Shown one piece after another: positions 1 to 64,000 of a DNA stretch of 64,000 nt. Below the pieces are notes generated by a model. That model did not search any database and was not told the DNA's origin. It worked only from the letters and a program-made list of their open reading frames with translations. This DNA comes from Nitrospirota bacterium (lineage in GTDB: Bacteria; Nitrospirota; Nitrospiria; Nitrospirales; Nitrospiraceae). The position numbers and the translations under genes are program-made. Location: the NCBI GenBank assembly GCA_004296885.1, contig SCVN01000016.1, positions 62,001 through 126,000 of the forward strand. Direction: 5' to 3'. Each line of letters starts with the position of its first letter. Within the stretch, counting starts at the first letter, position 1.

Positions 1-594
1 ATCTCGCCGGACGGCAAGACCATCGTCTTTACCTCGGTGCGGGACGGGGATCTCGACCTCTATGCCATGAACATGGACGGGACCCACGTCCGGCGCCTGA
101 CCGACGAATTGGGCTATGACGGGGGTGCATTCTTCTCGCCCGACAGCAAGCGGATTGTCTATCGGGCATCGCATCCCAAGGAACCGGAGGCCGTCGCCCA
201 ATACAAAACCTTGCTGGCGCAAAATCTGGTTGAGCCGGGTCAGTTGGAGATCTTCGTTATGAACGCCGACGGGACCGGCAAGCGGCCGGTGACAGCCAAC
301 GGCGCGTCGAACTTCGCCCCCTTCTTTCACCCGGACGGCCGCCGGATCATCTTTTCGTCCAACCTGCCGGAGCGGCAGGCCGGGACGTCGGCCGACCAGC
401 CCAAAGGCCCGCCGACGTTCCACCTCCACCTCATCGGCGAGGATGGAACCGGCTTGGAGCAAGTGACCTTTGCGGGCGGCTTCAACAGCTTCCCGATGTT
501 CTCGCCGGACGGCACCCAGCTGGTCTGGATCTCCGACCGGGGGGCCGGCGCCCGCGGCGAGTTCAATATCTTCCTGGCCGACTGGGTGCCGTAA
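1..594 (+). CDS. TolB-like beta-propeller protein, 3' part only
   Basis: The reading frame is open from the first base, so the start lies upstream; 197 codons are visible. The sequence contains repeated PD40/WD40-like units of the TolB type: SPDGK, ADGT and SPDG..LVWISDR recur about every 40-60 residues, each with the pattern 'ISPDGKTIVFTS..DGDLDLYAMNMDG'. Proteins of this family are usually periplasmic six-bladed propellers, either TolB itself or stand-alone PD40 proteins. The N-terminal signal peptide region is not in the window, so TolB cannot be separated from a generic PD40 protein. The gene ends with TAA and is followed by an inverted repeat. Confidence 0.8.
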   Translation: MSPDGKTIVFTSVRDGDLDLYAMNMDGTHVRRLTDELGYDGGAFFSPDSKRIVYRASHPKEPEAVAQYKTLLAQNLVEPGQLEIFVMNADGTGKRPVTANGASNFAPFFHPDGRRIIFSSNLPERQAGTSADQPKGPPTFHLHLIGEDGTGLEQVTFAGGFNSFPMFSPDGTQLVWISDRGAGARGEFNIFLADWVP

Positions 595-605
595 TGCCGA
601 GAGAC

Positions 606-674
606 GTGAGGCGTAAAACGTGAGGGGTGAGTCCAGAGAGAAAGCGTCAGCCTTGTGTCACGCCTCACGCCTCA
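606..674. repeat. Inverted repeat between the propeller gene and PAP2 gene
   Basis: GTGAGGCGT at 606-614 is the reverse complement of ACGCCTCAC at 660-668. Additional partial copies of the same word (GTGAGGGGTGA at 620-630, ACGCCTCA at 667-674) sit beside the arms. Related words (GGCGTGAAACGTGAAG) recur in the gap at 3749-3781, so this looks like a dispersed intergenic repeat family rather than a simple terminator. Confidence 0.6.
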
Positions 675-1693
675 TGTCCATTGTCCTTTCCTGCACGGCA
701 CTGGGCCTCATCTTTTGGGGCCTGCATCAACTCGACATGCCCTTGATCCGGTTCATGCGTTCGGTGCACCAACCCTGGCTTGAACAGAGCGGCGATCTGC
801 TGGCGCGCCTTGGCAGCGGTGCGGTCCTGGTGGCGTTCAGCGCGGCCTTGCTCGTCGCCGGCCGCCTGCGGATGCAGCCGGCTCTCTTTCATGCCGGCTT
901 GCAGGGGCTGGTGGCCCACGGCGCGTCGGCGCTGGTGACCCAACTGCTCAAACATACGATCGGCCGGCCCAGACCGCGTGTGACCCAGGAGGGAGAATTT
1001 CAGTTCGAACCGTCGTTTGTCAGCGGATTCGACTCATTCCCCTCCGGCCATACTTCGGCGTCCTTCGCCGTGGCCACGGTGCTGGCCCGCCATTTTCCCC
1101 GGCTCGGCTGGATCGGCTATCTGGCCGCGGCGCTGATCGCCTGCAGCCGCGTCTGGCGTGGCTCGCACTTTCCGACCGATGCGGTCGGGGGGGCGGCGAT
1201 CGGGGTCTTGATCGGGGCGTTGCTGGCCTATTCGTATCTGGACTGGCTCACGGTCTGCTCGCGGATGCTCACCAAGCTGGCGCTGGCCCTGTCGGCGGTC
1301 TTTGCGCTGTTCTGGCCCATGGTGCAGTCCTCTTCCGATCACCGGGGGGCCCTGTGGCTCACAGGGGCTGGGTTTGTCGCGATTCTCGTCGGCCTCGGAC
1401 TGCGTTGGAGAGCAATGTTCGCCGGCCAATCTGCGGATGTCCGTCCCTGGTCAGGGCTTCTGCTCGGGGCCGGGCTGGCCTTGAGCACCGGCTTCTGGCT
1501 GGTCTCAGCGGCGGCCATGCTGGCGCTCGTGGCATGGGGGGTGAGCCGGACGGACAAGGGCATCCTATCCGGTCGGGAATGTGAGCCGGCTCCGTGTCAG
1601 CCGCGGTTCTTGATGGAGACTGGCGTGACGATCGGCGTGGGGCTTGTGGCTGGTTTCCTCCACATGGTGCAGGGTCTTCTTCCCCTTCTTTGA
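674..1693 (+). CDS. PAP2-family membrane phosphatase
   Basis: A 339-residue polytopic membrane protein with the three acid-phosphatase motifs of the PAP2 superfamily: K-x6-RP (KHTIGRPRP, about residues 93-101), PSGH (123-126) and SR-x5-H-x3-D (SRVWRGSHFPTD, 158-169). Family members dephosphorylate lipid phosphates such as undecaprenyl pyrophosphate or phosphatidylglycerol phosphate at the outer face of the inner membrane. About 150 residues of further hydrophobic sequence follow the catalytic part, longer than minimal PAP2 proteins. I chose the ATG at 674 because the upstream GTG at 620 lies inside an intergenic inverted repeat and the first membrane helix starts right after 674. It converges with the glycosyltransferase gene that follows. 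Confidence 0.85.
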   Translation: MSIVLSCTALGLIFWGLHQLDMPLIRFMRSVHQPWLEQSGDLLARLGSGAVLVAFSAALLVAGRLRMQPALFHAGLQGLVAHGASALVTQLLKHTIGRPRPRVTQEGEFQFEPSFVSGFDSFPSGHTSASFAVATVLARHFPRLGWIGYLAAALIACSRVWRGSHFPTDAVGGAAIGVLIGALLAYSYLDWLTVCSRMLTKLALALSAVFALFWPMVQSSSDHRGALWLTGAGFVAILVGLGLRWRAMFAGQSADVRPWSGLLLGAGLALSTGFWLVSAAAMLALVAWGVSRTDKGILSGRECEPAPCQPRFLMETGVTIGVGLVAGFLHMVQGLLPLL

Positions 1694-1709
1694 CTGCCCA
1701 TCACGAATC

Positions 1710-3431
1710 TTATCCGTGCGGGCCGAACCGGGGGATCGGAACCGGAGGCTTGTCGGGGAGTCCTTTGACCATCGGCTCGTTGGATAGGAGGCTGTACCCG
1801 TACCGTTCCAGAATGACCTGGTACTCCTTGGCCTCGGGCGGAAGCTGGGGTTTCAAGCGGGAAGGCATCATGATCATGGTCCGTCCCGGCTGGGTCAGGT
1901 GCGGCTGCATCTTGGCCTCTTCTCCCGGCTTGATGAGGATGGCTTTCCGCTTCGCGTAAAAAATCAACGAGGGTCTCGGAGGACCGTACAGGATCAACCG
2001 GTCGTCCGGACCCAAATTCACCCCGGCGGTGAAGGCCAGTTCCTGCGGAGGAGAGACGAAGTACCGGCTGAAACGGGGGACGGTGATCTGAAGCGAGACC
2101 AGAAGCACGAGGCTGATCGTGACACTCGCCGCCCAGAAGGCCGCGCCGCGCCGCTCCCGCAGGAGTCCGAAGTAGCCCACCAGAACCGTGCCGATGATCA
2201 GGATGAACCCGACTGCCGGCGGGCCGAGTCCCGGGTCCACTTGGGCGGCCATCGGGAATTCCTTGGTCATCTTGTCCACGAAATGGGCGTAGAGCGACGG
2301 AGAGGCGGCTAGGCCGAAGCCCAGCAGAGAGCCGGTGACGATCAGGAGGCGCAGCGAGGCGCGGAGCCCCGCAGTGGCTTGGTCCAGCAGGCACCGGTGC
2401 CAGTAGGCGGCTGTCAGCAGGGCGGCGGCCGGAAAGAGCGGGCCGATATAATGGGGGAGCCGCGTGGCCGAGGCGCTGAAGAACACAAAGGTGGCGACGA
2501 TCCACAGGGAGGCGAACAACTCCAGTTCCTTGGCGCCCTCTTCCTTTTCCGCGCGACGATCCGTCCAATAGCCCCGCCAGTTGCGTAACCCCTGATAGAG
2601 CGCCACGGGCAAGAATCCGCTCCAGGGAAAGAACCCGAAGAGCAGAACCGGCACATAGAAGAACAGGGTGCCCCCGTGTCCGCCGATCACGTTCAGGAAA
2701 CGCCCGATCGTGTCCGCCTGGGCCGAGGCCGTATAGCGCGCGCCGTGAATGGCCAGCATCATGCCGTACCAGGGAAGCGCCAGGGCGAGGAAGAGCAGGG
2801 ACCCGGCCAGCGGGAATCCGGTCTGCCAGAACCGGCGCCAGCGGTGCGTGATCGTGAGGTAGGGCACGATGGCCAGGAGCGGCACGGCAAAACCGATCGG
2901 GCCCTTGGTGAGCGTGCCCAGCGCCATGCCGATGTACAGGAGCCAGAGATAATGACGGGCCTTGCCCGTTCCGTGGAACCCCAGCCAGAACCCGAACAAG
3001 GCGAGAGTGGTGAAAAAGATCAGCACGCTGTCGGTGAGCACCAGCCGGCCGATCGCGACAATTTCCACGTTCAGGAGCAGCATCAGCGCGCCGAGAAAGC
3101 CCAGCGTTGCCCCCCGCACGCGCGCGAGGAACCAGTACTGCAGGAGAATCAACGCCAGGCCGAAGAGGGCCGAGGGGAGGCGGGCGGTGAACTCGCCGAC
3201 GCCGAACAGGCGGTACGCGCCGCTGATCAGCCAGTACAGGAAGACCGGCTTGGCGAAGCGAGGCTCCCCGTTCAAGGTGGGGGTGATCCAATCGCCGCTC
3301 TCGACCATCTCCCGGGCGGCTTCGGCGTTGCTGCCTTCATCCCGGTCCGTCAATCCTAAGGTGCCGAGACCCAGGAGGAACAGGAGTCCGGCCAGCGCCA
3401 GGAGCAGCAGCAGCTTAGGTTCCTTCAGCAC
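1710..3431 (-). CDS. ArnT/PMT-like membrane glycosyltransferase
   Basis: 573 residues with about a dozen hydrophobic segments. The N-terminal signature of the ArnT/dolichyl-phosphate-mannose transferase superfamily is clear: an Asp-Glu pair in the first periplasmic loop (TDRDEG, residues 28-33), then AREM..GDWITPTLNGEPRFAKP and a Tyr-Trp before the next helix. These GT-C enzymes move a sugar from a polyprenyl phosphate carrier to an acceptor such as lipid A or a protein on the periplasmic face. It is the last gene of a minus-strand set with a GT2 enzyme (3807-4565) and an LpxB-N-like protein (3435-3740), only 3 bp downstream of the latter. That trio is typical of lipid A or surface glycan modification. 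The sugar is not predictable from sequence alone. Confidence 0.85.
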   Translation of the reverse strand: MLKEPKLLLLLALAGLLFLLGLGTLGLTDRDEGSNAEAAREMVESGDWITPTLNGEPRFAKPVFLYWLISGAYRLFGVGEFTARLPSALFGLALILLQYWFLARVRGATLGFLGALMLLLNVEIVAIGRLVLTDSVLIFFTTLALFGFWLGFHGTGKARHYLWLLYIGMALGTLTKGPIGFAVPLLAIVPYLTITHRWRRFWQTGFPLAGSLLFLALALPWYGMMLAIHGARYTASAQADTIGRFLNVIGGHGGTLFFYVPVLLFGFFPWSGFLPVALYQGLRNWRGYWTDRRAEKEEGAKELELFASLWIVATFVFFSASATRLPHYIGPLFPAAALLTAAYWHRCLLDQATAGLRASLRLLIVTGSLLGFGLAASPSLYAHFVDKMTKEFPMAAQVDPGLGPPAVGFILIIGTVLVGYFGLLRERRGAAFWAASVTISLVLLVSLQITVPRFSRYFVSPPQELAFTAGVNLGPDDRLILYGPPRPSLIFYAKRKAILIKPGEEAKMQPHLTQPGRTMIMMPSRLKPQLPPEAKEYQVILERYGYSLLSNEPMVKGLPDKPPVPIPRFGPHG

Positions 3432-3434
3432 CGG

Positions 3435-3740
3435 TCACCCGTTGGAGTCCGGAGCCGCAGGGGAGGCCGGTTCTTGGTGAGGATTGCGGCGAATCAGTAT
3501 CAGGTTGCGGATGTAGACGAAGGCCCCGACGCTCTGTCCCGCGATGAACACCGGGTCTTCCCGGTAGATGGCGTAGGCCAGGGTAATCAGTCCACCGATC
3601 AGGCTCATGTGCCAGAAGGCGACGGGTACATGGCTCCGTGCACTGCGCTCGGAGGCGAACCACTGGACGACCCAGCGCATAAAGAAAACCGTTTGGCCGA
3701 AGAATCCGATGCCCAGCCAGATTTTTTCCGTCATGCTCAT
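3435..3740 (-). CDS. LpxB N-terminal-domain (LAB_N) small membrane protein
   Basis: About 101 residues with three hydrophobic segments and the features of the LAB_N domain: an aromatic motif GQTVFFMRWVVQWFASE near the start, a P-V-A-FW-H-MSLIGG segment and a final helix with Y-IRNL. The domain is named from lipid-A-disaccharide synthase but stand-alone copies are common beside ArnT-like and GT2 genes. The start at 3740 (or 3734) is preferred to the longer frame because codons before it fall in an intergenic repeat (3749-3781). It ends 3 bp before the ArnT-like gene, so co-transcription is likely. Its biochemical role is not established; a flippase or transporter-like role has been suggested for the fold. 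Confidence 0.8.
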   Translation of the reverse strand: MSMTEKIWLGIGFFGQTVFFMRWVVQWFASERSARSHVPVAFWHMSLIGGLITLAYAIYREDPVFIAGQSVGAFVYIRNLILIRRNPHQEPASPAAPDSNG

Positions 3741-3748
3741 GGGCAATA

Positions 3749-3781
3749 CGTCAGGCGTGAAACGTGAAGTGTGAAGTGTTG
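3749..3781. repeat. Low-complexity intergenic repeat (GTGAAACGTGAAG words)
   Basis: The words CAGGCGTGA, AACGTGAAG and TGTGAAG follow each other here, echoing the repeat at 606-674. It lies between two co-directional minus-strand genes, and the ORF extension through it has no coding character. Confidence 0.5.
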
Positions 3782-3806
3782 GGGCCGTCAATTCGGTGCC
3801 GACGGC

Positions 3807-4565
3807 TCATGTGCGATCCCCATGCGTCGCCTGCCGATCACGAAGCCGGTATCGCAGGCACCGGCGCTGCATCCAGCGCACGGCGAGGAGATCGTAGAGG
3901 CTTTTGAACAGCCGGTTGCCGATCCCATACTTGGATTGTCCATGCGCGCGCGGCAAGTGGCGCACCGGGATTTCCGTGACGGTGAACCCTTGCATCTGCG
4001 CCAGGGCGGGGAAGAAGCGGTGCATGCCCTCGAAGAGCGGCATCCGCTCGACCACCCGCCGCCGGAAGACTTTCAGGGAGCAGCCGGTATCGTGGATCCG
4101 GTCGCCGGTTACCGTGCTCCGGGCCAGAAACGCGATGCGCGAGGAGAGCTTCCGGACGAGGTTGTCATGCCGGTCCTTGCGCCAGCCGCAGACGAGATCG
4201 TACCGGGCCGCCAGCGGCAGCAGCTTCGGAATATCCGCCGGATCGAACTGGAGGTCTCCGTCCATCGTCACGATCAACTCGCCGGCTGCGTGGCGGAAGC
4301 CCGCATCGAAGGCCGCGGTCTGCCCGTAATTGCGATCGAAGTGCAGGACGGCGACCTCCGGGTGCTGTGCCGCCAGGGTGTCCAGGAAGGCGCTGCTGCC
4401 GTCCGTGCTGCCGTCGTCCACATACAGGATTTCAAAAGGCGCTCTGCGTGACTCGTCCTGCCCGGCCAGGACCTTGAGCAACTGCTCGGTGAGCGTGGGC
4501 AGGTTGTCCCGTTCATCCTTGATGGGAATGACGACGGACACCCAGGGGCGGGGCTGCTCTGTCAT
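3807..4565 (-). CDS. GT2 glycosyltransferase, polyprenyl-phosphate sugar synthase type
   Basis: 252 residues of GT-A fold with the family 2 motifs: V-S-VVIP-KDE at the N-terminus, VDDGSTDG for nucleotide binding, FDRNYGQTAA, and the metal-binding MDGDLQ. The order and length resemble dolichol-phosphate mannosyltransferase and ArnC. There is no obvious C-terminal pair of membrane helices, so it resembles the soluble DPM1 type rather than full ArnC. It would make the polyprenyl-phosphate-linked sugar used by the ArnT-like enzyme two genes downstream. The ATG at 4565 starts directly at the conserved N-terminal strand, so the start is fairly safe. Confidence 0.87.
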   Translation of the reverse strand: MTEQPRPWVSVVIPIKDERDNLPTLTEQLLKVLAGQDESRRAPFEILYVDDGSTDGSSAFLDTLAAQHPEVAVLHFDRNYGQTAAFDAGFRHAAGELIVTMDGDLQFDPADIPKLLPLAARYDLVCGWRKDRHDNLVRKLSSRIAFLARSTVTGDRIHDTGCSLKVFRRRVVERMPLFEGMHRFFPALAQMQGFTVTEIPVRHLPRAHGQSKYGIGNRLFKSLYDLLAVRWMQRRCLRYRLRDRQATHGDRT

Positions 4566-4687
4566 GTCGGTGTGGGGTGCTCCTTGCTGGGTCGGCTGAT
4601 CGCAGGGTCAGGAGCGCATTGTAACGAATCCCCTCCCGAGGGTCAAACGAATCCCGCCGTGAGCGGCTCTGCGCCGCCGGATGCGGA

Positions 4688-5281
4688 TTAATTCGGCTGG
4701 CCGGGCGGTATGCCGGTAGGTCCCGTTCCGGCCCGGGCCACGGTGAAGCGCATGGTGCCGATCAGGCTGATCTCGGTGGCTTCCCAACCGATGTGAATCT
4801 CGACTTTGTACTTGCCGGGCCTCCAGCGGTCCGCGGGTGGGAAGAGCTTGAGGTAGCCGCTCTCATCTTCGAGCGCCAGGTACATGGAGTCTTTGGTAAC
4901 CGGTGTCTTGGGGTCCAAGCCGTCTACCTGTTCGGGATAGCAGATGCCGATGACCTGGTAGGACTGGTAGTGGGGGAAGACGGTGAAGACGATGAAGACG
5001 GACGGGGCCTCGGGTCGAAAAACGTCTGTCGGGCTGACGGGGACAATTTCATGTGTCCGGCGGAAGCCAATCTCCTCTTCGTATCCCTCCGAGGTCTGGA
5101 TCGAACGGAAAACTCCTTGTGGCGGGGCGTCGAAGTTGTACGAGGGCTGGTCCGCCTTGTTTTGAAATTCTTGAATCGGCACGTCGCGCGTGAGGGGGAT
5201 CTCTTCGGCTGGAGCCGGCACGGGCCACGGCAGGACCAGCGCGGCCGCGCCGGCCAGGAGCATGCGAGAGAAGACCGTCAT
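4688..5281 (-). CDS. Exported protein of unknown function
   Basis: 197 residues starting MTVFSRMLLAGAAALV and ending its signal region at PAPAEE, a good signal peptidase I site, so the protein is exported to the periplasm or beyond. The mature part is rich in beta-type sequence (VFIVFTVFPHYQSYQVIG; KVEIHIGWEATEISLIGTMRFTV) and ends in a Pro/Gly tail. I do not recognise a family. The start at 5281 fits the signal peptide better than the upstream ATG at 5296. It is separated from the GT2 gene by about 120 bp. Confidence 0.65.
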   Translation of the reverse strand: MTVFSRMLLAGAAALVLPWPVPAPAEEIPLTRDVPIQEFQNKADQPSYNFDAPPQGVFRSIQTSEGYEEEIGFRRTHEIVPVSPTDVFRPEAPSVFIVFTVFPHYQSYQVIGICYPEQVDGLDPKTPVTKDSMYLALEDESGYLKLFPPADRWRPGKYKVEIHIGWEATEISLIGTMRFTVARAGTGPTGIPPGQPN

Positions 5282-5447
5282 CCTCCATTGATACACAGGC
5301 GGTTACCTGGCTGTCAACGGAGGCAAGCAGCGGCTTGTCGCGGTTTGGCGGTTTGGTCGCCATGGGGGGCGGTTGCGGGGGGATGGGGGTTTTGCTAGAA
5401 TCCACCCCCTTCGCGCAATAGGCTGGTTTGGCAAGGCAAGGATTGTT

Positions 5448-6884
5448 ATGCCCACGACGTTCTCCAAGAATCCCGATTCCCTCCCTCAACTCATCGGCGA
5501 ATTTGAGCCGCTGGATGAATGGCAGGCCCACATCAGTCAGATCTTTTACGGTCTCCGTGCCGGGCGCATCCGCGACTACTATCAGACCTTTGCCAGCGCA
5601 GACTATCGCCTGGCCCACGCGCTGGCGGCGGACTATTACGAACGGGTTCAGAAGCGGGACAAGCAACAGGCTGGCCAAACAGGTCAGGCGCTAGGTGCGC
5701 CGTTGGTGGTTCACGAATGGGGCTGCGGGAACGGGAACCTGGCTGCCTGCTTCCTCAGTCACCTCCGGAAGCTGGATCAAGCGGGAACCGTCTATCCGCG
5801 CGTCCGCTACGTGCTGGTCGACGATCAATCCAGCGTGCTGGACGCGGCCAGAAACCACCCGGACCTGGCCGGCCATCAGGATCGGCTGGAGGTCCTCTGC
5901 GCCGATGCCGGAGACCTGGCATCGGTCAAGGACCGGACGGTGGATCGCATCATCTGCAACGAGCTGTGGAATGAGTTGCCGACGAAACTGATGCTTCGGA
6001 ATGCGAGCGAGGTGGAGGAGGAATATCTACGCCCCAATCTGAGCGAGGCCAAGCACGAGGAGATTCAGGACTGGCCCGGGTTCGTCCAGGCCTTCGAGGC
6101 GAAGGACAGCCAGGCGCTCAGCCGGTTCCCTCCATTCCTGGAGGATATCGTCTGGGAAAAAGAGTACCGCAAGGCCGAGTGGAAAGCGGTGCCCTATCGG
6201 AAGACGATCACGGAGTTCCTCAAGAAAATCGACGAGCAGGTTTTGGTTCCGGTAAATTTGGGCGCCTTCGCCACGGTCAAGGAAGCGAAGCGGGTGCTTG
6301 CCGACGGGGCCATCGGATTCAGCAGCTTCGACGCGGGGACGGAAGACCTGACCGTGCTCAACGATCCGGACAAGCCCTGCTACGGTCAGTTTGGCGGGCA
6401 GTACAGCTTTATGGTCAATTTCGCCCTCGTGGAAGCGGTGTCCAGGCATCTTGGCATGGCCACGGTGACCCTTGAATCCCAGCGGGAGTTTGTGGGGCGG
6501 AACCTGGGCACGAATGTGCTGAGTTTGATGGATTTACTCGCTGCTTTTCCCAGGGCCGACCGGTTGGCACCGTGGGAGCAGGACCGGCTGATCATCAAAA
6601 CGATTCTGCTCCTAAATCAGCGATACCAGAGTCCCTATGGGCGGCCCATGGAGTTTGCGTTGCGGCAGGATATGCCGGCGGCGGAGCGGGCGGAGCTCGA
6701 AGGCATGCTGGGCTCGTTGAAGCGGGATGGCATCCCCGACACAGTGGCTTACGTGAGCGAGGAGGAAGTGACGGGAGTGCTTGGAGAGCTGGAAACCTTG
6801 GGCTATGACCCGCATATGGTGCAGGCGGCTCTGCGTGTCCACCCACAATCTGTGGACTATTTGCACCTCTACTTAAACTATTAG
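5448..6884 (+). CDS. SAM-dependent methyltransferase, MidA/NDUFAF7-like
   Basis: 478 residues. A class I methyltransferase fold is indicated by VVHEWGCGNGN (motif I, about residue 86), YVLVDDQSSVLDAAR (acidic residue for SAM ribose) and LEVLCADAGD. The motif CNELWNELPTKLM matches the 'NE..DALP' post-motif typical of the MidA/NDUFAF7 family, whose mitochondrial member methylates an arginine in complex I. The target here is unknown. The ATG at 5448 is preferred because the upstream extension has no family similarity. The last 80 residues look helical and carry no motif I recognise. Confidence 0.7.
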   Translation: MPTTFSKNPDSLPQLIGEFEPLDEWQAHISQIFYGLRAGRIRDYYQTFASADYRLAHALAADYYERVQKRDKQQAGQTGQALGAPLVVHEWGCGNGNLAACFLSHLRKLDQAGTVYPRVRYVLVDDQSSVLDAARNHPDLAGHQDRLEVLCADAGDLASVKDRTVDRIICNELWNELPTKLMLRNASEVEEEYLRPNLSEAKHEEIQDWPGFVQAFEAKDSQALSRFPPFLEDIVWEKEYRKAEWKAVPYRKTITEFLKKIDEQVLVPVNLGAFATVKEAKRVLADGAIGFSSFDAGTEDLTVLNDPDKPCYGQFGGQYSFMVNFALVEAVSRHLGMATVTLESQREFVGRNLGTNVLSLMDLLAAFPRADRLAPWEQDRLIIKTILLLNQRYQSPYGRPMEFALRQDMPAAERAELEGMLGSLKRDGIPDTVAYVSEEEVTGVLGELETLGYDPHMVQAALRVHPQSVDYLHLYLNY

Positions 6885-6926
6885 CGGTGTCCTTGCAGGA
6901 CCCAGCGAAATTTTCAAAGGAATTCC

Positions 6927-6955
6927 TTGACTTGATATGGAAATTTTTGTAGCCT
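6927..6955 (+). promoter_or_regulatory. Candidate promoter upstream of tatA
   Basis: TTGACT at 6927-6932 is followed after 17 bp by TAGCCT at 6950-6955. The -35 box is good and the -10 box is weak. It lies about 110 bp before the tatA start in an otherwise gene-free 180 bp. Confidence 0.35.
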
Positions 6956-7064
6956 GGCGCGGTTTCTCGTGCTAGGCTCCTCCTCCGTCAATCGGGAAGA
7001 GGGCGGTTTCATGAGGGAAAGAGCTTTGTTCGCCCTGTTTTCATAGGGCGCGAAAAGAGGAAAC

Positions 7065-7343
7065 ATGTTCGGTTCGTTCGGTTGGATGGAACTTGTACTG
7101 ATCTTGATCATCGTCCTCATTATCTTTGGGGCCGGTAAGATTCCCCAGTTGGGGGAAGGGCTGGGCAAGGCGATCAAGGGGTTCAAGAAGTCCGTCCATG
7201 AACCGGACCCAGTGGACGTGACAGCGGTTCCGGCGGCGCCGGAGCAAGCGGCGCCGGTGCCGCAGTTGGCGCCGGCGGGGCAGGCGGCCCAGCCGGTGCT
7301 GCAATCGACGCCAGCGCAACCGGAGCCGACCAGGCAAGGCTGA
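7065..7343 (+). CDS. tatA: Twin-arginine translocase subunit TatA
   Basis: 92 residues with the TatA/E architecture: a short N-terminal membrane helix (about residues 7-22), the FG hinge (IFGAGKIP) and the amphipathic helix with [14 protein letters not shown], followed by a Pro/Ala/Gln-rich tail of about 40 residues. TatA oligomers form the pathway for folded proteins with twin-arginine signals across the inner membrane. A second TatA-type gene follows 65 bp downstream, but no tatC is in the window. Confidence 0.9.
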
Positions 7344-7408
7344 GAGCCTCTGAACCCTCCCTTCGCCCCCGGGGGAGAGGGTGGGCGCGGAGAGCAAGGA
7401 TATGCACG

Positions 7409-7708
7409 ATGTTCGGGCTGGGAGCAGGAGAGGTGCTGATCATTCTGGTCATTGCCTTTCTTTTGTTCGGTCCCAAGCAGCTTCCTGAAATCGGACGGCA
7501 GGTCGGCAAGGCGGTCAAGGGATTCAAAGAGACGGCGGACGATCTCCGGAAGTCGGTGGAGCCGGAAGTCAACCTGATTCAGCAGGAAGTCAAGATGGTG
7601 GAACAGGACCTGCAGGCCTCGATGAAAGAAGCGGAAGAAGAGATCGAACGAGTGACGAACAAACCGGAACAAGGTGTCGATAGCCAACCGTCGTCCACCA
7701 ATAGCTAG
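7409..7708 (+). CDS. TatA/TatB-like translocase protein
   Basis: 99 residues with an N-terminal membrane helix, a GP hinge (LLFGPKQLPEIGRQVG) and a long charged helix (ETADDLRKSVEPEVN to EEEIERV). The Glu near residue 8 and the longer acidic helical tail make TatB possible, but the core is closer to TatA as found in many non-proteobacteria. It is probably co-transcribed with the tatA gene upstream. I leave the TatA or TatB identity open. Confidence 0.82.
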   Translation: MFGLGAGEVLIILVIAFLLFGPKQLPEIGRQVGKAVKGFKETADDLRKSVEPEVNLIQQEVKMVEQDLQASMKEAEEEIERVTNKPEQGVDSQPSSTNS

Positions 7709-7774
7709 AGATGCAGGACTCGGCCCGAACGGGCGACCGTTTAATTCTTTAATTCTGAACGCTGTCGAAAGGGG

Positions 7775-7918
7775 GTGACGGAGCAGAGCAGATTCTTCGG
7801 GCAAGGGGCGCAGTATTGCGAACGGAAGTGGCGCGCCTCGTTGAAAGGTTCAACGCCTGTGGCACAACAGGCAGATACCGAAGCGTACAAGCTTTCGCGG
7901 GCATGGACAGAGCGATAG
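7775..7918 (+). CDS. Possible small protein, 47 codons
   Basis: A GTG-start frame at 7775 follows an AAAGGGG ribosome-binding sequence and ends with TAG. It encodes VTEQSRFFGQGAQYC and then a basic, Trp-containing segment without signal peptide or low-complexity bias. It lies in the 330-bp gap between the TatA-type gene and the porin gene. The rest of this gap shows a hairpin-poor purine-rich leader and no other coding frame. Support is composition and the ribosome-binding site only; it may be chance. Confidence 0.25.
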   Translation: MTEQSRFFGQGAQYCERKWRASLKGSTPVAQQADTEAYKLSRAWTER

Positions 7919-8038
7919 TTCTTGCGATTGTCGCAGCGACACGGTAAAAGTGAGCGCGACGTCCAGCAGGGAGGAGGAAGCAGCAGTGGCAAGGGAGAGC
8001 CGCCGTTGCTGTGAAGCCCAACTCACAGGAGGAACGTT

Positions 8039-9856
8039 ATGAACCGCATCAGTTCGTTGAAAGGGTGGCTGGGCCGCCCGATTGCGTTGACGGTGGCCGT
8101 TTTGGCCGCCGGTCTGCAGTTGCTCGCATCTCCGGCCTTCGCCGGGTACGAGTTGCCGCCGGGCGAGCGCATCACTAACTTGCCCCCGATCCCGCGAGCG
8201 ATCCCGCAGAAGGAAGCCTACGAGAACTACGATCCGGTCATCGGTCGGAACTTCGACCTGAAGAACCTCTGGCTGCGCGCCGACTTGCGCGTCAGGCCTG
8301 AGTGGCGGTCCGGCGTCTGCTTCGGCGGCGGCGCGCCGGTGGGCGGGGCCTGTAACACGTTTTCGAACGCAAACTCGACGGGGTCTGCCGTCGGCGGCAA
8401 GAATCTGAACGGGACCAACCAGGCCTCCCGGGCGAACGCGGGTAGGAATGCCAGCGACTTCTACGTCCAACAGTGGGCGCGGCTGGGTATCGGTTACGAC
8501 CTCTCGCCGGACGTGAACTTCTACATGGAAATCATCGACAGCGCGACCTGGGGCGGCAACGGCAACCCCAATAACGCGGGGAATTCCGGCGATGCGCTGA
8601 ACCACAATTGCGGCGTCGGTGTCACGGGCGGGCAAGCCAATTGCGGACTGGGCGTCCGGGCTGCCTACATGCTGATCCGGAACCTGGGCGATGTCCAGGG
8701 TCTGAGCATGAAGGCGGGCCGCCAGTACATCATTTTCGGCAACCACTCTCTGTTCGGCCACTTCGACTGGGCCAATACCGGCTATTCGCATGACGGTATC
8801 ATGCTCCAGTACAGCACCAAGAGCTTCGATTCCTACTTGGGCTGGTTCGTGACTGCGGAGACGGATATTGCTCAGGGTGCGCCGGTAGGGAGTCTCGGTG
8901 CCAATGTTGCCGGATGCTCGAGCGCCGGCGGTTCCCCAACTTCTGTTGCGGCCCCGACAACGGCCAACTGCTCCGCGACGCAGCGGGCCGGCTCGGACGG
9001 CTTCGCCGACGCGAACATGTTCATCTTCTACAACCAGATCAAATCGGTCCCAGGGTTTCTGATCGAACCCTACTACTTCCTGTACATCAACAATATGAAT
9101 GGCAATGTAAACGCCGCCCAGGGTCTTGGAACCGCCAAGCACTCGAATCAGATCCGGCACAACTTCGGCAACCGGATTGAAATGCGGAAAGGGAATTGGG
9201 ATCTGATCAACGAAACCGACTGGCAGACAGGCCGGATGGACAGCGGCTTGTTCTCGGATAACAACCAGCGCCGGCTGACCATCAATGCCTGGGCGACTCG
9301 TAACTGGATCGGCTATACCAATTACGACAGCAAGTGGAAACCGCGTTACGCGGTCGGGTTTGACTATGCCTCCGGCGACGGAAACGCGAACTGTGCCACC
9401 GGTACGGGCTCCACAAACGGTGGGCCGACGGCCACGACCGGGATGCGTTGTTCGACCGCCAACACGTTCGAGAACATGTACCCGACGAACCACATCCACA
9501 TGGGCTACATGGACGTGATCGCCTGGAAGAACATGATGAGCCCGCAGTTCAACTATCAGGCGCGGCCGACGGAACGGGACCACATCGAGTTCTGGTACAG
9601 CCACCTGCGTTTGGCGAACGCCAAGGACAACTGGTACCGTGGCGCGCAGGGCGTCTATGTCTGGTCGCGGACGGACAACAAGGCGACCCATATCGGTGAT
9701 GAGTTCGACTTCACCTGGACGCGTATGTTCGCGGACGGGAAGGTGGCGTTCCAGACGACCTTCAGCCACCTCTTTGCCGGTGAATATATCGCTCAGAACT
9801 TAGGCACGGGCGGCGCCCAGGATTGGGCCTATGCCCAGCTCTGGATGAACTTCTAA
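8039..9856 (+). CDS. Large outer-membrane porin, alginate-export-like family
   Basis: 605 residues with a signal peptide (MNRISSLKGW, hydrophobic stretch, cleavage after SPAFA) and a long mature part of alternating hydrophobic beta strands rich in Tyr, Trp, Asn and Gly. The C-terminus ends AYAQLWMNF; a terminal Phe is the usual signal for beta-barrel insertion by BAM. Segments such as NLWLRADLRVRPEWR and LKAGRQYIIFGNHSLFGHFDW resemble AlgE/alginate-export-type porins that are common in Nitrospira. Two Cys-containing loops (VCFGGGAPVGGACN and NCGVG..NCGLG) suggest disulphides in extracellular loops. The cargo is unknown. A strong ribosome-binding site (AGGAGG) precedes the ATG. Confidence 0.75.
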   Translation: MNRISSLKGWLGRPIALTVAVLAAGLQLLASPAFAGYELPPGERITNLPPIPRAIPQKEAYENYDPVIGRNFDLKNLWLRADLRVRPEWRSGVCFGGGAPVGGACNTFSNANSTGSAVGGKNLNGTNQASRANAGRNASDFYVQQWARLGIGYDLSPDVNFYMEIIDSATWGGNGNPNNAGNSGDALNHNCGVGVTGGQANCGLGVRAAYMLIRNLGDVQGLSMKAGRQYIIFGNHSLFGHFDWANTGYSHDGIMLQYSTKSFDSYLGWFVTAETDIAQGAPVGSLGANVAGCSSAGGSPTSVAAPTTANCSATQRAGSDGFADANMFIFYNQIKSVPGFLIEPYYFLYINNMNGNVNAAQGLGTAKHSNQIRHNFGNRIEMRKGNWDLINETDWQTGRMDSGLFSDNNQRRLTINAWATRNWIGYTNYDSKWKPRYAVGFDYASGDGNANCATGTGSTNGGPTATTGMRCSTANTFENMYPTNHIHMGYMDVIAWKNMMSPQFNYQARPTERDHIEFWYSHLRLANAKDNWYRGAQGVYVWSRTDNKATHIGDEFDFTWTRMFADGKVAFQTTFSHLFAGEYIAQNLGTGGAQDWAYAQLWMNF

Positions 9857-9967
9857 GTGACCGCGCCTATCGGCATGAGAGGTATCGGGGCTGATGGACA
9901 GGAGTGCTGCTCTTGTCCTGGCCCCGAGGCCTCGAATTCGACTATGCTAAGAGAAAGGAGACGAACC

Positions 9968-10399
9968 ATGAAGAAGTTCATGCTGCTGGCCCTGAGCGGG
10001 GTCGCGCTGGCCATGCTGAGCCAGCCTCCAGTGGCCAAGGCTCAGGTCAGCGATGCGTTGTCGAAGACCGCTCAAGCGGTTAAAGAACTGACGGATTTCC
10101 CGGCCCAAGGTAAGCGGACGACGGTGGATGTAACCGCTCGCGGCGGCGCGGACGTGGGGCAGATGGGCAAGGCAGCAGGCCTGTATCAGGAGGCCCTGGC
10201 TTCGGCCAAGTCTGGGAGCGCCGATGCCAAGGCGATCCACCAGCTGGAAATGGCCTATGGCTATGCCAAGACCCGCCAGCACAAGGAAGCCCGTTTGTCC
10301 GGTGAGGGGGCCCTGTTCTATCTCTGCAAGCAGAACAACGGCGATCCGAAGGAAACCTGCGACACGGTTCCCAAGTTCGGGAGCTACGTCGCACCGTAA
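9968..10399 (+). CDS. Small exported protein
   Basis: 143 residues. The ATG at 9968 follows AGAAAGGAGA, and the N-terminus MKKFMLLALSGVALAML ending at VAKAQ is a classic signal peptide. The mature part is helical and contains two Cys (YLCKQNNGD..ETCDTV) that could form a disulphide. No known domain is recognised. It sits about 110 bp after the porin gene and is followed by a strong terminator, so the two probably form one transcription unit. Confidence 0.75.
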   Translation: MKKFMLLALSGVALAMLSQPPVAKAQVSDALSKTAQAVKELTDFPAQGKRTTVDVTARGGADVGQMGKAAGLYQEALASAKSGSADAKAIHQLEMAYGYAKTRQHKEARLSGEGALFYLCKQNNGDPKETCDTVPKFGSYVAP

Positions 10400-10434
10400 C
10401 CGAGACTCGCTCTCAGCTACGGCACTGTGAAAAG

Positions 10435-10471
10435 ATCCCCGCCTGGGTTCATGCCCAGGCGGGGATTTTTT
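10435..10471 (+). terminator. Rho-independent terminator
   Basis: A perfect 13-bp stem (10435-10447 with 10454-10466), a 6-base loop and a T run to 10471 follow the exported-protein gene. Confidence 0.95.
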
Positions 10472-10513
10472 ATCCGGCCTGTGCCTGGTGAACGTCTAAC
10501 TGGAGCATTGACC

Positions 10514-11308
10514 ATGCGGAAGTGCGATGGCTTCTTCCGGCTGACGGCCTTGTGGGCGGTTTTCGTGGCCGGTCTGCTGGTGGCTTGTACACCGGCTCGG
10601 ACGGGGCTGTTGGTTGATCTGACCTATCCCTTCGGTCAGGACACGATTTACTGGCCCCATAACAAACCCTTCCAGTGGGAACGGACCGATTGGGGAATGA
10701 CTTCCGGCGGGTACTGGTATGCCTCCGCGACATTTTCGGCGTCGGAACATGGAGGCACTCATCTGGATGCCCCCATTCATTTTGGTCGGGGGCGTCGCAC
10801 GGTGGACCAGATTCCACTCGAACAGCTGACCGGGCCAGCGATTGTAGTGGATGTTCGGCCCCGCTGCGAGGAGCAGCCGGACTTCGAGTTGACCGTTGAG
10901 GATCTCCAGGCCTGGGAGTCCCGGTACGGGCGAATCCCAGACGGGGCCATCGTCCTGATGTTTTCCGGCTGGGGGCAACGGTGGCCGGACCGGCAGCGGT
11001 ATCTGGGAAGCCAGACCTCGGACGATCCCCTGACCCTTCATTTCCCTGGATTTTCACGTGAAGCGGCCACGTTCCTGGTTGCGCAGCGGGCCGTTCGTGG
11101 GCTGGGCATCGATACGGCGAGCATCGATCCGGGGCGTTCGCGGGATTTTCCCGTGCACCGAGTGCTGGGGGAGGCCGATGTCTATGCCCTGGAGAACGTG
11201 GCCTCGCTCGAGCGGCTGCCACCTCGCGGCGCAACCCTCTGGGCCTTGCCGATCAAGATCAACGGAGGAACCGGCAGCCCGGTGCGCATTGTGGCCCAAG
11301 TTCCCTAA
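10514..11308 (+). CDS. Cyclase-family lipoprotein (kynurenine-formamidase-like)
   Basis: 264 residues. The N-terminus MRKCDGFFRLTALWAVFVAG runs into LLVAC, a lipobox, so the mature protein is probably lipid-anchored. The body carries HGGTHLDAPIHF at about residues 79-90, the metal-binding HxGTHxDxPxH motif of the cyclase family (PF04199), whose members hydrolyse amides such as N-formylkynurenine or act on other cyclic substrates. A second conserved segment (GLGIDTASIDPG) and HRVLGEADVYALENV follow in the family order. A lipoprotein version is unusual because most relatives are cytosolic. The substrate is unknown. The start at 10514 is used because the longer frame runs back through the terminator. 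Confidence 0.82.
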   Translation: MRKCDGFFRLTALWAVFVAGLLVACTPARTGLLVDLTYPFGQDTIYWPHNKPFQWERTDWGMTSGGYWYASATFSASEHGGTHLDAPIHFGRGRRTVDQIPLEQLTGPAIVVDVRPRCEEQPDFELTVEDLQAWESRYGRIPDGAIVLMFSGWGQRWPDRQRYLGSQTSDDPLTLHFPGFSREAATFLVAQRAVRGLGIDTASIDPGRSRDFPVHRVLGEADVYALENVASLERLPPRGATLWALPIKINGGTGSPVRIVAQVP

Positions 11309-11380
11309 TCAGCCGGTCCCCTTCCCGGCTGGTCGGTTCATGATCCGGCGGCAGGGGATGGTTGCGTCGAGGAGTGAGAC

Positions 11381-11617
11381 ATGACGGAACGAAAGCGGCA
11401 TCTGAAGCTGGTGCAGCCCCAGTACACCCTCTGCTACGGGATGCGGTTGGACCGGGGGGCGGCGCCTGAGCTGGTCCATCCCCATGTGCCCGTGATGTTG
11501 CCGGATGGCTCGCGCGACACGATGGCCCTGCATGTCATCAACGGGTCGGTCGGGGAGATCAAGGCGCGGTTGCTGCAAAGTGTGGACGCGTTCTTTGAGA
11601 TCTACGGAGAGTCCTGA
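11381..11617 (+). CDS. Small protein of unknown function
   Basis: 78 residues, basic N-terminus (MTERKRHLKLV), no signal peptide or membrane helix. It contains PVMLPDGSRDTMALHVINGS and a C-terminal helix (EIKARLLQSVDAFFEIY). GAGTGAGAC precedes the ATG. I do not recognise a family. Confidence 0.6.
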   Translation: MTERKRHLKLVQPQYTLCYGMRLDRGAAPELVHPHVPVMLPDGSRDTMALHVINGSVGEIKARLLQSVDAFFEIYGES

Positions 11618-11650
11618 GGGAAGCCGGGCCCAGGCTTGCGCGAGGCCTGG

Positions 11651-12048
11651 TCAGGTTCGGCCGCCATCCGCGACATCGGGAGGCTCCGGGTAGAGTCGCT
11701 GAAGCCGCTTGAGCAACGGCAGCGCTTCTGGGGTGCTGGACCTGGAGGGCTCGCTGGGCGGATGGTCCCAGGTCAGGCGCGTGATCCCGGCCTCGCCCAG
11801 CACGCCGCGGATCGTCGCGACCATCGCCTCGAGCGTCACGTCCGTGCCCGTCCGAAGATCCAAGACACGGTCCTCAGGCCGAGCGGGCGGCGGCCCGTCG
11901 TTGACGAGCGCCCAGCAGCGGTCGAAGATCCGGTCCGGGTCGGCTCCGGTACGTTGAGGGACGGCAGGCCCGAGGTGCAGAGGGCAATGACCATCAGGAC
12001 GAACTGGAGATCGGGCATGCCCGGATCATGGACGTTGAGCGATTGCAT
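11651..12048 (-). pseudogene. Frameshifted gene of unknown function
   Basis: On the minus strand a frame starting MQSLNVHDPGMPDLQFVLMV (from 12048) has natural composition up to PSLNV near 11950. The -1 frame then continues with ADPDRIFDRCWALVNDGPPP and TGTDVTLEAMVATIRGVLGE to a stop at 11651. Joined, the two parts give one protein of about 132 residues; each frame beyond the junction is Ser/Thr/Arg-rich nonsense. I infer a single-base frameshift near 11945-11955, either real or an assembly error. The plus-strand frame across the same region is less protein-like. The family is not recognised. Confidence 0.5.
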
Positions 12049-12149
12049 AAGCAGGTCCTTTATCAGACTGAGACAGGGGAGTCAACAAGAGGCGCATTCC
12101 GGCGGCCGACTCGAATCGCGAGGCGCTTGCCGGCCATGAGGTGGACTGT

Positions 12150-12422
12150 ATGGTGACCATCATGCTAATGGGACAACTCCAGACGACGGAGGGTGAACGG
12201 GATGTCGCCTGCCAGCTTCCCGAGCCGATGACCGTGCGCCAATTGATCCAGCGGCAGGGCGAGACCATGGAGCCGGTGCTCACCCTGATGAAGCAGAAGA
12301 AGCTTCTGGTGACCGTCAACAAGCGGATTGCCAGCGAGGATACGAGGATTCAGGACGGGGATGCGATCAAGCTGGTCGCACACGATGGCATGGGGGGCAG
12401 CGGCCTGGCCCCGACCTTCTAG
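12150..12422 (+). CDS. MoaD/ThiS-like ubiquitin-fold protein
   Basis: 90 residues with the beta-grasp pattern of sulphur-carrier proteins: MTVRQLIQRQGETMEPVLTL, LVTVNKRIASEDTRIQDGDAIKLV and a Gly-Gly (DGMGGSGLAPTF). In MoaD and ThiS the protein ends exactly at Gly-Gly, which is adenylated and thiocarboxylated. Here seven residues follow, so either processing is needed or the last glycines have another role. GAGGTGG sits 5 bp before the ATG at 12150, which decides the start over the GTG at 12141. A bidirectional terminator follows. Confidence 0.72.
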   Translation: MVTIMLMGQLQTTEGERDVACQLPEPMTVRQLIQRQGETMEPVLTLMKQKKLLVTVNKRIASEDTRIQDGDAIKLVAHDGMGGSGLAPTF

Positions 12423-12460
12423 CCTTGTGCCGCCCGCGTCTTGGTGGGGGGGGGGATGAG

Positions 12461-12492
12461 AAAGGGCCGGTCCCTTGCGGGACCGGCCCTTT
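12461..12492. terminator. Bidirectional terminator between converging genes
   Basis: AAAGGGCCGGTCCC (12461-12474) pairs perfectly with 12479-12492 across a 4-base loop, with A and T runs on either side. It serves the MoaD-like gene on one strand and the HU gene on the other. Confidence 0.92.
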
Positions 12493-12531
12493 TAATGAAC
12501 AACGCCTCAGTGGGAAGGTGAGGCGACGAGA

Positions 12532-12819
12532 TTACCGCTTCCCGAGGATGGCATCCTTCGCAGCCTTGGCCACGCGGAACTTCACCACGCGCTTGGCCGG
12601 GATCTTGATCGCCTCGCCGGTTTGGGGATTGCGTCCCATCCGAGCCTTTCGGTTTGCCAACACCAGCTTGCCGATTCCCGGCAGTGCGAAGGTGTTCTTC
12701 GCTTCCTTATAGGCCAGGGCCGCCAAATCATCCAGGAGCTGCGCCGCAGCCTTCTTGGTGATGCCGGCTTTTCCCGCCACGTGATCGGCAATCTGGGACT
12801 TGGTCATCGCTTTTGCCAT
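12532..12819 (-). CDS. HU-family DNA-binding protein
   Basis: 95 residues matching HU: MTKSQIADHVAGKAGITKKAA for the dimerisation helices, then GIGKLVLANRKARMGRNPQTGE for the arm that inserts a proline (RNP) into the minor groove, and IKIPAKRVVKFRVAKAAKD at the end. HU dimers bend and compact DNA. AGGAGG precedes the ATG. The gene converges with the MoaD-like gene and has a strong promoter about 140 bp upstream. Confidence 0.95.
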   Translation of the reverse strand: MAKAMTKSQIADHVAGKAGITKKAAAQLLDDLAALAYKEAKNTFALPGIGKLVLANRKARMGRNPQTGEAIKIPAKRVVKFRVAKAAKDAILGKR

Positions 12820-12957
12820 ACGGACCTCCTCAACATGTCATGAAAGGTGAACTGCTGACAGCCTGTATCCAAAATTGGTTGGGCCCACGGTGACTGGGGG
12901 TACGCCTCTCTTTACAGAGGGGACAACGCATCAGCCAGCTCCGTCAGATCGGAGGTG

Positions 12958-12986
12958 AGTGTAGCGAAAGCTCCCTAACGTGTCAA
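12958..12986 (-). promoter_or_regulatory. Sigma-70-type promoter for the HU gene
   Basis: Read on the minus strand: TTGACA (12981-12986), 17-bp spacer, TACACT (12958-12963). It implies a leader of about 130 bases that contains a small hairpin (CCTCT/AGAGG, about 12905-12920). Confidence 0.7.
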
Positions 12987-13129
12987 CCACAAAAAGTGAA
13001 ATATGACTAGGCAGCCAGCGGTGTTTCTCGGTCTCGACTTGAACCCTGGCCGGGCAGTGTGTAAAGTAAGGGGCTGCGATTGCGGGCAAGAGTCGGTTCA
13101 ATTCAGGGGGGCGGGCAGTACGTCATCAG

Positions 13130-13717
13130 ATGGGAAAAGAGCTGCCAATCATTTCGTCCGGTGCGCAGCCGTCTCAACCGGAGGCGGCCGAGGCGGTCGT
13201 CTACTCGCGCGTATTCTGTACGAGGGAGAACTCGCCTCCCCTGCGTCTCCTCCTGGATTTCCTCAAGTCCAAAGGACAGGTTCCCTTGGTGCCCAAGATG
13301 GACCAAGAGGCGCTCGATGATTGGGCCTGGGTCCAAATCGGGATCGGGTATCACCGCGAACGCAAGCCTATCCAGCTCTTTTGCCTGAGAGATCGCGGGA
13401 GTTACCAGGATGCGTTCGAACAGGAACGGAAGGATTTTCTTGAACGCCTGTCGATTTACGACGACGTCGAGGCCCAATTGGTCCGCGAATTCGTGGCGCG
13501 AGCCCGGTTTATCGCTACGACCCGGTTCGTCCAAGCCGATATGACCGACGAGGGCTATGACTTCAATGGCTGGATCCTGGAGTTTTTTCAGGAAAACTGC
13601 AATGGTATCGTATATATAGATGGGCAAGGCTTCTTTTCGCCCAAGGGCGACCTCATCGTTGACATGCAGGATACCAGTTCCGACGTAGACGCGCTGCCAG
13701 ACAACAAGCAGCCATGA
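13130..13717 (+). CDS. Protein of unknown function, coupled to a YkgJ gene
   Basis: 195 residues, cytosolic by sequence, rich in aromatic and acidic residues (YHRERKPIQLFCLRDRGSYQ; GYDFNGWILEFFQENCNGIV; YIDGQGFFSPKGDLIVDM). No known domain is recognised. The stop overlaps the start of the next gene in ATGA (13714-13717), so translation of the two is probably coupled, hinting at a joint function with the cysteine-cluster protein. Confidence 0.65.
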   Translation: MGKELPIISSGAQPSQPEAAEAVVYSRVFCTRENSPPLRLLLDFLKSKGQVPLVPKMDQEALDDWAWVQIGIGYHRERKPIQLFCLRDRGSYQDAFEQERKDFLERLSIYDDVEAQLVREFVARARFIATTRFVQADMTDEGYDFNGWILEFFQENCNGIVYIDGQGFFSPKGDLIVDMQDTSSDVDALPDNKQP

Positions 13718-14340
13718 CTGCCCTTGCAGACGGGCCCCGCCGTTTCATGGTTCGCTGCGACCAATGGTTCGAACGTGCGCGGGCTTCGCTCCTGGGCAAC
13801 TTGCCCTGCCGGCGAGGCTGCAGCCGGTGCTGCATCGGTCCTTTTGCCATCACTAGGCTTGACGTGGCTTCCTTGCAACGGGGGCTGACTTCGCTGGCGC
13901 CGTCGGTCCGTCTGGCCATTGAGGTAAGCGCGCGTAGTCAGGTGGAGGCTTTCGAGGCAGTCTTCCCCCGCCTCAAAGCGGATACAGCGCTTGATCGGTG
14001 GAGCGACCACGAGGTGGACGAGTTGGTGGAACGATTCCAGGACCTGCCGTGTCCGGCTCTGTCCGAGGACGGCAGCTGTCGCGTCTACTCGTTTCGGCCG
14101 GTGACCTGCCGGATGATGGGGATTCCTGTTGAAGCCGATGGCCTGGTGGCTGGCGCCTGCGCAGTTCAAACGGCTGTGCCCGTCCAGCGGGTTCCGCTGA
14201 TATTGCGACAGGAAGAACAGCGGCTGGCGGAGCAAGAGAGGGCAGAGCTTGAGGTCTGCCTTGGAGCAACCCCTGGGCTTGGGGAGGAAGTGCTTCTTCC
14301 GTACGGTTTTCTGCCGGACCGCAATCCCCTCACGCGGTAA
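13714..14340 (+). CDS. YkgJ-family cysteine-cluster protein
   Basis: 208 residues with the YkgJ (PF03692) pattern: LPCRRGCSRCCIGPF near residue 30 (C-x3-C-x2-CC), then CPALSEDGSCRVYSFRPVTCR. The conserved cysteines are thought to bind zinc or an Fe-S cluster; no reaction is established. It overlaps the upstream gene by 4 bp. A second YkgJ protein is encoded at 16914-17750. Confidence 0.85.
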   Translation: MTALADGPRRFMVRCDQWFERARASLLGNLPCRRGCSRCCIGPFAITRLDVASLQRGLTSLAPSVRLAIEVSARSQVEAFEAVFPRLKADTALDRWSDHEVDELVERFQDLPCPALSEDGSCRVYSFRPVTCRMMGIPVEADGLVAGACAVQTAVPVQRVPLILRQEEQRLAEQERAELEVCLGATPGLGEEVLLPYGFLPDRNPLTR

Positions 14341-14395
14341 TCTAGACAGGCTTGCAAGCGGTGTGATAATGTCACGGTCACCTCGCTGAACGGAT

Positions 14396-14471
14396 GCGCC
14401 TGTAGCTCAGCGGATAGAGCACTAGCCTCCGGAGCTAGGGGCCACAGGTTCAAATCCTGTCAGGCGCACCA
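14396..14471 (+). tRNA. tRNA-Arg (anticodon CCG)
   Basis: Acceptor arms GCGCCTG and CAGGCGC pair. The anticodon arm CTAGC/GCTAG encloses CTCCGGA, which gives anticodon CCG. The T arm contains GGTTCAAATCC and the CCA end is encoded. Confidence 0.97.
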
Positions 14472-14539
14472 TCCAATGAGCACAAGCTTATTGATCCGTG
14501 AGAAAGAGGTAGGACTCGTTTCAATAAAACAAATCCGGT

Positions 14540-14615
<76 letters not shown>

Positions 14616-14616
14616 A

Positions 14617-14655
14617 AAAATGCCCTTCCCGGTGATGTGCCGAGGAGGGCATTTT
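14617..14655. terminator. Bidirectional terminator after the tRNA pair
   Basis: AAAATGCCCT (14617-14626) pairs with AGGGCATTTT (14646-14655) around an inner stem. It separates tRNA-Lys from the minus-strand EVE gene. Confidence 0.88.
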
Positions 14656-14680
14656 GTTTCAGGGAAGAGGGGGCCTGAGG

Positions 14681-15157
14681 CTATTCCTTGGCCAGCCTCA
14701 GGATCAGAGCCCACTCGGCTGCTTGTACCGGTTGGACCGACAGCCGGGACCCCTTCCGCAGGAGTTCCATCCTTTTGAGGCCAGGCTCCTGTCTGAGCCG
14801 CTCCAACGACAAGGGTCTGGTCAGGATCTTGACCAGCCGGATATCCACCATGTCCCACAGGGGCTTCTCCAGCTTGCTCTTGGGGTCGTAGTGGCGGTGC
14901 TGCTGGTCGAAGGCGGTGGGATCGGGATAGGCCTCGCGCACCACTTCCGCGATGCCGACGATCGCCGGCGGATCGGCATTGCTATGGTAAAAGAACACCT
15001 GGTCTCCTGCCTTCATCGCCCGCATGTAATTACGGGCTTGATAATTGCGCACCCCGTCCCAGCAAGTCTTGCGACCCGGGGCCTTGCGCAGATCGTCAAT
15101 TGAAAAAGCGCCGGGCTCGGATTTCATCAGCCAATACGGGCGATTTGGTGACATCAT
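14681..15157 (-). CDS. EVE-domain protein
   Basis: 158 residues that are almost entirely an EVE domain: YWLMKSEPGAFSIDDL at the N-terminus, WDGVRNYQARNYMRAMKAGD, VFFYHSNADPPAIVGIAEVV and a terminal region resembling the thymocyte nuclear protein 1 family. EVE domains are PUA-like folds that read modified bases in DNA or RNA. Stand-alone bacterial copies have unknown roles; in other settings EVE domains are fused to modification-dependent nucleases. No nuclease domain is present here. Confidence 0.9.
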   Translation of the reverse strand: MMSPNRPYWLMKSEPGAFSIDDLRKAPGRKTCWDGVRNYQARNYMRAMKAGDQVFFYHSNADPPAIVGIAEVVREAYPDPTAFDQQHRHYDPKSKLEKPLWDMVDIRLVKILTRPLSLERLRQEPGLKRMELLRKGSRLSVQPVQAAEWALILRLAKE

Positions 15158-15301
15158 CCCTCCTTGTTCCGCCGGCCAGGCCTAGGCGGGATCCCTGTCT
15201 CGTCGTTGGCTCGTCGGACCCCGTGTCTTGTTTGATCCATGTCTTGAGGGTATGCTCTCCCTGCCGACACGCAAGGTTGTTCCCTCGATCCAAGAGGAAA
15301 C

Positions 15302-16114
15302 ATGATGGACATGTCGCCGTTTCTGTTCGGTCTCTACAAGCTGGCGAAGTACGGGCTGTACCCGCTGACCTGGATATTACTCATTCTTGGTCTGTTGATT
15401 CCACTGACATGGCTTCAGCCCTCGCCACGAAGGCTCCGCTGGAGGCATTCTCTTGCGATCGCCGCATTTCTTATCCTGTATATATTGGGCGCACCGTTTG
15501 TGGCAAATCGGCTGGTGGGGCTGATTGAAGAGCAAGCTCCACCGTTTGACCTCACTACGTCAAAGCGATTTGACGCCATTGTGGTGCTTGGAGGCGGAGT
15601 GGCCAGCAAAGGCACATTACGGCCAACCAATGAACTTTCCCCTTCCAGCATGCAACGGACAATGTGCGGAGCCGATCTTTACGCCAAAGGATTTGCGCCG
15701 CGTATCATCTTTGCCGGAGGTGATGCGAGCATTTTTGGCGAGGGCGCTCAAGAAGGAGTGGAAATGCAAGGGTTAGCGCTTCGGCTCGGCATACCTGAAG
15801 AAGTTACGGTTGTCGAAGGTCGTTCGCGCACGACTTACGAGAACGCTGTCGCAACCAAACAGATCGTGGGCGCAGGCGCAGTCCTGATGGTTACATCCGC
15901 TTATCACGTACCGCGAGCCATCGGCTTGTTCCGCAAACAAGGCGTAGATGCCACCCCTTACCCCTGTACCTACATCGCTCGGGACCGGATCGAAGCCGGA
16001 TGGAATGGTGATCTCTTAGACCTGATTCCAGAGGTCGAATCCTTGCGCAGAAGCACTGTGGCCATCAATGAGCTGGTCGGAACTCTGATCTACCGCATCA
16101 GCGGAAAGATCTGA
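15302..16114 (+). CDS. YdcF/ElyC-like DUF218 membrane protein
   Basis: 270 residues. Two N-terminal membrane helices (about residues 18-38 and 50-70) precede a DUF218 domain with FDAIVVLGGGVA, PRIIFAGGDAS, EGRSRTTYENAV and MVTSAYHVPRAIGLFRKQGV. E. coli ElyC (YcbC), with the same layout, affects peptidoglycan assembly and undecaprenyl carrier use. A ribosome-binding AGAGGA precedes the ATG. Confidence 0.88.
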   Translation: MMDMSPFLFGLYKLAKYGLYPLTWILLILGLLIPLTWLQPSPRRLRWRHSLAIAAFLILYILGAPFVANRLVGLIEEQAPPFDLTTSKRFDAIVVLGGGVASKGTLRPTNELSPSSMQRTMCGADLYAKGFAPRIIFAGGDASIFGEGAQEGVEMQGLALRLGIPEEVTVVEGRSRTTYENAVATKQIVGAGAVLMVTSAYHVPRAIGLFRKQGVDATPYPCTYIARDRIEAGWNGDLLDLIPEVESLRRSTVAINELVGTLIYRISGKI

Positions 16115-16134
16115 TCCATCGCTCCACAAACTGG

Positions 16135-16308
16135 TTACGGCTGCGCCTCGATGATCCGGTAAATGGCTCTCTGTAATCCGAGGCTATACAGTTCTCCATT
16201 CATATCCTGCCCGAAGGAAAAATCCTGCTGCCGGTCGAGAGCAGGACGCTCCATGTGCCATAGCAAGAGAAACAGTGTCTTAAAGATCTGAGGAATTGTC
16301 TGTGCCAT
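16135..16308 (-). CDS. Small protein of unknown function
   Basis: 57 residues from the ATG at 16308, starting 11 bp after the stop of the upstream minus-strand gene. It has an N-terminal hydrophobic helix (IFKTLFLLLWHM) and a charged remainder. No family is recognised; the tight spacing with its neighbour is the main support. Confidence 0.45.
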   Translation of the reverse strand: MAQTIPQIFKTLFLLLWHMERPALDRQQDFSFGQDMNGELYSLGLQRAIYRIIEAQP

Positions 16309-16319
16309 GGGCGGGCCGC

Positions 16320-16691
16320 TCAGTCTGCCTGGTGCTCGATATAAGCCAGCAGCGCCTGGTAGGTCATCTCGCGTGTCCTGGCTTTGGACGCCGCGCCCTG
16401 GGCGATACCGGACTCCAGCCACACCTGCTCCCGGATATGCGCCTGGGCTTCATTGCAGACCGTCCACATCTGATGGAGGAACTCCTCGGGAAGTCCGACT
16501 TGAACGCCCTCCGACTCAATGCGATCGTCCAGAATGGCCAAGAGATCGGAGAGCGCTTGGTCGGGCCGGTAGGGGGCCGGGGTGAATCCAAAAGACTCAT
16601 GGGCCTGGGCTTCCTGGCGGGCCTGGTCGACCAAGTCGACCATATAAACTTTCAGCAAGCCGACGAGATGTCCTGTGAGCCGCATCGTCAT
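16320..16691 (-). CDS. Helical protein of unknown function
   Basis: 123 residues, mostly helical, no signal peptide: LVGLLKVYMVDLVDQARQEA then PYRPDQALSDLLAILDDRIE and FLHQMWTVCNEAQAHIREQV. It is the first gene of a two-gene minus-strand unit with the small protein at 16135-16308. The family is not recognised. Confidence 0.6.
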   Translation of the reverse strand: MTMRLTGHLVGLLKVYMVDLVDQARQEAQAHESFGFTPAPYRPDQALSDLLAILDDRIESEGVQVGLPEEFLHQMWTVCNEAQAHIREQVWLESGIAQGAASKARTREMTYQALLAYIEHQAD

Positions 16692-16913
16692 CCTCCGACC
16701 GGTCTTGCGCCATTATCAGCAGCGTGGTTCGGCCTGGCAAGCCCAAAGTCGTGCGGAAGGAGTAGAGGGAGGGAATGACTTGCCGAAAGAGGCGCCCTTG
16801 AGCGGACGCCCTGCTTGACCGTTCCCGAACGCCTCTTTTAAGATGAGCCGGACGAACCCTGCGGCGGGACCGAATGCTCAGCGGCGGCATCCGTGCAGGC
16901 ATGGAGACGGAGC

Positions 16914-17750
16914 ATGACGGAAGACCGGACAGTTGAACGGCTTGATGTTTCGGTGAATACGCCCGCCGGTCCGGTCACGGTGCCTGTGGAGGTACCGCTC
17001 CACTTCGTGCCTGTCGCGGCGATTGTTCCCTCCATTCGCCGCATTGGCGAGGCGGCGCAGGCGCTGGAGGAGCGTGACGTCGTTATGCATGGCGCGGCGA
17101 TTTCCTGCAAGAAAGGCTGCGCCGCCTGCTGCCGGATGTTGATTCCGTTGGCGGCTCCGGAAGCGTTTGCGTTGGCGGATGCGATCAGGGCCTGGCCTGC
17201 GGAGCAGCGGGAGGCAGTCCTGACCAGTCTGGCGGATGCGCGTGCGCAACTGGAGCGAACCGGGGTCCTTCCGCACCTCTACGAGATTGCCGAATCGGAA
17301 CGCCAGCTCGATGACGACACCTTCGAACCGATCAACCGTGCCTATTATGCGCTCCGGCTGCCCTGTCCATTCCTGGTCGAGGAAGTGTGCTCCATCTATG
17401 ACGATCGCCCGGCTGCCTGCCGAGAACTGTTGGTGACGTCGCCGGCAGAATTGTGCCAGGATTTGGAACGAAACCCCGTCAGGCCTGTCCCCATCCCCCT
17501 GCGCGTCGGGACGGTGCTGGCTCTGCTCTGGGCCGACCTTATCGGTGGGCCGGCCCGATTCATTCCCTTGCCGTTGGCGCTGGAATGGGCTGAGCGTCAT
17601 AGACAGAAGGGTGGCCGATCCTGGCAGGGAAGGGAGATGCTGGAACGGGCGCTCGACAAGGTGTGGTGGTATTTAAGTCGCGAGGTTACGGCCCGCCAAC
17701 GTGTCTCCCACAGTTCTTCGTCACGCGGGCAGGAGCGCCCGCAGCCCTGA
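16914..17750 (+). CDS. Second YkgJ-family cysteine-cluster protein
   Basis: 278 residues with CKKGCAACC at about residue 65 and LPCPFLVEEVCSIYDDRPAACRE further on, the two cysteine clusters of the YkgJ family. The N-terminal 60 residues (beta-rich, TPAGPVTVPVEV) are an extension not seen in the copy at 13714. The ATG at 16914 follows GGAGACGGAG. The protein may bind zinc or an Fe-S cluster; its function is unknown. Confidence 0.83.
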   Translation: MTEDRTVERLDVSVNTPAGPVTVPVEVPLHFVPVAAIVPSIRRIGEAAQALEERDVVMHGAAISCKKGCAACCRMLIPLAAPEAFALADAIRAWPAEQREAVLTSLADARAQLERTGVLPHLYEIAESERQLDDDTFEPINRAYYALRLPCPFLVEEVCSIYDDRPAACRELLVTSPAELCQDLERNPVRPVPIPLRVGTVLALLWADLIGGPARFIPLPLALEWAERHRQKGGRSWQGREMLERALDKVWWYLSREVTARQRVSHSSSSRGQERPQP

Positions 17751-17790
17751 CGATCCATCCCACGGACCATCGAGATCTGGACCAATTTAT

Positions 17791-18132
17791 ATGCCCTCGC
17801 CGCCTCGCTGGATACGCGTCATGATGGACTTGGAGCGGCGGGAGCGGACTCGGATCGTCGCCGAGGTCATGCAAGTCCGAGGGCTGATGCCCCTTCTGAT
17901 GAAGCCTCGCAACGGGCAGCCATGGACTCGGGATGATCGCGTTCAGATTCGCAGCCGTGTGCGTCGTCTTGCCGCCGTGAGTCCGTACTTTGTCGCCTTG
18001 ATTCTCCCGGCCGCCCCTGTCACTCTTCCGTTGCTGGCTTGGTGGCTGGATCAGCGGCGAGTGCGGAGAACGGGTCCGGCCGGTTCCATGCCGGTTCGGC
18101 CCGAGAATTCCGAGCCGCCTCACGTTCCGTGA
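17791..18132 (+). CDS. Small protein with one membrane helix
   Basis: 113 residues from the ATG at 17791. A basic helical N-terminal half (DLERRERTRIVAEVMQVRGL) is followed by a hydrophobic segment (PYFVALILPAAPVTLPLLAWWL) and a basic tail. This resembles the short membrane-proximal part of LETM1-like proteins in layout, but I cannot claim homology. There is no good ribosome-binding site, and the frame extends upstream to 17701, so the start is uncertain. Confidence 0.5.
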   Translation: MPSPPRWIRVMMDLERRERTRIVAEVMQVRGLMPLLMKPRNGQPWTRDDRVQIRSRVRRLAAVSPYFVALILPAAPVTLPLLAWWLDQRRVRRTGPAGSMPVRPENSEPPHVP

Positions 18133-18237
18133 TTGTACCGCCGCGTCGTTTGCGATATGATCCGGCCTCGTTTGAGGACGGGTCGCCGCCGATCCGGAAC
18201 GTCCCGGTGCCTGACCCGCAAGGAGACCGCGAAGCTC

Positions 18238-18858
18238 ATGACGCAACCGGTGCTAGCCTGTTTGGATTTGGAAGGGGTCTTGGTCCCGGAGATTTGGATC
18301 AATGTCGCCGAACGGACCGGCATCAGCGAGCTCCGTCTGACCACGCGAGACATTCCCGACTATGATGTGCTGATGAAGCGGCGCTTGGGCATTCTCGACC
18401 GGCATGGTCTACGACTGCAGGATATTCAGGCCGTCATTGCGACCATGGCTCCGTTGGAGGGAGCGGGCGAGTTTCTGGACTGGCTGCGGGAGCGGTGCCA
18501 GCTCATTATTCTCTCGGACACGTTCTACGAGTTTGCGCTTCCGCTCATGAGGCAGCTCGGCTATCCCACGCTCTTTTGCCATAGGCTGGAGGTGGACGGG
18601 ACCGGGCGGATCACCGACTACTGCCTTCGACAGCCGAATCAAAAACAGGAATCCGTGATGGCGTTGAGGAGTCTGCGGTTCAAAATCGTCGCGGCGGGCG
18701 ACTCCTATAACGATACCGCCATGCTGGCCGCGGCAGATGCGGGGATCTTCTTCCGGCCTCCCAGCACGATCAGCCAACAGTTTCCACAGTTCCCCGTGAC
18801 CCAAACCTATTCCGAGCTGAAGCAACAATTCCGCCTGGCGGGCGGGTTGGCCCCCTAG
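18238..18858 (+). CDS. thrH: ThrH-like phosphoserine phosphatase/homoserine phosphotransferase
   Basis: 206 residues of the HAD superfamily. Motif I reads [11 protein letters not shown], where Glu replaces the second Asp of ordinary HAD phosphatases; this substitution is characteristic of ThrH. Motif II is LSDTFYEF and motif III-IV is [12 protein letters not shown]. Pseudomonas ThrH dephosphorylates phosphoserine and can pass phosphate to homoserine. The ATG at 18238 starts directly before motif I; the upstream frame is not family-like. Confidence 0.88.
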
Positions 18859-18893
18859 GAACGTGGCGGATCGGAACTCGAAGGAGGCCATGC

Positions 18894-19451
18894 GTGCGGT
18901 TTGTTGACACGGCGTTACGGGGCGTGATCCTCATCGAAATTGATGTCTTTCCCGATGCACGCGGCCATTTCTTCGAGATCAGCCACGCCAAGAAATACGC
19001 GGAGGGCGGGATCACGGCCCCCTTCGTCCAGTCCAACTTTTCCCGTTCCAGCCGCGGCACCCTGCGCGGGTTGCACTATCAACTGATTCAGCCGCAAGGC
19101 AAGCTGGTGACCGTCGTGGAGGGAACGATCTTCGACGTGGCGGTGGATATCCAGGTGGGCTCTCCGACGTTCGGCCGATTCGTGTGCTATGAGCTGTCCG
19201 TAGAGAACAAGCGACAACTCTATATCCCGTCCGGCTACGCCCATGGGTTCTGCGCCCTGACCGACACGGTTGGCGTCGTTTACAACTGCACGGATTTCTA
19301 CTCGCCCAAGGGCGAACGGGGACTCATCTGGAGCGATCCGGAGATCGGGATTCCCTGGCCGGTGTCCCAGCCGCTGCTCTCGCCCAAGGATGCCGCCTAC
19401 AAGACCCTTGCGGACATGGCCGGGGAGTTGCCGGTCTACCAGCCCGCCTGA
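18894..19451 (+). CDS. rfbC: dTDP-4-dehydrorhamnose 3,5-epimerase
   Basis: 185 residues that match RfbC through their whole length: DARGHFFEISHAKKY, FVQSNFSRSSRGTLRGLHYQ (catalytic His), VVEGTIFDVAVDIQVGSPTF and YIPSGYAHGFCALTD. It catalyses the third step of dTDP-L-rhamnose synthesis. The start is GTG at 18894 with AAGGAGG seven bases upstream; the ATG at 18890 opens a six-codon frame only. No other rhamnose genes are adjacent. Confidence 0.94.
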   Translation: MRFVDTALRGVILIEIDVFPDARGHFFEISHAKKYAEGGITAPFVQSNFSRSSRGTLRGLHYQLIQPQGKLVTVVEGTIFDVAVDIQVGSPTFGRFVCYELSVENKRQLYIPSGYAHGFCALTDTVGVVYNCTDFYSPKGERGLIWSDPEIGIPWPVSQPLLSPKDAAYKTLADMAGELPVYQPA

Positions 19452-19485
19452 CATCGAGAGCCTTGCCTTCCATCCTGGCGCACCG

Positions 19486-19515
19486 TTGACGGGTCTTGCC
19501 GCAGCATAGTATATA
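19486..19515 (+). promoter_or_regulatory. Candidate promoter for the peroxiredoxin gene
   Basis: TTGACG (19486-19491), an 18-bp spacer and TATATA (19510-19515) lie in the 280-bp gap before the AhpC-type gene. The remaining leader of about 210 bp holds no coding frame that I can support. Confidence 0.6.
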
Positions 19516-19731
19516 AGCTCACCTCTGGTCATCATGCGCCCGCTCCGGACTGTCGGGTCGTCCACAGAGTCTGGGTGCGCGATGAACTCCATGGGTTCGA
19601 TGGTATGGCTGCGGGTCGCGAGGCATGCATTGTGAAGGAGCTCCGGCATCAGTCGGAGCAGGCGGAACGACAATGAGCTGATGGGCCGCCACGGCGCCTG
19701 ATCAGAAACTTACAAGGAAGGAGACATCCCA

Positions 19732-20334
19732 ATGGGTGAGAGCATACATGTCGGCGAGCTGGTTCCGAATTTTGAGCTGGAAACGTATGATCCCCGCAAG
19801 GGGGAGTTCGGCAAGGTGTCGTTGGAATCTCTCAAACAGGCAAAGAAGTGGACCGTTCTTGTGTTTTACCCAGCCGACTATACCTTCGTCTGTCCCACCG
19901 AGCTGGCTGACGTGGCGGAGAAGTACAAAGACCTGGCGGGCTCGGGGGCCGAGGTGATCGCGGTGTCGACCGACACCAAGTTCGTCCATATGGCCTGGCA
20001 GCGGGAGGAGAAGCTGCTGAAGGGGCTCGCCTATCCGATGGGAGCGGACCCGACAGGCAAAGTGTCGCGGCTGTTCGGTGTGTATGACGAAGCGACAGGA
20101 CTTGCGCTCAGAGGAACCTTCATCATCAGCCCCGAGGGCAAGCTCGTGGTCGCCGAGGTGCATTTCTACAATGTGGGCCGAAGCGCAGCGGAGCTTCTCC
20201 GGAAGGTCAAGGCGAATGTCTACTGCGCGGCTCATCCCGAAGAAGCCTGTCCGGCCAACTGGAGCGAGGGCGGGAAAACCTTGAAGCCGGGGGCGGGGCT
20301 GGTCGGGCGAGTGGCCGAGGCGCTGGGACGTTGA
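19732..20334 (+). CDS. AhpC-type 2-Cys peroxiredoxin
   Basis: 200 residues of the AhpC/Prx1 class. The peroxidatic Cys is C54 in YTFVCPTE, and the resolving Cys is in EEACPANW near the C-terminus, the same layout as E. coli AhpC. It reduces peroxides in the cytoplasm using an external reductant. A thioredoxin-fold protein is encoded at 21651-21986. AAGGAAGGAG precedes the ATG. Confidence 0.92.
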   Translation: MGESIHVGELVPNFELETYDPRKGEFGKVSLESLKQAKKWTVLVFYPADYTFVCPTELADVAEKYKDLAGSGAEVIAVSTDTKFVHMAWQREEKLLKGLAYPMGADPTGKVSRLFGVYDEATGLALRGTFIISPEGKLVVAEVHFYNVGRSAAELLRKVKANVYCAAHPEEACPANWSEGGKTLKPGAGLVGRVAEALGR

Positions 20335-20386
20335 CGATCCTCTTGCGCCCTGTGTAGGATAGACGCAACGTATGAGGGAGGGGGCC

Positions 20387-20707
20387 ATGGTGACAATCAC
20401 GCAGAAGGCCGAGGAGAAGATCAAGGAATTGATGACGGAGGAGAAGGATGTGGTCGGCCTGCGCATCTACGTGCGCGGAGGCGGCTGCCATGGGTACCAG
20501 TATGGAATGGCCTTCGAATCCAAAATGGGCGACGACGACACCGTGGTCGAAAAGGGGATCGTGAAAGTCATCATGGATTCCCAGAGCGCGCCGCTCCTGA
20601 GCGGGGCTGAAGTGGACTATGTGGACAGCGTGCAGGGGTCCGGGTTTTCCATCAAGAACCCCCAAGCCAAAACCACATGCGGCTGCGGCAGCTCCTTTAG
20701 CGCCTGA
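20387..20707 (+). CDS. A-type Fe-S carrier protein (IscA/ErpA family)
   Basis: 106 residues with the three family cysteines: RGGGCHGYQYGMAF and the C-terminal TTCGCGSSFSA. The first motif is CHGY rather than the CSG of the IscA copy at 31029, so the two are distinct paralogues. These proteins carry nascent [4Fe-4S] clusters to targets. The ATG at 20387 is preferred because GAGGGAGGG lies just before it, inside the longer frame from 20372. Confidence 0.88.
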   Translation: MVTITQKAEEKIKELMTEEKDVVGLRIYVRGGGCHGYQYGMAFESKMGDDDTVVEKGIVKVIMDSQSAPLLSGAEVDYVDSVQGSGFSIKNPQAKTTCGCGSSFSA

Positions 20708-20817
20708 TTTGTCTTCGGTCCGGTTTTGAATAGAAGGGCTGGGGTCGCTCACCGCAGCGGTGAGGCGCGATCCCGGCCCTTGCTGTTATTGCCCTTTCTG
20801 TGCCTGATGGAGTGGCT

Positions 20818-21633
20818 ATGCCGGAAGTCCGATTGACCAAACGGATTGAGTTTTCCGCCGCGCATCGCTATTGCAACCCAGCCTGGGACGAAGCGCGCAA
20901 CCGGGCGACGTTCGGGGCCTGCTTCAACGAGCCGGGGCATGGCCACAATTACATGCTCGAAGTCACCGTGGCTGGACAGGTGGACCCCCAGACCGGCATG
21001 GTGGTCAACCTCTACGATCTCAAGCGGGTGCTAAAAGAAATTCTGGAAGAATTCGATCACAAGCATCTCAACCTGGATACCCCCTACTTTCACGACAGGA
21101 TTCCGACCACCGAAAACATTGCGGTCGTGCTCTGGCGCGTCCTGGCGGCCCGTTCTGAGATCGGCCGCCTCGAAAAGGTCAGGCTATTCGAAGATGAAGA
21201 CCTGTCCGCGGAGTTCATGGGGGGCGAAGGCCAGGCCGGGTTGACCAAGCGGTACCACTTTGCGGCGGCCCATCGCCTGCAGAGCAAGGGGCTATCCGAG
21301 GAGCAGAGCCGGCGGTTGTTCGGAAAGTGCCACAGCCCTGGCTCCCACGGGCATAATTATGTGTTGCACGTGACCGTGCAGGGCGCGATTGATCCGATCA
21401 CCGGCATGCTGGTGGATATTCCGACGCTGGACCGTATCGTGACCGAACAGATCCTCCGGCGACTCGACCATCAGGATATCGATCGGGACCCGGAGCTGGC
21501 CCGTCGTATCACCAGCGGCGAAAACCTGGCCCGGTTCCTGTGGGATCTCTTGATAAAAGGACTTCCGGCCGGCCGCTTGGAACGGATCGGCCTGTCCGAA
21601 ACGCGCGGGGCCTACTACGAATATCGCGGCTAA
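20818..21633 (+). CDS. Double-domain 6-pyruvoyl-tetrahydropterin synthase (QueD) family protein
   Basis: 271 residues made of two tandem PTPS/QueD domains. Domain 1 (about 1-125) has FSAAHRY, ACFNEPGHGHNY and FDHKHLN; domain 2 (about 140-271) has FAAAHRL, KCHSPGSHGHNY and LDHQDID. Each therefore keeps the three zinc histidines, the catalytic cysteine six residues before the second of them, and the Asp-His of the catalytic relay. Single-domain relatives assemble as trimer dimers and act in queuosine or tetrahydropterin synthesis. A fused pair is found in some lineages; whether both domains are active is unknown. Confidence 0.88.
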   Translation: MPEVRLTKRIEFSAAHRYCNPAWDEARNRATFGACFNEPGHGHNYMLEVTVAGQVDPQTGMVVNLYDLKRVLKEILEEFDHKHLNLDTPYFHDRIPTTENIAVVLWRVLAARSEIGRLEKVRLFEDEDLSAEFMGGEGQAGLTKRYHFAAAHRLQSKGLSEEQSRRLFGKCHSPGSHGHNYVLHVTVQGAIDPITGMLVDIPTLDRIVTEQILRRLDHQDIDRDPELARRITSGENLARFLWDLLIKGLPAGRLERIGLSETRGAYYEYRG

Positions 21634-21650
21634 GGGCAGCCGAGCGCGAG

Positions 21651-21986
21651 CTAGCTCTTGAGCAGATGGTCGTTGATGAGCGCCGCCAGTTCGTCCGCCT
21701 CCACCTTGCCTTCCCGCGTGATCAGCAGCTTCCCTTGGGAAAAGAGGTGGGTGGTCGGATAGGTCTCGAACTGGTGGCGTTTTTTGATCTCTCGGCACCG
21801 GCCAGGCACGTGCATCTTGGCCTTGCCGATCCGGATCGTGGCAAAGCGGGCGGCCGTTTCCTGGAGAATCGGGTCGTAGGCGTTGCAGGGCTCGCAGGAG
21901 GCGATTCCGTAGGCCACGACGGCAGCCGGGGCTTGCACGAACTCCTCGTAATTCTCGTCGTTGACGTCTTCGACTGAACCAGCCAT
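21651..21986 (-). CDS. Thioredoxin-family protein
   Basis: 111 residues with a thioredoxin fold and a C-x2-C redox site (ASCEPCNAYDP, about residue 31). The conserved cis-Pro segment reads FETYPTTHLFSQGK. The active site differs from the WCGPC of classical thioredoxin and lacks the Trp. It is downstream of a peroxiredoxin gene (22067-22540) on the same strand, so it may recycle it. Confidence 0.85.
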   Translation of the reverse strand: MAGSVEDVNDENYEEFVQAPAAVVAYGIASCEPCNAYDPILQETAARFATIRIGKAKMHVPGRCREIKKRHQFETYPTTHLFSQGKLLITREGKVEADELAALINDHLLKS

Positions 21987-21997
21987 AAGGTCGTAAC

Positions 21998-22060
21998 GTC
22001 GAAAGTCCGAAAGTCAGAAAGCCTCGTCTTGAAGACTTTCCGACTTTCGGGCTTTTCGAC
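21998..22060. repeat. Intergenic hairpin of GAAAGTC words
   Basis: GTCGAAAGTCCGAAAGTC on the left and GACTTTCCGACTTTCGGGC followed by TTTTCGAC on the right form a long imperfect inverted repeat in the 80-bp gap between the thioredoxin and peroxiredoxin genes. The closing words CTTTTCGACCG and GGTTTA recur at 53776-53792 before cheA. Confidence 0.7.
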
Positions 22061-22066
22061 CGCGGT

Positions 22067-22540
22067 TTAGTTGAGCTTCTTGAGCGCCTCGAGGATATCC
22101 TTGTCGTCCCGAGCGACCTTGATTTCCTGGACCTTCACGTAGGCCACTTTCCCGTTCTTGTCCACGATCACCGTCGCGCGCTTGCCGCAATTCAGCGGCT
22201 CGAAATACAGGCCATACTTCTTCACAACTTCGCGATTGAAATCGGCGAGCAGTTGCTGCTTGAGCCCCAACGAGTCGGCCCAGGCTTTGTGGGAAAAGAA
22301 GCTGTCCGTGCTGATACCGAAGACCACCGCGTTCATTTGATCGAACTTCGGAAAATCGTCGGTCAGGCACTTGTTCTCTCCGGTGCAGACGGGGCTCCAA
22401 TCCAGCGGGTAAAACGCCAGTACGACGTTCTTCTTGCCGCGGAAATCGCTGAGCTTGACATCCTTCTGGTCCTGGTCTTTCAGCGTGAAATCAGGGGCGG
22501 TGTCCCCTGCTTTTATCTCGGGGGCGACATCTGTGGCCAT
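22067..22540 (-). CDS. Peroxiredoxin, AhpC/TSA family
   Basis: 157 residues. The pattern [23 protein letters not shown] and [21 protein letters not shown] places it among AhpE/BCP-type peroxiredoxins, with the peroxidatic Cys in PVCTGEN and a second Cys five residues on. It reduces peroxides in the cytoplasm. A GGAGG-type site precedes the ATG. The downstream thioredoxin-like gene is a likely reductant partner. Confidence 0.9.
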
Positions 22541-22686
22541 GGAAACCTCCTCTATTGGATTGGGTGGATTGAGTTGGGATGAACAGGCATCACTCGGAAG
22601 CCATCATTGGTAGCATGCGCTCAGAAAGTTTGTCAATCGGCCCAAAAGGCCCAGGAAAGTTTCGGGCGGATGGGCCCTGCGGGGCG

Positions 22687-23448
22687 TCACCAGGCGACTT
22701 CACGGAAGGCCACGGGCCCTTCGGCCGCAGGGACGGTCCGGTGTTTGGTAATGGACAGAGTCAGCCCGATGTCCGGCACGGTGAGCGAGGCCCCGACCTT
22801 CGGGGACTGCCCGAGCCTGATGATCATCTCGGCGATGTCTGTGAGCCGTTCAGAGGTGGGGCGGCCGGGCAGACCCATGGGGCGAAAGACTTCCAGCTCA
22901 TCCAGGCCGAATTTGGCCAAGCCCTTGGTGTAGAACCGTTCACGTCCCGCCTCGTCCGCGTCGCTCTGCTCCACGGTCATGTGGTCACAAGCGGCGAATT
23001 GTGTCAGCGGACGGTCTTGCCAGTCGGACGGGTTTAGGTAAGTCTGGGTGCGGAGATCGTAAGCGGTGCCTCCGGTCAGCAGAGTCAAGCCCCTGGCCAG
23101 ACGGGCTGCGTGCAGCACCAGATCAATGGCCTTGCTCGGCGAGGTGCGCATCAATAGGACCTGTCCGGCGTTGGGATGTCCCCAGGCGAGCGATTCCTGC
23201 CAGGCCTCAGCGTCAGCCGCGGGGAGGAGCAGTCGGATCGCGGCTTCCCAGGGTCCGTGGGCGGCGCGGAGCTGCGAGGAGCCTCCAAGCGACGGTCCTG
23301 GGTCTGCCTGGAGGCGGAGCGGACCCCCGTATTCCAAATTAAACCAGATCGCGAGCTCTTCAGGGGGCGGCGGCGAGCTCCGGTACCCAACGATGTACAA
23401 GGGGGGCGCGGAGGGCGGAAGCTTGGCGGCCTTGCGGCGGATCTTCAT
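22687..23448 (-). CDS. Protein of unknown function
   Basis: 253 residues without signal peptide or membrane helix. Features are a basic N-terminus (MKIRRKAAKLPP), GHPNAGQVLLMRTSPSKAIDL, GGTAYDLRTQTYLNPSDW and ERFYTKGLAKFGLDELEVFR. The layout vaguely recalls DUF4261-type proteins, but I cannot confirm that. It follows typA on the same strand with a 39-bp gap. Confidence 0.6.
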   Translation of the reverse strand: MKIRRKAAKLPPSAPPLYIVGYRSSPPPPEELAIWFNLEYGGPLRLQADPGPSLGGSSQLRAAHGPWEAAIRLLLPAADAEAWQESLAWGHPNAGQVLLMRTSPSKAIDLVLHAARLARGLTLLTGGTAYDLRTQTYLNPSDWQDRPLTQFAACDHMTVEQSDADEAGRERFYTKGLAKFGLDELEVFRPMGLPGRPTSERLTDIAEMIIRLGQSPKVGASLTVPDIGLTLSITKHRTVPAAEGPVAFREVAW

Positions 23449-23487
23449 CGGTGCGGGACTCGGGAAGTCGTACGCGAAACGACCTGC

Positions 23488-25380
23488 TCAGCCCTTGCGA
23501 TCTTTGCGGGCCCTACGACGCTCCTCGGGATTGAGCAAGCGTTTCCGGATGCGGAGGTTGGTCGGCGTCACTTCCAACAGTTCGTCCTGGCCGATATACT
23601 CGAGGGCATATTCCAACGTCATGGCGCGGGGCGGGGTCAGGGTCAGGGCTTCATCCGATCCGGAGGCCCGCATGTTGCTGAGCTGTTTGGCTTTGCAGAT
23701 GTTCACGTCCAGATCTTCGTCCCGGCTGTTCTGGCCGACCACCATGCCCTGGTATACCTCCACGCCGGGGCCGATGATCAGGGTGCCGCGCTCCTGGATC
23801 ATGAACAGGCCGTAGGCGTTGCTGGTGCCGTCTTCGAAGGCCACCAGGGAGCCGTGCGGAGCGACTTGCAACGTCTGCTTGTCGGCCGGTTCGTACCGTT
23901 GAAAGACATGGTGCATGATCACGGTGCCACGGGTCTTAGCCAACAGGACGTTCTTGAGTCCGATCACGCCGCGGGTCGGGATGTAATATTCCAGGTGCAT
24001 CTCGCCGGCGCTGCCGTCCGACTGGGCCAGCTTCATGTGCCGGAGTTGGCCCCGGCGCTGGCCCACCTCCTCGATGACCGTCCCTTGATATTCGGTGGGC
24101 ACGTCGATGGTCAATTCCTCGAACGGTTCCGTGAGGACGCCGTTGTCTTCGTGAAGAATGACTTCCGGTTGGGAGACCTGAAGCTCATAGCCTTCCCGGC
24201 GCATCTGCTCGATCAAGACCGACAAGTGGAGTTCGCCCCGTCCCGCCACCAGGAATCGATCGGTGCTGTCCGTTTCCTGGACGCGCAGGGACACGTTGGT
24301 CTCCAACTCTTTGAACAGGCGCTCGCGCAGATGCCGGGAGGTGAGGAACTTCCCCTCCCGCCCGGCGAAGGGGCTGTTGTTCACCGAAAAGGTCATCTGC
24401 ACGGTCGGTTCGTCGATGGCGACCGGCGACAGCGCAATCGGCTGCTCCGGATCGGCGATCGTCTCGCCGATGCTGATGTCGGGGATGCCCGCCACGGCGA
24501 CGATTTCGCCCGCCTCGGCCTTGTCCACTTCGGTCCGTTCCAGGCCCGAGAAAACGGCGAGTTCCGTCACCCGCCCGTTGACCTGGCTTCCGTCTCGCTT
24601 CATCTGTGCGACGGTTTGGCGTTTGGCGATCGAACCGGCCAGGATTTTCCCGATGCCCATCTTGCCTTTATAGGCATCGTAGGCCAGTGCGAGTACCAGC
24701 ATTTGAAGCGGCGCGTTGGCTCTGATGGCGGGCGCCGGGATCTGGTTGAGGATCGTGTCCAACAGCGGGGAGATGTCGGTGCCCGGCTGGGTGAGGTCCA
24801 ACGTCGCAATGCCGTTGATCGCCGAGGCATAGACGATCGGGAAATCGAGCTGCTCGTTGGTCGCCCCCAGATGGACGAACAGATCGAACGTCCGGTTGAG
24901 CACGTCGTCTATCACGGCATCGGGCCGATCGATCTTATTGATGACCACAATGGCCTTGTGCCCGAGCGCCAGCGCCTTGCGCAGCACAAACGTGGTCTGC
25001 GGCATGGGGCCTTCTTTGGCATCCACCACCAGCAGGACCCCGTCAACCATCCGCAGCGTCCGTTCGACCTCGCCGCCGAAATCGGCGTGGCCGGGGGTGT
25101 CCACGATGTTGATCTTGACGCCCTGATAGGTGACGCTGGCATTCTTCGCGCGGATCGTGATGCCCCGTTCCCGTTCCTGATCCATGGAATCCATGATCCG
25201 CTCGCCCATGTCGTTGATCTTGCGATGGACGTGGGTTTGTCTCAGGACGGCATCCACCAGAGTGGTCTTGCCGTGGTCGACGTGGGCAATGATCGCGATG
25301 TTCCGGATGTCCTGCCGCCGATCGGATGCCGGGCGATGAGCGATGTGCGCTGACATGGGTAGTGCCGTTTGTTGGTCCAT
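23488..25380 (-). CDS. typA: Ribosome-associated GTPase TypA/BipA
   Basis: 630 residues. The G1 motif is [16 protein letters not shown], followed by the family switch region ([12 protein letters not shown]), [14 protein letters not shown] and NKIDRPDA. Domains II, III and V and the TypA-specific C-terminal domain follow in the usual order, and the length is typical. BipA binds the ribosome and helps 50S assembly, especially in the cold. The start at 25380 avoids an N-terminal extension that would read through a hairpin and promoter. Confidence 0.95.
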
Positions 25381-25401
25381 GGGGAATGTGAGCCTTTCAG
25401 C

Positions 25402-25429
25402 AAAAAAAGACGCCGCACGAGGGCGGCGT
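25402..25429 (-). terminator. Hairpin with U run in the typA leader (possible attenuator)
   Basis: On the minus strand ACGCCGC (25429-25423) pairs with GCGGCGT (25416-25410) and is followed by C and seven T. It sits about 20 bp before the typA start and right after the predicted transcription start, so it would act on typA itself. Confidence 0.7.
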
Positions 25430-25437
25430 TGCAAGAC

Positions 25438-25467
25438 AGTATACGGGAAGGCGCGGTGTAAATACAA
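25438..25467 (-). promoter_or_regulatory. Candidate typA promoter
   Basis: On the minus strand TTGTAT (25462-25467), an 18-bp spacer and TATACT (25438-25443). Transcription would begin near 25430, at the foot of the hairpin described at 25402-25429. Confidence 0.6.
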
Positions 25468-25610
25468 GCCGGGCTTCAGTTTGTCGGTATGGCCGGACTG
25501 AAAGAATCACCCGGCGTGGCTTGAGTTTTGGGGGACTGCATTGTATGGTAATCCATTGCCCGCCGCTGCGTTTCCCCATTTGTGGAGCATGATCGTGGAG
25601 TCCTGCGCCT

Positions 25611-27971
25611 ATGTCCGCTCCTAGCCTCGGCCTGGCCCCGCGACGCCCCGGTAGACGCTGGGGGCGCACCCTGCTGCTGTTCGTGATCATCGTGTTCGGG
25701 TTGCTGGGGGGAGCTGTGGCCGGCTCCTTCTGGTTTGTGTCGCAAGACCTGCCCTCGCTGGATTCTTTGCAAGGGTATCAGCCCAGCCAGGTCAGCCGGG
25801 TCTACTCGGACGATCATCAGATCATCGGACAATACTATGTCGAACGGCGGATCCTGGCTACGCTGGCCGATGTCCCCCCCTCGCTGATCAACGCCGTGAT
25901 TGCCGTGGAGGATGCGCGGTTCTTTGAGCATCCGGGTCTCGACGTGGTCGGGATTCTGCGGGCGTTTTGGACCAACCTGCGGCGGGGGGGCAAGGTCGAG
26001 GGGGCCAGCACCATCACGCAGCAATTGACCCGCTCCCTCTTTCTGTCGCCGGAACGGACCTATGGGAGGAAGGTCAAAGAGTTGATCCTAGCCTATAAGA
26101 TGGAGCTGATCCTGAGCAAGGAGCAGATCCTGGAACTGTACCTGAACCAGATTTACTTCGGCCAGGGGGCCTACGGGGTCGGCGCGGCAGCCCAGACCTA
26201 TTTCGGCAAGGAGTTGCGGGATCTGACGGTGGCCGAATCGGCCTTGCTCGCCGGGTTACCCAAGTCCCCCAACAACTATTCGCCCACCAAGAATCCGGAG
26301 CGAGCCAAGCGGCGGCAGGAGCATGTGCTCGCCCGCATGGAGGAAGCCGGGTTCTTGACGTCCGAGCAGCGGGAAGAAGCCGCCGCACAACCGCTTACCT
26401 TCCGCCATGCGGTCTCGGAGCAGATTGCGCCGCATTTCATCGAGACCGTCCGCCTGCACCTGGTGGCTCAATATGGGGAGTCGATGGTCTACAAAGGCGG
26501 CCTTTCGGTTGCGACCACGCTCAATGTGGAGATGCAAAAGGCGGCCGAGCGGGCGGTCCAGAAAGGGCTTCGTGAACTCGACAAGCGGCAGGGCTGGCGA
26601 GGGCCCATCGGCAAGCAAGACCCCACGGCGGTGATGGACAAGCCGAATGTTCCGGCTCCCGTGTTGCACGAAGGGGACCTGCTGCAGGGGGTCGTCACCA
26701 AGGTGACCAAGGATTACGTGGCCGTGCAGGCGGGGCCGACCGCCGGCAAACTGGCCTTTGACGACATAGCCTGGGCCAAGCGCCGCTTGAAGGGCAAGGA
26801 TCCGAGCAAGGACGCGGCGGTGCTGCAAAACGTGAAGGCGCTGCTCAAGCCGGGGGACGTGATCGAGGTCGCGGTCAAGAAGCTGGACAAGGACGGAGCG
26901 CAGTTTCGCTTGGAACAGACCCCGATCGTGGAAGGGGGATTGGTCGCGATTGACCCGCGGACCGGGGCGATCAGGGCGATGGTCGGAGGGTTGGACTTCG
27001 TACGGAGCGAGTACAACCGGGCGGTCAGCGCCCACCGGCAGCCTGGGTCCGCCTTCAAACCGATTATCTATGCGACGGCGATGAGCGAGGGCCTGAGCCC
27101 CGCCACGCCGGTGTTGGACGCGCCGGTGGTGTACGAGAACGAGGATCCGGAGAAGACCTGGAAGCCGGAGAACTATGAGAAAAAATTCTTCGGGTTGACC
27201 AGCTTGCGCGACGCGTTGATCCACTCCCGCAATGTGGCCACGGTGCGCTTACTGGACCGGATCGGAGTCAAGCCGGTCATCGAATTCGCCAAGACGCTGG
27301 GGATCACCAGTCCCCTGAACCACGACCTCTCGCTGGCTTTGGGCTCGTCCAGCGTGACGCTGGTGGAACTGACGTCGGCCTACGGGGTGTTCGCCAACCA
27401 GGGCCTCAAGCTGGACCCCTACATGGTGACGAGGGTGGAGGATCCCAATGCGCAGGTATTGGAGCAGACCCTCTTCGAGCCGCGCCAGGTCCTCACGAAA
27501 GAAACGGCCTACCTGATTACGAACGTGCTGGAGGACGTGATCCAGCGAGGCACGGGGCAGGCGGCCAAAGTCATCGAACGGCCCGTCGCCGGCAAGACCG
27601 GGACGACCAACGACTATACCGATGCCTGGTTCGTCGGCTATACCCCGAACTTGGTCGTGGGGGTCTGGGTGGGGTTCGACGATATCCGGACCTTGGGCGA
27701 TACGGAGTCCGGGGCCCACGCGGCCCTGCCGATCTGGATCGACTTCATGCGCGAGGCCCTGTCGGCGCTGCCGGTGGAGTCCTTCGAAATCCCGGATGAC
27801 ATTGTGTTCGTGAAGGTGGACCCGGAGACCGGCCTGCTGGCGCCTGCCCAGAGCAGCCAGGGAACCGTCGAGATCTTTGCCAAGGGGACGGAGCCGACGG
27901 AGCCGGCCCCTGTGCACAGCGATCCGGCGGATTTCTACAAGTTCGACCAGGGAAGCGAAGGCCCCTCCTGA
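25611..27971 (+). CDS. mrcA: Class A penicillin-binding protein 1A
   Basis: 786 residues. A single membrane helix (about 20-43) is followed by the GT51 glycosyltransferase with AVEDARFFEHPG and EGASTITQQLTR, an inserted OB-like domain (LLQGVVTKVTKDYVAVQAGP), and the transpeptidase with the SxxK motif in QPGSAFKPI, SRN in HSRNVA and KTGT in AGKTGTTND. It polymerises glycan strands and crosslinks peptides in the periplasm. The gene diverges from typA. Confidence 0.94.
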   Translation: MSAPSLGLAPRRPGRRWGRTLLLFVIIVFGLLGGAVAGSFWFVSQDLPSLDSLQGYQPSQVSRVYSDDHQIIGQYYVERRILATLADVPPSLINAVIAVEDARFFEHPGLDVVGILRAFWTNLRRGGKVEGASTITQQLTRSLFLSPERTYGRKVKELILAYKMELILSKEQILELYLNQIYFGQGAYGVGAAAQTYFGKELRDLTVAESALLAGLPKSPNNYSPTKNPERAKRRQEHVLARMEEAGFLTSEQREEAAAQPLTFRHAVSEQIAPHFIETVRLHLVAQYGESMVYKGGLSVATTLNVEMQKAAERAVQKGLRELDKRQGWRGPIGKQDPTAVMDKPNVPAPVLHEGDLLQGVVTKVTKDYVAVQAGPTAGKLAFDDIAWAKRRLKGKDPSKDAAVLQNVKALLKPGDVIEVAVKKLDKDGAQFRLEQTPIVEGGLVAIDPRTGAIRAMVGGLDFVRSEYNRAVSAHRQPGSAFKPIIYATAMSEGLSPATPVLDAPVVYENEDPEKTWKPENYEKKFFGLTSLRDALIHSRNVATVRLLDRIGVKPVIEFAKTLGITSPLNHDLSLALGSSSVTLVELTSAYGVFANQGLKLDPYMVTRVEDPNAQVLEQTLFEPRQVLTKETAYLITNVLEDVIQRGTGQAAKVIERPVAGKTGTTNDYTDAWFVGYTPNLVVGVWVGFDDIRTLGDTESGAHAALPIWIDFMREALSALPVESFEIPDDIVFVKVDPETGLLAPAQSSQGTVEIFAKGTEPTEPAPVHSDPADFYKFDQGSEGPS

Positions 27972-28096
27972 TTTGTCAGGCCGCTCTTCTTTATAGAGGG
28001 GGGCCGCCTCCACTTCCGGGTGAGCCGTTCACGACATGTAATACGGGTCTGCGAGCGCCGGTCGTTGGATCGCGATTGCCCCCGGTCGAGCAGGAA

Positions 28097-28306
28097 TCAC
28101 TTGGAGCCCTGGTACTCCTCGTGCCAGGCCATCTGAATGGCTTCCAGGATCTTCTCGTTGGATTTCTTGGGATCGTCCGTGAAGCCGGGCAAGGCGACGA
28201 TCCAGGCATGCATGTCCGTGAACCGGACGGTCAGCGGGTCCGTCTCCGGGTGCGCTTCCACTAGCCTGATGGCGATCTCTTCCGTATCCTGCCATTTCAC
28301 GTCCAT
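28097..28306 (-). CDS. iscX: ISC accessory protein IscX
   Basis: 69 residues, the normal IscX length, with KWQDTEEIAIRLVEAHPETD and VRFTDMHAWIVALPGF. IscX binds IscS and modulates cluster assembly, perhaps as an iron-responsive adaptor. It is the last gene of the minus-strand isc run, 47 bp after hscA; that short gap contains words (GGCTGATGGCCGG, GGCTTTCAGC) related to the hairpin at 59635. Confidence 0.92.
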   Translation of the reverse strand: MDVKWQDTEEIAIRLVEAHPETDPLTVRFTDMHAWIVALPGFTDDPKKSNEKILEAIQMAWHEEYQGSK

Positions 28307-28353
28307 TGCGGCTCCTTGCGTCTAATGGCTGATGGCCGGTTGTCGGCTTTCAG

Positions 28354-30174
28354 CTACGGCAGTTCTTCAAGCTTCTTGTTCTGCAGCGCTTCCTTCAACG
28401 AGGTGTCCATCAACACCTCGGCCAGGTGATGCGTGGCTTTTTCCACGTCGGCGATGCGGGCCCGGATGGCCCGATGGTCGTCGCCGGCTGTTGCGGCGAC
28501 GAGGGAAGTCAGCGAGGCTCGGATCGTCTCGGTTTCCTCCGGTCCGATCAAACGGCCTCCCAGCCCCAGGGCTTTCTCCGTCGCCTTCCGAATGGCCTCG
28601 GCTTCTGTGCGGGCTTCGATCAATTGGCGGGCCTTGAGGTCCTCCGCGGCGAATTTGAACGATTCGCCGATCATCCGCTCCACTTCCTCGTCCGTGAGCC
28701 CGTGCGAGGGTTTGACCTCGATGGACTGGGTCTGGTTGGTGCGCACGTCTTTCGCCGTGACGTTCAGAATGCCGTTGGCGTCGGTCAGGAACTGAACCTC
28801 CACGCGTGGCACACCGGCCGGAAGGGGCGGGAGCTTGAGTTGAAAGCGGGCGAGGCTGCGGTTGTCCTTGGCCAGTTCCCGCTCGCCTTGCAGGATGTGG
28901 ATGTCCACGGAGGTCTGGCCGTCCACGTAGGTCGTAAACATTTCCTTGGCGCTGGTGGGGATGGTGGTGTTCCGCCGGATGAGCGGGCTCATCACCCCCC
29001 CCATGGTTTCGATGCCGAGAGAGAGCGGAGTCACGTCCAGCAACAACATGTCCTGAGTGCCACCGCTCAGGATGTCCGCCTGGACCGCCGCGCCGAGGGC
29101 CACGACCTCATCCGGATTCAGTTCACAGTGCGGGACCCTCCCGAACAGTTCCTGCACGCGTTGCCGTACCAAGGGCATGCGGGTGGAGCCGCCGACCAGC
29201 ACCACTTCATCGATCTGCGCGGGCTGCAAGGCGGCATCCTTGAGGGCCAGGCGGCAGGGGCCCAGGGTCCGTTCGACCAAGTCGCCGACGAGGGCCTCCA
29301 ACTGATCGCGCGTGATCTCGCGCCGGAAGACTCCCTTGCCGTCCGGCAGCTCGATGGTCGCCTGAGTCTTGAGTTCGTCGGAGAGGCGGATCTTGACCTG
29401 TTCGGCTTCCAGCCGGAGCGCTTGCATCTGGTCCGGGTGCTGGCCCAGGTCCAGCCCGGACTCGGCGCGGATCTCCTGCAGCAGCAGGTCCAGGATCGTC
29501 CGGTCGAAATCGTCTCCGCCCAGGTGGGTATTGCCGTTCGTGGCCAGGACCTCGAAGATCCCTTGCTTGAGCTTCAGGATTGAAATGTCGAAGGTGCCGC
29601 CGCCCAAATCATAGACGGCGATGGTGCCCTGGGTCTTCCGCTGGAGTCCGTAGGCCAGCGAGGCGGCGGTCGGTTCGTTGATGATCCGCAGCACCTCCAG
29701 CCCCGCGATCATGCCGGCGTCCTTGGTCGCCTGCCGTTGGCTGTCGTTGAAATAGGCCGGGACGGTGATCACCACGCTCCGGACGTCTTCCCCCAGGTGA
29801 GCCTCGGCCCGGAGCTTGAGCTCCTTCAGGATCATGGCCGAGATTTGGGGGGGCGAGTAGGTCTTCTCACCGACTTGGATGCGGATGACGCCGCCCTGCT
29901 CGTGCAGCTTGTAGGGGAAGTACTTCAATTCTTCCGACACATCCGCCAGGCTTTTGCCCATGAAGCGCTTGACGGAATAGATCGTCCGTTCGGGGTTGCG
30001 GACGAGATGTTCCTTGGCCGGATCGCCGACGATCAGCCCGCTGTCCGTCATCGCGACCACCGAGGGGACCATGGCCCGGCCCTGCTTGCCGGTGATCACA
30101 CGGGGTGTCTGCCCATCCATGTAGGCGATCAGCGAGTTGGTGGTGCCGAGGTCGATGCCGAGAATCCGTGCCAT
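28354..30174 (-). CDS. hscA: Fe-S chaperone HscA (Hsp70)
   Basis: 606 residues. The nucleotide-binding domain starts [16 protein letters not shown] and contains [17 protein letters not shown] and [11 protein letters not shown]. The substrate domain with [17 protein letters not shown] and a shortened lid follows. Position between hscB and iscX identifies it as HscA rather than DnaK. It uses ATP to release the nascent cluster from IscU, recognising the LPPVK motif that the neighbouring IscU carries. Confidence 0.95.
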
Positions 30175-30209
30175 GTCTGTGGTGCTACCTTTTGCCGTGA
30201 CGAATGCGG

Positions 30210-30941
30210 TCAGGCCATGGCGGCCGCGAGGTCTGTGATGATGTTGCGGAGGTAGGTCCGGTTCGACAGCAGTTCCCGGAGATCCTTCAGGATCGCCTCG
30301 CGTTCTTTCCTGAGCCGGTCGTCCACGGGAGCGGCACCCGCTCGAGTTTGGAGGTGATCCCAGGCGTCGAAGAGTTCGGGCAGCCGGGCGTCCATGTCGC
30401 GCTGCCGGCGCTCGAGCCGGTCCCGGTCCGACGACAGCTTGGCCTTCAATGGCTCCAGCGCGGCCGGCGCCTGATCCGGTGAGGCTTGGCGGTACTCCTC
30501 CAGATCTTCCTGCAGGGCCAGGATTTCCTCGAACAAATCCGCCGGGGGCGAGCTCCGGATGTCTTTGGCCGATCCGGCTTCCAGTTTCAGCAGATATTCC
30601 GCTCGCTGGACGGGATCTTTCAGGGTCCGGTAGGCGATATTCAACAGGGCGGAATTGCCCAGACTGATCGTCTGCTCGGATTCGGTCTTATTGTGATAGA
30701 AGTCGGGGTGGAAACTCCGGCTGAGCGCGTAAAACTTAGCCTCCAAGGCCTCCAAGTCGATGTTCAACAGGCGCGGCAGGCCGAGGCAGGTGAAGTAGTC
30801 CAACTCCTTCGAGAGGGGTTGGACCTTGACGCATTGCTCGCAGAAATACTCCCCGGTGATCTCGGACTGGCAATGCCAGCACATGCTCCGGGCCATGTGG
30901 AGTTCGGTGCGTTTTGGGAGTGCCGTCGGCTTCTGTTCCAT
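30210..30941 (-). CDS. hscB: Co-chaperone HscB with N-terminal zinc-ribbon-like motif
   Basis: 243 residues. A J-domain with the HPD motif (RSFHPDFYH) and a C-terminal three-helix region match HscB. Before it lies C-x2-C...C-x2-C (CWHCQSEITGEYFCEQC, about residues 21-37), as in mitochondrial HSCB and some bacterial lineages but absent from E. coli HscB. It delivers IscU to HscA. The start at 30941 avoids the palindrome just upstream; the ATG at 30896 is an alternative that keeps the cysteines. Confidence 0.92.
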   Translation of the reverse strand: MEQKPTALPKRTELHMARSMCWHCQSEITGEYFCEQCVKVQPLSKELDYFTCLGLPRLLNIDLEALEAKFYALSRSFHPDFYHNKTESEQTISLGNSALLNIAYRTLKDPVQRAEYLLKLEAGSAKDIRSSPPADLFEEILALQEDLEEYRQASPDQAPAALEPLKAKLSSDRDRLERRQRDMDARLPELFDAWDHLQTRAGAAPVDDRLRKEREAILKDLRELLSNRTYLRNIITDLAAAMA

Positions 30942-30963
30942 GGGCCCTGTTTCGCTTTTCGAG

Positions 30964-31003
30964 CCGCAGGGTACGCCTCGCGCGCGCGAGGCGTACCCTG
31001 CGG
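30964..31003. repeat. Perfect 40-bp palindrome between iscA and hscB
   Basis: Every base from 30964 to 31003 pairs with its mirror partner around 30983/30984, with no spacer; the arm begins CCGCAGGGTACGCC and the centre is CGCGCGCG. No T run follows on either strand. Confidence 0.9.
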
Positions 31004-31028
31004 GCATTGTGACAGATGTGAAAGAAGA

Positions 31029-31385
31029 TCAGGCCGAGAAGGACTCGCCGCAGCCGCAGGTCTTGTTGGCGTTGGGGTTGACGAACTTGAACGATCCTCC
31101 GATCAAGTCCTTGTGGAAATCCAACTGGGTGCCCTGCAGGTAAATGGCGCTCTTGGCGTCCACGATCACCTTGATCCCTTCGATCTCGTAGACGCTGTCG
31201 TAGGGGCCGATCTTGTCGTCGAAGTTGACGGTGTAGCTCAAGCCCGAGCAGCCACCGCCTTTGACGCCCACGCGCAGGCCGCCTTCCGTGATCCCTTGGA
31301 CGTTAAGCAAGCGCTTGACTTCCTTGACGGCCGCTTCGCTCAGGGTGATGACCGGACCGGAGGTCGTCGTATCCGTTGATTCCAT
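31029..31385 (-). CDS. iscA: A-type Fe-S carrier IscA
   Basis: 118 residues with the three conserved cysteines in VKGGGCSGLSY and the terminal TCGCGESFSA. The location directly after iscU marks it as the operon IscA. The ATG at 31385 is correct because the longer frame reads back into iscU. It accepts iron or a cluster from IscU and passes it to client proteins. Confidence 0.95.
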   Translation of the reverse strand: MESTDTTTSGPVITLSEAAVKEVKRLLNVQGITEGGLRVGVKGGGCSGLSYTVNFDDKIGPYDSVYEIEGIKVIVDAKSAIYLQGTQLDFHKDLIGGSFKFVNPNANKTCGCGESFSA

Positions 31386-31411
31386 CGCTGACTCCTTGGT
31401 GTGCCGGGGCC

Positions 31412-31798
31412 TTACTTGGTTTCTTCCGTCTTTTTCTTGTAGTCGTTCAACGCCGCCTTGATCGCGTCTTCGGCCAATACCGAGCAGTGGATCTTGACCG
31501 GCGGCAGATTCAACTCCTGAACGATATCCGTGTTCTTGATCTGCTGCGCCTGCTCGACCGTCTTGCCCTTGAGCCACTCGGTGGCCAGGCTCGAGCTGGC
31601 AATGGCGGAGCCGCAGCCGAAGGTCTTGAACTTGGCGTCCACGATCGTATCGTTCTGCACTTTGATTTGCAGCTTCATGACGTCGCCGCACTCCGGCGCG
31701 CCGACGATCCCGGTGCCCACGCCGTCCTCATCCTTCTTGAACGATCCCATGTTGCGGGGATTGTTGAAATGATCGACCACTTTTTCGCTGTATGCCAT
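31412..31798 (-). CDS. iscU: Fe-S cluster scaffold IscU
   Basis: 128 residues, standard length. The cluster ligands lie in GAPECGD, KTFGCGSAIAS and KIHCSVLAED. The HscA-recognition motif LPPVK precedes the last cysteine. GGAGG-type sequence precedes the ATG. Confidence 0.97.
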   Translation of the reverse strand: MAYSEKVVDHFNNPRNMGSFKKDEDGVGTGIVGAPECGDVMKLQIKVQNDTIVDAKFKTFGCGSAIASSSLATEWLKGKTVEQAQQIKNTDIVQELNLPPVKIHCSVLAEDAIKAALNDYKKKTEETK

Positions 31799-31837
31799 GG
31801 TGCAATCCTCCTCTGCGTCGGTCTCTATCGGGGTGAA

Positions 31838-33055
31838 TTAATGAGCGCTCCACTGGACCGACTTCAAGTCGATCCCTTCTTTGGCCATTTCGTACAGAGG
31901 CGACATCTCTCGCAGCTTGGTCACGATTTCAATAATCCGTTTCGCCGTATAGTCAACTTCTTCCACCGTGTTGAAGCGCCCCAGTCCGAACCGGATCGAG
32001 GAATGGGCCAGGTCGGACCCCACGCCCAGGGCCCGGAGCACATAGGAGGGTTCCAGGGTCGCGGAGGTGCAGGCGGACCCGGAGGAGAGGGCGATCTCCT
32101 TAACGCCCATCAATAGCGATTCACCCTCGACATAAGCGAAGGAAATATTGAGGTTGTGCGGCAACCGCTGGGTCGGGTGGCCGTTGAGATAGGCCTCATC
32201 CAAATGCTTCATGATGCCGTCTTGGAGCCGATCCCGAAGGGCCGCCAGTTTCACCGATTCGGTCGGCATCTCCTGCTCGCACAATTCGCAGGCCTTCCCG
32301 AAGCCGACGATCAGGGGAACGGGCAGGGTGCCGGACCGCATGCCTCGCTCATGGCCTCCTCCGTCGATGATCGGGGCCAGCCGCACACGCGGCGCCTTTT
32401 TGCGAACATAGAGAGCGCCGACGCCCTTGGGTCCGTAGATCTTGTGGGCGGAAAAGGCCATCAAATCAATGCCCATCTCCTGCACGTTCACGGGGATTTT
32501 CCCCACCCCCTGGGTGGCGTCGCAATGGAACAAGACGCCCTTTTCCTTGGCGATCTTGCCGATCTCCTTGATCGGGTTGATGGTCCCGATTTCGTTGTTG
32601 GCCATCATGATCGAAATCAGGATGGTCTTGTCGGTGATGGCGTTCCGCACGTCATCCGGGTTGACCATCCCGTACTTGTCCACCGGCAGGTAGGTGACTT
32701 TGATGCCTTTCTTCGACTCCAGGCTCTTGGCCGTGTCCAGGACGGCACGATGCTCGGTCGCGCTGGTGATGATGTGATCGCCTTTCTCCTTGTACATCTC
32801 CAGGACGCCCTTGATCGCCAGGTTGTCGGACTCCGTGGCGCCGCTGGTGAAGACCAGCTCCTTGGCGTCGGCGTGGATCAGCTTGGCGATCTGTTGGCGC
32901 GCCGCCTCGACCGCCTCCTCGGCTTCCCACCCGAAGGGATGGTTCCGGCTGGCGGCGTTGCCGAACTTCTCGCAGAAGTAGGGCAGCATGGTCTCCAGGA
33001 CCCGCGGGTCCATCGGGGTCGTCGAATGATTATCAAGGAAAATCGGGAACTTCAT
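31838..33055 (-). CDS. iscS: Cysteine desulfurase IscS
   Basis: 405 residues. The PLP lysine is in [11 protein letters not shown], and the persulphide cysteine is in [14 protein letters not shown], the IscS-type longer loop. It supplies sulphur from cysteine to IscU and other acceptors. The ATG at 33055 overlaps the iscR stop by 4 bp, indicating translational coupling. The N-terminal extension in the frame upstream belongs to iscR in another phase. Confidence 0.96.
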
Positions 33056-33528
33056 CGCGCAACTCCTTCGGCAGTGGTGATCGACTGGACCGTGATCAAG
33101 GGGGTCCCGCCCATCATAGCTTCGACGGTCATACTGTTTAGTAGCTGGTAAATGCTGCTTTGCACTTTCAGGAGGGGGGTCCTGATGTTGCAATGCTCGC
33201 GTTGCGAACAGGAGGCGGTGTCTTTGTCGTGATAGCAGTCAGCAATGCCGAGGGGGCCTTCGATGGCCTCCAGCACCTGGGCGATCGTGATGCTTCCTGC
33301 GTGGCGGGCGAGCAGGTAGCCGCCCTTGGGTCCGTTTTGACTTTCGACGATCCCGTGCTTGGCCAGTGTCTGGAGGACCTTGGCCAGGAGTTCAACCGGA
33401 ATGTGGTACTCTTCTGCGATTTCCTTCGTGTTCACGATCCGCGCGCGGGCGACATCGCCGTACTGCACCGAGGCAATGTACTGCAGGGCCATGAGCCCAT
33501 AGTCTGCTTTCTTCGAGAGCTTCAACAA
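33052..33528 (-). CDS. iscR: Rrf2-family regulator IscR
   Basis: 158 residues. An N-terminal winged helix ([38 protein letters not shown]) is followed by three cysteines, C98, C107 and C113 ([18 protein letters not shown]), that can bind a [2Fe-2S] cluster. The spacing differs from E. coli (92/98/104) but suits a cluster sensor. It would repress its own operon when clusters are plentiful. It is the first gene of the isc run. Confidence 0.95.
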
Positions 33529-33590
33529 CGTAGACCTCCGACTAGGTAGATCGGGGACTAATTCAATCGCCGATCAAAAGAGTCGCACTA

Positions 33591-33641
33591 AATTTACCAC
33601 TGCCGTGCTTTCGCTGTCAATTAATAATTAGTCTAATTATT
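33591..33641 (-). promoter_or_regulatory. isc operon promoter with palindromic operator
   Basis: On the minus strand TTGACA (33615-33620), an 18-bp spacer and TAAATT (33591-33596). Immediately upstream of the -35 box lies a perfect palindrome, AATAATTAG-N-CTAATTATT (33623-33641). This is a good candidate for IscR binding and lies between the divergent iscR and fdx genes, so it could control both. Confidence 0.72.
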
Positions 33642-33742
33642 CCATTGAGTTGTGCGACTTAAATATTAGATGCAGATGCTCACTCTCCTATGGTAGAGTG
33701 AATCAGACGTCCAATTGAGCGGTTGACGCGAGGCTCTATCTC

Positions 33743-34156
33743 ATGGGTGGAACGAATCCCTACATCGAAAAAGCCGAATACGAGCGTCCGACGAAGCCCT
33801 ATACCGTGACGTTTGTCTCAACGGACAAGACGGCCCAGGTGCAAGTTGATCCGACGAAGGTCCCTTATGGAGAGACGGGGTTGCCCGGCAGCCTGTTGGA
33901 TATTGCATTGGGAGCGGGCATTGATCTGGAGCATGCCTGCGGGGGAGTCTGCGCCTGCTCCACCTGCCATGTCATCGTGAAAGAAGGACTGCAGTCCTGC
34001 AACGAGGGTACGGATGACGAGTTCGACCAGTTGGAAGAGGCGCCGGAGATCACTTTGAATTCGCGCCTGGCCTGCCAGTGCGTGCCGAACGGGACCATGG
34101 ATCTGGTCGTGCAAATTCCGGCTGTCAACAAGAACCTCGTCAAAGAAGGTCATTAA
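33743..34156 (+). CDS. fdx: ISC-type [2Fe-2S] ferredoxin
   Basis: 137 residues. The ligands are C66, C72 and C75 (HACGGVCACSTC) and C111 (LACQC), matching bacterial Fdx and adrenodoxin. The N-terminus is about 25 residues longer than E. coli Fdx. It donates electrons to cluster assembly. It is divergent from the isc operon instead of being in it, and shares its intergenic operator region. Confidence 0.93.
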   Translation: MGGTNPYIEKAEYERPTKPYTVTFVSTDKTAQVQVDPTKVPYGETGLPGSLLDIALGAGIDLEHACGGVCACSTCHVIVKEGLQSCNEGTDDEFDQLEEAPEITLNSRLACQCVPNGTMDLVVQIPAVNKNLVKEGH

Positions 34157-34203
34157 CCGGTCTCCTTTCCCTGATCATATCCGACCTTCAGCGAGTCTAT
34201 GCC

Positions 34204-35625
34204 GTGAGCCACGTCAAAGTACGATTTGCGCCCAGTCCAACCGGCTACCTCCACATCGGCGGGGTCAGGACCGCTCTGTTCAATTGGCTTTGGGCGCGCC
34301 ATGAACGGGGCACCTTTATCCTTCGGATCGAGGACACCGATCAGGACCGTTCTACCGACGAAGCGATCCAGATCATTCTGGACGGCATGAAGTGGGTCGG
34401 GCTGGATTGGGATGAAGGACCCTATCGGCAGACCGAGCGGATGGACTTGTATCGGGAGCGGGCGATGCAGCTGCTTGAGCGAGGGCAGGCCTATTGGTGT
34501 ATCTGCAGCGCCGAGGAGCTCGAAACGCGTCGCAAAGAGGCTCAAGCCAAGGGGCTCACTCCGAAATATGACGGCCGCTGCCGTGCCCGTGGCATTACGC
34601 AGCCGACAGGAGAAGCGGCGCTGCGGTTCAAGGCGCCCCAGGAAGGTCAGACAGTGGTCGAGGACCTGATCAAGGGGCGGGTGGTCTTCGACAACAACGT
34701 GCTGGACGATCTGATCATCCTACGGTCCAACGGCTACCCGACCTATAATTTTTCCGTCGTGGTGGACGATGCCTTGATGGGTATTACCCATGTCATCCGT
34801 GGCGACGATCATCTGAACAATACCCCGCGCCAGATTCCGATCTTCCAGGCCCTGGGCTATCCGATCCCGCGCTTCGGGCATCTCTCGATGATCATGGGAG
34901 CGGACAAAGCCAAACTGTCCAAACGGCACGGCGCCACGTCGGTCTTGGCCTACAAAGAGATGGGCTATCTGCCGGAGGCGCTGATCAACTATTTGGTGCG
35001 CCTCGGCTGGTCCCACGGAGACCAGGAAATTTTCTCGTTGCAGGAGATGATTGACAACTTCTCCTTTGGCCATGTGCAGAAGTCCGCGGCGGTATTCAAT
35101 CCGGAGAAGCTCCTCTGGATGAACGCCCAGTACATCAAGCAGAGCGAGCCGGCGAGGATTGCCGCGTTGCTGCTCCCGTTCCTGGATCAAGTCGGCGTCG
35201 GTGACGCGGTACGCAAGGCCCCCGACGGGTGGCTGGCGCGGCTGGTCACGCTGTTTCAGGAGCGGGCGCGCACGTTGGTGGAGATGGCGCAGGCGGCCGT
35301 GCCCTATCTGCAGGAGCAGATCGAGATGGACGCAGATGCGGCGACCAAGTTGCTGACACCGGCCATCGTACCCGCGCTTGAGAAACTCGCGGAGCGGTTC
35401 CAGGCCGCGCCGGATTTTTCACATATACCGCTGGAAGGGGCGTTCAAGCAGGTTATCGAGGAACAGGGATTGAAGATGGGGCAACTGGCGCAACCGGTGC
35501 GGCTGGCCGTGACCGGACGGACCGCCAGTCCCGGCCTCTTCGAAGTGATCGAACTGCTGGGCCGCGACCGGACGCTAGCCCGGCTGCGGAAGGGGATCGC
35601 ATGGGCCAACCGCAGCAGTGCTTGA
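34204..35625 (+). CDS. gltX: Glutamyl-tRNA synthetase
   Basis: 473 residues. The class I signatures are FAPSPTGYLHIGG (HIGH) and AKLSKRHGA (KMSKS). A zinc-site-like pair CIC (about residue 100) plus YDGRCR follows. The catalytic core and the C-terminal helical anticodon domain are complete. The start is GTG at 34204 (MSHVKVRF), directly before the first beta strand; the longer frame overlaps fdx. It charges tRNA-Glu, and in many lineages tRNA-Gln as well. Both tRNAs are nearby. Confidence 0.95.
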   Translation: MSHVKVRFAPSPTGYLHIGGVRTALFNWLWARHERGTFILRIEDTDQDRSTDEAIQIILDGMKWVGLDWDEGPYRQTERMDLYRERAMQLLERGQAYWCICSAEELETRRKEAQAKGLTPKYDGRCRARGITQPTGEAALRFKAPQEGQTVVEDLIKGRVVFDNNVLDDLIILRSNGYPTYNFSVVVDDALMGITHVIRGDDHLNNTPRQIPIFQALGYPIPRFGHLSMIMGADKAKLSKRHGATSVLAYKEMGYLPEALINYLVRLGWSHGDQEIFSLQEMIDNFSFGHVQKSAAVFNPEKLLWMNAQYIKQSEPARIAALLLPFLDQVGVGDAVRKAPDGWLARLVTLFQERARTLVEMAQAAVPYLQEQIEMDADAATKLLTPAIVPALEKLAERFQAAPDFSHIPLEGAFKQVIEEQGLKMGQLAQPVRLAVTGRTASPGLFEVIELLGRDRTLARLRKGIAWANRSSA

Positions 35626-35663
35626 CTCTCCTGCGGACCTTATATTAGGCTGCTTCCCACGGT

Positions 35664-35737
35664 TGGGGGATCGTCTAGTGGTAGGACGTCAGACTCTGGA
35701 TCTGACTACCTAGGTTCGAATCCTAGTCCCCCAGCCA
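35664..35737 (+). tRNA. tRNA-Gln (anticodon CTG)
   Basis: Acceptor arms TGGGGGA and TCCCCCA pair. The anticodon arm TCAGA/TCTGA encloses CTCTGGA, which gives anticodon CTG. The T loop is GTTCGAATC and CCA is encoded. Confidence 0.96.
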
Positions 35738-35766
35738 CTTCTTTTTAATTACCTTCTCAAACACTT

Positions 35767-35796
35767 ACGAGCCTCCTCCGATCGGAGGAGGCTCGT
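35767..35796. repeat. Perfect 30-bp palindrome after tRNA-Gln
   Basis: ACGAGCCTCCTCCGA (35767-35781) is followed directly by its reverse complement to 35796. No T run follows on the plus strand, but a hairpin here could still stop or process the tRNA-Gln transcript. Confidence 0.85.
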
Positions 35797-35858
35797 GGTG
35801 TTTGGGGACGGTTAGGGGGCCTGTCGCGGATTTATCCGACGAATGCCAGTCGCAACAC

Positions 35859-36191
35859 TCACCGTACGTCTTTGACTTCCCACTCCGTGACCAAGCCCTG
35901 ATCAAAGTAGACCCGGTGCCTGGCGGTGAGGCAGGGCTCCCTCCCGCCCGGAGGATAGAGCCATACTTCAACCTGTTTACCCTTGCGTTGAACGGTCTTT
36001 TTGCACATCGCTGGTCCCAGGACCAGATAGACTTGTTCCTGGTCCATACCGGTCAAGAGGTAGCTCTCGTCGATGGCCCGCTTGATGTTGTCGGGATATG
36101 AGGGGTACTTGTCCCGCATCAGACGATCGCGATCCGTGGCACAACCCAGCAGCAGAAACAGAGCGAGCGAGACTGTAAGCAAGGCTTTCAT
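35859..36191 (-). CDS. Small lipoprotein with SmpA/BamE-like pattern
   Basis: 110 residues. MKALLTVSLALFLLLGC is a lipoprotein signal with lipobox LLGC. The mature part has YPDNIKRAIDESYLLTGMDQ, QVYLVLGPAMCKKTV, VEVWLYPP and RVYFDQGLVTEWEV, which is the helix-turn then beta-hairpin order of SmpA/OmlA proteins. It is probably anchored in the outer or inner membrane. The start at 36191 is fixed by the signal sequence. Confidence 0.72.
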   Translation of the reverse strand: MKALLTVSLALFLLLGCATDRDRLMRDKYPSYPDNIKRAIDESYLLTGMDQEQVYLVLGPAMCKKTVQRKGKQVEVWLYPPGGREPCLTARHRVYFDQGLVTEWEVKDVR

Positions 36192-36290
36192 GGGTACAGC
36201 GATTCCCTTCCCTCGCGCATTGCAATCATACAAACCCTGTGGTATGGTTCCGGGCCGTCTGCCATTGCCTCTCACTGCCAACGACCGGCT

Positions 36291-36368
36291 GGTCCCATCG
36301 TCTAGCCTGGCCTAGGACGGAGCCCTCTCAAGGCTCAAACACGGGTTCGAATCCCGTTGGGACCACCA
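36291..36368 (+). tRNA. tRNA-Glu (anticodon CTC), site of element integration
   Basis: Acceptor arms GGTCCCA and TGGGACC pair. The anticodon arm GAGCC/GGCTC encloses CTCTCAA, which gives anticodon CTC. CCA is encoded. The last 29 bases are repeated at 45375-45404. Confidence 0.95.
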
Positions 36369-36369
36369 C
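36340..36369 (+). other. attL, within the tRNA-Glu 3' end
   Basis: CACGGGTTCGAATCCCGTTG and the bases to 36369 match 45375-45404 with one mismatch (A at 36362 against G at the far copy). This is the T arm and acceptor end of the tRNA. Confidence 0.85.
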
Positions 36370-36447
36370 ATTGTTTTTGTTGAAGGTTTTAGCCCTTGGT
36401 TTTAATAGTCCCGTCTGGGTCCTTAAACCAAGTTTCGAAGCCTTGTC

Positions 36448-37392
36448 CTAATCTGCCAGAATCTGCCTGGCCTGATCCTCGTAAAACGCGACCGCGCGCT
36501 TGAGTTGCGGCGGACGAATCCGGGCATAGGTCTGCGTCGTCTCGATCCGCTTATGCCCGAGCAACGCCCGCACTTGCTCCAGGTCATGCTGTTGTTCCAG
36601 GACCTCCATCGCCACACCATGCCGCAGGTCATGAGGCTTCAACATCGGGTAGCCGATGAGCCGCCCATAGACCTTGCACAACCGCCAGAGGTTCTTTCCG
36701 GTCATGGGAGCCGAAGTCTTGCCTTTGACCCGGCGTCCCCAGGTTGACCAAAAGAGAGGTGTCTCCGGGCAGATCGTGGTTTGCTCTACGGACAAGACTC
36801 GCTCGACATACCACTGCAGGTAGGCCATGACAGGCTCCGGGACGGGGATATCCCTCGTCTGCCCACCCTTGACCCGGACCCCCCGAAATCCCCAACCGGC
36901 ATCCAAGTGACGAACCTGCAAGGTTGCCACCGACTCTCGGCGCATGCCCGTGTAGCGCAGAATCAGGAACAGTGCCAGGTCACGAGGTCGCTGCCGCCGT
37001 TTGGCCGCCGAGACGAGCGCATCCATGAGGGCAGGGGTTGGGATCTGTTTGGGCGGTTCCGACCGATGGGGCGGTCGATCCATTCCGGCAATAGGGTTAG
37101 CTGCCAGCAGATCCCGCTTTACCAGCCACGCGCAGAGGCTCGACAACGCCGACTGACGGCATCGCATGGTGTTTAACGTGAGATCAGCTGCGGCCATATG
37201 ATCCATCCAGGCCTGAACTTCGGCCCGCGTGAGGTCTCCGACCCTTGCCAGACGCCCATGGCGATGGCGCATGAACACCAGGAACTGTTCTAACACCCAA
37301 CGGTAAGCTCTCACCCCTCCTTCCGTTTTGCCCCGTTGTTTGAGTTGATACTGACAAAACCGTTCCACCCACTCGACTAACGTTTGAGTCAT
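36448..37392 (-). CDS. Tyrosine recombinase/integrase
   Basis: 314 residues. An N-terminal SAM-like core-binding domain (TLVEWVERFCQYQLKQRG) precedes the catalytic domain with the Arg in TGMRRESVATL, HxxR in KPHDLRHG, a His/Trp position in LLGHKRIETTQTY and the nucleophilic Tyr in TYARI. It most resembles XerC/XerD-type phage integrases. GGAGGG lies 8 bases before the ATG at 37392, which decides this start over one at 37518. Its 3' end faces tRNA-Glu and attL, as expected for the integrase of a tRNA-targeting element. Confidence 0.92.
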   Translation of the reverse strand: MTQTLVEWVERFCQYQLKQRGKTEGGVRAYRWVLEQFLVFMRHRHGRLARVGDLTRAEVQAWMDHMAAADLTLNTMRCRQSALSSLCAWLVKRDLLAANPIAGMDRPPHRSEPPKQIPTPALMDALVSAAKRRQRPRDLALFLILRYTGMRRESVATLQVRHLDAGWGFRGVRVKGGQTRDIPVPEPVMAYLQWYVERVLSVEQTTICPETPLFWSTWGRRVKGKTSAPMTGKNLWRLCKVYGRLIGYPMLKPHDLRHGVAMEVLEQQHDLEQVRALLGHKRIETTQTYARIRPPQLKRAVAFYEDQARQILAD

Positions 37393-37617
37393 GGCATTGG
37401 CCCTCCGGCCCCCACCACGACCACGACTTCGCCGATCGGGAGTATGCGGCGGCACAAGCCAGCCGTCAAGGCTTCCGGCAGGAACGAGGGCGCTATCTTT
37501 TCCCAATTCTTCGTTCATGGGTCCCGGTATGTCCGTTCGGAGAGGGGGGAGTCTTGCGACACCCCCCTGGTCCCCCCAGGATGCGCCCGCGTGACCGCCG
37601 GCGATGGGAGGGAGGCG

Positions 37618-38616
37618 TCACGAGTCGGATCGGTCTTTGGGTGACTCCTCATGGTTGAGCAGGTCCCGGTGACGTGACTTCCAGCGGCGCTTCCCGTCAT
37701 CCAAAAGCTCGTTGAACCAGTCCTTGCCTGCGGCTTCGTTCAGGACCGCGAGCATGGGACCAAGTGATTGCTTGGCCCAAATTTTCACCTGTTCAATCGT
37801 GCGCGCTTGCTTCTCGACGGTCAGGCGGCATTGCGCTAACCCGTTTGTCAGCTCCATCCACCAGGGCAGCAACGGAGCCCGGCAACGTGCCCAGTTGGGC
37901 TCATCCTTGGAGGTATCGCGGAAGTCGACATAGCCCCGGAGGACGCTCACGATGAATCGGACCCATTCCTCAGGTTCGAGCAGCCGCAACAACCGGCCGC
38001 ATAAGTTGGCCCGGTCGTCTCTAAATTGCAGCTCCCAGCGGATGCCATAGTCCTGCCAATTCGCCTGGTGCTTTTCTTTGAGCTCGAGACGCTTGTCATA
38101 GATGCGGAGCATGGTCTGACTGTGCGGGCTTCCCAGGTAGAGGGTTGCGCCCGTAGATTCGGTCTTGTGGATGTCGAGCCCATCCACGCTTTTGGATTTG
38201 TGTGGGCGCCCCACCATTTGGCCGGCGAGGATGGCGTGCCTGACTTGCTCGATCGGCACATGGCTGTGCCGATCGTCCAGGGCGCAATCGATCCGGGTCA
38301 GGTGCCCCTTGTGGTCGAAGACCCATTGGAGGATGGCCTTGATTTTGTCGACCGGCCAGGCTGAGACAATGCCGGCGGAGAGGTCCACGTGTACCTCTCT
38401 GGGGCTGCGCGGAGCGCCGATTCCAATTTTTCCGGTGCCCCTGGTCCCGCCGGCCAAGACCCAGGACAGGGGATACCCGCGATAGCCTCCGTTGCCTTTG
38501 GTCCAGTCTCCTCCGAGCACCTGCGTCACGTCATGCACGGAGCTCGAAGGCAGGGTAAAGGCCAGCCAATCGGTAGTCATGGTGAAGTGGGGGACGGTTG
38601 GAGAGATCGAATCCAT
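37618..38616 (-). CDS. Rep_trans-type replication initiation or MobT-like relaxase
   Basis: 332 residues. Segments TDWLAFTLPSS, HLTRIDCALDDRHS, LYLGSPHSQTMLRIYDKRLE and YGIRWELQFRDDRA match the order of motifs in the replication initiation factor family (PF02486), which includes rolling-circle Rep proteins and the relaxase-like MobT of Tn916/ICEBs1. The catalytic Tyr would be in RIYDKRLE, but I cannot tell Rep from MobT. It lies between the integrase and a 779-bp non-coding region with repeats that could be its origin. Confidence 0.8.
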   Translation of the reverse strand: MDSISPTVPHFTMTTDWLAFTLPSSSVHDVTQVLGGDWTKGNGGYRGYPLSWVLAGGTRGTGKIGIGAPRSPREVHVDLSAGIVSAWPVDKIKAILQWVFDHKGHLTRIDCALDDRHSHVPIEQVRHAILAGQMVGRPHKSKSVDGLDIHKTESTGATLYLGSPHSQTMLRIYDKRLELKEKHQANWQDYGIRWELQFRDDRANLCGRLLRLLEPEEWVRFIVSVLRGYVDFRDTSKDEPNWARCRAPLLPWWMELTNGLAQCRLTVEKQARTIEQVKIWAKQSLGPMLAVLNEAAGKDWFNELLDDGKRRWKSRHRDLLNHEESPKDRSDS

Positions 38617-38789
38617 AGAATCACTAGGCTCCCTAGAAAGAGGTTGCAGTTTGTGCCCCCGTGTTACCTGTCCGGGGGCTATATGCTCGGCTCTGCCCGG
38701 TGCCTGTTGGCACTCGGGCTGCGCCTCCGCAAGTCGTGTCTGAGCGCTCGGTCTGTATCATGCATTCCTTCTACGCCGTCCCAGAGTGA

Positions 38790-38829
38790 TGGTCCATTAG
38801 GCAGATGCAGGCAGATATAGGCAGTTGTG
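38790..38829. repeat. Direct repeat copy A
   Basis: TGGTCCATTAGGCA then three GGCAG words in steps of about 10 bp, ending TTGTG. Copy B (39041-39077) starts TGGCCATTAGGCA and ends TTGTG. In B the internal words are TATGC and CATATG instead of GGCAG, a patterned difference. Confidence 0.65.
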
Positions 38830-38924
38830 CGCTACAGCAGCATGTGACGACATTCTGAATCGTTCCACGATTAGCCCCCTTCATGTCGGTGTCCACTTTA
38901 CGGATAGTAGTCAGGAGAAGGAAT

Positions 38925-38989
38925 TGGCCAGAAGTGGACTGTTGTGGCCAGTTTGGGTCTGTTGTGGTCATCGGTGGTCACAGTGGTCG
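38925..38989. repeat. 10-bp phased TGGNC array
   Basis: TGGCCA 38925, TGGACT 38935, TGGCCA 38945, TGGGTC 38954, TGGTCA 38965, TGGTCA 38975 and TGGTCG 38984. Seven related words are spaced 9-11 bp apart, in phase with the DNA helix. Confidence 0.75.
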
Positions 38990-39040
38990 TTGTCGAGATA
39001 TGCACGCCGTGTCCTTAGTCTTAATCCGCTTTTCTTCGAA

Positions 39041-39077
39041 TGGCCATTAGGCATATGTATGCTGATGTATGCTTGTG
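39041..39077. repeat. Direct repeat copy B
   Basis: Partner of 38790-38829, 251 bp away; shares CCATTAGGCA and the terminal TTGTG and has TATGC words at about 10-bp intervals between them. Confidence 0.6.
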
Positions 39078-39395
39078 GTGGCTCATGTGAGCAGCTTCCT
39101 GCCAAAAACCTCCGGGAAGTGGAGTTATGAGGCCGGATGGTGTCTCGCCATGTCTCCTGATGCCATCGCAATTCATGCCTGCGATTGTATGGAGCTGGTT
39201 GCGAGCAGACAATGACCCATGTGCGCCCTCTCGCACCCGTCTGTACCCTCTCGTGCTCATGCGGACCGTGCGCATCCAATTTTGTGAATTTTGCGTCACG
39301 CTGAGAATTGGCCGGTGATCGTGGGGCGAATCTTGACTAGGGCAGCATATGACGGTATGAGGATCGATCAAGACCCTGTACGAGAGGAGTGCATC

Positions 39396-39611
39396 ATGGC
39401 GACCATAACGATCTCCCCGAAGTTTCAGATCGTGATCCCCAAGGAAGTCCGGGACAAATTGCACTTGATCCCCAAGCAGAAGCTTCAGGTGCTGGAAAAG
39501 GGAGGAGTGATTACCCTGGTGCCCGAGGTGCCCCTGAAGTCGCTCAAGGGGGTCCTGAGGGGCATGTCCAAGGAGGGGATTCGAGAAAAGAAGAACCGCT
39601 TGTCCTTATAG
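39396..39611 (+). CDS. AbrB/MazE-type antitoxin, partner lost
   Basis: 71 residues with a SpoVT-AbrB swapped-hairpin domain (ATITISPKFQIVIPKEVRDK, LIPKQKLQVLEKGGVITLVP) and a helical C-terminal tail for toxin binding. GAGAGGAG precedes the ATG at 39396. Directly after it only the start of a PIN toxin remains (39599-39643), so it is an orphan antitoxin. It could still act as a regulator or cross-neutralise another toxin. Confidence 0.85.
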   Translation: MATITISPKFQIVIPKEVRDKLHLIPKQKLQVLEKGGVITLVPEVPLKSLKGVLRGMSKEGIREKKNRLSL

Positions 39612-39643
39612 ACTCAAGCAGCTGGCTCGGGTTTTTTTATTAG
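39599..39643 (+). pseudogene. Remnant of a PIN-domain toxin
   Basis: The frame overlapping the end of the antitoxin gene reads LVLIDSSSWLGFF, the usual first strand of VapC-type PIN toxins with the first catalytic Asp, then TAT TAG. There is no usable start codon in this frame, and the stop follows a run of seven T. Nothing recognisable of the other catalytic acids follows, so the toxin is inactivated. Confidence 0.55.
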
Positions 39644-39714
39644 CGGGTCAGGATGGGGTCTATTGCACGGCGACCGCGAGCTCGTTATCTCAAGTTGCTG
39701 AGATAGCCACGTAC

Positions 39715-40059
39715 CTAGGCAAACTCGACGGAAATCTTCCCGTGCTGACGGTTCCGGGGTGCGGCTTTCACCACAACCTGGATGTCACGTCCAAGTCGCA
39801 TGAGGCAATCCATCAGGCGGCGTTCCGAGATGCCGCGAAAGTGTCCTTTTAGGAGAGCGGAGACTTTAGGCTGAGGCATGCCTAGAAGCTGGCCCGCTTG
39901 TATTTGGGTCAGGCCCTTGTCTTTGATCAGCTCATCAATTTTCATGACGAGCTTGGCTTTCATCGCCATCGCTTCAGGATCACGTACTCCAATGTCGGCA
40001 TAGACATTCCCGCTGCCTTCCGTGATCTCAATTTTACGAATGGATTTGCGCCTTCTCAT
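39715..40059 (-). CDS. XRE-family antitoxin-like regulator, orphan
   Basis: 114 residues with a helix-turn-helix (KGLTQIQAGQLLGMPQPKVSALLKGHF) and C-terminal LGRDIQVVVK, typical of the HigA-like antitoxins partnered with Gp49-like toxins. No toxin gene adjoins it. A TATAAT box (minus strand of 40073-40078) overlaps a short inverted repeat, ATACC-6-GGTAT (40076-40091), a likely autoregulatory operator. Confidence 0.82.
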   Translation of the reverse strand: MRRRKSIRKIEITEGSGNVYADIGVRDPEAMAMKAKLVMKIDELIKDKGLTQIQAGQLLGMPQPKVSALLKGHFRGISERRLMDCLMRLGRDIQVVVKAAPRNRQHGKISVEFA

Positions 40060-40124
40060 CAGTGGGAAACATATTATACCTAAATGGGTATGGGATCAAT
40101 CGGCAGGTTGTCTAGGTTGGGCAA

Positions 40125-41318
40125 TTACCACTCAGTCTCCATTTCTTCCTGCATGGAATCCGGCTCTTCCTCAGCGGATATGGTCGCAGGTTGTGTCAGA
40201 AGAGACAGAATCCGTGGGACAGGATCGAGCCGGTTGGCATGCTCTGCCGCCCAAGCCAGCCAGCTTGTCAGTCGGTCGTCGCCGCTGGGAATGCTCTGCT
40301 GTTCGGCTGCGGTCCGTAGCGCCGCGACATAACCGCGAATCTCGATAGCCTTGGCCCACTTGGCTGACTCAGCCTCAAGAGCCTGCCGGCGGGCCAGCTC
40401 CTCTTGTCGGCGCTGTTCTTCGAGCTCTTTCCGTTTCCGTTCCGCTTGCCATTCCTGGCGCTGGCGGTCTCGTTCTAGGGTGGCGACCCGCTGGGCTTCC
40501 GCAGCTTTGACCAGCCCGACCATTACGTCGTTCAGCACCTCTTCCAGCCTGGCGGTCTTCGTATCCCGCCAAACTTTGCGCACTTCTCCACCCCAGATGG
40601 ACTTGATGCGGATGCTGAGTTGGCCGGTAGATTCGTAATCGAAGCGGGGCGTATACCACGGCGTCGCACTTGGCTGGCGAGTGGGGACATGCGGCACCTG
40701 TTTGAATCGTTCCTCCAGCGCGATCTCCAATGATTCGCCCAAGACCGTTACGGAAAAGACCTTCTTATCGGGACCGGCAACAGGGGCGAAGCCGCGCTGG
40801 GAAGTGGCTGTAATAAAAGCATGGAGAATACGGATCGCTCGACTCGCGGCCTGCTTACTGACCCGTAGGTTGAACCGTTTGGCCTCGTGGGACACTAGCG
40901 CACCGTAGGTGTCGGCTGAGGCAGTTTTCAATGCGCTAGAGAGGTCAGTCAGGAGTGGATGGACACGACTGATGCGATCGGGAACCTCGATCGGGTGCTC
41001 GGCTTCATACGCAACCTGTTTTTGCACGGCCTCCGAGGCCGGTTCACTTATTGGCTTTGGGAGGGGACTGTGGATGGTCGCCGCTGTTGGCGCACCGGTC
41101 GGTAGAGATGGCAGGGGAGGTTGCGGCGGCACCCGCTTCCCCGTGTGTTTTCTTCGCCAGTATCCTCGTCCAGGCACAGGGATCGTCAACTTACGGCAAA
41201 TCTTGGCAAGCGCAACGTCCGAAACGCCGTATTTCTTTGCCACGTTGACCATAGCCTCTGCCCATACTTGTTGATAAAGCACACTCCGTTCTACACGGAC
41301 AGACGCGTCATTAAGCAT
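40125..41318 (-). CDS. Large protein with N-terminal HTH-like region, unknown function
   Basis: 397 residues. The N-terminus (VERSVLYQQVWAEAMVNVAK, YGVSDVALAKICRKLTIPVP, GRGYWRRKHTGK) looks like a helix-turn-helix followed by a Pro-rich linker. The centre contains a beta-rich segment (FSVTVLGESLEIALEERFKQ) and the C-terminal third a coiled coil (RVATLERDRQRQEWQAERKR, KELEEQRRQEELARRQALEA). I have seen similar proteins described only as hypothetical in genomic islands. GGAGGA lies just before the ATG at 41318, which fixes the start. It may bind DNA; a defence or control role for the element is possible but unproven. Confidence 0.7.
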   Translation of the reverse strand: MLNDASVRVERSVLYQQVWAEAMVNVAKKYGVSDVALAKICRKLTIPVPGRGYWRRKHTGKRVPPQPPLPSLPTGAPTAATIHSPLPKPISEPASEAVQKQVAYEAEHPIEVPDRISRVHPLLTDLSSALKTASADTYGALVSHEAKRFNLRVSKQAASRAIRILHAFITATSQRGFAPVAGPDKKVFSVTVLGESLEIALEERFKQVPHVPTRQPSATPWYTPRFDYESTGQLSIRIKSIWGGEVRKVWRDTKTARLEEVLNDVMVGLVKAAEAQRVATLERDRQRQEWQAERKRKELEEQRRQEELARRQALEAESAKWAKAIEIRGYVAALRTAAEQQSIPSGDDRLTSWLAWAAEHANRLDPVPRILSLLTQPATISAEEEPDSMQEEMETEW

Positions 41319-41580
41319 GATCTCCTCCGAAGATGGGGCTGGCCTAGCTGTACAGGGCATAGCACATACAGCTATCCTTGAAAATGAGAGAGGGGAGTCT
41401 TGTGACGCCCCATTTCCACAAAGGGTGAGCCCATGTCTTTGCCCGAATCGATTAGGAATGGCTCGGGAGAGCCTGGGACAACTATGACGACATGATCAGA
41501 AGGCCTAGCTTATTTCAGGCAAAGGTAGGGGTGCTTATGGGAAGGGTAGCGTGAAATAACAGAGCCTCAGTGAAAGGCTG

Positions 41581-41961
41581 TCACCGAGCTGCAGTTGCCA
41601 AGCGGTGGGACCGGGTGGCCTTTCTTGAGCGCGGCCTGATCGTGGATGAGCGTGAAGTCCGTTGAAGCGGATGTACCGAGACCTTTCCATCCGGACCAAG
41701 CTCCATCCGTGCATCTAATGCATTCAGAAGCCGCCACAGCGTGTCGAGAGTTGGTAACTGATCGCCTTTCTCCAAACGGGCAATCTGGGGCTGTTTGATC
41801 CCGGTCTCCCGCGCCAGATCCCGCTGGCTCATCCCCCGGCGCTCGCGCAATTGTGCGACGGCCACAGCCAGGCGAACCTCTGAGCGTGCTTGGTCGAGAT
41901 GGGTATCGAACGCCGAATGGTGTTTACTCTGTTCGAGGACGTATTGGCGGAGTCGTTTCAT
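41581..41961 (-). CDS. HigA-like XRE antitoxin
   Basis: 126 residues. The HTH reads LRERRGMSQRDLARETGIKQ PQIARLEKGDQLPTLDTL, with a long basic Ser/Thr/Arg tail after it. It overlaps the upstream toxin gene by 38 bp, and both are minus strand. The order toxin then antitoxin is typical of HigBA-like pairs. Confidence 0.88.
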   Translation of the reverse strand: MKRLRQYVLEQSKHHSAFDTHLDQARSEVRLAVAVAQLRERRGMSQRDLARETGIKQPQIARLEKGDQLPTLDTLWRLLNALDARMELGPDGKVSVHPLQRTSRSSTIRPRSRKATRSHRLATAAR

Positions 41962-42307
41962 GATGCCACCTCTCGAGTATCTCATTGTGACGTGCTTCGG
42001 CCAGCTCGATATCCTTCGCTTTCACTTTCTGTGACTTTTTGGTAATGGCATGAAGCACGACAAAGCGCCGGCCCACCATTGCCACATAGAACAATCGGTA
42101 CTCCGTTCCAGCCCATTCGGGGCGAAGTTCCCAGATATTTCCCCGGAGCTTGGCTATAAACGAACGGGGCAACTCAAAACCGTGCTCTTCCAACGCCTCC
42201 AAGTAGGCAATGCATTTCGCCCTTGCCTTGATAGGGAGGTCGTCGAGAAAAGCCTCGATCGGGCTATCGCCACGCACAGATTGATAGAGCCAGACCTCCC
42301 AGCCCAC
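41924..42307 (-). CDS. HigB-like toxin (Gp49/RelE superfamily)
   Basis: 127 residues, start GTG at 42307. WEVWLYQSVRGDSPIEAFLD, KLRGNIWELRPEWAGTEYRL and ITKKSQKVKAKDIELAEAR match the phage-derived Gp49-like family, a RelE-fold group of mRNA interferases. The basic tail following KKSQ carries the usual catalytic Lys/Arg. It is followed by its antitoxin gene. Confidence 0.88.
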   Translation of the reverse strand: MGWEVWLYQSVRGDSPIEAFLDDLPIKARAKCIAYLEALEEHGFELPRSFIAKLRGNIWELRPEWAGTEYRLFYVAMVGRRFVVLHAITKKSQKVKAKDIELAEARHNEILERWHHETTPPIRPRTE

Positions 42308-42314
42308 GGGTACA

Positions 42315-42344
42315 TGATAACATTGGTGTTATCACAACTGTCAA
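42315..42344 (-). promoter_or_regulatory. Promoter and operator of the HigBA-like pair
   Basis: On the minus strand TTGACA (42339-42344), an 18-bp spacer and TTATCA (42315-42320). The perfect inverted repeat TGATAAC-6-GTTATCA (42315-42334) covers the -10 box, which suits autorepression by the antitoxin. Confidence 0.72.
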
Positions 42345-42598
42345 TGTGTAAATGAATACGCCCGCGTGGCCGCCGGCGGGAAAAGTTACGAAGGAAAGAC
42401 AGTTAATGACTAACCTGCAGCCCCCGCGCAACCGCTTGGCTTCCCCCTGATTTGACACTTATTGGACGTGGGAGTAGCCTTTCTTTCTCTAGAGACGGAG
42501 GCATTAAGTTATCTGCTGCGAGGGGCCTCGCGGTATGTTTATTGATTATACCCACAGGTGCTAAGGTGGAAGGCCTGCGGATAGAAAGATCGCATGCA

Positions 42599-43522
42599 AT
42601 GCTACCGAAACGTGATAGGTCACATGTCTTTGAAACCCTATCAAGAAATATCCTCCTTCAGGCGCTGCCACCTGAATGGCTCTGCCGAGATGTTCTGGAG
42701 CGAGATTATGGCGTCGATCTGTACATCGAGATGGTCGGTAAGAAGGGTCTGCTTACGGGCCATCTCATCGCAGTCCAGTTGAAAGCAAGGCAGAAGATAC
42801 GTTGGCGCGGGAGAACGCGCCATGGCTTGGTTGACTGGATACTGTTCTCGGGCGTTTCGGCAAAGACAATCAGGTATTGGATGGCCCTTCAAGTACCCGT
42901 CTTTCTCTGCTTGGCTGAGATCAGCAGCCGAAAAGTCTTTTTTGCCGCTGTGAAGAGCCAAGTGCGAGCGCGCTACGACCGATTTCTCAGATATGAATCC
43001 TTCGGATTCCGCTTCTTCCGTATCACCGATCTGACGAATTCTTTTGGGTGTCAGGGTCTTCAGACTGAATATGTTCGCGAGAGAGGATATGAGCGCTTCG
43101 TTTATCGAGTCCATGATTTAGTGGCGCATCATGCTCGTTATGCTGAGATGTTTCGATCGGCTCATGGGATCGCGCCGGATGCGATTGTTCCACACACCGA
43201 TTGGGCAGCGTCTGCCCATCTCGCTCAAACGTGCATTGCAATCCTCAAATACCTGGGTGGAAACAGCGCAGTTCTCCGTCTCGAGATGGAAATAGCTAGA
43301 CTCCCAAAGGTGAATGTACTTCGGAATCCCGAGCCCAATGGGCAAGTGTATCGCGCTACTTTGCGGTTGCTCCACCCGGCCTTTACACGGTGTCTCAATG
43401 AAGTTAAGAGATACGTGACTCGGACGCAGGCGGCCTATTGGCAGTCCACAGATCCGGCAGTATATGCGCTTTGTTCAACCTTGCCGGAAGGCAAACTGTC
43501 GGCACTGGCGCATACACATTAG
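42599..43522 (+). CDS. DUF4365 nuclease-like protein
   Basis: 307 residues. The N-terminal part has DVLERDYGVDLYIEM (D36, D40) and GHLIAVQLKAR (Q60, K62), the D..Q-x-K pattern of a PD-(D/E)xK-like nuclease fold seen in DUF4365. The remainder is helical and of unknown function. DUF4365 proteins occur in defence islands and mobile elements. The ATG at 42599 begins just before the domain; the frame upstream has a poor match to protein composition. Nothing nearby forms a recognised multi-gene defence system. Confidence 0.75.
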   Translation: MLPKRDRSHVFETLSRNILLQALPPEWLCRDVLERDYGVDLYIEMVGKKGLLTGHLIAVQLKARQKIRWRGRTRHGLVDWILFSGVSAKTIRYWMALQVPVFLCLAEISSRKVFFAAVKSQVRARYDRFLRYESFGFRFFRITDLTNSFGCQGLQTEYVRERGYERFVYRVHDLVAHHARYAEMFRSAHGIAPDAIVPHTDWAASAHLAQTCIAILKYLGGNSAVLRLEMEIARLPKVNVLRNPEPNGQVYRATLRLLHPAFTRCLNEVKRYVTRTQAAYWQSTDPAVYALCSTLPEGKLSALAHTH

Positions 43523-43688
43523 AGTTGGTACATAACTGCGGTATGCAACTGCCGAACGGTGCCATGGTGTAAAAGCCCGTGGTGCAATGGAGAACGCGCC
43601 GCTCACAGCTGATGCTAGCAATGGTTAGCTAAGGCGCACCTGTGCGCCGGCGCATACTTGCGTTTGGCACTATTTGCATTTGATAAGT

Positions 43689-43706
43689 CCTTACCTTATA
43701 GTAAGG
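43689..43706 (+). promoter_or_regulatory. Inverted-repeat operator before the VapBC pair
   Basis: CCTTAC (43689-43694), six bases, GTAAGG (43701-43706). TATTTGCA is also directly repeated around it (about 43671 and 43714). VapBC operons are normally autoregulated through such sites. Confidence 0.6.
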
Positions 43707-43734
43707 AAAAATAGTATTTGCAAGGAGTTCTTTC

Positions 43735-43974
43735 ATGCCAACATCAACGGTGACCAGCAAAGGGCAGACCACGATCCCCAAGGAGATTCGCGCACGCTTG
43801 CACCTGCAGCCGGGGGATCGCTTGGAATTTGTGGTGGAAGATGACGGGCGGGTGATGGTGTTGCCGGCCACGGTGGATGCGACGGAGTTGAGGGGCATCC
43901 TCAAAGCACCGGCTCGACCGGTCACCGTGGAGGCGATGAAGCAGGCCATACGGAAGCGGGGAGGCCGTCGGTGA
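43735..43974 (+). CDS. vapB: AbrB-type antitoxin VapB
   Basis: 79 residues. The N-terminal SpoVT-AbrB domain reads STVTSKGQTTIPKEIRARLH and LEFVVEDDGRVMVLP. The C-terminal helix (TVEAMKQAIRKRGGRR) would insert into the toxin groove. The stop overlaps the start of vapC in GTGA. AAGGAG precedes the ATG. Confidence 0.92.
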   Translation: MPTSTVTSKGQTTIPKEIRARLHLQPGDRLEFVVEDDGRVMVLPATVDATELRGILKAPARPVTVEAMKQAIRKRGGRR

Positions 43975-44375
43975 TCGGCCTGGATACGAACGTGCTCGTT
44001 CGCTTTCTCGTACAGGACGATCCGACCCAATCCAGGCGGGCCGCTCGGCTGATCGCGCGGGAATGTACCAAAGAAAGCCCCGGTTTCATCAACCGGATTG
44101 TGCTCTGTGAACTGGTGTGGGTATTGGAGAGCGCTTACGGGTACTCAAAGGAGACTATCGCCGGTGTTTTGGAGAAGGTTCTGAGGACAAGTCAGTTTCA
44201 AGTCGAGGACTTACCGGTAGCCTGGACCGCTTTTCGTCTGTACCAGAAGGGGAAGGCGGACTTTGCCGATTGTCTCCTCGGTGCCGTCAATCACCAACAG
44301 GGGTGCGATCGTACGATGACCTTTGACCAGCAGGCCGGCAAGCTGGAAGGATTCGAATTTCTGGCCGGAGCTTAA
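43971..44375 (+). CDS. vapC: PIN-domain ribonuclease toxin VapC
   Basis: 134 residues. The four acidic PIN positions are visible: D5 in GLDTNVLVRF, E46 region in VLCELVWVL, D in KADFADCLLG and D in MTFDQQAGKL. It is the VapC type that cleaves RNA, typically tRNA or rRNA. The start is GTG at 43971 overlapping the antitoxin stop. Confidence 0.92.
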   Translation: MIGLDTNVLVRFLVQDDPTQSRRAARLIARECTKESPGFINRIVLCELVWVLESAYGYSKETIAGVLEKVLRTSQFQVEDLPVAWTAFRLYQKGKADFADCLLGAVNHQQGCDRTMTFDQQAGKLEGFEFLAGA

Positions 44376-44499
44376 TTCTCTATTTGGAGGCGGAGGATAT
44401 CCGCGCCTGCCTTCGATGCACAAGTCGCCGCCTTAATCATCCCGTGGTTGCCGTATGATCCTCTGACTTCTGGCTCAATCGAGTGTGGCCACACCATTC

Positions 44500-44820
44500 T
44501 CATGCCGGTACAAGCGCATCCCTGTGTTGCTCGATATGCTTCCTGACCTTGCTCGACAGAGCCCGTTCGGCAAGACGCAACTCATAAGTCTTCTGCAGGT
44601 TCATCCAGAATTCAGCGGTGGTGTTGAAAAATGCCGCCAGGCGGACCGCGGTATCCCCTGTAATGCCACGCTGCCCCTTGATAATCGCCGTAATCCGGTT
44701 CGCCGGCACGTCAATGGCCTTGGCGAGCATATTGGCATTGATCGGCGGGTCTGACGGCTTCATGAACTCCTCGAAGAGGATTTCCCCGGGATGGACCGGC
44801 CGCATTCCGTTCTTGATCAT
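44500..44820 (-). CDS. higA: HigA-family antitoxin
   Basis: 106 residues with RPVHPGEILFEEFMKP, NMLAKAIDVPANRITAIIKG and AFFNTTAEFWMNLQ, the classic HigA (XRE) pattern. GGAG precedes the ATG at 44820. It follows higB by 13 bp. Confidence 0.94.
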   Translation of the reverse strand: MIKNGMRPVHPGEILFEEFMKPSDPPINANMLAKAIDVPANRITAIIKGQRGITGDTAVRLAAFFNTTAEFWMNLQKTYELRLAERALSSKVRKHIEQHRDALVPA

Positions 44821-44833
44821 GATGGGCACTCCT

Positions 44834-45112
44834 TCAGTGATAATCGGTAATTTCGACCTCATAGGGTCCGTCAGTCTTCCAGGCAAAGCAAATCCGCCAC
44901 TGATCGTTGATCCGGATGCTGTGCTGCCCGGATCGATCCCCCTTCAGCCTTTCCAGTCGGTTTCCTGGCGGTGAGAGCAGGTCTTTGATGTCCGATGCAT
45001 TGTCGAGCATGGTCAATTTCCGTTCAGCTGCCTTCCTGAAGCCGGAGAACTCCTTCACCGTATCCCCTGAAAAGAACCGTTCCGTCTTCTTGTCGCTAAA
45101 ATGCCTTATCAT
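44834..45112 (-). CDS. higB: HigB toxin (RelE superfamily)
   Basis: 92 residues. MIRHFSDKKTERFFSGD, GNRLERLKGDRSGQHSIRIN and WRICFAWKTDGPYEVEITDYH are hallmarks of HigB, a ribosome-dependent mRNA interferase. A perfect TATAAT box (minus strand of 45152-45157) lies 40 bp upstream. Confidence 0.94.
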   Translation of the reverse strand: MIRHFSDKKTERFFSGDTVKEFSGFRKAAERKLTMLDNASDIKDLLSPPGNRLERLKGDRSGQHSIRINDQWRICFAWKTDGPYEVEITDYH

Positions 45113-45374
45113 GCTCGGGTGTCATATTTTATGATTTACGTAACGAGTATGATTATAATGCATTTCTCATGAAAGTAGAATGAGAAAATACGCTTTCGAT
45201 GTCTTCATGAGGGGGCCACTCATCTCGCACAAGGACTCAAGGCCGCTTCCGTCTTCAACCCATTGATCTGCAAGGTATAAGTGCCCCTTGGTGTTTTAGT
45301 TGCGCCCTCCCGCTACTTTAACTATGTCATCGAACGTCACGAAATAAATGGCGAAGGCGTGGTCGTAGTTCAAT

Positions 45375-45404
45375 CACGGGTTCGAATCCCGTTGGGGCCA
45401 CCAC
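45375..45404 (+). other. attR, copy of the tRNA-Glu 3' end
   Basis: Matches 36340-36369 in 29 of 30 positions. The sequence upstream does not form a tRNA. From here to 45672 I see no gene; a hairpin of AGGCGGA and TCCGCCT (about 45600-45640) lies between attR and the kinase. Confidence 0.8.
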
Positions 45405-45672
45405 CCCGAGCTTGCTTGGCGGGAGCCTCTTCTCATTTGAGAGGCGATCCGCGAGATACCTCAAGTGTTCTTCGTGTGAGCCGCCGCGTTTGATCAAATC
45501 GCGGCGGATAGTTACTTTGCCTCAAGTAGGCTTAGATTTCATCCCTCGCTTGCGTGTGCCGGTGCCCTCAAGATTCAAAGGGCGACGGAGCAACACCTTA
45601 GGCGGAAACATCTTCTTGCCTCCGCCTGGTGCTTTCCAGCCTGGGTGGTTGGCGAGAGAGTCTCGAGGGAAC

Positions 45673-48651
45673 CTACTCGGGGTGCTGCATATCCAGCAGT
45701 TCGCGCACCTTGCGGAGCAGCGTTTCCGGCAGAAACGGCTTATGGAGCACGGACGCATTTTCTTGCAGGTGTCCTTGTTGCAGGACGATGTCGTCCGTGT
45801 AGCCGGTGAGGTACAGGATCTTCATGTCCGGACGGGTATCTATCAGTTGCTCCGCCAACTCGCGTCCTTTGATGTGGGGCATCACGACATCGGTGAGGAG
45901 AAGATGAATCGGTTTCGCGTGGCGGGCGCTGAGCGCGAGGGCCTCGGGGCCGTCTCGGGCTTCCAATACACGATAGCCGGCTTCCTCCAAGGACTCCCGC
46001 ACCAGCGTCCTGACCATTTCTTCATCTTCAGCCAGCAAAATGGTCTCCGATCCTCCGGCAGGCTCCCTGACCGGTTCCGTCCCTGTGGCGGTGACGGCAA
46101 GGTCCGCCGCGCGAGGGAGATAGACGGTCAAGGTTGTGCCATGGGCCGGGGCACTCTTGACCAAAATGGCCCCGCCGCTCTGTTTTACAATGCCGTAGAC
46201 GCTGGCCAGCCCCAACCCCGTCCCCTTGCCTTGCTCCTTGGTGGTAAAGAACGGTTCGAAGATATGGGCTTGGGTTTCTGCATCCATGCCGTGCCCCGTA
46301 TCGCTTACGGCCAGCATGACATAGGAACCGGGGGGGATGCGATCGAGTACATCGGCAAGCGTTTCGTCAACGTCGACGGCGTCCGTTGCCACGGTCAGCG
46401 TGCCTCCCTCCGGCATGGCGTCCCGGGCATTGATCACCAGGTTCATGATGACCTGCTCGATCTGCCCCGGATCGGCTTTCACGCATCCTATCCCCATTTG
46501 CAGCGCAGTGACCAACTCGATATGTTCCCCGATCAGCCGTTGGAGCATCTCGCTCATGGAGGCCACGCTGTCGTTCAAGTCGAGCACTTTCGGCTCCAGC
46601 GCCTGCTGTCGGCTGAAGGCCAGGAGTTGATGGGTCAGGCTGGATGCCCGGTCGCTGGCTTTTTTGATTTCCAACGGGTAGCGACGCAGGGGGCTATCGT
46701 CCTCGAGCCGATGCAATAGGGTGTCGCTGTACCCAAGCATGACCATCAACAGATTGTTGAAATCGTGCGCAATGCCTCCGGCCAGCCGGCCGACCGCCTC
46801 CATCTTCTGAGCTTGACGGAGCTGCTCTTCGCTCGCCTGTAGCGCCGCTTCCGCCCGTTTGCGTTCGGTGATGTCCTGTGTGATGCCGATGCCGGCGACG
46901 ACACGGCCCTGTTCGTCGAATTCGAGATCGGCTTTTTCTCTGACCCATCGCACTTCGCTCCCGGTCACAATCCGGTGCTCGATGTCGTAAGGGGCCCCGC
47001 GCAGAGCGGCGGTCCAGGCCTGATGTACGTAGGCTGTGTCGTCCGGGTGGACGCATTCCAGGAACCGTTCATAGGTCAGGGGCGTGCCCATCGGCACGTC
47101 GAAAATGCGGTACGCTTCGTCGGTCCAGGTGAGCTCGTTCTTTCCGATATTCAGGTGCCAACTTCCGATGTGGGCGACTATCTGCGCACGGTTGAGATTG
47201 GCCTCACTTCTCCGCAGCGCGTCTTCGGCATTCTTTCGCTCGGTGATGTCGTAGCACACGCCGATGTAGCCGGCGAAGCTGCCGGTGAGATCGCAAAACG
47301 GCCGTCCTATGTCGATAATGGATCGATAGACGTTATCGTGCCGGCGCAGGCGATACTCCATCTCAAACGGCCGCTTGGAGCGGAATGCCTCCCGGTACGT
47401 GTCGACGCATCGCGCCAGGTCTTCGGGATGGACCCCTTCGGCCCATCCGTCGCCCAGCTCTTGCTCCGCGGTTCGCCCGGTGAAGCTGAGCCAGCTCTTG
47501 TTGAAGTAGTCACACTTGGTGTCGAGGCCGGATTTCCAGATCGGAGTCGGAAACTCGTCGAGCAGCTTCAGGTAGAAATCGCGCGAGTGCTGAATGGCTT
47601 CCTGCGCCAATTTGCGCTCGCTGATGTCCTCCGCGATGCCGACGATCCGATAGACCTGCCCGGATGCGTCGCGGATCGGAAAAGCCCGATCGCAGATCCA
47701 ACGCGGTGAGCCATCGGGCGTGATGATTCGGTATTCCACGTCATACTCGCCGCTGGGCTGCTTCGATAAGGCGGCGTGCACTCGCTCGCGGTCATCCGGA
47801 TGAATCGCTTCGAGAAACGAAAGAGGGTTGCGGTAGAGGCTCTCGCAGGCGCGTCCCCAGATTTTTTCATAGGCGGGATTGATATAGAGCATTTGGTTCT
47901 TGGTCGTATCCGTCATCCAGATGACCTCTTTGATATGTTCGGCCATCTGGCGGAACCGCTCTTCGCTCGCGCGCAAAGCCTGCTCCGAGTGCTTGCGTTC
48001 GGTGATGTCCTCGATCACGAGGACGAGTTCGCTCGTTTCGCGCAGGTTCTGGGCTATGACATTGCAAGTCGTCGGATCGACGCCGGGGATGCGACACTCC
48101 CGTTCCTGGACCGGGTGGGCCTCGTTCGCGCGCACGGAACGCAACAGTTCCGAAAGACCCTCAACGGGCAAGAGCGTCTCGATGGGTTGGCCGATCGTGT
48201 CCGTCTCGTTGCGCTGGACGAACTCGTAGAACAGCCGGTTGGCGAATCGGATGGTGTTATGTTGGTCCAACCGGACCACCGCCACCGGCAGCGCGGTCAT
48301 GGTGGTCCGGTATTGGGCTTCGGCGGCACGGATCTGGTTCAAGAAATAGCCGTTTTCGATGGCGATTCCGGCCTGGGCGGCGAGGGAGGCAATGACCTCC
48401 TCGTCGATCTCCGTGAACTCGTCGGCCCCGCATTTCTCGGTGAGGTAGAGCCGTCCAAACACCCGGCCGTGCGCCCGCACCGATGCGCCCAGGAACGAGT
48501 GCATCGGAGGGTGGTGCGGCGGAAAGCCGGTGAAGGTGGGGTGGCGCGTCAGATCCTTCAGGCGGAGCACGTCGGCTTCCTGGGCCAGAAAGCCCAGCAG
48601 GCCTTTTCCGGTCGGGGAGGTTCCGATCGTTTGCTGGGTCGCCTGATCCAT
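45673..48651 (-). CDS. C-terminal portion of a split hybrid histidine kinase (GAF end, PAS repeats, HisKA, HATPase, receiver)
   Basis: 992 residues from the ATG at 48651. The order is the end of a GAF domain (PHHPPMHSFLGASVRAHGRV), four PAS/PAC units each ending in D-ITERK or D-ISERK, a HisKA domain with the phospho-His in GGIAHDFNNLL, the HATPase with NLVINARDAMPEGG and DTGHGMD, and a receiver with the acceptor Asp in LLLTDVVMP. It is in the same frame as 48688-49860; only a TAA separates the two. Without the upstream half it lacks the membrane anchor and external sensor. Confidence 0.85.
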   Translation of the reverse strand: MDQATQQTIGTSPTGKGLLGFLAQEADVLRLKDLTRHPTFTGFPPHHPPMHSFLGASVRAHGRVFGRLYLTEKCGADEFTEIDEEVIASLAAQAGIAIENGYFLNQIRAAEAQYRTTMTALPVAVVRLDQHNTIRFANRLFYEFVQRNETDTIGQPIETLLPVEGLSELLRSVRANEAHPVQERECRIPGVDPTTCNVIAQNLRETSELVLVIEDITERKHSEQALRASEERFRQMAEHIKEVIWMTDTTKNQMLYINPAYEKIWGRACESLYRNPLSFLEAIHPDDRERVHAALSKQPSGEYDVEYRIITPDGSPRWICDRAFPIRDASGQVYRIVGIAEDISERKLAQEAIQHSRDFYLKLLDEFPTPIWKSGLDTKCDYFNKSWLSFTGRTAEQELGDGWAEGVHPEDLARCVDTYREAFRSKRPFEMEYRLRRHDNVYRSIIDIGRPFCDLTGSFAGYIGVCYDITERKNAEDALRRSEANLNRAQIVAHIGSWHLNIGKNELTWTDEAYRIFDVPMGTPLTYERFLECVHPDDTAYVHQAWTAALRGAPYDIEHRIVTGSEVRWVREKADLEFDEQGRVVAGIGITQDITERKRAEAALQASEEQLRQAQKMEAVGRLAGGIAHDFNNLLMVMLGYSDTLLHRLEDDSPLRRYPLEIKKASDRASSLTHQLLAFSRQQALEPKVLDLNDSVASMSEMLQRLIGEHIELVTALQMGIGCVKADPGQIEQVIMNLVINARDAMPEGGTLTVATDAVDVDETLADVLDRIPPGSYVMLAVSDTGHGMDAETQAHIFEPFFTTKEQGKGTGLGLASVYGIVKQSGGAILVKSAPAHGTTLTVYLPRAADLAVTATGTEPVREPAGGSETILLAEDEEMVRTLVRESLEEAGYRVLEARDGPEALALSARHAKPIHLLLTDVVMPHIKGRELAEQLIDTRPDMKILYLTGYTDDIVLQQGHLQENASVLHKPFLPETLLRKVRELLDMQHPE

Positions 48652-48687
48652 CCCGGTCGTAATAAACCGGATGAGGTGTTTGCCTGT

Positions 48688-48690
48688 TTA
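48688..48690 (-). other. In-frame TAA splitting the sensor kinase
   Basis: The frame reads GLFD, TAA, TGKHLIRFITTGMD. The intact paralogue at 61200 reads GVFDETGGELARFITSGMD, with GAA at that codon, so one base change (GAA to TAA) explains it. Confidence 0.85.
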
Positions 48691-49860
48691 GTCGAAGAGG
48701 CCGAAAGCGCCATACTTGGCTCCGGTGACTTGCGTGGCAATGTCCACAAGCAACTGAAGAAATTGGATCAACGCGAAGTCGGCGTTCAGCGAGGAAGTCT
48801 CCTGCTGCAACGCCTGGCTGACGGTGTGGAGCCCCCTGAGCCGAGAAAGCTGCCCCGCCGAGTTGGCCCATTCTTGCTGCACGCGCCTGGTCGTCCACAG
48901 CAGGAGTCCGATCAGGGGGCCCAACACGAGGCTCCCTGCCAAGCCCAGCTGCCACACCATGGATCGGATAGGGCCCAAGATCTCGCTCCGATCCACGCGC
49001 ACGAGAATGCCCCAGGGAAAGCCGGGAAATTCTCCGTATCCTTCGGTCCGCGCGTAGCCGGTGATGACGGGGACCTGCCGGCGGGCATGGAGTTCCTCGA
49101 CGTAGCCTGGCTCCGTGGCCCCGCTCAACAGGGCGGATGGCAATCCCTGTTGTTTGAGGTTGGTCTTCCCTTCCTCCCGCAGCAGGGAGTCGGCGGCCAG
49201 GGTGCCGTCGCGCATCAGGAACTGCCATTCGATCCTGGCTCTGTTGCCGCGCAGCGACTGAAAGGCGGAGACGGTTCTCCCAAAGACATCCTCCAACTCG
49301 AGGAGCCCGACGCGTGTCGTCACCACTCCGAGGACTGTCCCGTCGGGCCCCGTGATCGGAGCGGAGAATCCGATGGCAGGACTCCCGCCTGTCTCCGAAG
49401 AATCTGATACGTCCATCAGATGGATGCTTTTCCCGTCACGCACGGCTTGAAACCACACCGTCTTATGGCGGTCTTGTCCCACACTGACCGGGTCGGTGGA
49501 GGCGATAATCCGGCCGCTTGCGTCGGTGACGCCGAGCCATCGGTAGAGCAGATATCGCTCCTTCATTCGGTTGAGGTCCTGGGTCAGGGCTGCGGCATCG
49601 TGCAGCTTGGTAGAAAAGGTGCCCGCCATGATTTGGACATCGCCGTATCGTTCGAAGAGGACATGATCCAGCTTGTCCGCAATGTCGGCGGCCAACAGAG
49701 CCAGGCTTTCCCCCGTCGTGGCGACCAAGCGGGTCTCGAGACGGTGGAGGGCCAGGATGCCGATGCCTAGAGCAATGACCGTGATGGCGGCAATGAGGAG
49801 GGGAAGCCACCGGTACGGCCGGTGGCGTTGGTGGGCAGGCGCTTCTTCATGGGGTCTCAC
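48688..49860 (-). CDS. N-terminal portion of the split kinase (dCache-type sensor and GAF start)
   Basis: 390 residues. It has a membrane helix near residues 18-40, a periplasmic sensing region of about 250 residues similar to that of the protein at 61200 (FERYGDVQIMAGTFSTKLHD, MKERYLLYRWLGVTDASGRI), a second helix (LGLAGSLVLGPLIGLLLWT) and the beginning of a GAF domain (YGAFGLFD), where it stops. The rest of the GAF domain and all output domains follow in the same frame beyond the stop. It is probably a pseudogene or an assembly error, unless readthrough occurs. Confidence 0.82.
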   Translation of the reverse strand: MRPHEEAPAHQRHRPYRWLPLLIAAITVIALGIGILALHRLETRLVATTGESLALLAADIADKLDHVLFERYGDVQIMAGTFSTKLHDAAALTQDLNRMKERYLLYRWLGVTDASGRIIASTDPVSVGQDRHKTVWFQAVRDGKSIHLMDVSDSSETGGSPAIGFSAPITGPDGTVLGVVTTRVGLLELEDVFGRTVSAFQSLRGNRARIEWQFLMRDGTLAADSLLREEGKTNLKQQGLPSALLSGATEPGYVEELHARRQVPVITGYARTEGYGEFPGFPWGILVRVDRSEILGPIRSMVWQLGLAGSLVLGPLIGLLLWTTRRVQQEWANSAGQLSRLRGLHTVSQALQQETSSLNADFALIQFLQLLVDIATQVTGAKYGAFGLFD

Positions 49861-49968
49861 AAGGACCTCTGTCTGATTGACGGTGAGCCGGCGATTCGGG
49901 ATATTGTTGCCTCCTCTTATCGCCGAGAAGAGAAGAGGAGAGCAGGAGGCGTGCCATGCCGGGCGTCG

Positions 49969-50742
49969 CTAGAGGCGAGACAGATCGCTGCGCAGTGCCA
50001 ACCGAATGAGATCGGTACGTCCCTTGATCTCTAGTTTGGCGTGGATCCGGCTGAGATGGCCCTCCACGGTCCGCACGCTGAGATGGACCGCTGCGGCAAT
50101 GTGTCTGTTGGACAACCCTTCCCCGACGAGTCTGAGAATTTGACGTTCGCGCAGGGAGAGCCGCGCCAAGGAAAGGTGGGGCTTGGTTCCCGAAACCCTG
50201 TCGTTCGGTGAATCGAACTCTTCCGGATAGACCGTTCCCTCCGCGGTGACGCTCTGCTCGGACCGGCGGAGGTAGACCACGGCATGGCAGTTTTGGGGCG
50301 GTGAGCCCTTGCCGCGGTGGATGGAGACTTTACTTTCTCCAAAGTAATCCCCTGCGATCCCACCCAGAATCCCGGATTCCACCAGGCAGATATCGGTGTT
50401 GGCGGCGCATTGCCCAAACGCGCAGACGGGAATCTGAAACGTGATCGAGTTCTCGGTCGCTTCCGTAGCCGAGCACTCCAACCCCAAGTGTTCTTTCAAG
50501 CCTTCAATGCAGGCGATATAGTCCTGCGCGGAGTAAGGCTTGCCGGTCTTGTGAGTCTCCAGATGGTGGAGACTTGCGCTCCGGCCGATATTCACTCCGA
50601 TCTGACGCAATGTTTTCTTATAGAGCGACGGATGGAGCATCCCCTCGACCGAATCCATGAGTTGACCCAGAGTATGTTGGGTGAAAGTCAGGGAGGGAGA
50701 AGGCGATTCTTGTTGATCGAGGCGTTTGGGCGGATGCGACAT
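49969..50742 (-). CDS. LuxR-type regulator with MetOD1-like sensor domain
   Basis: 257 residues. The N-terminal 170 residues contain FQIPVCAFGQC and ICLVESGILGGIAGDYFGES, resembling the methanogen output domain 1 family. The C-terminal HTH reads LSLRERQILRLVGEGLSNRHIAAAVHLSVRTVEGHLSRIH. It lies immediately upstream of the kinase gene on the same strand, so it may be its partner regulator, although no receiver domain is present. Confidence 0.8.
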   Translation of the reverse strand: MSHPPKRLDQQESPSPSLTFTQHTLGQLMDSVEGMLHPSLYKKTLRQIGVNIGRSASLHHLETHKTGKPYSAQDYIACIEGLKEHLGLECSATEATENSITFQIPVCAFGQCAANTDICLVESGILGGIAGDYFGESKVSIHRGKGSPPQNCHAVVYLRRSEQSVTAEGTVYPEEFDSPNDRVSGTKPHLSLARLSLRERQILRLVGEGLSNRHIAAAVHLSVRTVEGHLSRIHAKLEIKGRTDLIRLALRSDLSRL

Positions 50743-51027
50743 CGGTGAGGCGCTCGCTGTTACTTAGTGACCATTCGAGAGGCTCCGCCGTGAAATTCCA
50801 ACGCAAAGGGCTCTGAGCATACCATAACAAAGGTACAAGGAAAGCGTAGGAGTACCTTAAGATTTAGGTGTGAGCACGCGTTAAGGCTTGTCCGTTGCTG
50901 TCCGATAAGGTTCGCAGATAGCAAGTGCCGTTCGATGGTGAATGTGCGCCTAATTTAGCCAGGACGTACCTGAAAAACAAGCTCTTGTCGGAACAAAGCG
51001 TTGGCATCTCGAACAGACAGGACGAGG

Positions 51028-51846
51028 ATGATGACCGACTTGTGCATGGTTGACAGCCGGCGTGGCGCAAAGCCCGCACCTGCCTTGAACAGGGACCGTC
51101 GTGCCTGGGGCCGCATCCTAGTCGCGGAGGATGAGGAGCCGGTTCGCCGGCTGATCGCGGAATGGCTGCGCGAGGAGGGGTACCAGTGCGAGTGCGTCGG
51201 CACCGCCAAGGAGGCCGTCGCGGCGCTGGCGACCGATGCCTATGATCTCCTGATCACCGACATTCGTCTCCCGGACAACGAGACGTTGGAGTGGCTCCAG
51301 GCTTGTCGGAGCGGGGCGCTGGCGGTGCCGGTCATCGTCATCACCGGCTATCCGTCCGTGGGGACCGCCGTGGAAGCCGTTCGCCACGCCGTCGTCGATT
51401 ATCTGGTCAAACCGGTGGATGTCGAGGCGTTGTGCCGGAGCGTCGGCCTCGCGATCGGCAAAGGGCGGGTCTTGCGGACCTTGCGCAAGGCCCGTGAAGA
51501 GATGCGCCTCTGGGGCGAAGCGATGGACGGCCTGGAACAGTCCCTGGCGGCCGGGGCAAAGGGCGCAGAACCTACGGAGCATGTGCTGGATCAGACGGTG
51601 ATCCTCTTCCGCCAGATCGTGGTAAGTCTCAAGACCACGCTCGATGCCACGAAGAGCGGTCGCTCGGACTACAGGAAAATGGACTTGTGCACGGCGGTCG
51701 GGTGCACGAAATTGGCGGTCTATGAGGAGGCCTTGCGCCAATCGGTGGAGGTGCTCGCGAATACCAAGAGTGCGTTCAAGTCCAAAGAGCTTGGCGATTT
51801 GCGGAAACTACTGGCGGGGATCCTGAAAGACGGCCGCCAGTCGTGA
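51028..51846 (+). CDS. Response regulator with C-terminal helical domain
   Basis: 272 residues. The receiver has RILVAEDEEPVRRLIAEWLR, the acceptor Asp in LLITDIRLP, VIVITGY and the Lys in YLVKPVD. The C-terminal 110 residues are helical (DQTVILFRQIVVSLKTTLDA, VYEEALRQSVEVLANTKSAF) and are not a known output domain; a DNA-binding HTH is not apparent. The ATG at 51028 follows ACGAGG. A large terminator ends the gene. Confidence 0.78.
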   Translation: MMTDLCMVDSRRGAKPAPALNRDRRAWGRILVAEDEEPVRRLIAEWLREEGYQCECVGTAKEAVAALATDAYDLLITDIRLPDNETLEWLQACRSGALAVPVIVITGYPSVGTAVEAVRHAVVDYLVKPVDVEALCRSVGLAIGKGRVLRTLRKAREEMRLWGEAMDGLEQSLAAGAKGAEPTEHVLDQTVILFRQIVVSLKTTLDATKSGRSDYRKMDLCTAVGCTKLAVYEEALRQSVEVLANTKSAFKSKELGDLRKLLAGILKDGRQS

Positions 51847-51967
51847 GGTCGGGCTCAAGATATCCGGCGGTCGGCCGATATCTTGCTTAACAGCTACTGA
51901 AGCTCGAGGGTCATACCGACTCGGCGAGCGATCGTCTTAGCGGGCAGGATACCAGACCTGCAAGTTG

Positions 51968-52024
51968 AAGGCGCAATCCGGTTGTCTCCCATGCCGTGGG
52001 AGGACGCTGATTGCGCCTTTTTTA
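51968..52024 (+). terminator. Rho-independent terminator with inner hairpin
   Basis: AAGGCGCAATC (51968-51978) pairs with GATTGCGCCTT (52009-52019), followed by a T run. An inner stem (CTCCCA with TGGGAG) lies in the loop. Confidence 0.88.
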
Positions 52025-52109
52025 TTGGCTTCGTCGGGGCATGAAGCGCCAGACGGATGCGCGTCGCGACATGCCACGAGTCTGAGCGGCGCGTCGAAGG
52101 GGGAACGGC

Positions 52110-53252
52110 ATGGTCGTGGGATGGATGGGGATGATCATCGGCCTGCTGGCCGGCGGGGGACTCGCCGCCGGTCTGGTGTGGAGAGTCTGGCGGCAACGCT
52201 TGGAGGCCGAGCGCGCGCAGGCCCAGGCCGAGCAGGCCGCTATCGAAGCGCGTTGCCGGGCGTGGGAGGAATTTGCCAACTGCGCCTCGCCGCTGCTGCC
52301 CGTTCTGGTCGAGCAGCTCAAGGCGGTCATTCAGCAGACCGAGTCGGCGGCCCTTGAACTCTGCGGGAGATTTCAGCGGATTTCGCAGCGGGCGCAGGCC
52401 CAGGCCGGCCAGGCGGAGCATCTGGTCTCCGGAGCCGGCCGCGAGAACGGCGGGAGCCAGATCACCGTCGAGACGATTCTCCAGGAAATCGGCCTGACGC
52501 TCAGCCGGTTCGTCCAGGACGTCCAAAGGACCGCCCAGGTATCGGCGGGCGTCGCCGTGGTCATGAATGAAGTGGACCGCAGCACCAAGGCCATCGTCGG
52601 GAGCCTGGTGGAGGTGGAGTTCATCGCCGACCAGACGCGCCTGCTCGCGCTCAATGCCGCGATCGAGGCGGCGCGGGCGGGGGAACATGGACGGGGCTTC
52701 GCGGTCGTCGCCGACGAGGTCGCGAAATTGGCGAATCGCTCGGGCGGCGCGGCCACGAATATCCGCACGCTCATCGACACCGTGCGGGACAGCACGGAAC
52801 GGGCGATGAAGGAACTGGCGGAGCTCGCCTCGGTGAACCTGAACGAGACCCTGTCGGCCAAGGAACGGGTGGAGCAGCGGGCCCGTATCATGGTGGAGCG
52901 GAACGCCGAGTTGCGGTCCCGGGTGTCCCAAGCCGGCAGCCAGGCAGAGGAACTCGTGCATGATATCTCTCAGATCGTGATGTCCATGCAGTTCCAGGAC
53001 ATGACACGGCAGATGATCGAGCATGTCAATGCCCCGCTCCTCAAAGTGCATGAACACATGGCCGGGCTGGCGTTGGCCAAGGGAAATCTGCCGATGCCGA
53101 CAGCCGACGCGTTTCGGGATCTGCGGGGCCTGGATCGGAGTTACACCATGGAATCGGAGCGGGCCATCATGCGCGCGGTGCGCGACGGCGCCGGTATCTC
53201 TTCTGCGGTGACGGCCGGGGGGGCGCCGGACGACAACGTCACGCTTTTCTAA
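52110..53252 (+). CDS. MCP-signalling-domain protein with CheZ-like QDMTRQ motif
   Basis: 380 residues. One N-terminal membrane helix (about 5-25) and a short coiled region lead to an MCP signalling domain ([35 protein letters not shown]). No periplasmic ligand domain is present. Near the end is [16 protein letters not shown] (D297, Q301), the D-x3-Q spacing of the CheZ phosphatase active site. Whether it dephosphorylates CheY-P is an inference. It is followed by cheY and cheA. Confidence 0.85.
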
Positions 53253-53262
53253 ATGCAGAAGG

Positions 53263-53316
53263 CGGAACGATGAGTGCCGAACGGTCGAGATCCGAAGTCC
53301 AACACTCATCATTCCG
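53263..53316. repeat. Intergenic hairpin of ATGAGTG/CACTCAT words
   Basis: CGGAACGATGAGTG (53263-53276) pairs with CACTCATCATTCCG (53303-53316) with one mismatch. CGTTCATCGTTCATTC follows. Similar low-complexity words occur at 56060-56111 before cheW. Confidence 0.7.
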
Positions 53317-53346
53317 CGTTCATCGTTCATTCTTTTGGAGGTTGAT

Positions 53347-53718
53347 ATGGGCAAGCAGATTCTCATCGTGGACGATTCGGCGACCATGCGGCAGATGGTC
53401 AGTTTCACCCTGACCAGCGCCGGCTTCGACGTGGTCGAGGCGGGAGACGGCAAGGAGGCGGTCGGCAAGCTGAATGGCGGGGTCAAGCCGAACCTGGTGA
53501 TCACGGATCTGAACATGCCCAACATGGACGGTATCTCGTTGATCAAAGCCGTGCGGGCCATGCCGTCCTTCAAGTTCACGCCGGTGCTGATGCTGACGAC
53601 GGAGTCCGACGAGGGCAAAAAGAAGGAAGGCCAAGCGGCCGGTGCGACCGGCTGGATTGTGAAGCCGTTCAACCCGGAACAAATGTTGAAAGTGATCGCC
53701 AAGGTGCTGCCGGCGTAA
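53347..53718 (+). CDS. cheY: CheY-type response regulator
   Basis: 123 residues, a single receiver domain. ILIVDDSATMRQMVSFTLTS contains the acidic pair, ITDLNMPNMDG the acceptor Asp, MLTTES the conserved Thr and VKPFNPEQM the Lys. CheA would phosphorylate it. TTGGAGG precedes the ATG at 53347. Confidence 0.92.
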   Translation: MGKQILIVDDSATMRQMVSFTLTSAGFDVVEAGDGKEAVGKLNGGVKPNLVITDLNMPNMDGISLIKAVRAMPSFKFTPVLMLTTESDEGKKKEGQAAGATGWIVKPFNPEQMLKVIAKVLPA

Positions 53719-53797
53719 GGATGTGAAAGTGTTTAGTCCGGGAGCTTGCAACTTTCAGACTTGCAAACTTGAGGACTTTTCGACCGGGGGTTAAGAG

Positions 53798-56014
53798 ATG
53801 AGCGTCGATCTGTCGAAATTTCAAAGCGCGTTTTTCGAGGAGAGCGCCGAACACGTGGCGACCATGGAAGAGGGGTTGCTGCAGCTCGAGCAGTGCGCGG
53901 ACGACCTCGACCTGCTCAACCGCATCTTCCGCGCCGCCCATTCCATCAAAGGCAACGCCGGCATGTTCGGCTTTGCCGCGGTCGGCGAGTTTACCCACAA
54001 GATGGAGAACATCTTGGATGCGCTCCGTACCGGCCAGATGCAGGCCGATAAGCCGTTGATCGATCTGTTGTTGGAGGCTACCGACGGGCTGAAGGGGCTT
54101 CTGGAGGCGGCCCAAACGAATGCGGATCCGGACGAGGACGTCGTGGGCCCGTTGCGCGAGCGGTTGCTGGCTTGCACGGAGTCGCGCGCCGTGGGGCCCG
54201 TGAAGGGTGCGCCGTCTCCGGCGCACGATGCGTCGCCCGTGAAGCGTGAAGCGCCGGACGAGATGCGCCGCATACGGTACGAGATTCACTGGGTTCCGAC
54301 CCCCGCGGTCTTTGCGCGAGGGATTCATCCGGGTCAGATTCTGCGCGAACTCCGAGACCTCGGCGAGTTGACGTCCTCGGCGGATATCGACCGCCTGCCG
54401 CCCCTGGAACGCTTGCATGCCGAAGGACGTTCTCTGCCCCTGACCTGCACGCTCATCACCGAACATCCCAGGCGGGAGGTCGAGGCCGTCTTCCTGTTCG
54501 TCCAGGACGACAGCGAGCTGACGATTGAAGAAACAACGAGCAGTGAGCCGGGGACGCGGGGACGCGGAGACACGGAGATCGCCGCGTCTCCCCCTCGCCC
54601 TGTCGCCACGGCGGGCATGGGCTCCACGTCGGACGGAGGTCCCAAGCCCCTCGGCGAAATTCTGCTGGAAGAAGGGGTGATTTCTCCGGACGTGCTGCGG
54701 CACGCCCTCTCGCAGCAGAAGCGATTGGGCGAGATCCTCGTCGAACAGAAGGCCGCCACCCCGCAGCAGATCGCCCAGGCCCTGGACAAACAGCGGAAGC
54801 TGGAGCAGGCCGCCCAGCCCAAAAAGGTTGAAACCGCGTCGATCCGGGTGGATACGGAGAAGATCGACAAACTGATCAATCTGGTCGGCGAACTCGTGAT
54901 CACCCAATCCATGCTGAGCGATCTGGGTGCGCGGTTCGCCATGGACCGGCTCCCCGTGTTGCAGGAGCGCATCAGCCAGTTGGAACGGAACACCCGCGAG
55001 ATTCAGGAGCGGGTGATGGCGGTTCGGATGCTGCCCATCGGGACGGCGTTCAACCGGTTCCCGCGGCTGGTCCGAGACCTCGCCGCCAGGAACAGCAAGC
55101 AGATCCAATTGCTCATGTCCGGTGAGGAAACCGAGCTGGATAAGACCGTGATGGAGTCCATCGGGGATCCGCTGACGCATCTGGTCAGAAATTCGGCGGA
55201 TCACGGCCTGGAGACGCCTGAGGAACGGAGGGCCGCCGGCAAGCCGGAGCAGGGGACGATCACGCTCAACGCGTTCCATGAAGGCGGCAGCATCTGCATC
55301 GCGGTGACCGACGACGGGCGGGGACTCAATCGCGACAAGATTCTGGCCAAGGCGATCCAGCAAGGCCTGGTCAACGAGGCGGACAAACTCTCGGACGAGC
55401 AGGTGTGGCCGCTGATCTTCCGGCCTGGTTTCTCGACCGCCGACAAGATCACGGACGTGTCCGGCCGGGGCGTCGGCATGGATGTGGTGAAGCGGAACAT
55501 CGAGGGGCTGGGCGGAACCGTTACCATCACAACCGAGCTCGGGAAGGGCACCACCTTCACGCTCAAGCTGCCGCTGACCCTGGCCATCATCGAAGGCATG
55601 ACGGTGCGCGTCGGGCCGGAAACCTACATCGTGCCGCTGGTGTCGATCGTGGAGTCCATCCAGCCCGGGCCGTCCGCCGTCAAGCCGGTCGCAGGCCGGG
55701 GCGAGATCGTGAACGTGCGCGGCGCCTATTGTCCCGTGGTGCGCCTCGGCGATGTCTTCGGCGTGCAGCCGGATTGCACCGACCCGACCAGGGCGATCCT
55801 GGTGATTCTCGAGACCGAGGGCGAGCGGGCGGCGGTGATGGTGGATGAACTGCTGGGCCAGCAGCAGGTCGTGATCAAGAGTTTGGAGAAGAACTTCCGG
55901 AAAGTGGACGGCATGGCCGGGGCGACGATCCTGGGCGACGGCACCGTCGCCTTCATCCTGGACGTGCGGGGGCTGCTCGAAGTGGCCCGCCGAGGCGAAG
56001 TCGTGGCGGCGTGA
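53798..56014 (+). CDS. cheA: Chemotaxis histidine kinase CheA with inserted MshEN-like segment
   Basis: 738 residues. P1 with phospho-His H48 (AAHSIKGNAGM), a P2-like region (RRIRYEIHWVPTPAVFA), dimerisation P3 (VDTEKIDKLINLVGELVITQ), the HATPase P4 (HLVRNSADHGLE, DDGRGLN) and the CheW-like P5. Between P2 and P3 a segment reads GEILLEEGVISPDVLRHALS and GEILVEQKAATPQQIAQALD, which resembles a tandem MshEN/GSPII_E N-domain repeat. Such domains can bind c-di-GMP in other proteins. An intergenic repeat precedes the gene. Confidence 0.93.
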   Translation: MSVDLSKFQSAFFEESAEHVATMEEGLLQLEQCADDLDLLNRIFRAAHSIKGNAGMFGFAAVGEFTHKMENILDALRTGQMQADKPLIDLLLEATDGLKGLLEAAQTNADPDEDVVGPLRERLLACTESRAVGPVKGAPSPAHDASPVKREAPDEMRRIRYEIHWVPTPAVFARGIHPGQILRELRDLGELTSSADIDRLPPLERLHAEGRSLPLTCTLITEHPRREVEAVFLFVQDDSELTIEETTSSEPGTRGRGDTEIAASPPRPVATAGMGSTSDGGPKPLGEILLEEGVISPDVLRHALSQQKRLGEILVEQKAATPQQIAQALDKQRKLEQAAQPKKVETASIRVDTEKIDKLINLVGELVITQSMLSDLGARFAMDRLPVLQERISQLERNTREIQERVMAVRMLPIGTAFNRFPRLVRDLAARNSKQIQLLMSGEETELDKTVMESIGDPLTHLVRNSADHGLETPEERRAAGKPEQGTITLNAFHEGGSICIAVTDDGRGLNRDKILAKAIQQGLVNEADKLSDEQVWPLIFRPGFSTADKITDVSGRGVGMDVVKRNIEGLGGTVTITTELGKGTTFTLKLPLTLAIIEGMTVRVGPETYIVPLVSIVESIQPGPSAVKPVAGRGEIVNVRGAYCPVVRLGDVFGVQPDCTDPTRAILVILETEGERAAVMVDELLGQQQVVIKSLEKNFRKVDGMAGATILGDGTVAFILDVRGLLEVARRGEVVAA

Positions 56015-56111
56015 AAGGTGAAGAAAGAGGGAGCTCCCTACGAACGTTGCGTCATGAACGACGGGATACGCTTCCCGAGAGGCGAACGACGAATAACGAG
56101 AGGAGGAAGTA

Positions 56112-56621
56112 ATGGCAACGGCAGTGGATACAGCGGCGAGCGAAGCGGATCAGCAGGCGGGGTTGTCGGCGGCCGGCAGCCAGTATCTGACCTTCACGCT
56201 GGGGGAGGAACATTACGGGGTGGACATTCTCCGGGTGCAGGAGATCAAAGGCTACACGGCCGTCACCCGGATTCCCAATACGCCGGACTTCATCAAGGGG
56301 GTGCTGAACCTCCGGGGCACGATCGTGCCGATCGTGGACCTGCGGAACAAGTTCGGGATGGCGAAGGTGGAAGCGACCATGTTTACCGTCATCGTGGTCG
56401 TCGTGGTCCGGGACCGCGTCATGGGGATCGTCGTGGATGCGGTGTCGGACGTGCTGGACATCGCCACGAAGGATATCCAGCCGCCGCCGAACTTCGGCGC
56501 CAGGGTGGACACCGGCTTTATCCACAGCATGGCCAAGTCCGGGGATAAGCTCATTACGCTCCTGGACATCGATCGGGTGTTGTCGGTGGATGAATTCGAA
56601 CAGACGGTTACCAGCGCGTGA
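56112..56621 (+). CDS. cheW: Chemotaxis adaptor CheW
   Basis: 169 residues. QYLTFTLGEEHYGVDILRVQ, YTAVTRIPNTPDFIKGVLNL, GTIVPIVDLRNKFGM and DAVSDVLDIATKDI form the two SH3-like subdomains. It links CheA to receptors. AGGAGGAAG precedes the ATG. The 590 bp after it contain no full gene. Confidence 0.94.
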   Translation: MATAVDTAASEADQQAGLSAAGSQYLTFTLGEEHYGVDILRVQEIKGYTAVTRIPNTPDFIKGVLNLRGTIVPIVDLRNKFGMAKVEATMFTVIVVVVVRDRVMGIVVDAVSDVLDIATKDIQPPPNFGARVDTGFIHSMAKSGDKLITLLDIDRVLSVDEFEQTVTSA

Positions 56622-56690
56622 CGCGCGGGATTCGTGAACGGTTCACCGAACTCCGCTTCATAAGCGACGAGAGACTCAGGGAGGAACAGG

Positions 56691-56771
56691 TTGAAGGCCG
56701 GTGCGTTCGTCGGCGCCCATGCGGGGAACGGGAACGGCTCGGGTTCGAAAGACGGGTTCGAGGAGTTCTGA
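56691..56771 (+). CDS. 26-codon ORF resembling a chemoreceptor C-terminal tail
   Basis: A TTG at 56691 lies after GGGAGGAACAGG. The product starts LKAGAFVGAHAG, continues NGNGSGSKDGFEEF and stops with TGA. The chemoreceptor at 57820 ends with NGNGNGH, a linker and KDAFEEF. Both end in a flexible Gly/Asn linker and a pentapeptide that fits the CheR-docking pattern (aromatic-x-x-aromatic). It may be the remnant of a deleted receptor or a free peptide. Confidence 0.4.
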   Translation: MKAGAFVGAHAGNGNGSGSKDGFEEF

Positions 56772-56797
56772 GGGCTGCCTCATGACGCGTTTCCTTT

Positions 56798-56883
56798 CTT
56801 TCCCTTCCCCTTCCCTCAAGGGAAAGACCGGAAGCGCGTCTCCTGCCTCTTTCCTCGCCCTTCCCCCCCCGGGGCGAGGAAAG
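56798..56883. repeat. Two stem-loops in a polypyrimidine stretch
   Basis: CTTTCCCTT (56798-56806) pairs with AAGGGAAAG (56818-56826). CTTTCCTCGCCC (56849-56860) pairs with GGGCGAGGAAAG ending at 56883, with a run of eight C in its loop. Confidence 0.7.
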
Positions 56884-57017
56884 AGCGTCGGGAGGTCTGG
56901 CGCGAAGGGAGCGACGCGGGACGAAGGGTGGTCTGCACGCGGCTACATCGAGGAGGAGTCATCGAAGGGTTTTCTCGGCGCGCGTCAACTCGATACGACA
57001 TAACAGAGCGCGCCGTT

Positions 57018-57200
57018 CAACTGAGGTTGGTAGGGCGGCTCACGCAAGCGCGTTCGAGATTTCACTGGTGGAGCAAGACCTCTCCGCCGCGATGTGATCG
57101 AACGCGGCGGTTCAACCGAAGGTTGATGGAGATTGCACTGGAGGCAAAAACCTCTCCGCTCACAGGTGATCGAAGTGAGCGGCTCACGCAAGCGCGGTAT
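57018..57200 (+). repeat. Tandem hairpin repeat with compensatory changes
   Basis: Two copies of a unit of about 72 bp. Each has GAGATT, CACTGG, ACCTCTCCGC and an 8-bp stem closed by an 11-base loop ending GTGATCGAA (stems 57084-57091/57103-57110 and 57156-57163/57175-57182). The lower stem bases are shared; the upper four pairs differ but still pair. Flanking units (TTCAAC..GGTTG and CTCACGCAAGCGCG) alternate at both ends. It leads into the DUF420 gene. Confidence 0.75.
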
Positions 57201-57210
57201 GGAGGGCGGC

Positions 57211-57675
57211 ATGGACGGCAAAACGATCCTCTGGTACGGCGTGCTCTTCAGCATCACGGCGGCCTACCTGGTCGCCTTGGCCGGCGTGCGATCCGCCCGG
57301 CAGCACGACGTGGGCTACCATTCGCGTTTGATGGTCCGCGCGTGCACGATCGTCGGCATCTGGCTCGTGGCCTACGTCATGAAGCAACTGCTCTTCGGGC
57401 GCGAGCGGTTCGGAGGGACGGACGGCGAATACTGGCGGCTCTATGTGCCGGTCTTCTCCGTGCACATGGCCCTGGCGGTCTCCACGATCGCGGTGGGAGC
57501 CTACAACTTGTATACCGGCCTGACGCGGCTGCGGTACGGGAGCGTCGGCGCGATGGCGGCCGGCATGTCGGTGCATCGCCGCTTGGGCAAGTTCCTGGTC
57601 TGGAGCTTCACGGGCACGATGCTGACCGCCTATCTGGTCTATCTGCTGTTGTTTGTCTGGTATCCGGCGAGCTGA
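57211..57675 (+). CDS. DUF420-family membrane protein
   Basis: 154 residues with four hydrophobic helices. YHSRLMVRACTIVGIWLVAY, LYVPVFSVHMALAVSTIAV and VHRRLGKFLVWSFTGTMLTA match DUF420, whose histidine-bearing members are associated with cytochrome c oxidase or respiration genes. GGAGGG precedes the ATG at 57211. Its place within a chemotaxis cluster is unusual. Confidence 0.8.
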   Translation: MDGKTILWYGVLFSITAAYLVALAGVRSARQHDVGYHSRLMVRACTIVGIWLVAYVMKQLLFGRERFGGTDGEYWRLYVPVFSVHMALAVSTIAVGAYNLYTGLTRLRYGSVGAMAAGMSVHRRLGKFLVWSFTGTMLTAYLVYLLLFVWYPAS

Positions 57676-57819
57676 GCGAGGTCGGAAACGGATGCTGGAG
57701 GGCGGGAAGGCTGACCGGGGCGCCGGGCGGAGACGTGATCGAGGGTAGCGAGGGCGCAGCGTTCGAACGGGGTTCAACTCATAGCAGCGTTTTTCAATTC
57801 TTCAACTATGGAGGCGAAC

Positions 57820-59616
57820 ATGTTTACCTGGTTCGGCAATATGAAGACGATGGCGAAGCTCATGCTGGGCTTCGCGCTGGTCGGCGGCATCATGGCCTTC
57901 GTGGGGTACACGGGCCTCACGAACATGGGCCGCATCAACGACAGCACCGACAACATCTACAACGTGCAGCTCAGGCCGCTGATGACCCTCACCAAGCTGC
58001 GCGGCCTCGTCCATCAGATGCGGGCGCAGACCGTGACCGCGGTGCTGACGACCAGTCCGTCGGACCGGGAGGAGGCGTTGGCCAGAGTCAGGGAATTCAA
58101 TAAGCAGATCGATGAATCTCGGGAAGTCTTTGCGAAGACCATCAAGGCGGAGGAGGTCCAGAAAGGGTACGACGACTTCGTCAAGATCTACGGCGACTAT
58201 CTGACGGCCCGCGACAATGTGATTTTGAAACCCCTGCTCGCCGGGGATCAGACGAGCGCGCTGGCCGCGATGAAGGGGGAAGTGGCCGGGAGATTCAAGG
58301 CCTCGGTGGAAGCCATCAATGCGCTGGCCGACATCAAAATGAAGGTGGCGCAGCGGAAGTACGACGACGCGAACAAAGTTTATGCCGATTCCAAAGCGCT
58401 GCTCACCGGCATCGTCCTTGGCGGGATCGGCCTGGGCCTGTTCCTGGGCTGGGTGATCGCCCGGATGATCGCGAGCGGGTTGAGCCAGGTCAATGACGTG
58501 GCCCAGAAGGCGGCGGAAGGCGACCTCACCAAACGGGTGTCGATCGACACCAAGGACGAGATCGGGTTGATGGGCGCCGCCTTCAACCAGATGATGGACA
58601 ATATCGCCCGGGTGGTGGGCGAGGTGCGGAACGGGTCCGAGCAGGTGTCGTCCGCCTCCGGCCAGATCAGTGTGGGCACCCAGGACCTGTCGCAGCGGAC
58701 CTCCGAGCAGGCCTCGGCGCTCGAAGAGACGTCGTCGGCCATGGAGGAGATGACCTCGACGGTCAAGCAGAACGCCGACAACGCCAAGCAGGCCAATCAA
58801 CTGGGGATTGCAGCCCGCGAGACGGCCGAAAAAGGCAGCCACGTCGTGACCCAGGCGGTCACGTCCATGGAGGAGATCAACAAGAGCAGCAAAAAGATCG
58901 CCGACATCATCGGGGTCATCGACGAGATCGCGTTCCAGACCAACCTGCTGGCGCTCAACGCGGCCGTGGAAGCCGCGCGGGCCGGCGAGCAGGGGCGCGG
59001 CTTTGCGGTAGTGGCCGCGGAGGTGCGGAACCTGGCGCAGCGCTCCGCGACGGCGGCCAAGGAGATCAAGGGGCTGATCAACGAGTCCGTCCAGAAGGTG
59101 GCCGGCGGCGCCGAACTGGTGAACCAGTGCGGCAAATCGCTGGAGGAGATCGTCACCTCGGTCAAGCGGGTGACCGACATTGTCTCGGAAATGGCGGCTG
59201 CGTCGCAGGAGCAGGCGAGCGGCATCGAGCAGGTGAACAAGGCCGTCATGCAGATGGACGAAACGACCCAGCAGAACGCGGCGCTGGTCGAAGAGTCCGC
59301 CTCGGCTGCGGAAAGTCTCCAGCAGCAGTCGGCGGAATTGTTGCAGGTGGTGGAGTTTTTCAAGGTGTCCGACGGCCGGGAGGGAGGGCTTCATCGGGGC
59401 CCGTCGCAGGAGCGTCCGGCGGGGGGCGCCAAGCCTGTGCCTCATGCGGCTGCGCATGCGTCCGGGAGCAAAGCGGCCGGCCATGCCTCTGCGGGCAAGA
59501 AACCGGCTGCGCCGAAAGAAGAGCTGGTGGGAGTCGGGTCCGACAGGGTCAATGGCAACGGCAACGGCCACAAAACGGCGCACCCATCCGTGAAGGACGC
59601 CTTCGAGGAGTTTTAG
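57820..59616 (+). CDS. Methyl-accepting chemotaxis protein (4HB type) with CheR-docking tail
   Basis: 598 residues. A first helix (MKTMAKLMLGFALVGGIMAF), a four-helix-bundle sensor of about 150 residues, a second helix (LLTGIVLGGIGLGLFLGWVI), HAMP (GDLTKRVSIDTKDEIGLMG) and the signalling domain with the hairpin tip EIAFQTNLLALNAAVEAARA. A Gly/Ala/Asn-rich linker ends in DAFEEF, consistent with a CheR-docking pentapeptide. The ATG at 57820 has GGAGG directly upstream. Confidence 0.92.
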   Translation: MFTWFGNMKTMAKLMLGFALVGGIMAFVGYTGLTNMGRINDSTDNIYNVQLRPLMTLTKLRGLVHQMRAQTVTAVLTTSPSDREEALARVREFNKQIDESREVFAKTIKAEEVQKGYDDFVKIYGDYLTARDNVILKPLLAGDQTSALAAMKGEVAGRFKASVEAINALADIKMKVAQRKYDDANKVYADSKALLTGIVLGGIGLGLFLGWVIARMIASGLSQVNDVAQKAAEGDLTKRVSIDTKDEIGLMGAAFNQMMDNIARVVGEVRNGSEQVSSASGQISVGTQDLSQRTSEQASALEETSSAMEEMTSTVKQNADNAKQANQLGIAARETAEKGSHVVTQAVTSMEEINKSSKKIADIIGVIDEIAFQTNLLALNAAVEAARAGEQGRGFAVVAAEVRNLAQRSATAAKEIKGLINESVQKVAGGAELVNQCGKSLEEIVTSVKRVTDIVSEMAAASQEQASGIEQVNKAVMQMDETTQQNAALVEESASAAESLQQQSAELLQVVEFFKVSDGREGGLHRGPSQERPAGGAKPVPHAAAHASGSKAAGHASAGKKPAAPKEELVGVGSDRVNGNGNGHKTAHPSVKDAFEEF

Positions 59617-59634
59617 TCACGAACAGTCGGCGTG

Positions 59635-59668
59635 CAGCGGTCAGCCTCCGGTTTCCGGCTGACCGCTG
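59635..59668. repeat. 12-bp stem hairpin between the receptor and cheR
   Basis: CAGCGGTCAGCC (59635-59646) pairs perfectly with GGCTGACCGCTG (59657-59668) around 10 bases. Related words occur near 28330-28350 (GGCTGATGGCCGG). Confidence 0.8.
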
Positions 59669-59697
59669 ACGGCCGGTTGATCGTCGAGGCTTGCGCG

Positions 59698-60513
59698 ATG
59701 GAATACGCAATCACGGATGAAGAATTCGAGCGGTTTCGCTCGCTGGTCTACGAGGAAAGCGGGATCAGCCTCAGCGACGGCAAGAAGTCCTTGCTGGTCG
59801 CGCGCCTGTCCAAACGTCTGCGGGCCCTGGGGGTGGCCAGTTTTCGTGACTATTATCACAAGGTGTCGGAGGCGCCGGGCGGCGATGAGTTCACGCAGAT
59901 GCTGGACTGCATCTCGACGAACAAGACGGATTTTTTCCGCGAACCCCTGCACTTTGAGTTCCTGCGCGATCGGATCCTGCCGGCGCTCGGCGTTCACAAA
60001 CGCCTCCGCATTTGGTCCTCGGCCTGCTCCTCCGGCGAGGAGCCGTACACGATTGCCATGACGGTGTGCGACGGGGTGGCGGCGCCGCTCCAATGGGACG
60101 CCAAGATCCTGGCGTCGGATCTCTCGACGCGCGTGCTGGCCCAGGCCGCGTCCGGTGTGTATGAGGAGGAGCGGGTGCGCGAACTGCCGCCCGAGGCCGT
60201 CCGGCGCCATTTCCTGAAGGGCCGGGGGGAGCTGGCCGGCATGGTCAAGGTCAAACCGTACCTGGCCGACATGGTGCGGTTCCGGCGGATCAATCTGATG
60301 GACGAGGCCTATCCCATCAAGGCTCCCCTGGATGTCATCTTCTGTCGCAACGTCATGATCTATTTCGACCGTCCGACGCAGCAACGGCTGGTGAACAAGT
60401 TCCATCGTTATCTGAAGCCGGGCGGGCATCTGTTCATCGGTCATTCCGAAAGCCTGCAATGGGTGGACCATCCGTTTCTTGCCGTCGCGCCGACGATCTA
60501 TCAGAAGCCGTGA
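59698..60513 (+). CDS. cheR: Chemoreceptor methyltransferase CheR
   Basis: 271 residues. The N-terminal helical domain (ITDEEFERFRSLVYEESGIS) and the SAM domain with RIWSSACSSGEEPYTIAM, ILASDLSTRVL and DVIFCRNVMIYF match CheR. It methylates glutamates of receptors; the receptor upstream carries a docking tail for it. The ATG at 59698 is the natural start; the earlier frame lies in a hairpin. Confidence 0.94.
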   Translation: MEYAITDEEFERFRSLVYEESGISLSDGKKSLLVARLSKRLRALGVASFRDYYHKVSEAPGGDEFTQMLDCISTNKTDFFREPLHFEFLRDRILPALGVHKRLRIWSSACSSGEEPYTIAMTVCDGVAAPLQWDAKILASDLSTRVLAQAASGVYEEERVRELPPEAVRRHFLKGRGELAGMVKVKPYLADMVRFRRINLMDEAYPIKAPLDVIFCRNVMIYFDRPTQQRLVNKFHRYLKPGGHLFIGHSESLQWVDHPFLAVAPTIYQKP

Positions 60514-60560
60514 GACGCGACAAGTCGCGGGCGATCAGCGAGCCATGTGAGGAGAGGAGT

Positions 60561-61187
60561 GTGTCTGAACCGATGACCCTTCGCGCGTCACCCATCATCG
60601 AATTCCCGCACATCCGGCGCCTGCGCGACGAACGGTATCCGCACGAGATCGCGAGCATTCTGCCCGGCGAGTACTTCGTGAGCCGGGAGCCGATGATCGT
60701 CTACACGGTGCTCGGCTCGTGTGTGTCGGCCTGTGTGCGCGACCCGCTGGTGGGCGTCGGCGGCATGAATCACTTCATGTTGCCGGTTCCCAGCGGAGAG
60801 GGCCGGTCCGACTCGTGGGGGGCATCGGCGCGGTACGGGTGCTATGCCATGGAATTGCTGGTCAACGAGATCCTCAAGCGCGGAGGGCACAGGGACCGGC
60901 TGGAGGTGAAGGTGTTCGGCGGAGGCAAGATCTACGACAGCAATATGGATATCGGCGCCGCCAATGCGGCGTGGGTGCTGGACTATCTCGAACGAGAAGG
61001 GTTCCGGCCGGTCACGGTCGACCTGAGAGACCTGTATCCGAGGAAGGTGTACTACTTTACGGAGTCCGGCCGCGTGTTGATGAAGAAGATCGAGCGCATC
61101 AAGAACCGGACGATCTTGGAGCGGGAAGAGCGGTATCAATCATCCTTGCGACCGGGGCACGTGAACGGCGAGATCATGCTGTTCTAA
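60561..61187 (+). CDS. cheD: Chemoreceptor glutamine deamidase CheD
   Basis: 208 residues. The catalytic Cys is in YTVLGSCVSACVRD, and the His is in GGMNHFMLP, followed by the Thr/Ser region (SWGASARYGCYAMELLVNEI, VKVFGGGKIYDSN). It deamidates glutamines on receptors and may bind CheY-P-linked phosphatases in other species. The start is GTG at 60561 after GGAGAGG; ATG at 60573 is an alternative. Confidence 0.9.
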   Translation: MSEPMTLRASPIIEFPHIRRLRDERYPHEIASILPGEYFVSREPMIVYTVLGSCVSACVRDPLVGVGGMNHFMLPVPSGEGRSDSWGASARYGCYAMELLVNEILKRGGHRDRLEVKVFGGGKIYDSNMDIGAANAAWVLDYLEREGFRPVTVDLRDLYPRKVYYFTESGRVLMKKIERIKNRTILEREERYQSSLRPGHVNGEIMLF

Positions 61188-61199
61188 GGAGTGTTGAAC

Positions 61200-64000
61200 G
61201 TGGCAACACGACTCTTGCAAGGGCGCTATGCCTGGCAGTCCGGTCTCGTGGTCCTGCTGGCCGCGGTCACCCTCGTCACCGCGGCCGCCTGCCTCGTCTA
61301 TGTTCAGCACCGTCTTCTCGTCGATGCAGGCGAGCGTCTGGCTGTGGCCGCTGCCGACATCGCGGACACGCTGGACCGGGTTCTCTTTGAACGGTACGGC
61401 GACGTCCACATGATGGCCGATGCCTTTTCCGGCAAGATGCACGATGCCGCAGCCTTGACCCAGTACCTCAATCGGATGAAAGAGCGCTATCTCCTCTACC
61501 GATGGCTCGGAGTCACCGATGCGCATGGTCGCATTGTGGCGGCCACCGATCCGGGCAGTGTGGGGCTAGATCGGAGCGGAGAAGCGTGGTTCCAGGCTGT
61601 TCGCGCCGGACGGAGCGCGCACGTGACGGACTTTTCGACGTCGGAAGAGACCGGCGCGGCCAGGACGGTGGGATTTTCCGCGCCGATCTTCGATGCGCAC
61701 GGCACGTTCCTCGGCGCGGTGACCACACGCGTAGGGCTGTCCGAATTGGAGGATATCTGTGCGCGGAACATTGCCAGGCTGAAGGAACAGTTGGGCGGAG
61801 CGGGGACGATCGAATGGCAGTTTCTTCGCCGCGACGGGGTGCTGATCGCCGATTCCCTGTTGCGGGAAGAAGGCAAGGCCAATCTCCAACAGCTGCAGGT
61901 GCCGTCGGTGTTGCTGGGCCTGTCGGGAGCGACGGGCTATGTTGAAGAACCCCACGAGCGTCGGGGCGCGCCGGTGGTGACGGGCTACGCCCGCACCGAG
62001 GGGTACGCGGATTTTATGGGGCACCACTGGATCATCCTGGTCCGCATGGATCGGGAGGAGATTCTGGCTCCGATTCGCGCGCTGCTGTGGCGGCTGGGGG
62101 TGGTGGGGACGTTGGTGGTCCTGCCGATCCTCGGTTTTCTGTACTGGACCGTCAGGCGTCTGAGGCAGGAATGGACCGTGAGCGAAGGACGGGCCACGGC
62201 CATTCAGACGCTGGAAGCGACCATGAGAGAGCTTGCCTGCGAGCCGGACCTCGACGTGTTGTTGACGCGGATGACGGAGGAGGCCCGGACGCTCACCGGA
62301 TCCCAATATGCCGCGCTGGGCGTCTTCGATGAAACGGGAGGGGAGCTCGCGCGATTCATCACGTCGGGGATGGACGAGGCGCTCAAACAGCGAATCGGGA
62401 AGATGCCGGAAGGCCGAGGCCTGCTCGGGCATCTGGCGGAGCAAGACGGCGTGCTCCGCGTGAAGGACCTGACCCGGCATCCGGCCTCGGTGGGGTTCCC
62501 GGACGGCCATCCGATGATGCGCAGCTTCCTCGGCGTGTCCGTGCGCGTGCACGGCCGGATCATGGGACGATTCTACCTGACCGAAAAACAGGGCGCCGAT
62601 GAGTTTACGGAGTTGGATGAGCAGATTATGTCCACGCTGGCCCTGGCGGCCGGCGCGGCGATCGAGAAGAATCGACTGATCATCGGGCTCCGGTCAGCCG
62701 AGAACCGGTCCCGCACGCTGCTCGAATCCACGAGCGAGGGCATTTACGGGATTGATCGGGAGGGGGGCTGCATTTTTATCAACAAAGCCGGCGCCGCGAT
62801 GCTCGGCTATCGGCCGGAGGAAGTCCTGGGCAGAAGCATGCATGCGCTGCTCCATCACAGCCGGGAGGATGGCTCTCCCTATCCGGACGAGGCCTGTCCT
62901 ATTTTCAAGGCATCCCAAGCCGGCGTTGCCTGCCGGGTGGATGATGAGGTGTTTTGGCGGAGGGACGGGACGGTGTTCCCGGTAGAGTACTCGGCCGCGC
63001 CCCTCTCCGAGCATGGGTGTGTCGCGGGGGCGGTCGTGGCGTTCACCGATATTGCCCGGCGCAAACAGGTGGAGGCGCAACTCAACGACCTGGCTCACTA
63101 TGATGCGCTCACCGGCTTGCCGAATCGCCGCCTGTTCACGAACCTGTTGCCGAAAGCACTGGCACGCGCCGGCAGGTCGAAACGGATGGTGGCCTTGCTG
63201 TTTCTGGATCTGGATCGCTTCAAACTCATCAACGACACGCTCGGCCATGCCTGCGCCGATCTCCTGCTGAAGGCGTTTGGCGCCAAACTGCAGGGCTGTG
63301 TGAGGACGACGGATACGGTGTCCCGCCTGGGGGGCGATGAATTCACCATCATCCTTGAAGACCTTCCCTGTTCGGATGAGGCCGTGCTGGTGGCCCGCCG
63401 CATCCTCGACGCGCTGATGCTCCCGTTCACGATTGAAGGGCGCGAAGTGTTTGTCGCCAGCAGTATCGGTATTGCACTGTTTCCCTCGGACGCCAAGGAT
63501 GCCGACAGCCTCATGGTCAACGCCGATGCCGCCATGTATGCCGCCAAAGAACGCCGGGGATCGTTCCAGTTCTATGCGCCGGACATGAATAATAGGGCGG
63601 ATGAACGGCTGCGGTTGGAAACGGGGCTGCGGCATGCGCTGCAACGGCAGGAGTTCGTGCTGCACTACCAGCCCCAGATCGATGTCCGGAGCGGGAAGAT
63701 TGTCGGCGTCGAAGCCCTGGCCCGCTGGCAGCATCCGGACCGTGGGCTGGTGCCGCCGAACGATTTTATCCCCTTGGCCGAAGACACGGGCCTGATTGTG
63801 CCGATCGGCGAATGGGTCCTGCGCACGGCCTGCGCGCAAGTCAAGGCCTGGCAGGCGAGCGGGCACCCGCCGCTGCGCCTGGCGGTCAACCTGTCGAACC
63901 GGCAGTTCCTGCAGCCCGACCTCGTCGAGATGATCCGCCGCGTCGTGCAGGAAACGGACTTTGATCCGCACTGCTTGGAGTTGGAGTTGACCGAAAGCCT
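61200..64000 (+). CDS. Membrane sensor with GAF, PAS, GGDEF and EAL domains, 3' truncated by the window
   Basis: The frame is open from the GTG at 61200 (after AAGGAG) to the window end, at least 933 codons. A membrane helix, a periplasmic sensor, a second helix, a GAF domain (YAALGVFDETGGELARFITS), a PAS domain, the GGDEF domain (HYDALTGLPNRRLF, RLGGDEFTII) and the start of EAL (VLHYQPQIDVRSGKIVGVEA, EALARW) follow. It is likely to make or degrade c-di-GMP. The sensor to GAF part is paralogous to the split kinase at 45673-49860. Confidence 0.93.
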   Translation, partial: MATRLLQGRYAWQSGLVVLLAAVTLVTAAACLVYVQHRLLVDAGERLAVAAADIADTLDRVLFERYGDVHMMADAFSGKMHDAAALTQYLNRMKERYLLYRWLGVTDAHGRIVAATDPGSVGLDRSGEAWFQAVRAGRSAHVTDFSTSEETGAARTVGFSAPIFDAHGTFLGAVTTRVGLSELEDICARNIARLKEQLGGAGTIEWQFLRRDGVLIADSLLREEGKANLQQLQVPSVLLGLSGATGYVEEPHERRGAPVVTGYARTEGYADFMGHHWIILVRMDREEILAPIRALLWRLGVVGTLVVLPILGFLYWTVRRLRQEWTVSEGRATAIQTLEATMRELACEPDLDVLLTRMTEEARTLTGSQYAALGVFDETGGELARFITSGMDEALKQRIGKMPEGRGLLGHLAEQDGVLRVKDLTRHPASVGFPDGHPMMRSFLGVSVRVHGRIMGRFYLTEKQGADEFTELDEQIMSTLALAAGAAIEKNRLIIGLRSAENRSRTLLESTSEGIYGIDREGGCIFINKAGAAMLGYRPEEVLGRSMHALLHHSREDGSPYPDEACPIFKASQAGVACRVDDEVFWRRDGTVFPVEYSAAPLSEHGCVAGAVVAFTDIARRKQVEAQLNDLAHYDALTGLPNRRLFTNLLPKALARAGRSKRMVALLFLDLDRFKLINDTLGHACADLLLKAFGAKLQGCVRTTDTVSRLGGDEFTIILEDLPCSDEAVLVARRILDALMLPFTIEGREVFVASSIGIALFPSDAKDADSLMVNADAAMYAAKERRGSFQFYAPDMNNRADERLRLETGLRHALQRQEFVLHYQPQIDVRSGKIVGVEALARWQHPDRGLVPPNDFIPLAEDTGLIVPIGEWVLRTACAQVKAWQASGHPPLRLAVNLSNRQFLQPDLVEMIRRVVQETDFDPHCLELELTES

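Follow-up and report, generated by a model that had tools for sequence, protein, structure and literature searches.

The window analysed here, a 64,000-nt stretch of Nitrospirota DNA, carries an array of hairpins between a cheW-like gene and a DUF420 gene. Read on the minus strand, the array (56965-57201) consists of three double-hairpin units and an orphan hairpin. Genomes are labelled G, with G000 the own genome (3.26 Mb) and all others Nitrospirales relatives; sequence loci are labelled L, and reading of sequence covered the stretches around matches. The features located in the window are as follows.

57200-57213, plus strand: gene junction, with the GGAGG ribosome-binding site at 57201-57205 and the DUF420 ATG at 57211-57213 (sequence; recurs at other genes)
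57137-57201, minus strand: unit 1, 11-nt-loop class, adjoining the DUF420 gene (cmsearch with model R1, 79.5 bits, E 1.4e-18)
57185-57196, minus strand: small hairpin of unit 1, CACGC-AA-GCGCG (sequence; first helix of model R1)
57156-57182, minus strand: large hairpin of unit 1, CCGCTCAC / AGGTGATCGAA / GTGAGCGG in plus-strand letters (sequence, stem scan)
57064-57130, minus strand: unit 2, 11-nt-loop class (cmsearch with model R1, 75.9 bits, E 1.2e-17)
57113-57125, minus strand: small hairpin of unit 2, CAACC-GAA-GGTTG (sequence)
57084-57110, minus strand: large hairpin of unit 2, CCGCCGCG / ATGTGATCGAA / CGCGGCGG (sequence, stem scan)
57041-57052, minus strand: orphan small hairpin, CACGC-AA-GCGCG, between units 2 and 3 (sequence)
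56965-57034, minus strand: unit 3, long-loop class (cmsearch with model R2, 46.6 bits, E 3e-13; R2 was built from other loci only, unit 3 being excluded)
45461-45619, plus strand: second array, an 11-nt-loop unit at 45461-45527 (R1, 68 bits) and a long-loop unit at 45540-45599 (R2, 29.1 bits)

The 5' end of unit 1, which reads CATACC on the minus strand and GGTATG on the plus, touches the ribosome-binding site of the DUF420 gene. The large hairpins of units 1 and 2, spaced 72 bp apart, agree exactly with their description in a first-pass annotation: their outer four stem pairs are common to both, and the inner four differ and are nevertheless paired. Their loops on the plus strand read A[TG]GTGATCGAA. 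What it called half-unit hairpins are present at all three positions and are the small first hairpins of units. The array is larger than was then described: unit 3, with the stem CGGCGCGC/GCGCGCCG at 56976-56983/57008-57015, a 24-nt loop and a small hairpin at 57018-57029, falls largely outside the stretch then covered. Positions 57035-57052 are an 18-nt exact copy of 57179-57196, and the orphan hairpin they contain is followed by no large hairpin; it is the leftover of a truncated unit. On either strand the array folds better than shuffled sequences do (z = -3.3 and -3.4). An open frame through the 72-bp repeat was considered as peptide-coding and rejected, since unit length and context vary among copies. 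The CT-rich interval at 56784-56885, after the cheW-like gene, contains a pair of inverted repeats, both strong (23 nt at 87% and 14 nt at 100%); they have no relation to the hairpin units and are possibly a terminator.

Each unit spans about 70-80 bp and forms two hairpins. Its order, on the minus strand in the window, is CATACC, a 5-bp hairpin of the CAACCttcGGTTG type, GAR, an 8-bp hairpin and a tail. The loop of the 8-bp hairpin falls into two classes, either the 11-nt TTCGATCANNT or about 25 nt, and units of the 11-nt-loop class have the tail A(T/G)AG(T/G)TACTTTGCCTCCAGT; the end of a unit is approximately CTCCAGT. The 11-nt loop (window 57092-57102 and 57164-57174, minus strand) begins like a tRNA T-loop (TTCRANNC), a start that is absent from the long-loop class. 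Taken with the position of units after the CCA of tRNA genes (below), this resemblance at the level of sequence may be tRNA mimicry or coincidence.

A covariance model, R1, was built from 24 units. In the alignment of these units the 8-bp stem was 99% paired, with changes on both sides at 6 of its 8 pairs, the small stem was 91.5% paired and a weak third helix 60%; over 69 distinct rows the 8-bp stem was 97.2% paired, in the units of relatives 98.6%, and the long-loop class behaved the same way (99%), alignments A3 and A4 having been fitted to the model and so biased towards it, and A2 and A5 not fitted. When partner columns were slid by 1-3 positions, pairing over the whole structure fell from 87-89% to 32-42%. 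The retention of pairing through sequence change, noticed at first in two hairpins, thus extends by covariance model and alignments to dozens of copies in many genomes, and copies with broken stems, which had been named in advance as the finding that would tell against it, were looked for; the stems hold. The stems vary mostly among copies located at different sites. An orthologous unit either retains its stem, with a single change to a G-U pair in the G001 zapA array, or has been exchanged for a different unit, as at tRNA-Ala and tRNA-Leu(GAG) of G003. The covariation therefore reflects long-term upkeep of the palindrome among paralogous copies. The large stem holds 14 G-U pairs against 880 Watson-Crick pairs, a scarcity to be expected if the palindrome is maintained as DNA, and its 14 G-U pairs compare with 10 A-C mismatches, without clear strand bias. 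With both hairpins pooled, G-U pairs number 42 against 18 A-C, a mild bias to the read strand that is weakened by common ancestry; the excess leaves room for one strand to act as RNA or as single-stranded DNA.

Blast with the region found 43 places in the own genome. The covariance-model search of this genome and its relatives, proposed in the first-pass annotation, gave 68 matches at E<=1 in the own genome, 61 of them at E<0.01, and 0-90 copies per genome across the Nitrospirales, in a patchy distribution without simple phylogenetic pattern: 46, 16 and 48 copies in relatives of the same genus, and 0, 2, 14, 66, 74, 90 and other numbers in other genera of the family. The genome is GC-rich, and palindromes of this kind could in principle be compositional accidents of its intergenic DNA; a specific loop, specific flanks, specific spacing and 61 recurrences of the unit are far beyond chance, and we give that explanation practically no weight. 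Named genomes were also scanned with a pattern that set no letters for the five inner pairs of the stem. Among the matches listed, units paired at 8 of 8 positions came from entries titled Nitrospira or Nitrospirae/Nitrospirota, the one exception being a well-paired unit on an Aquabacterium MAG contig (L160) that is probably mis-binned. Matches in other phyla were scattered and had 2-6 of 8 pairs; with their stems unpaired they were set aside as chance, as were five matches on viral contigs, each with 3-6 of 8. Over all loci together the distribution has two peaks, one of at least 102 units with all 8 pairs formed and the other a chance group at about 4 of 8. Arrays are tandem with units in one orientation, and a Nitrospirae MAG (L191) carries five units, four of them at an 81-bp period. 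Directly upstream of the second window array (L018 1400-1640) lies an apparent tRNA 3' half, GGTTCGAATCCC...GGGGCCACCA, for which neither ARAGORN nor Rfam gave a gene call.

Units are placed with precision at two kinds of site. At 12 of the 43 tRNA genes of the own genome a unit begins at the tRNA's own 3' CCA, on the same strand; in 10 of the 12 the offset is identical, the unit starting on the CA of CCA, two of these ten resting on weak matches of 18 and 19.6 bits. At tRNA-Leu(TAG) the unit is shifted by one base beyond this point, and at tRNA-Phe the first unit, a weak one, occupies the same place. The same offset was found at 11 further tRNA 3' ends in relatives. Nearly all other non-nested arrays have the opposite orientation and run up to a protein gene, where they terminate on its ribosome-binding site or its start codon; for at least 11 arrays away from tRNA genes the terminus is a GGAGG or a start codon. 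By gene names assigned by eye from protein starts, the junction GGTATG|GAGG..ATG stands before the DUF420, LmbE-like, ZapA, 2-oxoacid oxidoreductase gamma-like, L25-like, epimerase-like and other genes, while at hemW the junction is GGTATGG with the start codon inside it. Common to tRNA and gene sites, on the strand of the unit, is (A/T)CC or another CC directly before ATACC. A unit that comes after (A/T)CC will thus hit tRNA 3' CCA ends or, inversely oriented, ribosome-binding sites and start codons. In two genomes (L002 1398 and L150 465) a unit in antisense adjoins tRNA-Ser(TGA) at its 5' end; these sites use CCTCC, the complement of the GGAGG with which that tRNA starts, and so the same motif as ribosome-binding sites. 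So exact a fit to the ends of tRNAs might alternatively reflect selection for a function.

One genome per species was compared, so presence or absence of a unit is a between-species difference at 80-90% identity, and it is from such differences that we infer movement. In three congeneric species, orthologous sites either carry arrays that vary by entire units or carry no array. The tRNA-Ala array is A-B-C in G000, A-B in G001 and A'-C in G003; the array at hemW consists of a single unit in G003, of two units in G000 and of more in G001, and G014 has no unit there. The tRNA-Lys and tRNA-Leu(TAG) genes of G003 are bare. In G014 (L079) the DUF420 orthologue (82% identity), preceded by the same cheW-like gene, has no array. 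In G003 a gene upstream of the hemW array has GGAGGATGACATG intact and no unit. One G003 site lacks nothing but the unit, its ribosome-binding site and its start codon being intact, and so sets the boundary at GGTAT|GG. No base-perfect empty site was obtained for the 3' end of a unit, and no target duplication was seen at the compared sites.

These comparisons bear on the readings offered in the first-pass annotation, which were a regulatory RNA, a leader element and a mobile palindromic repeat. The last of these is the best fit. An RNA or leader tied to DUF420 is not supported: the G014 orthologue lacks the hairpins, and units also precede unrelated genes and follow tRNA genes. Taken together, the bare DUF420 and hemW sites of G014 and the two tRNA genes of G003 without an array leave no conserved DUF420 leader, and a gene-specific leader RNA or riboswitch was rejected on the same grounds. 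A broader functional role, with units as 3' trailers guiding tRNA 3' maturation or blocking exonucleases and as 5' leaders tuning translation, would account for the exact placement at CCA, ribosome-binding sites and start codons, for stems preserved in all lineages and for the slight one-strand excess of G-U over A-C. However, most tRNA genes of the genome do without a unit, as do orthologous tRNAs in G003 and the DUF420 gene in G014; the gene-side unit is the reverse complement of the tRNA-side unit, so that one structure could serve both only as a generic hairpin; G-U pairs are few; and Rfam gave no match (at gathering scores only tRNAs in the window, and at E<=1 nothing relevant at four array loci). 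We consider such a role unlikely. Two further structures were rejected: an intrinsic terminator, as no T run follows the stem (ATAGTTACTTTG or AGAGGTACTTTG; TTCAAGCGAAG on the other strand), and an integron attC site, as inspection of alignment A2 showed no conserved RYYYAAC / GTTRRRY boxes.

The hairpins of the window array, three units and one remnant, are best read, with a probability of roughly 0.7, as members of a mobile palindromic repeat family of the Nitrospirales that is REP-like and non-autonomous and inserts preferentially after (A/T)CC on one strand. The family is dispersed, has a one-sided junction motif, turns over unit by unit, maintains its stems, and has neither coding capacity nor a constant neighbour gene, no recurrent protein gene being found beside the copies. 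Copies would spread as DNA, probably via a single-stranded hairpin, with an enzyme that would cut one strand after CC and leave no target duplication. Enzymes of the IS200/IS605 type cut one strand and produce no target duplication. Arrays would grow and shrink through recombination between units, as the hemW and tRNA arrays and the five-unit array of L191 suggest, and any effect on the DUF420 mRNA would be a by-product of insertion within its 5' leader.

A special case of a mobile repeat would be an ordinary REP/BIME moved by a RAYT (Y1 HUH) enzyme since lost from this genome. Units that are extragenic, palindromic, dispersed and tandem agree with it, as do the one-sided junction motif without target duplication and the PF01797 genes of some copy-bearing relatives (G003, G014, G015 and G022). 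Yet no PF01797 (Y1/RAYT) gene was found in the copy-rich G000, G001 and G007, whereas G032, G035 and G038 have several and no copies, and across 41 genomes PF01797 did not correlate with copy number. Unlike described REPs, the units also carry no GTAG/CGTC tag at the foot of the palindrome (PMC3733652); in alignment A2 the feet were GAACCG/GAGCCG and CGGATAG/CGGAGAG. This special case is rather improbable, if somewhat less so than a functional RNA. That a mobile hairpin family is directed to tRNA 3' CCA and, with the motif reversed, to ribosome-binding sites and start codons by an enzyme outside the known Y1 transposases, supplying hairpin trailers and leaders genus-wide, is a tentative extension that we put forward as a possibility only.

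Units might also travel as passengers, one to an element, inside a MITE-like sequence bounded by the terminal inverted repeats CAGGATGTTGAAAAAG...CTTTTTCAACATCCTG. About 15 of the own copies lie inside such elements, nearly all with the junction GAGGAGGTA|CATACC, and the element at L107:3188-3517 is missing from the orthologous site in G001. However, the tRNA and gene arrays, the window array among them, lack such ends, and the junction shared by the nested copies indicates that a unit inserted once into an ancestor of the element; as an account of the family this is very improbable. The element is about 330 bp long and occurs with its single unit and constant junction at L107 3188-3517 and at L008, L009, L011, L013, L015, L017 and L020. 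A MITE of a DDE transposon was rejected for the unit itself, the ends of which (CATACC and CTCCAGT) are not inverted and show no target-site duplication at the compared sites.

Compared with known repeats, the mobile palindromic family proposed here works like a REP/BIME-type repeat, and it lacks the foot tag and the RAYT by which described REP families are defined. It is a short, dispersed extragenic palindrome in many copies (61 matches, stems 97-99% paired), and shares with the RAYT-associated (IS200/IS605-like) REP/BIME the high copy number, tandem or mosaic arrays, patchy occurrence across species and suspected non-autonomous mobility via single-stranded hairpins. It differs in having two hairpins per unit of about 70-80 bp, loops of 11 or about 25 nt and an upstream junction at tRNA CCA or ribosome-binding sites, and in lacking both the foot tag and, in this genome, a PF01797 gene. 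BOX, ERIC and RUP-type elements are likewise small, modular, intergenic bacterial repeats with RNA-folding potential, and are set apart, by their descriptions, in sequence and modules. The CGTC-tagged REPs are, like the present family, palindromic repeats with no dedicated transposase known, and differ in their tag; their loops are mostly 4-5 bp (PMC3733652). Repetitive hairpin-forming and double-hairpin elements of sponge and fungal mitochondria are mobile-looking and intergenic, with a few complementary stem substitutions between copies (PMC2800124); the likeness is one of description, these elements being organellar and having no stated link to tRNA 3' CCA. RepRanger, in the part of that source available, is a generic palindrome finder that gives counts for Nitrospira moscoviensis and names no family. 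The present family looks like an undescribed relative of the known 'selfish' palindromic repeats and not like a dedicated regulatory RNA.

Nitrospira are central to nitrification. No such repeat family of Nitrospira was found described in the literature and databases searched. With hairpins set directly against the ends of tRNAs and against ribosome-binding sites, the family may influence the maturation of tRNAs and the expression of ordinary genes such as zapA, hemW and ribosomal L25, and with no evident transposase it makes the spread of REP-like repeats testable in a new lineage. At L085 1460-1725 (G000:C21) a tRNA-like 3' fragment, GCGGGTTCAAATCCCG...CGCTCCA, is followed directly by a three-unit array with no intact tRNA called, and could be the remnant of an attachment site. 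At L003 1300-1505 a short Asn-Pro repeat protein, MDPKNPFNPINSVDPGNP..., apparently starts at the ATG with which a unit ends.
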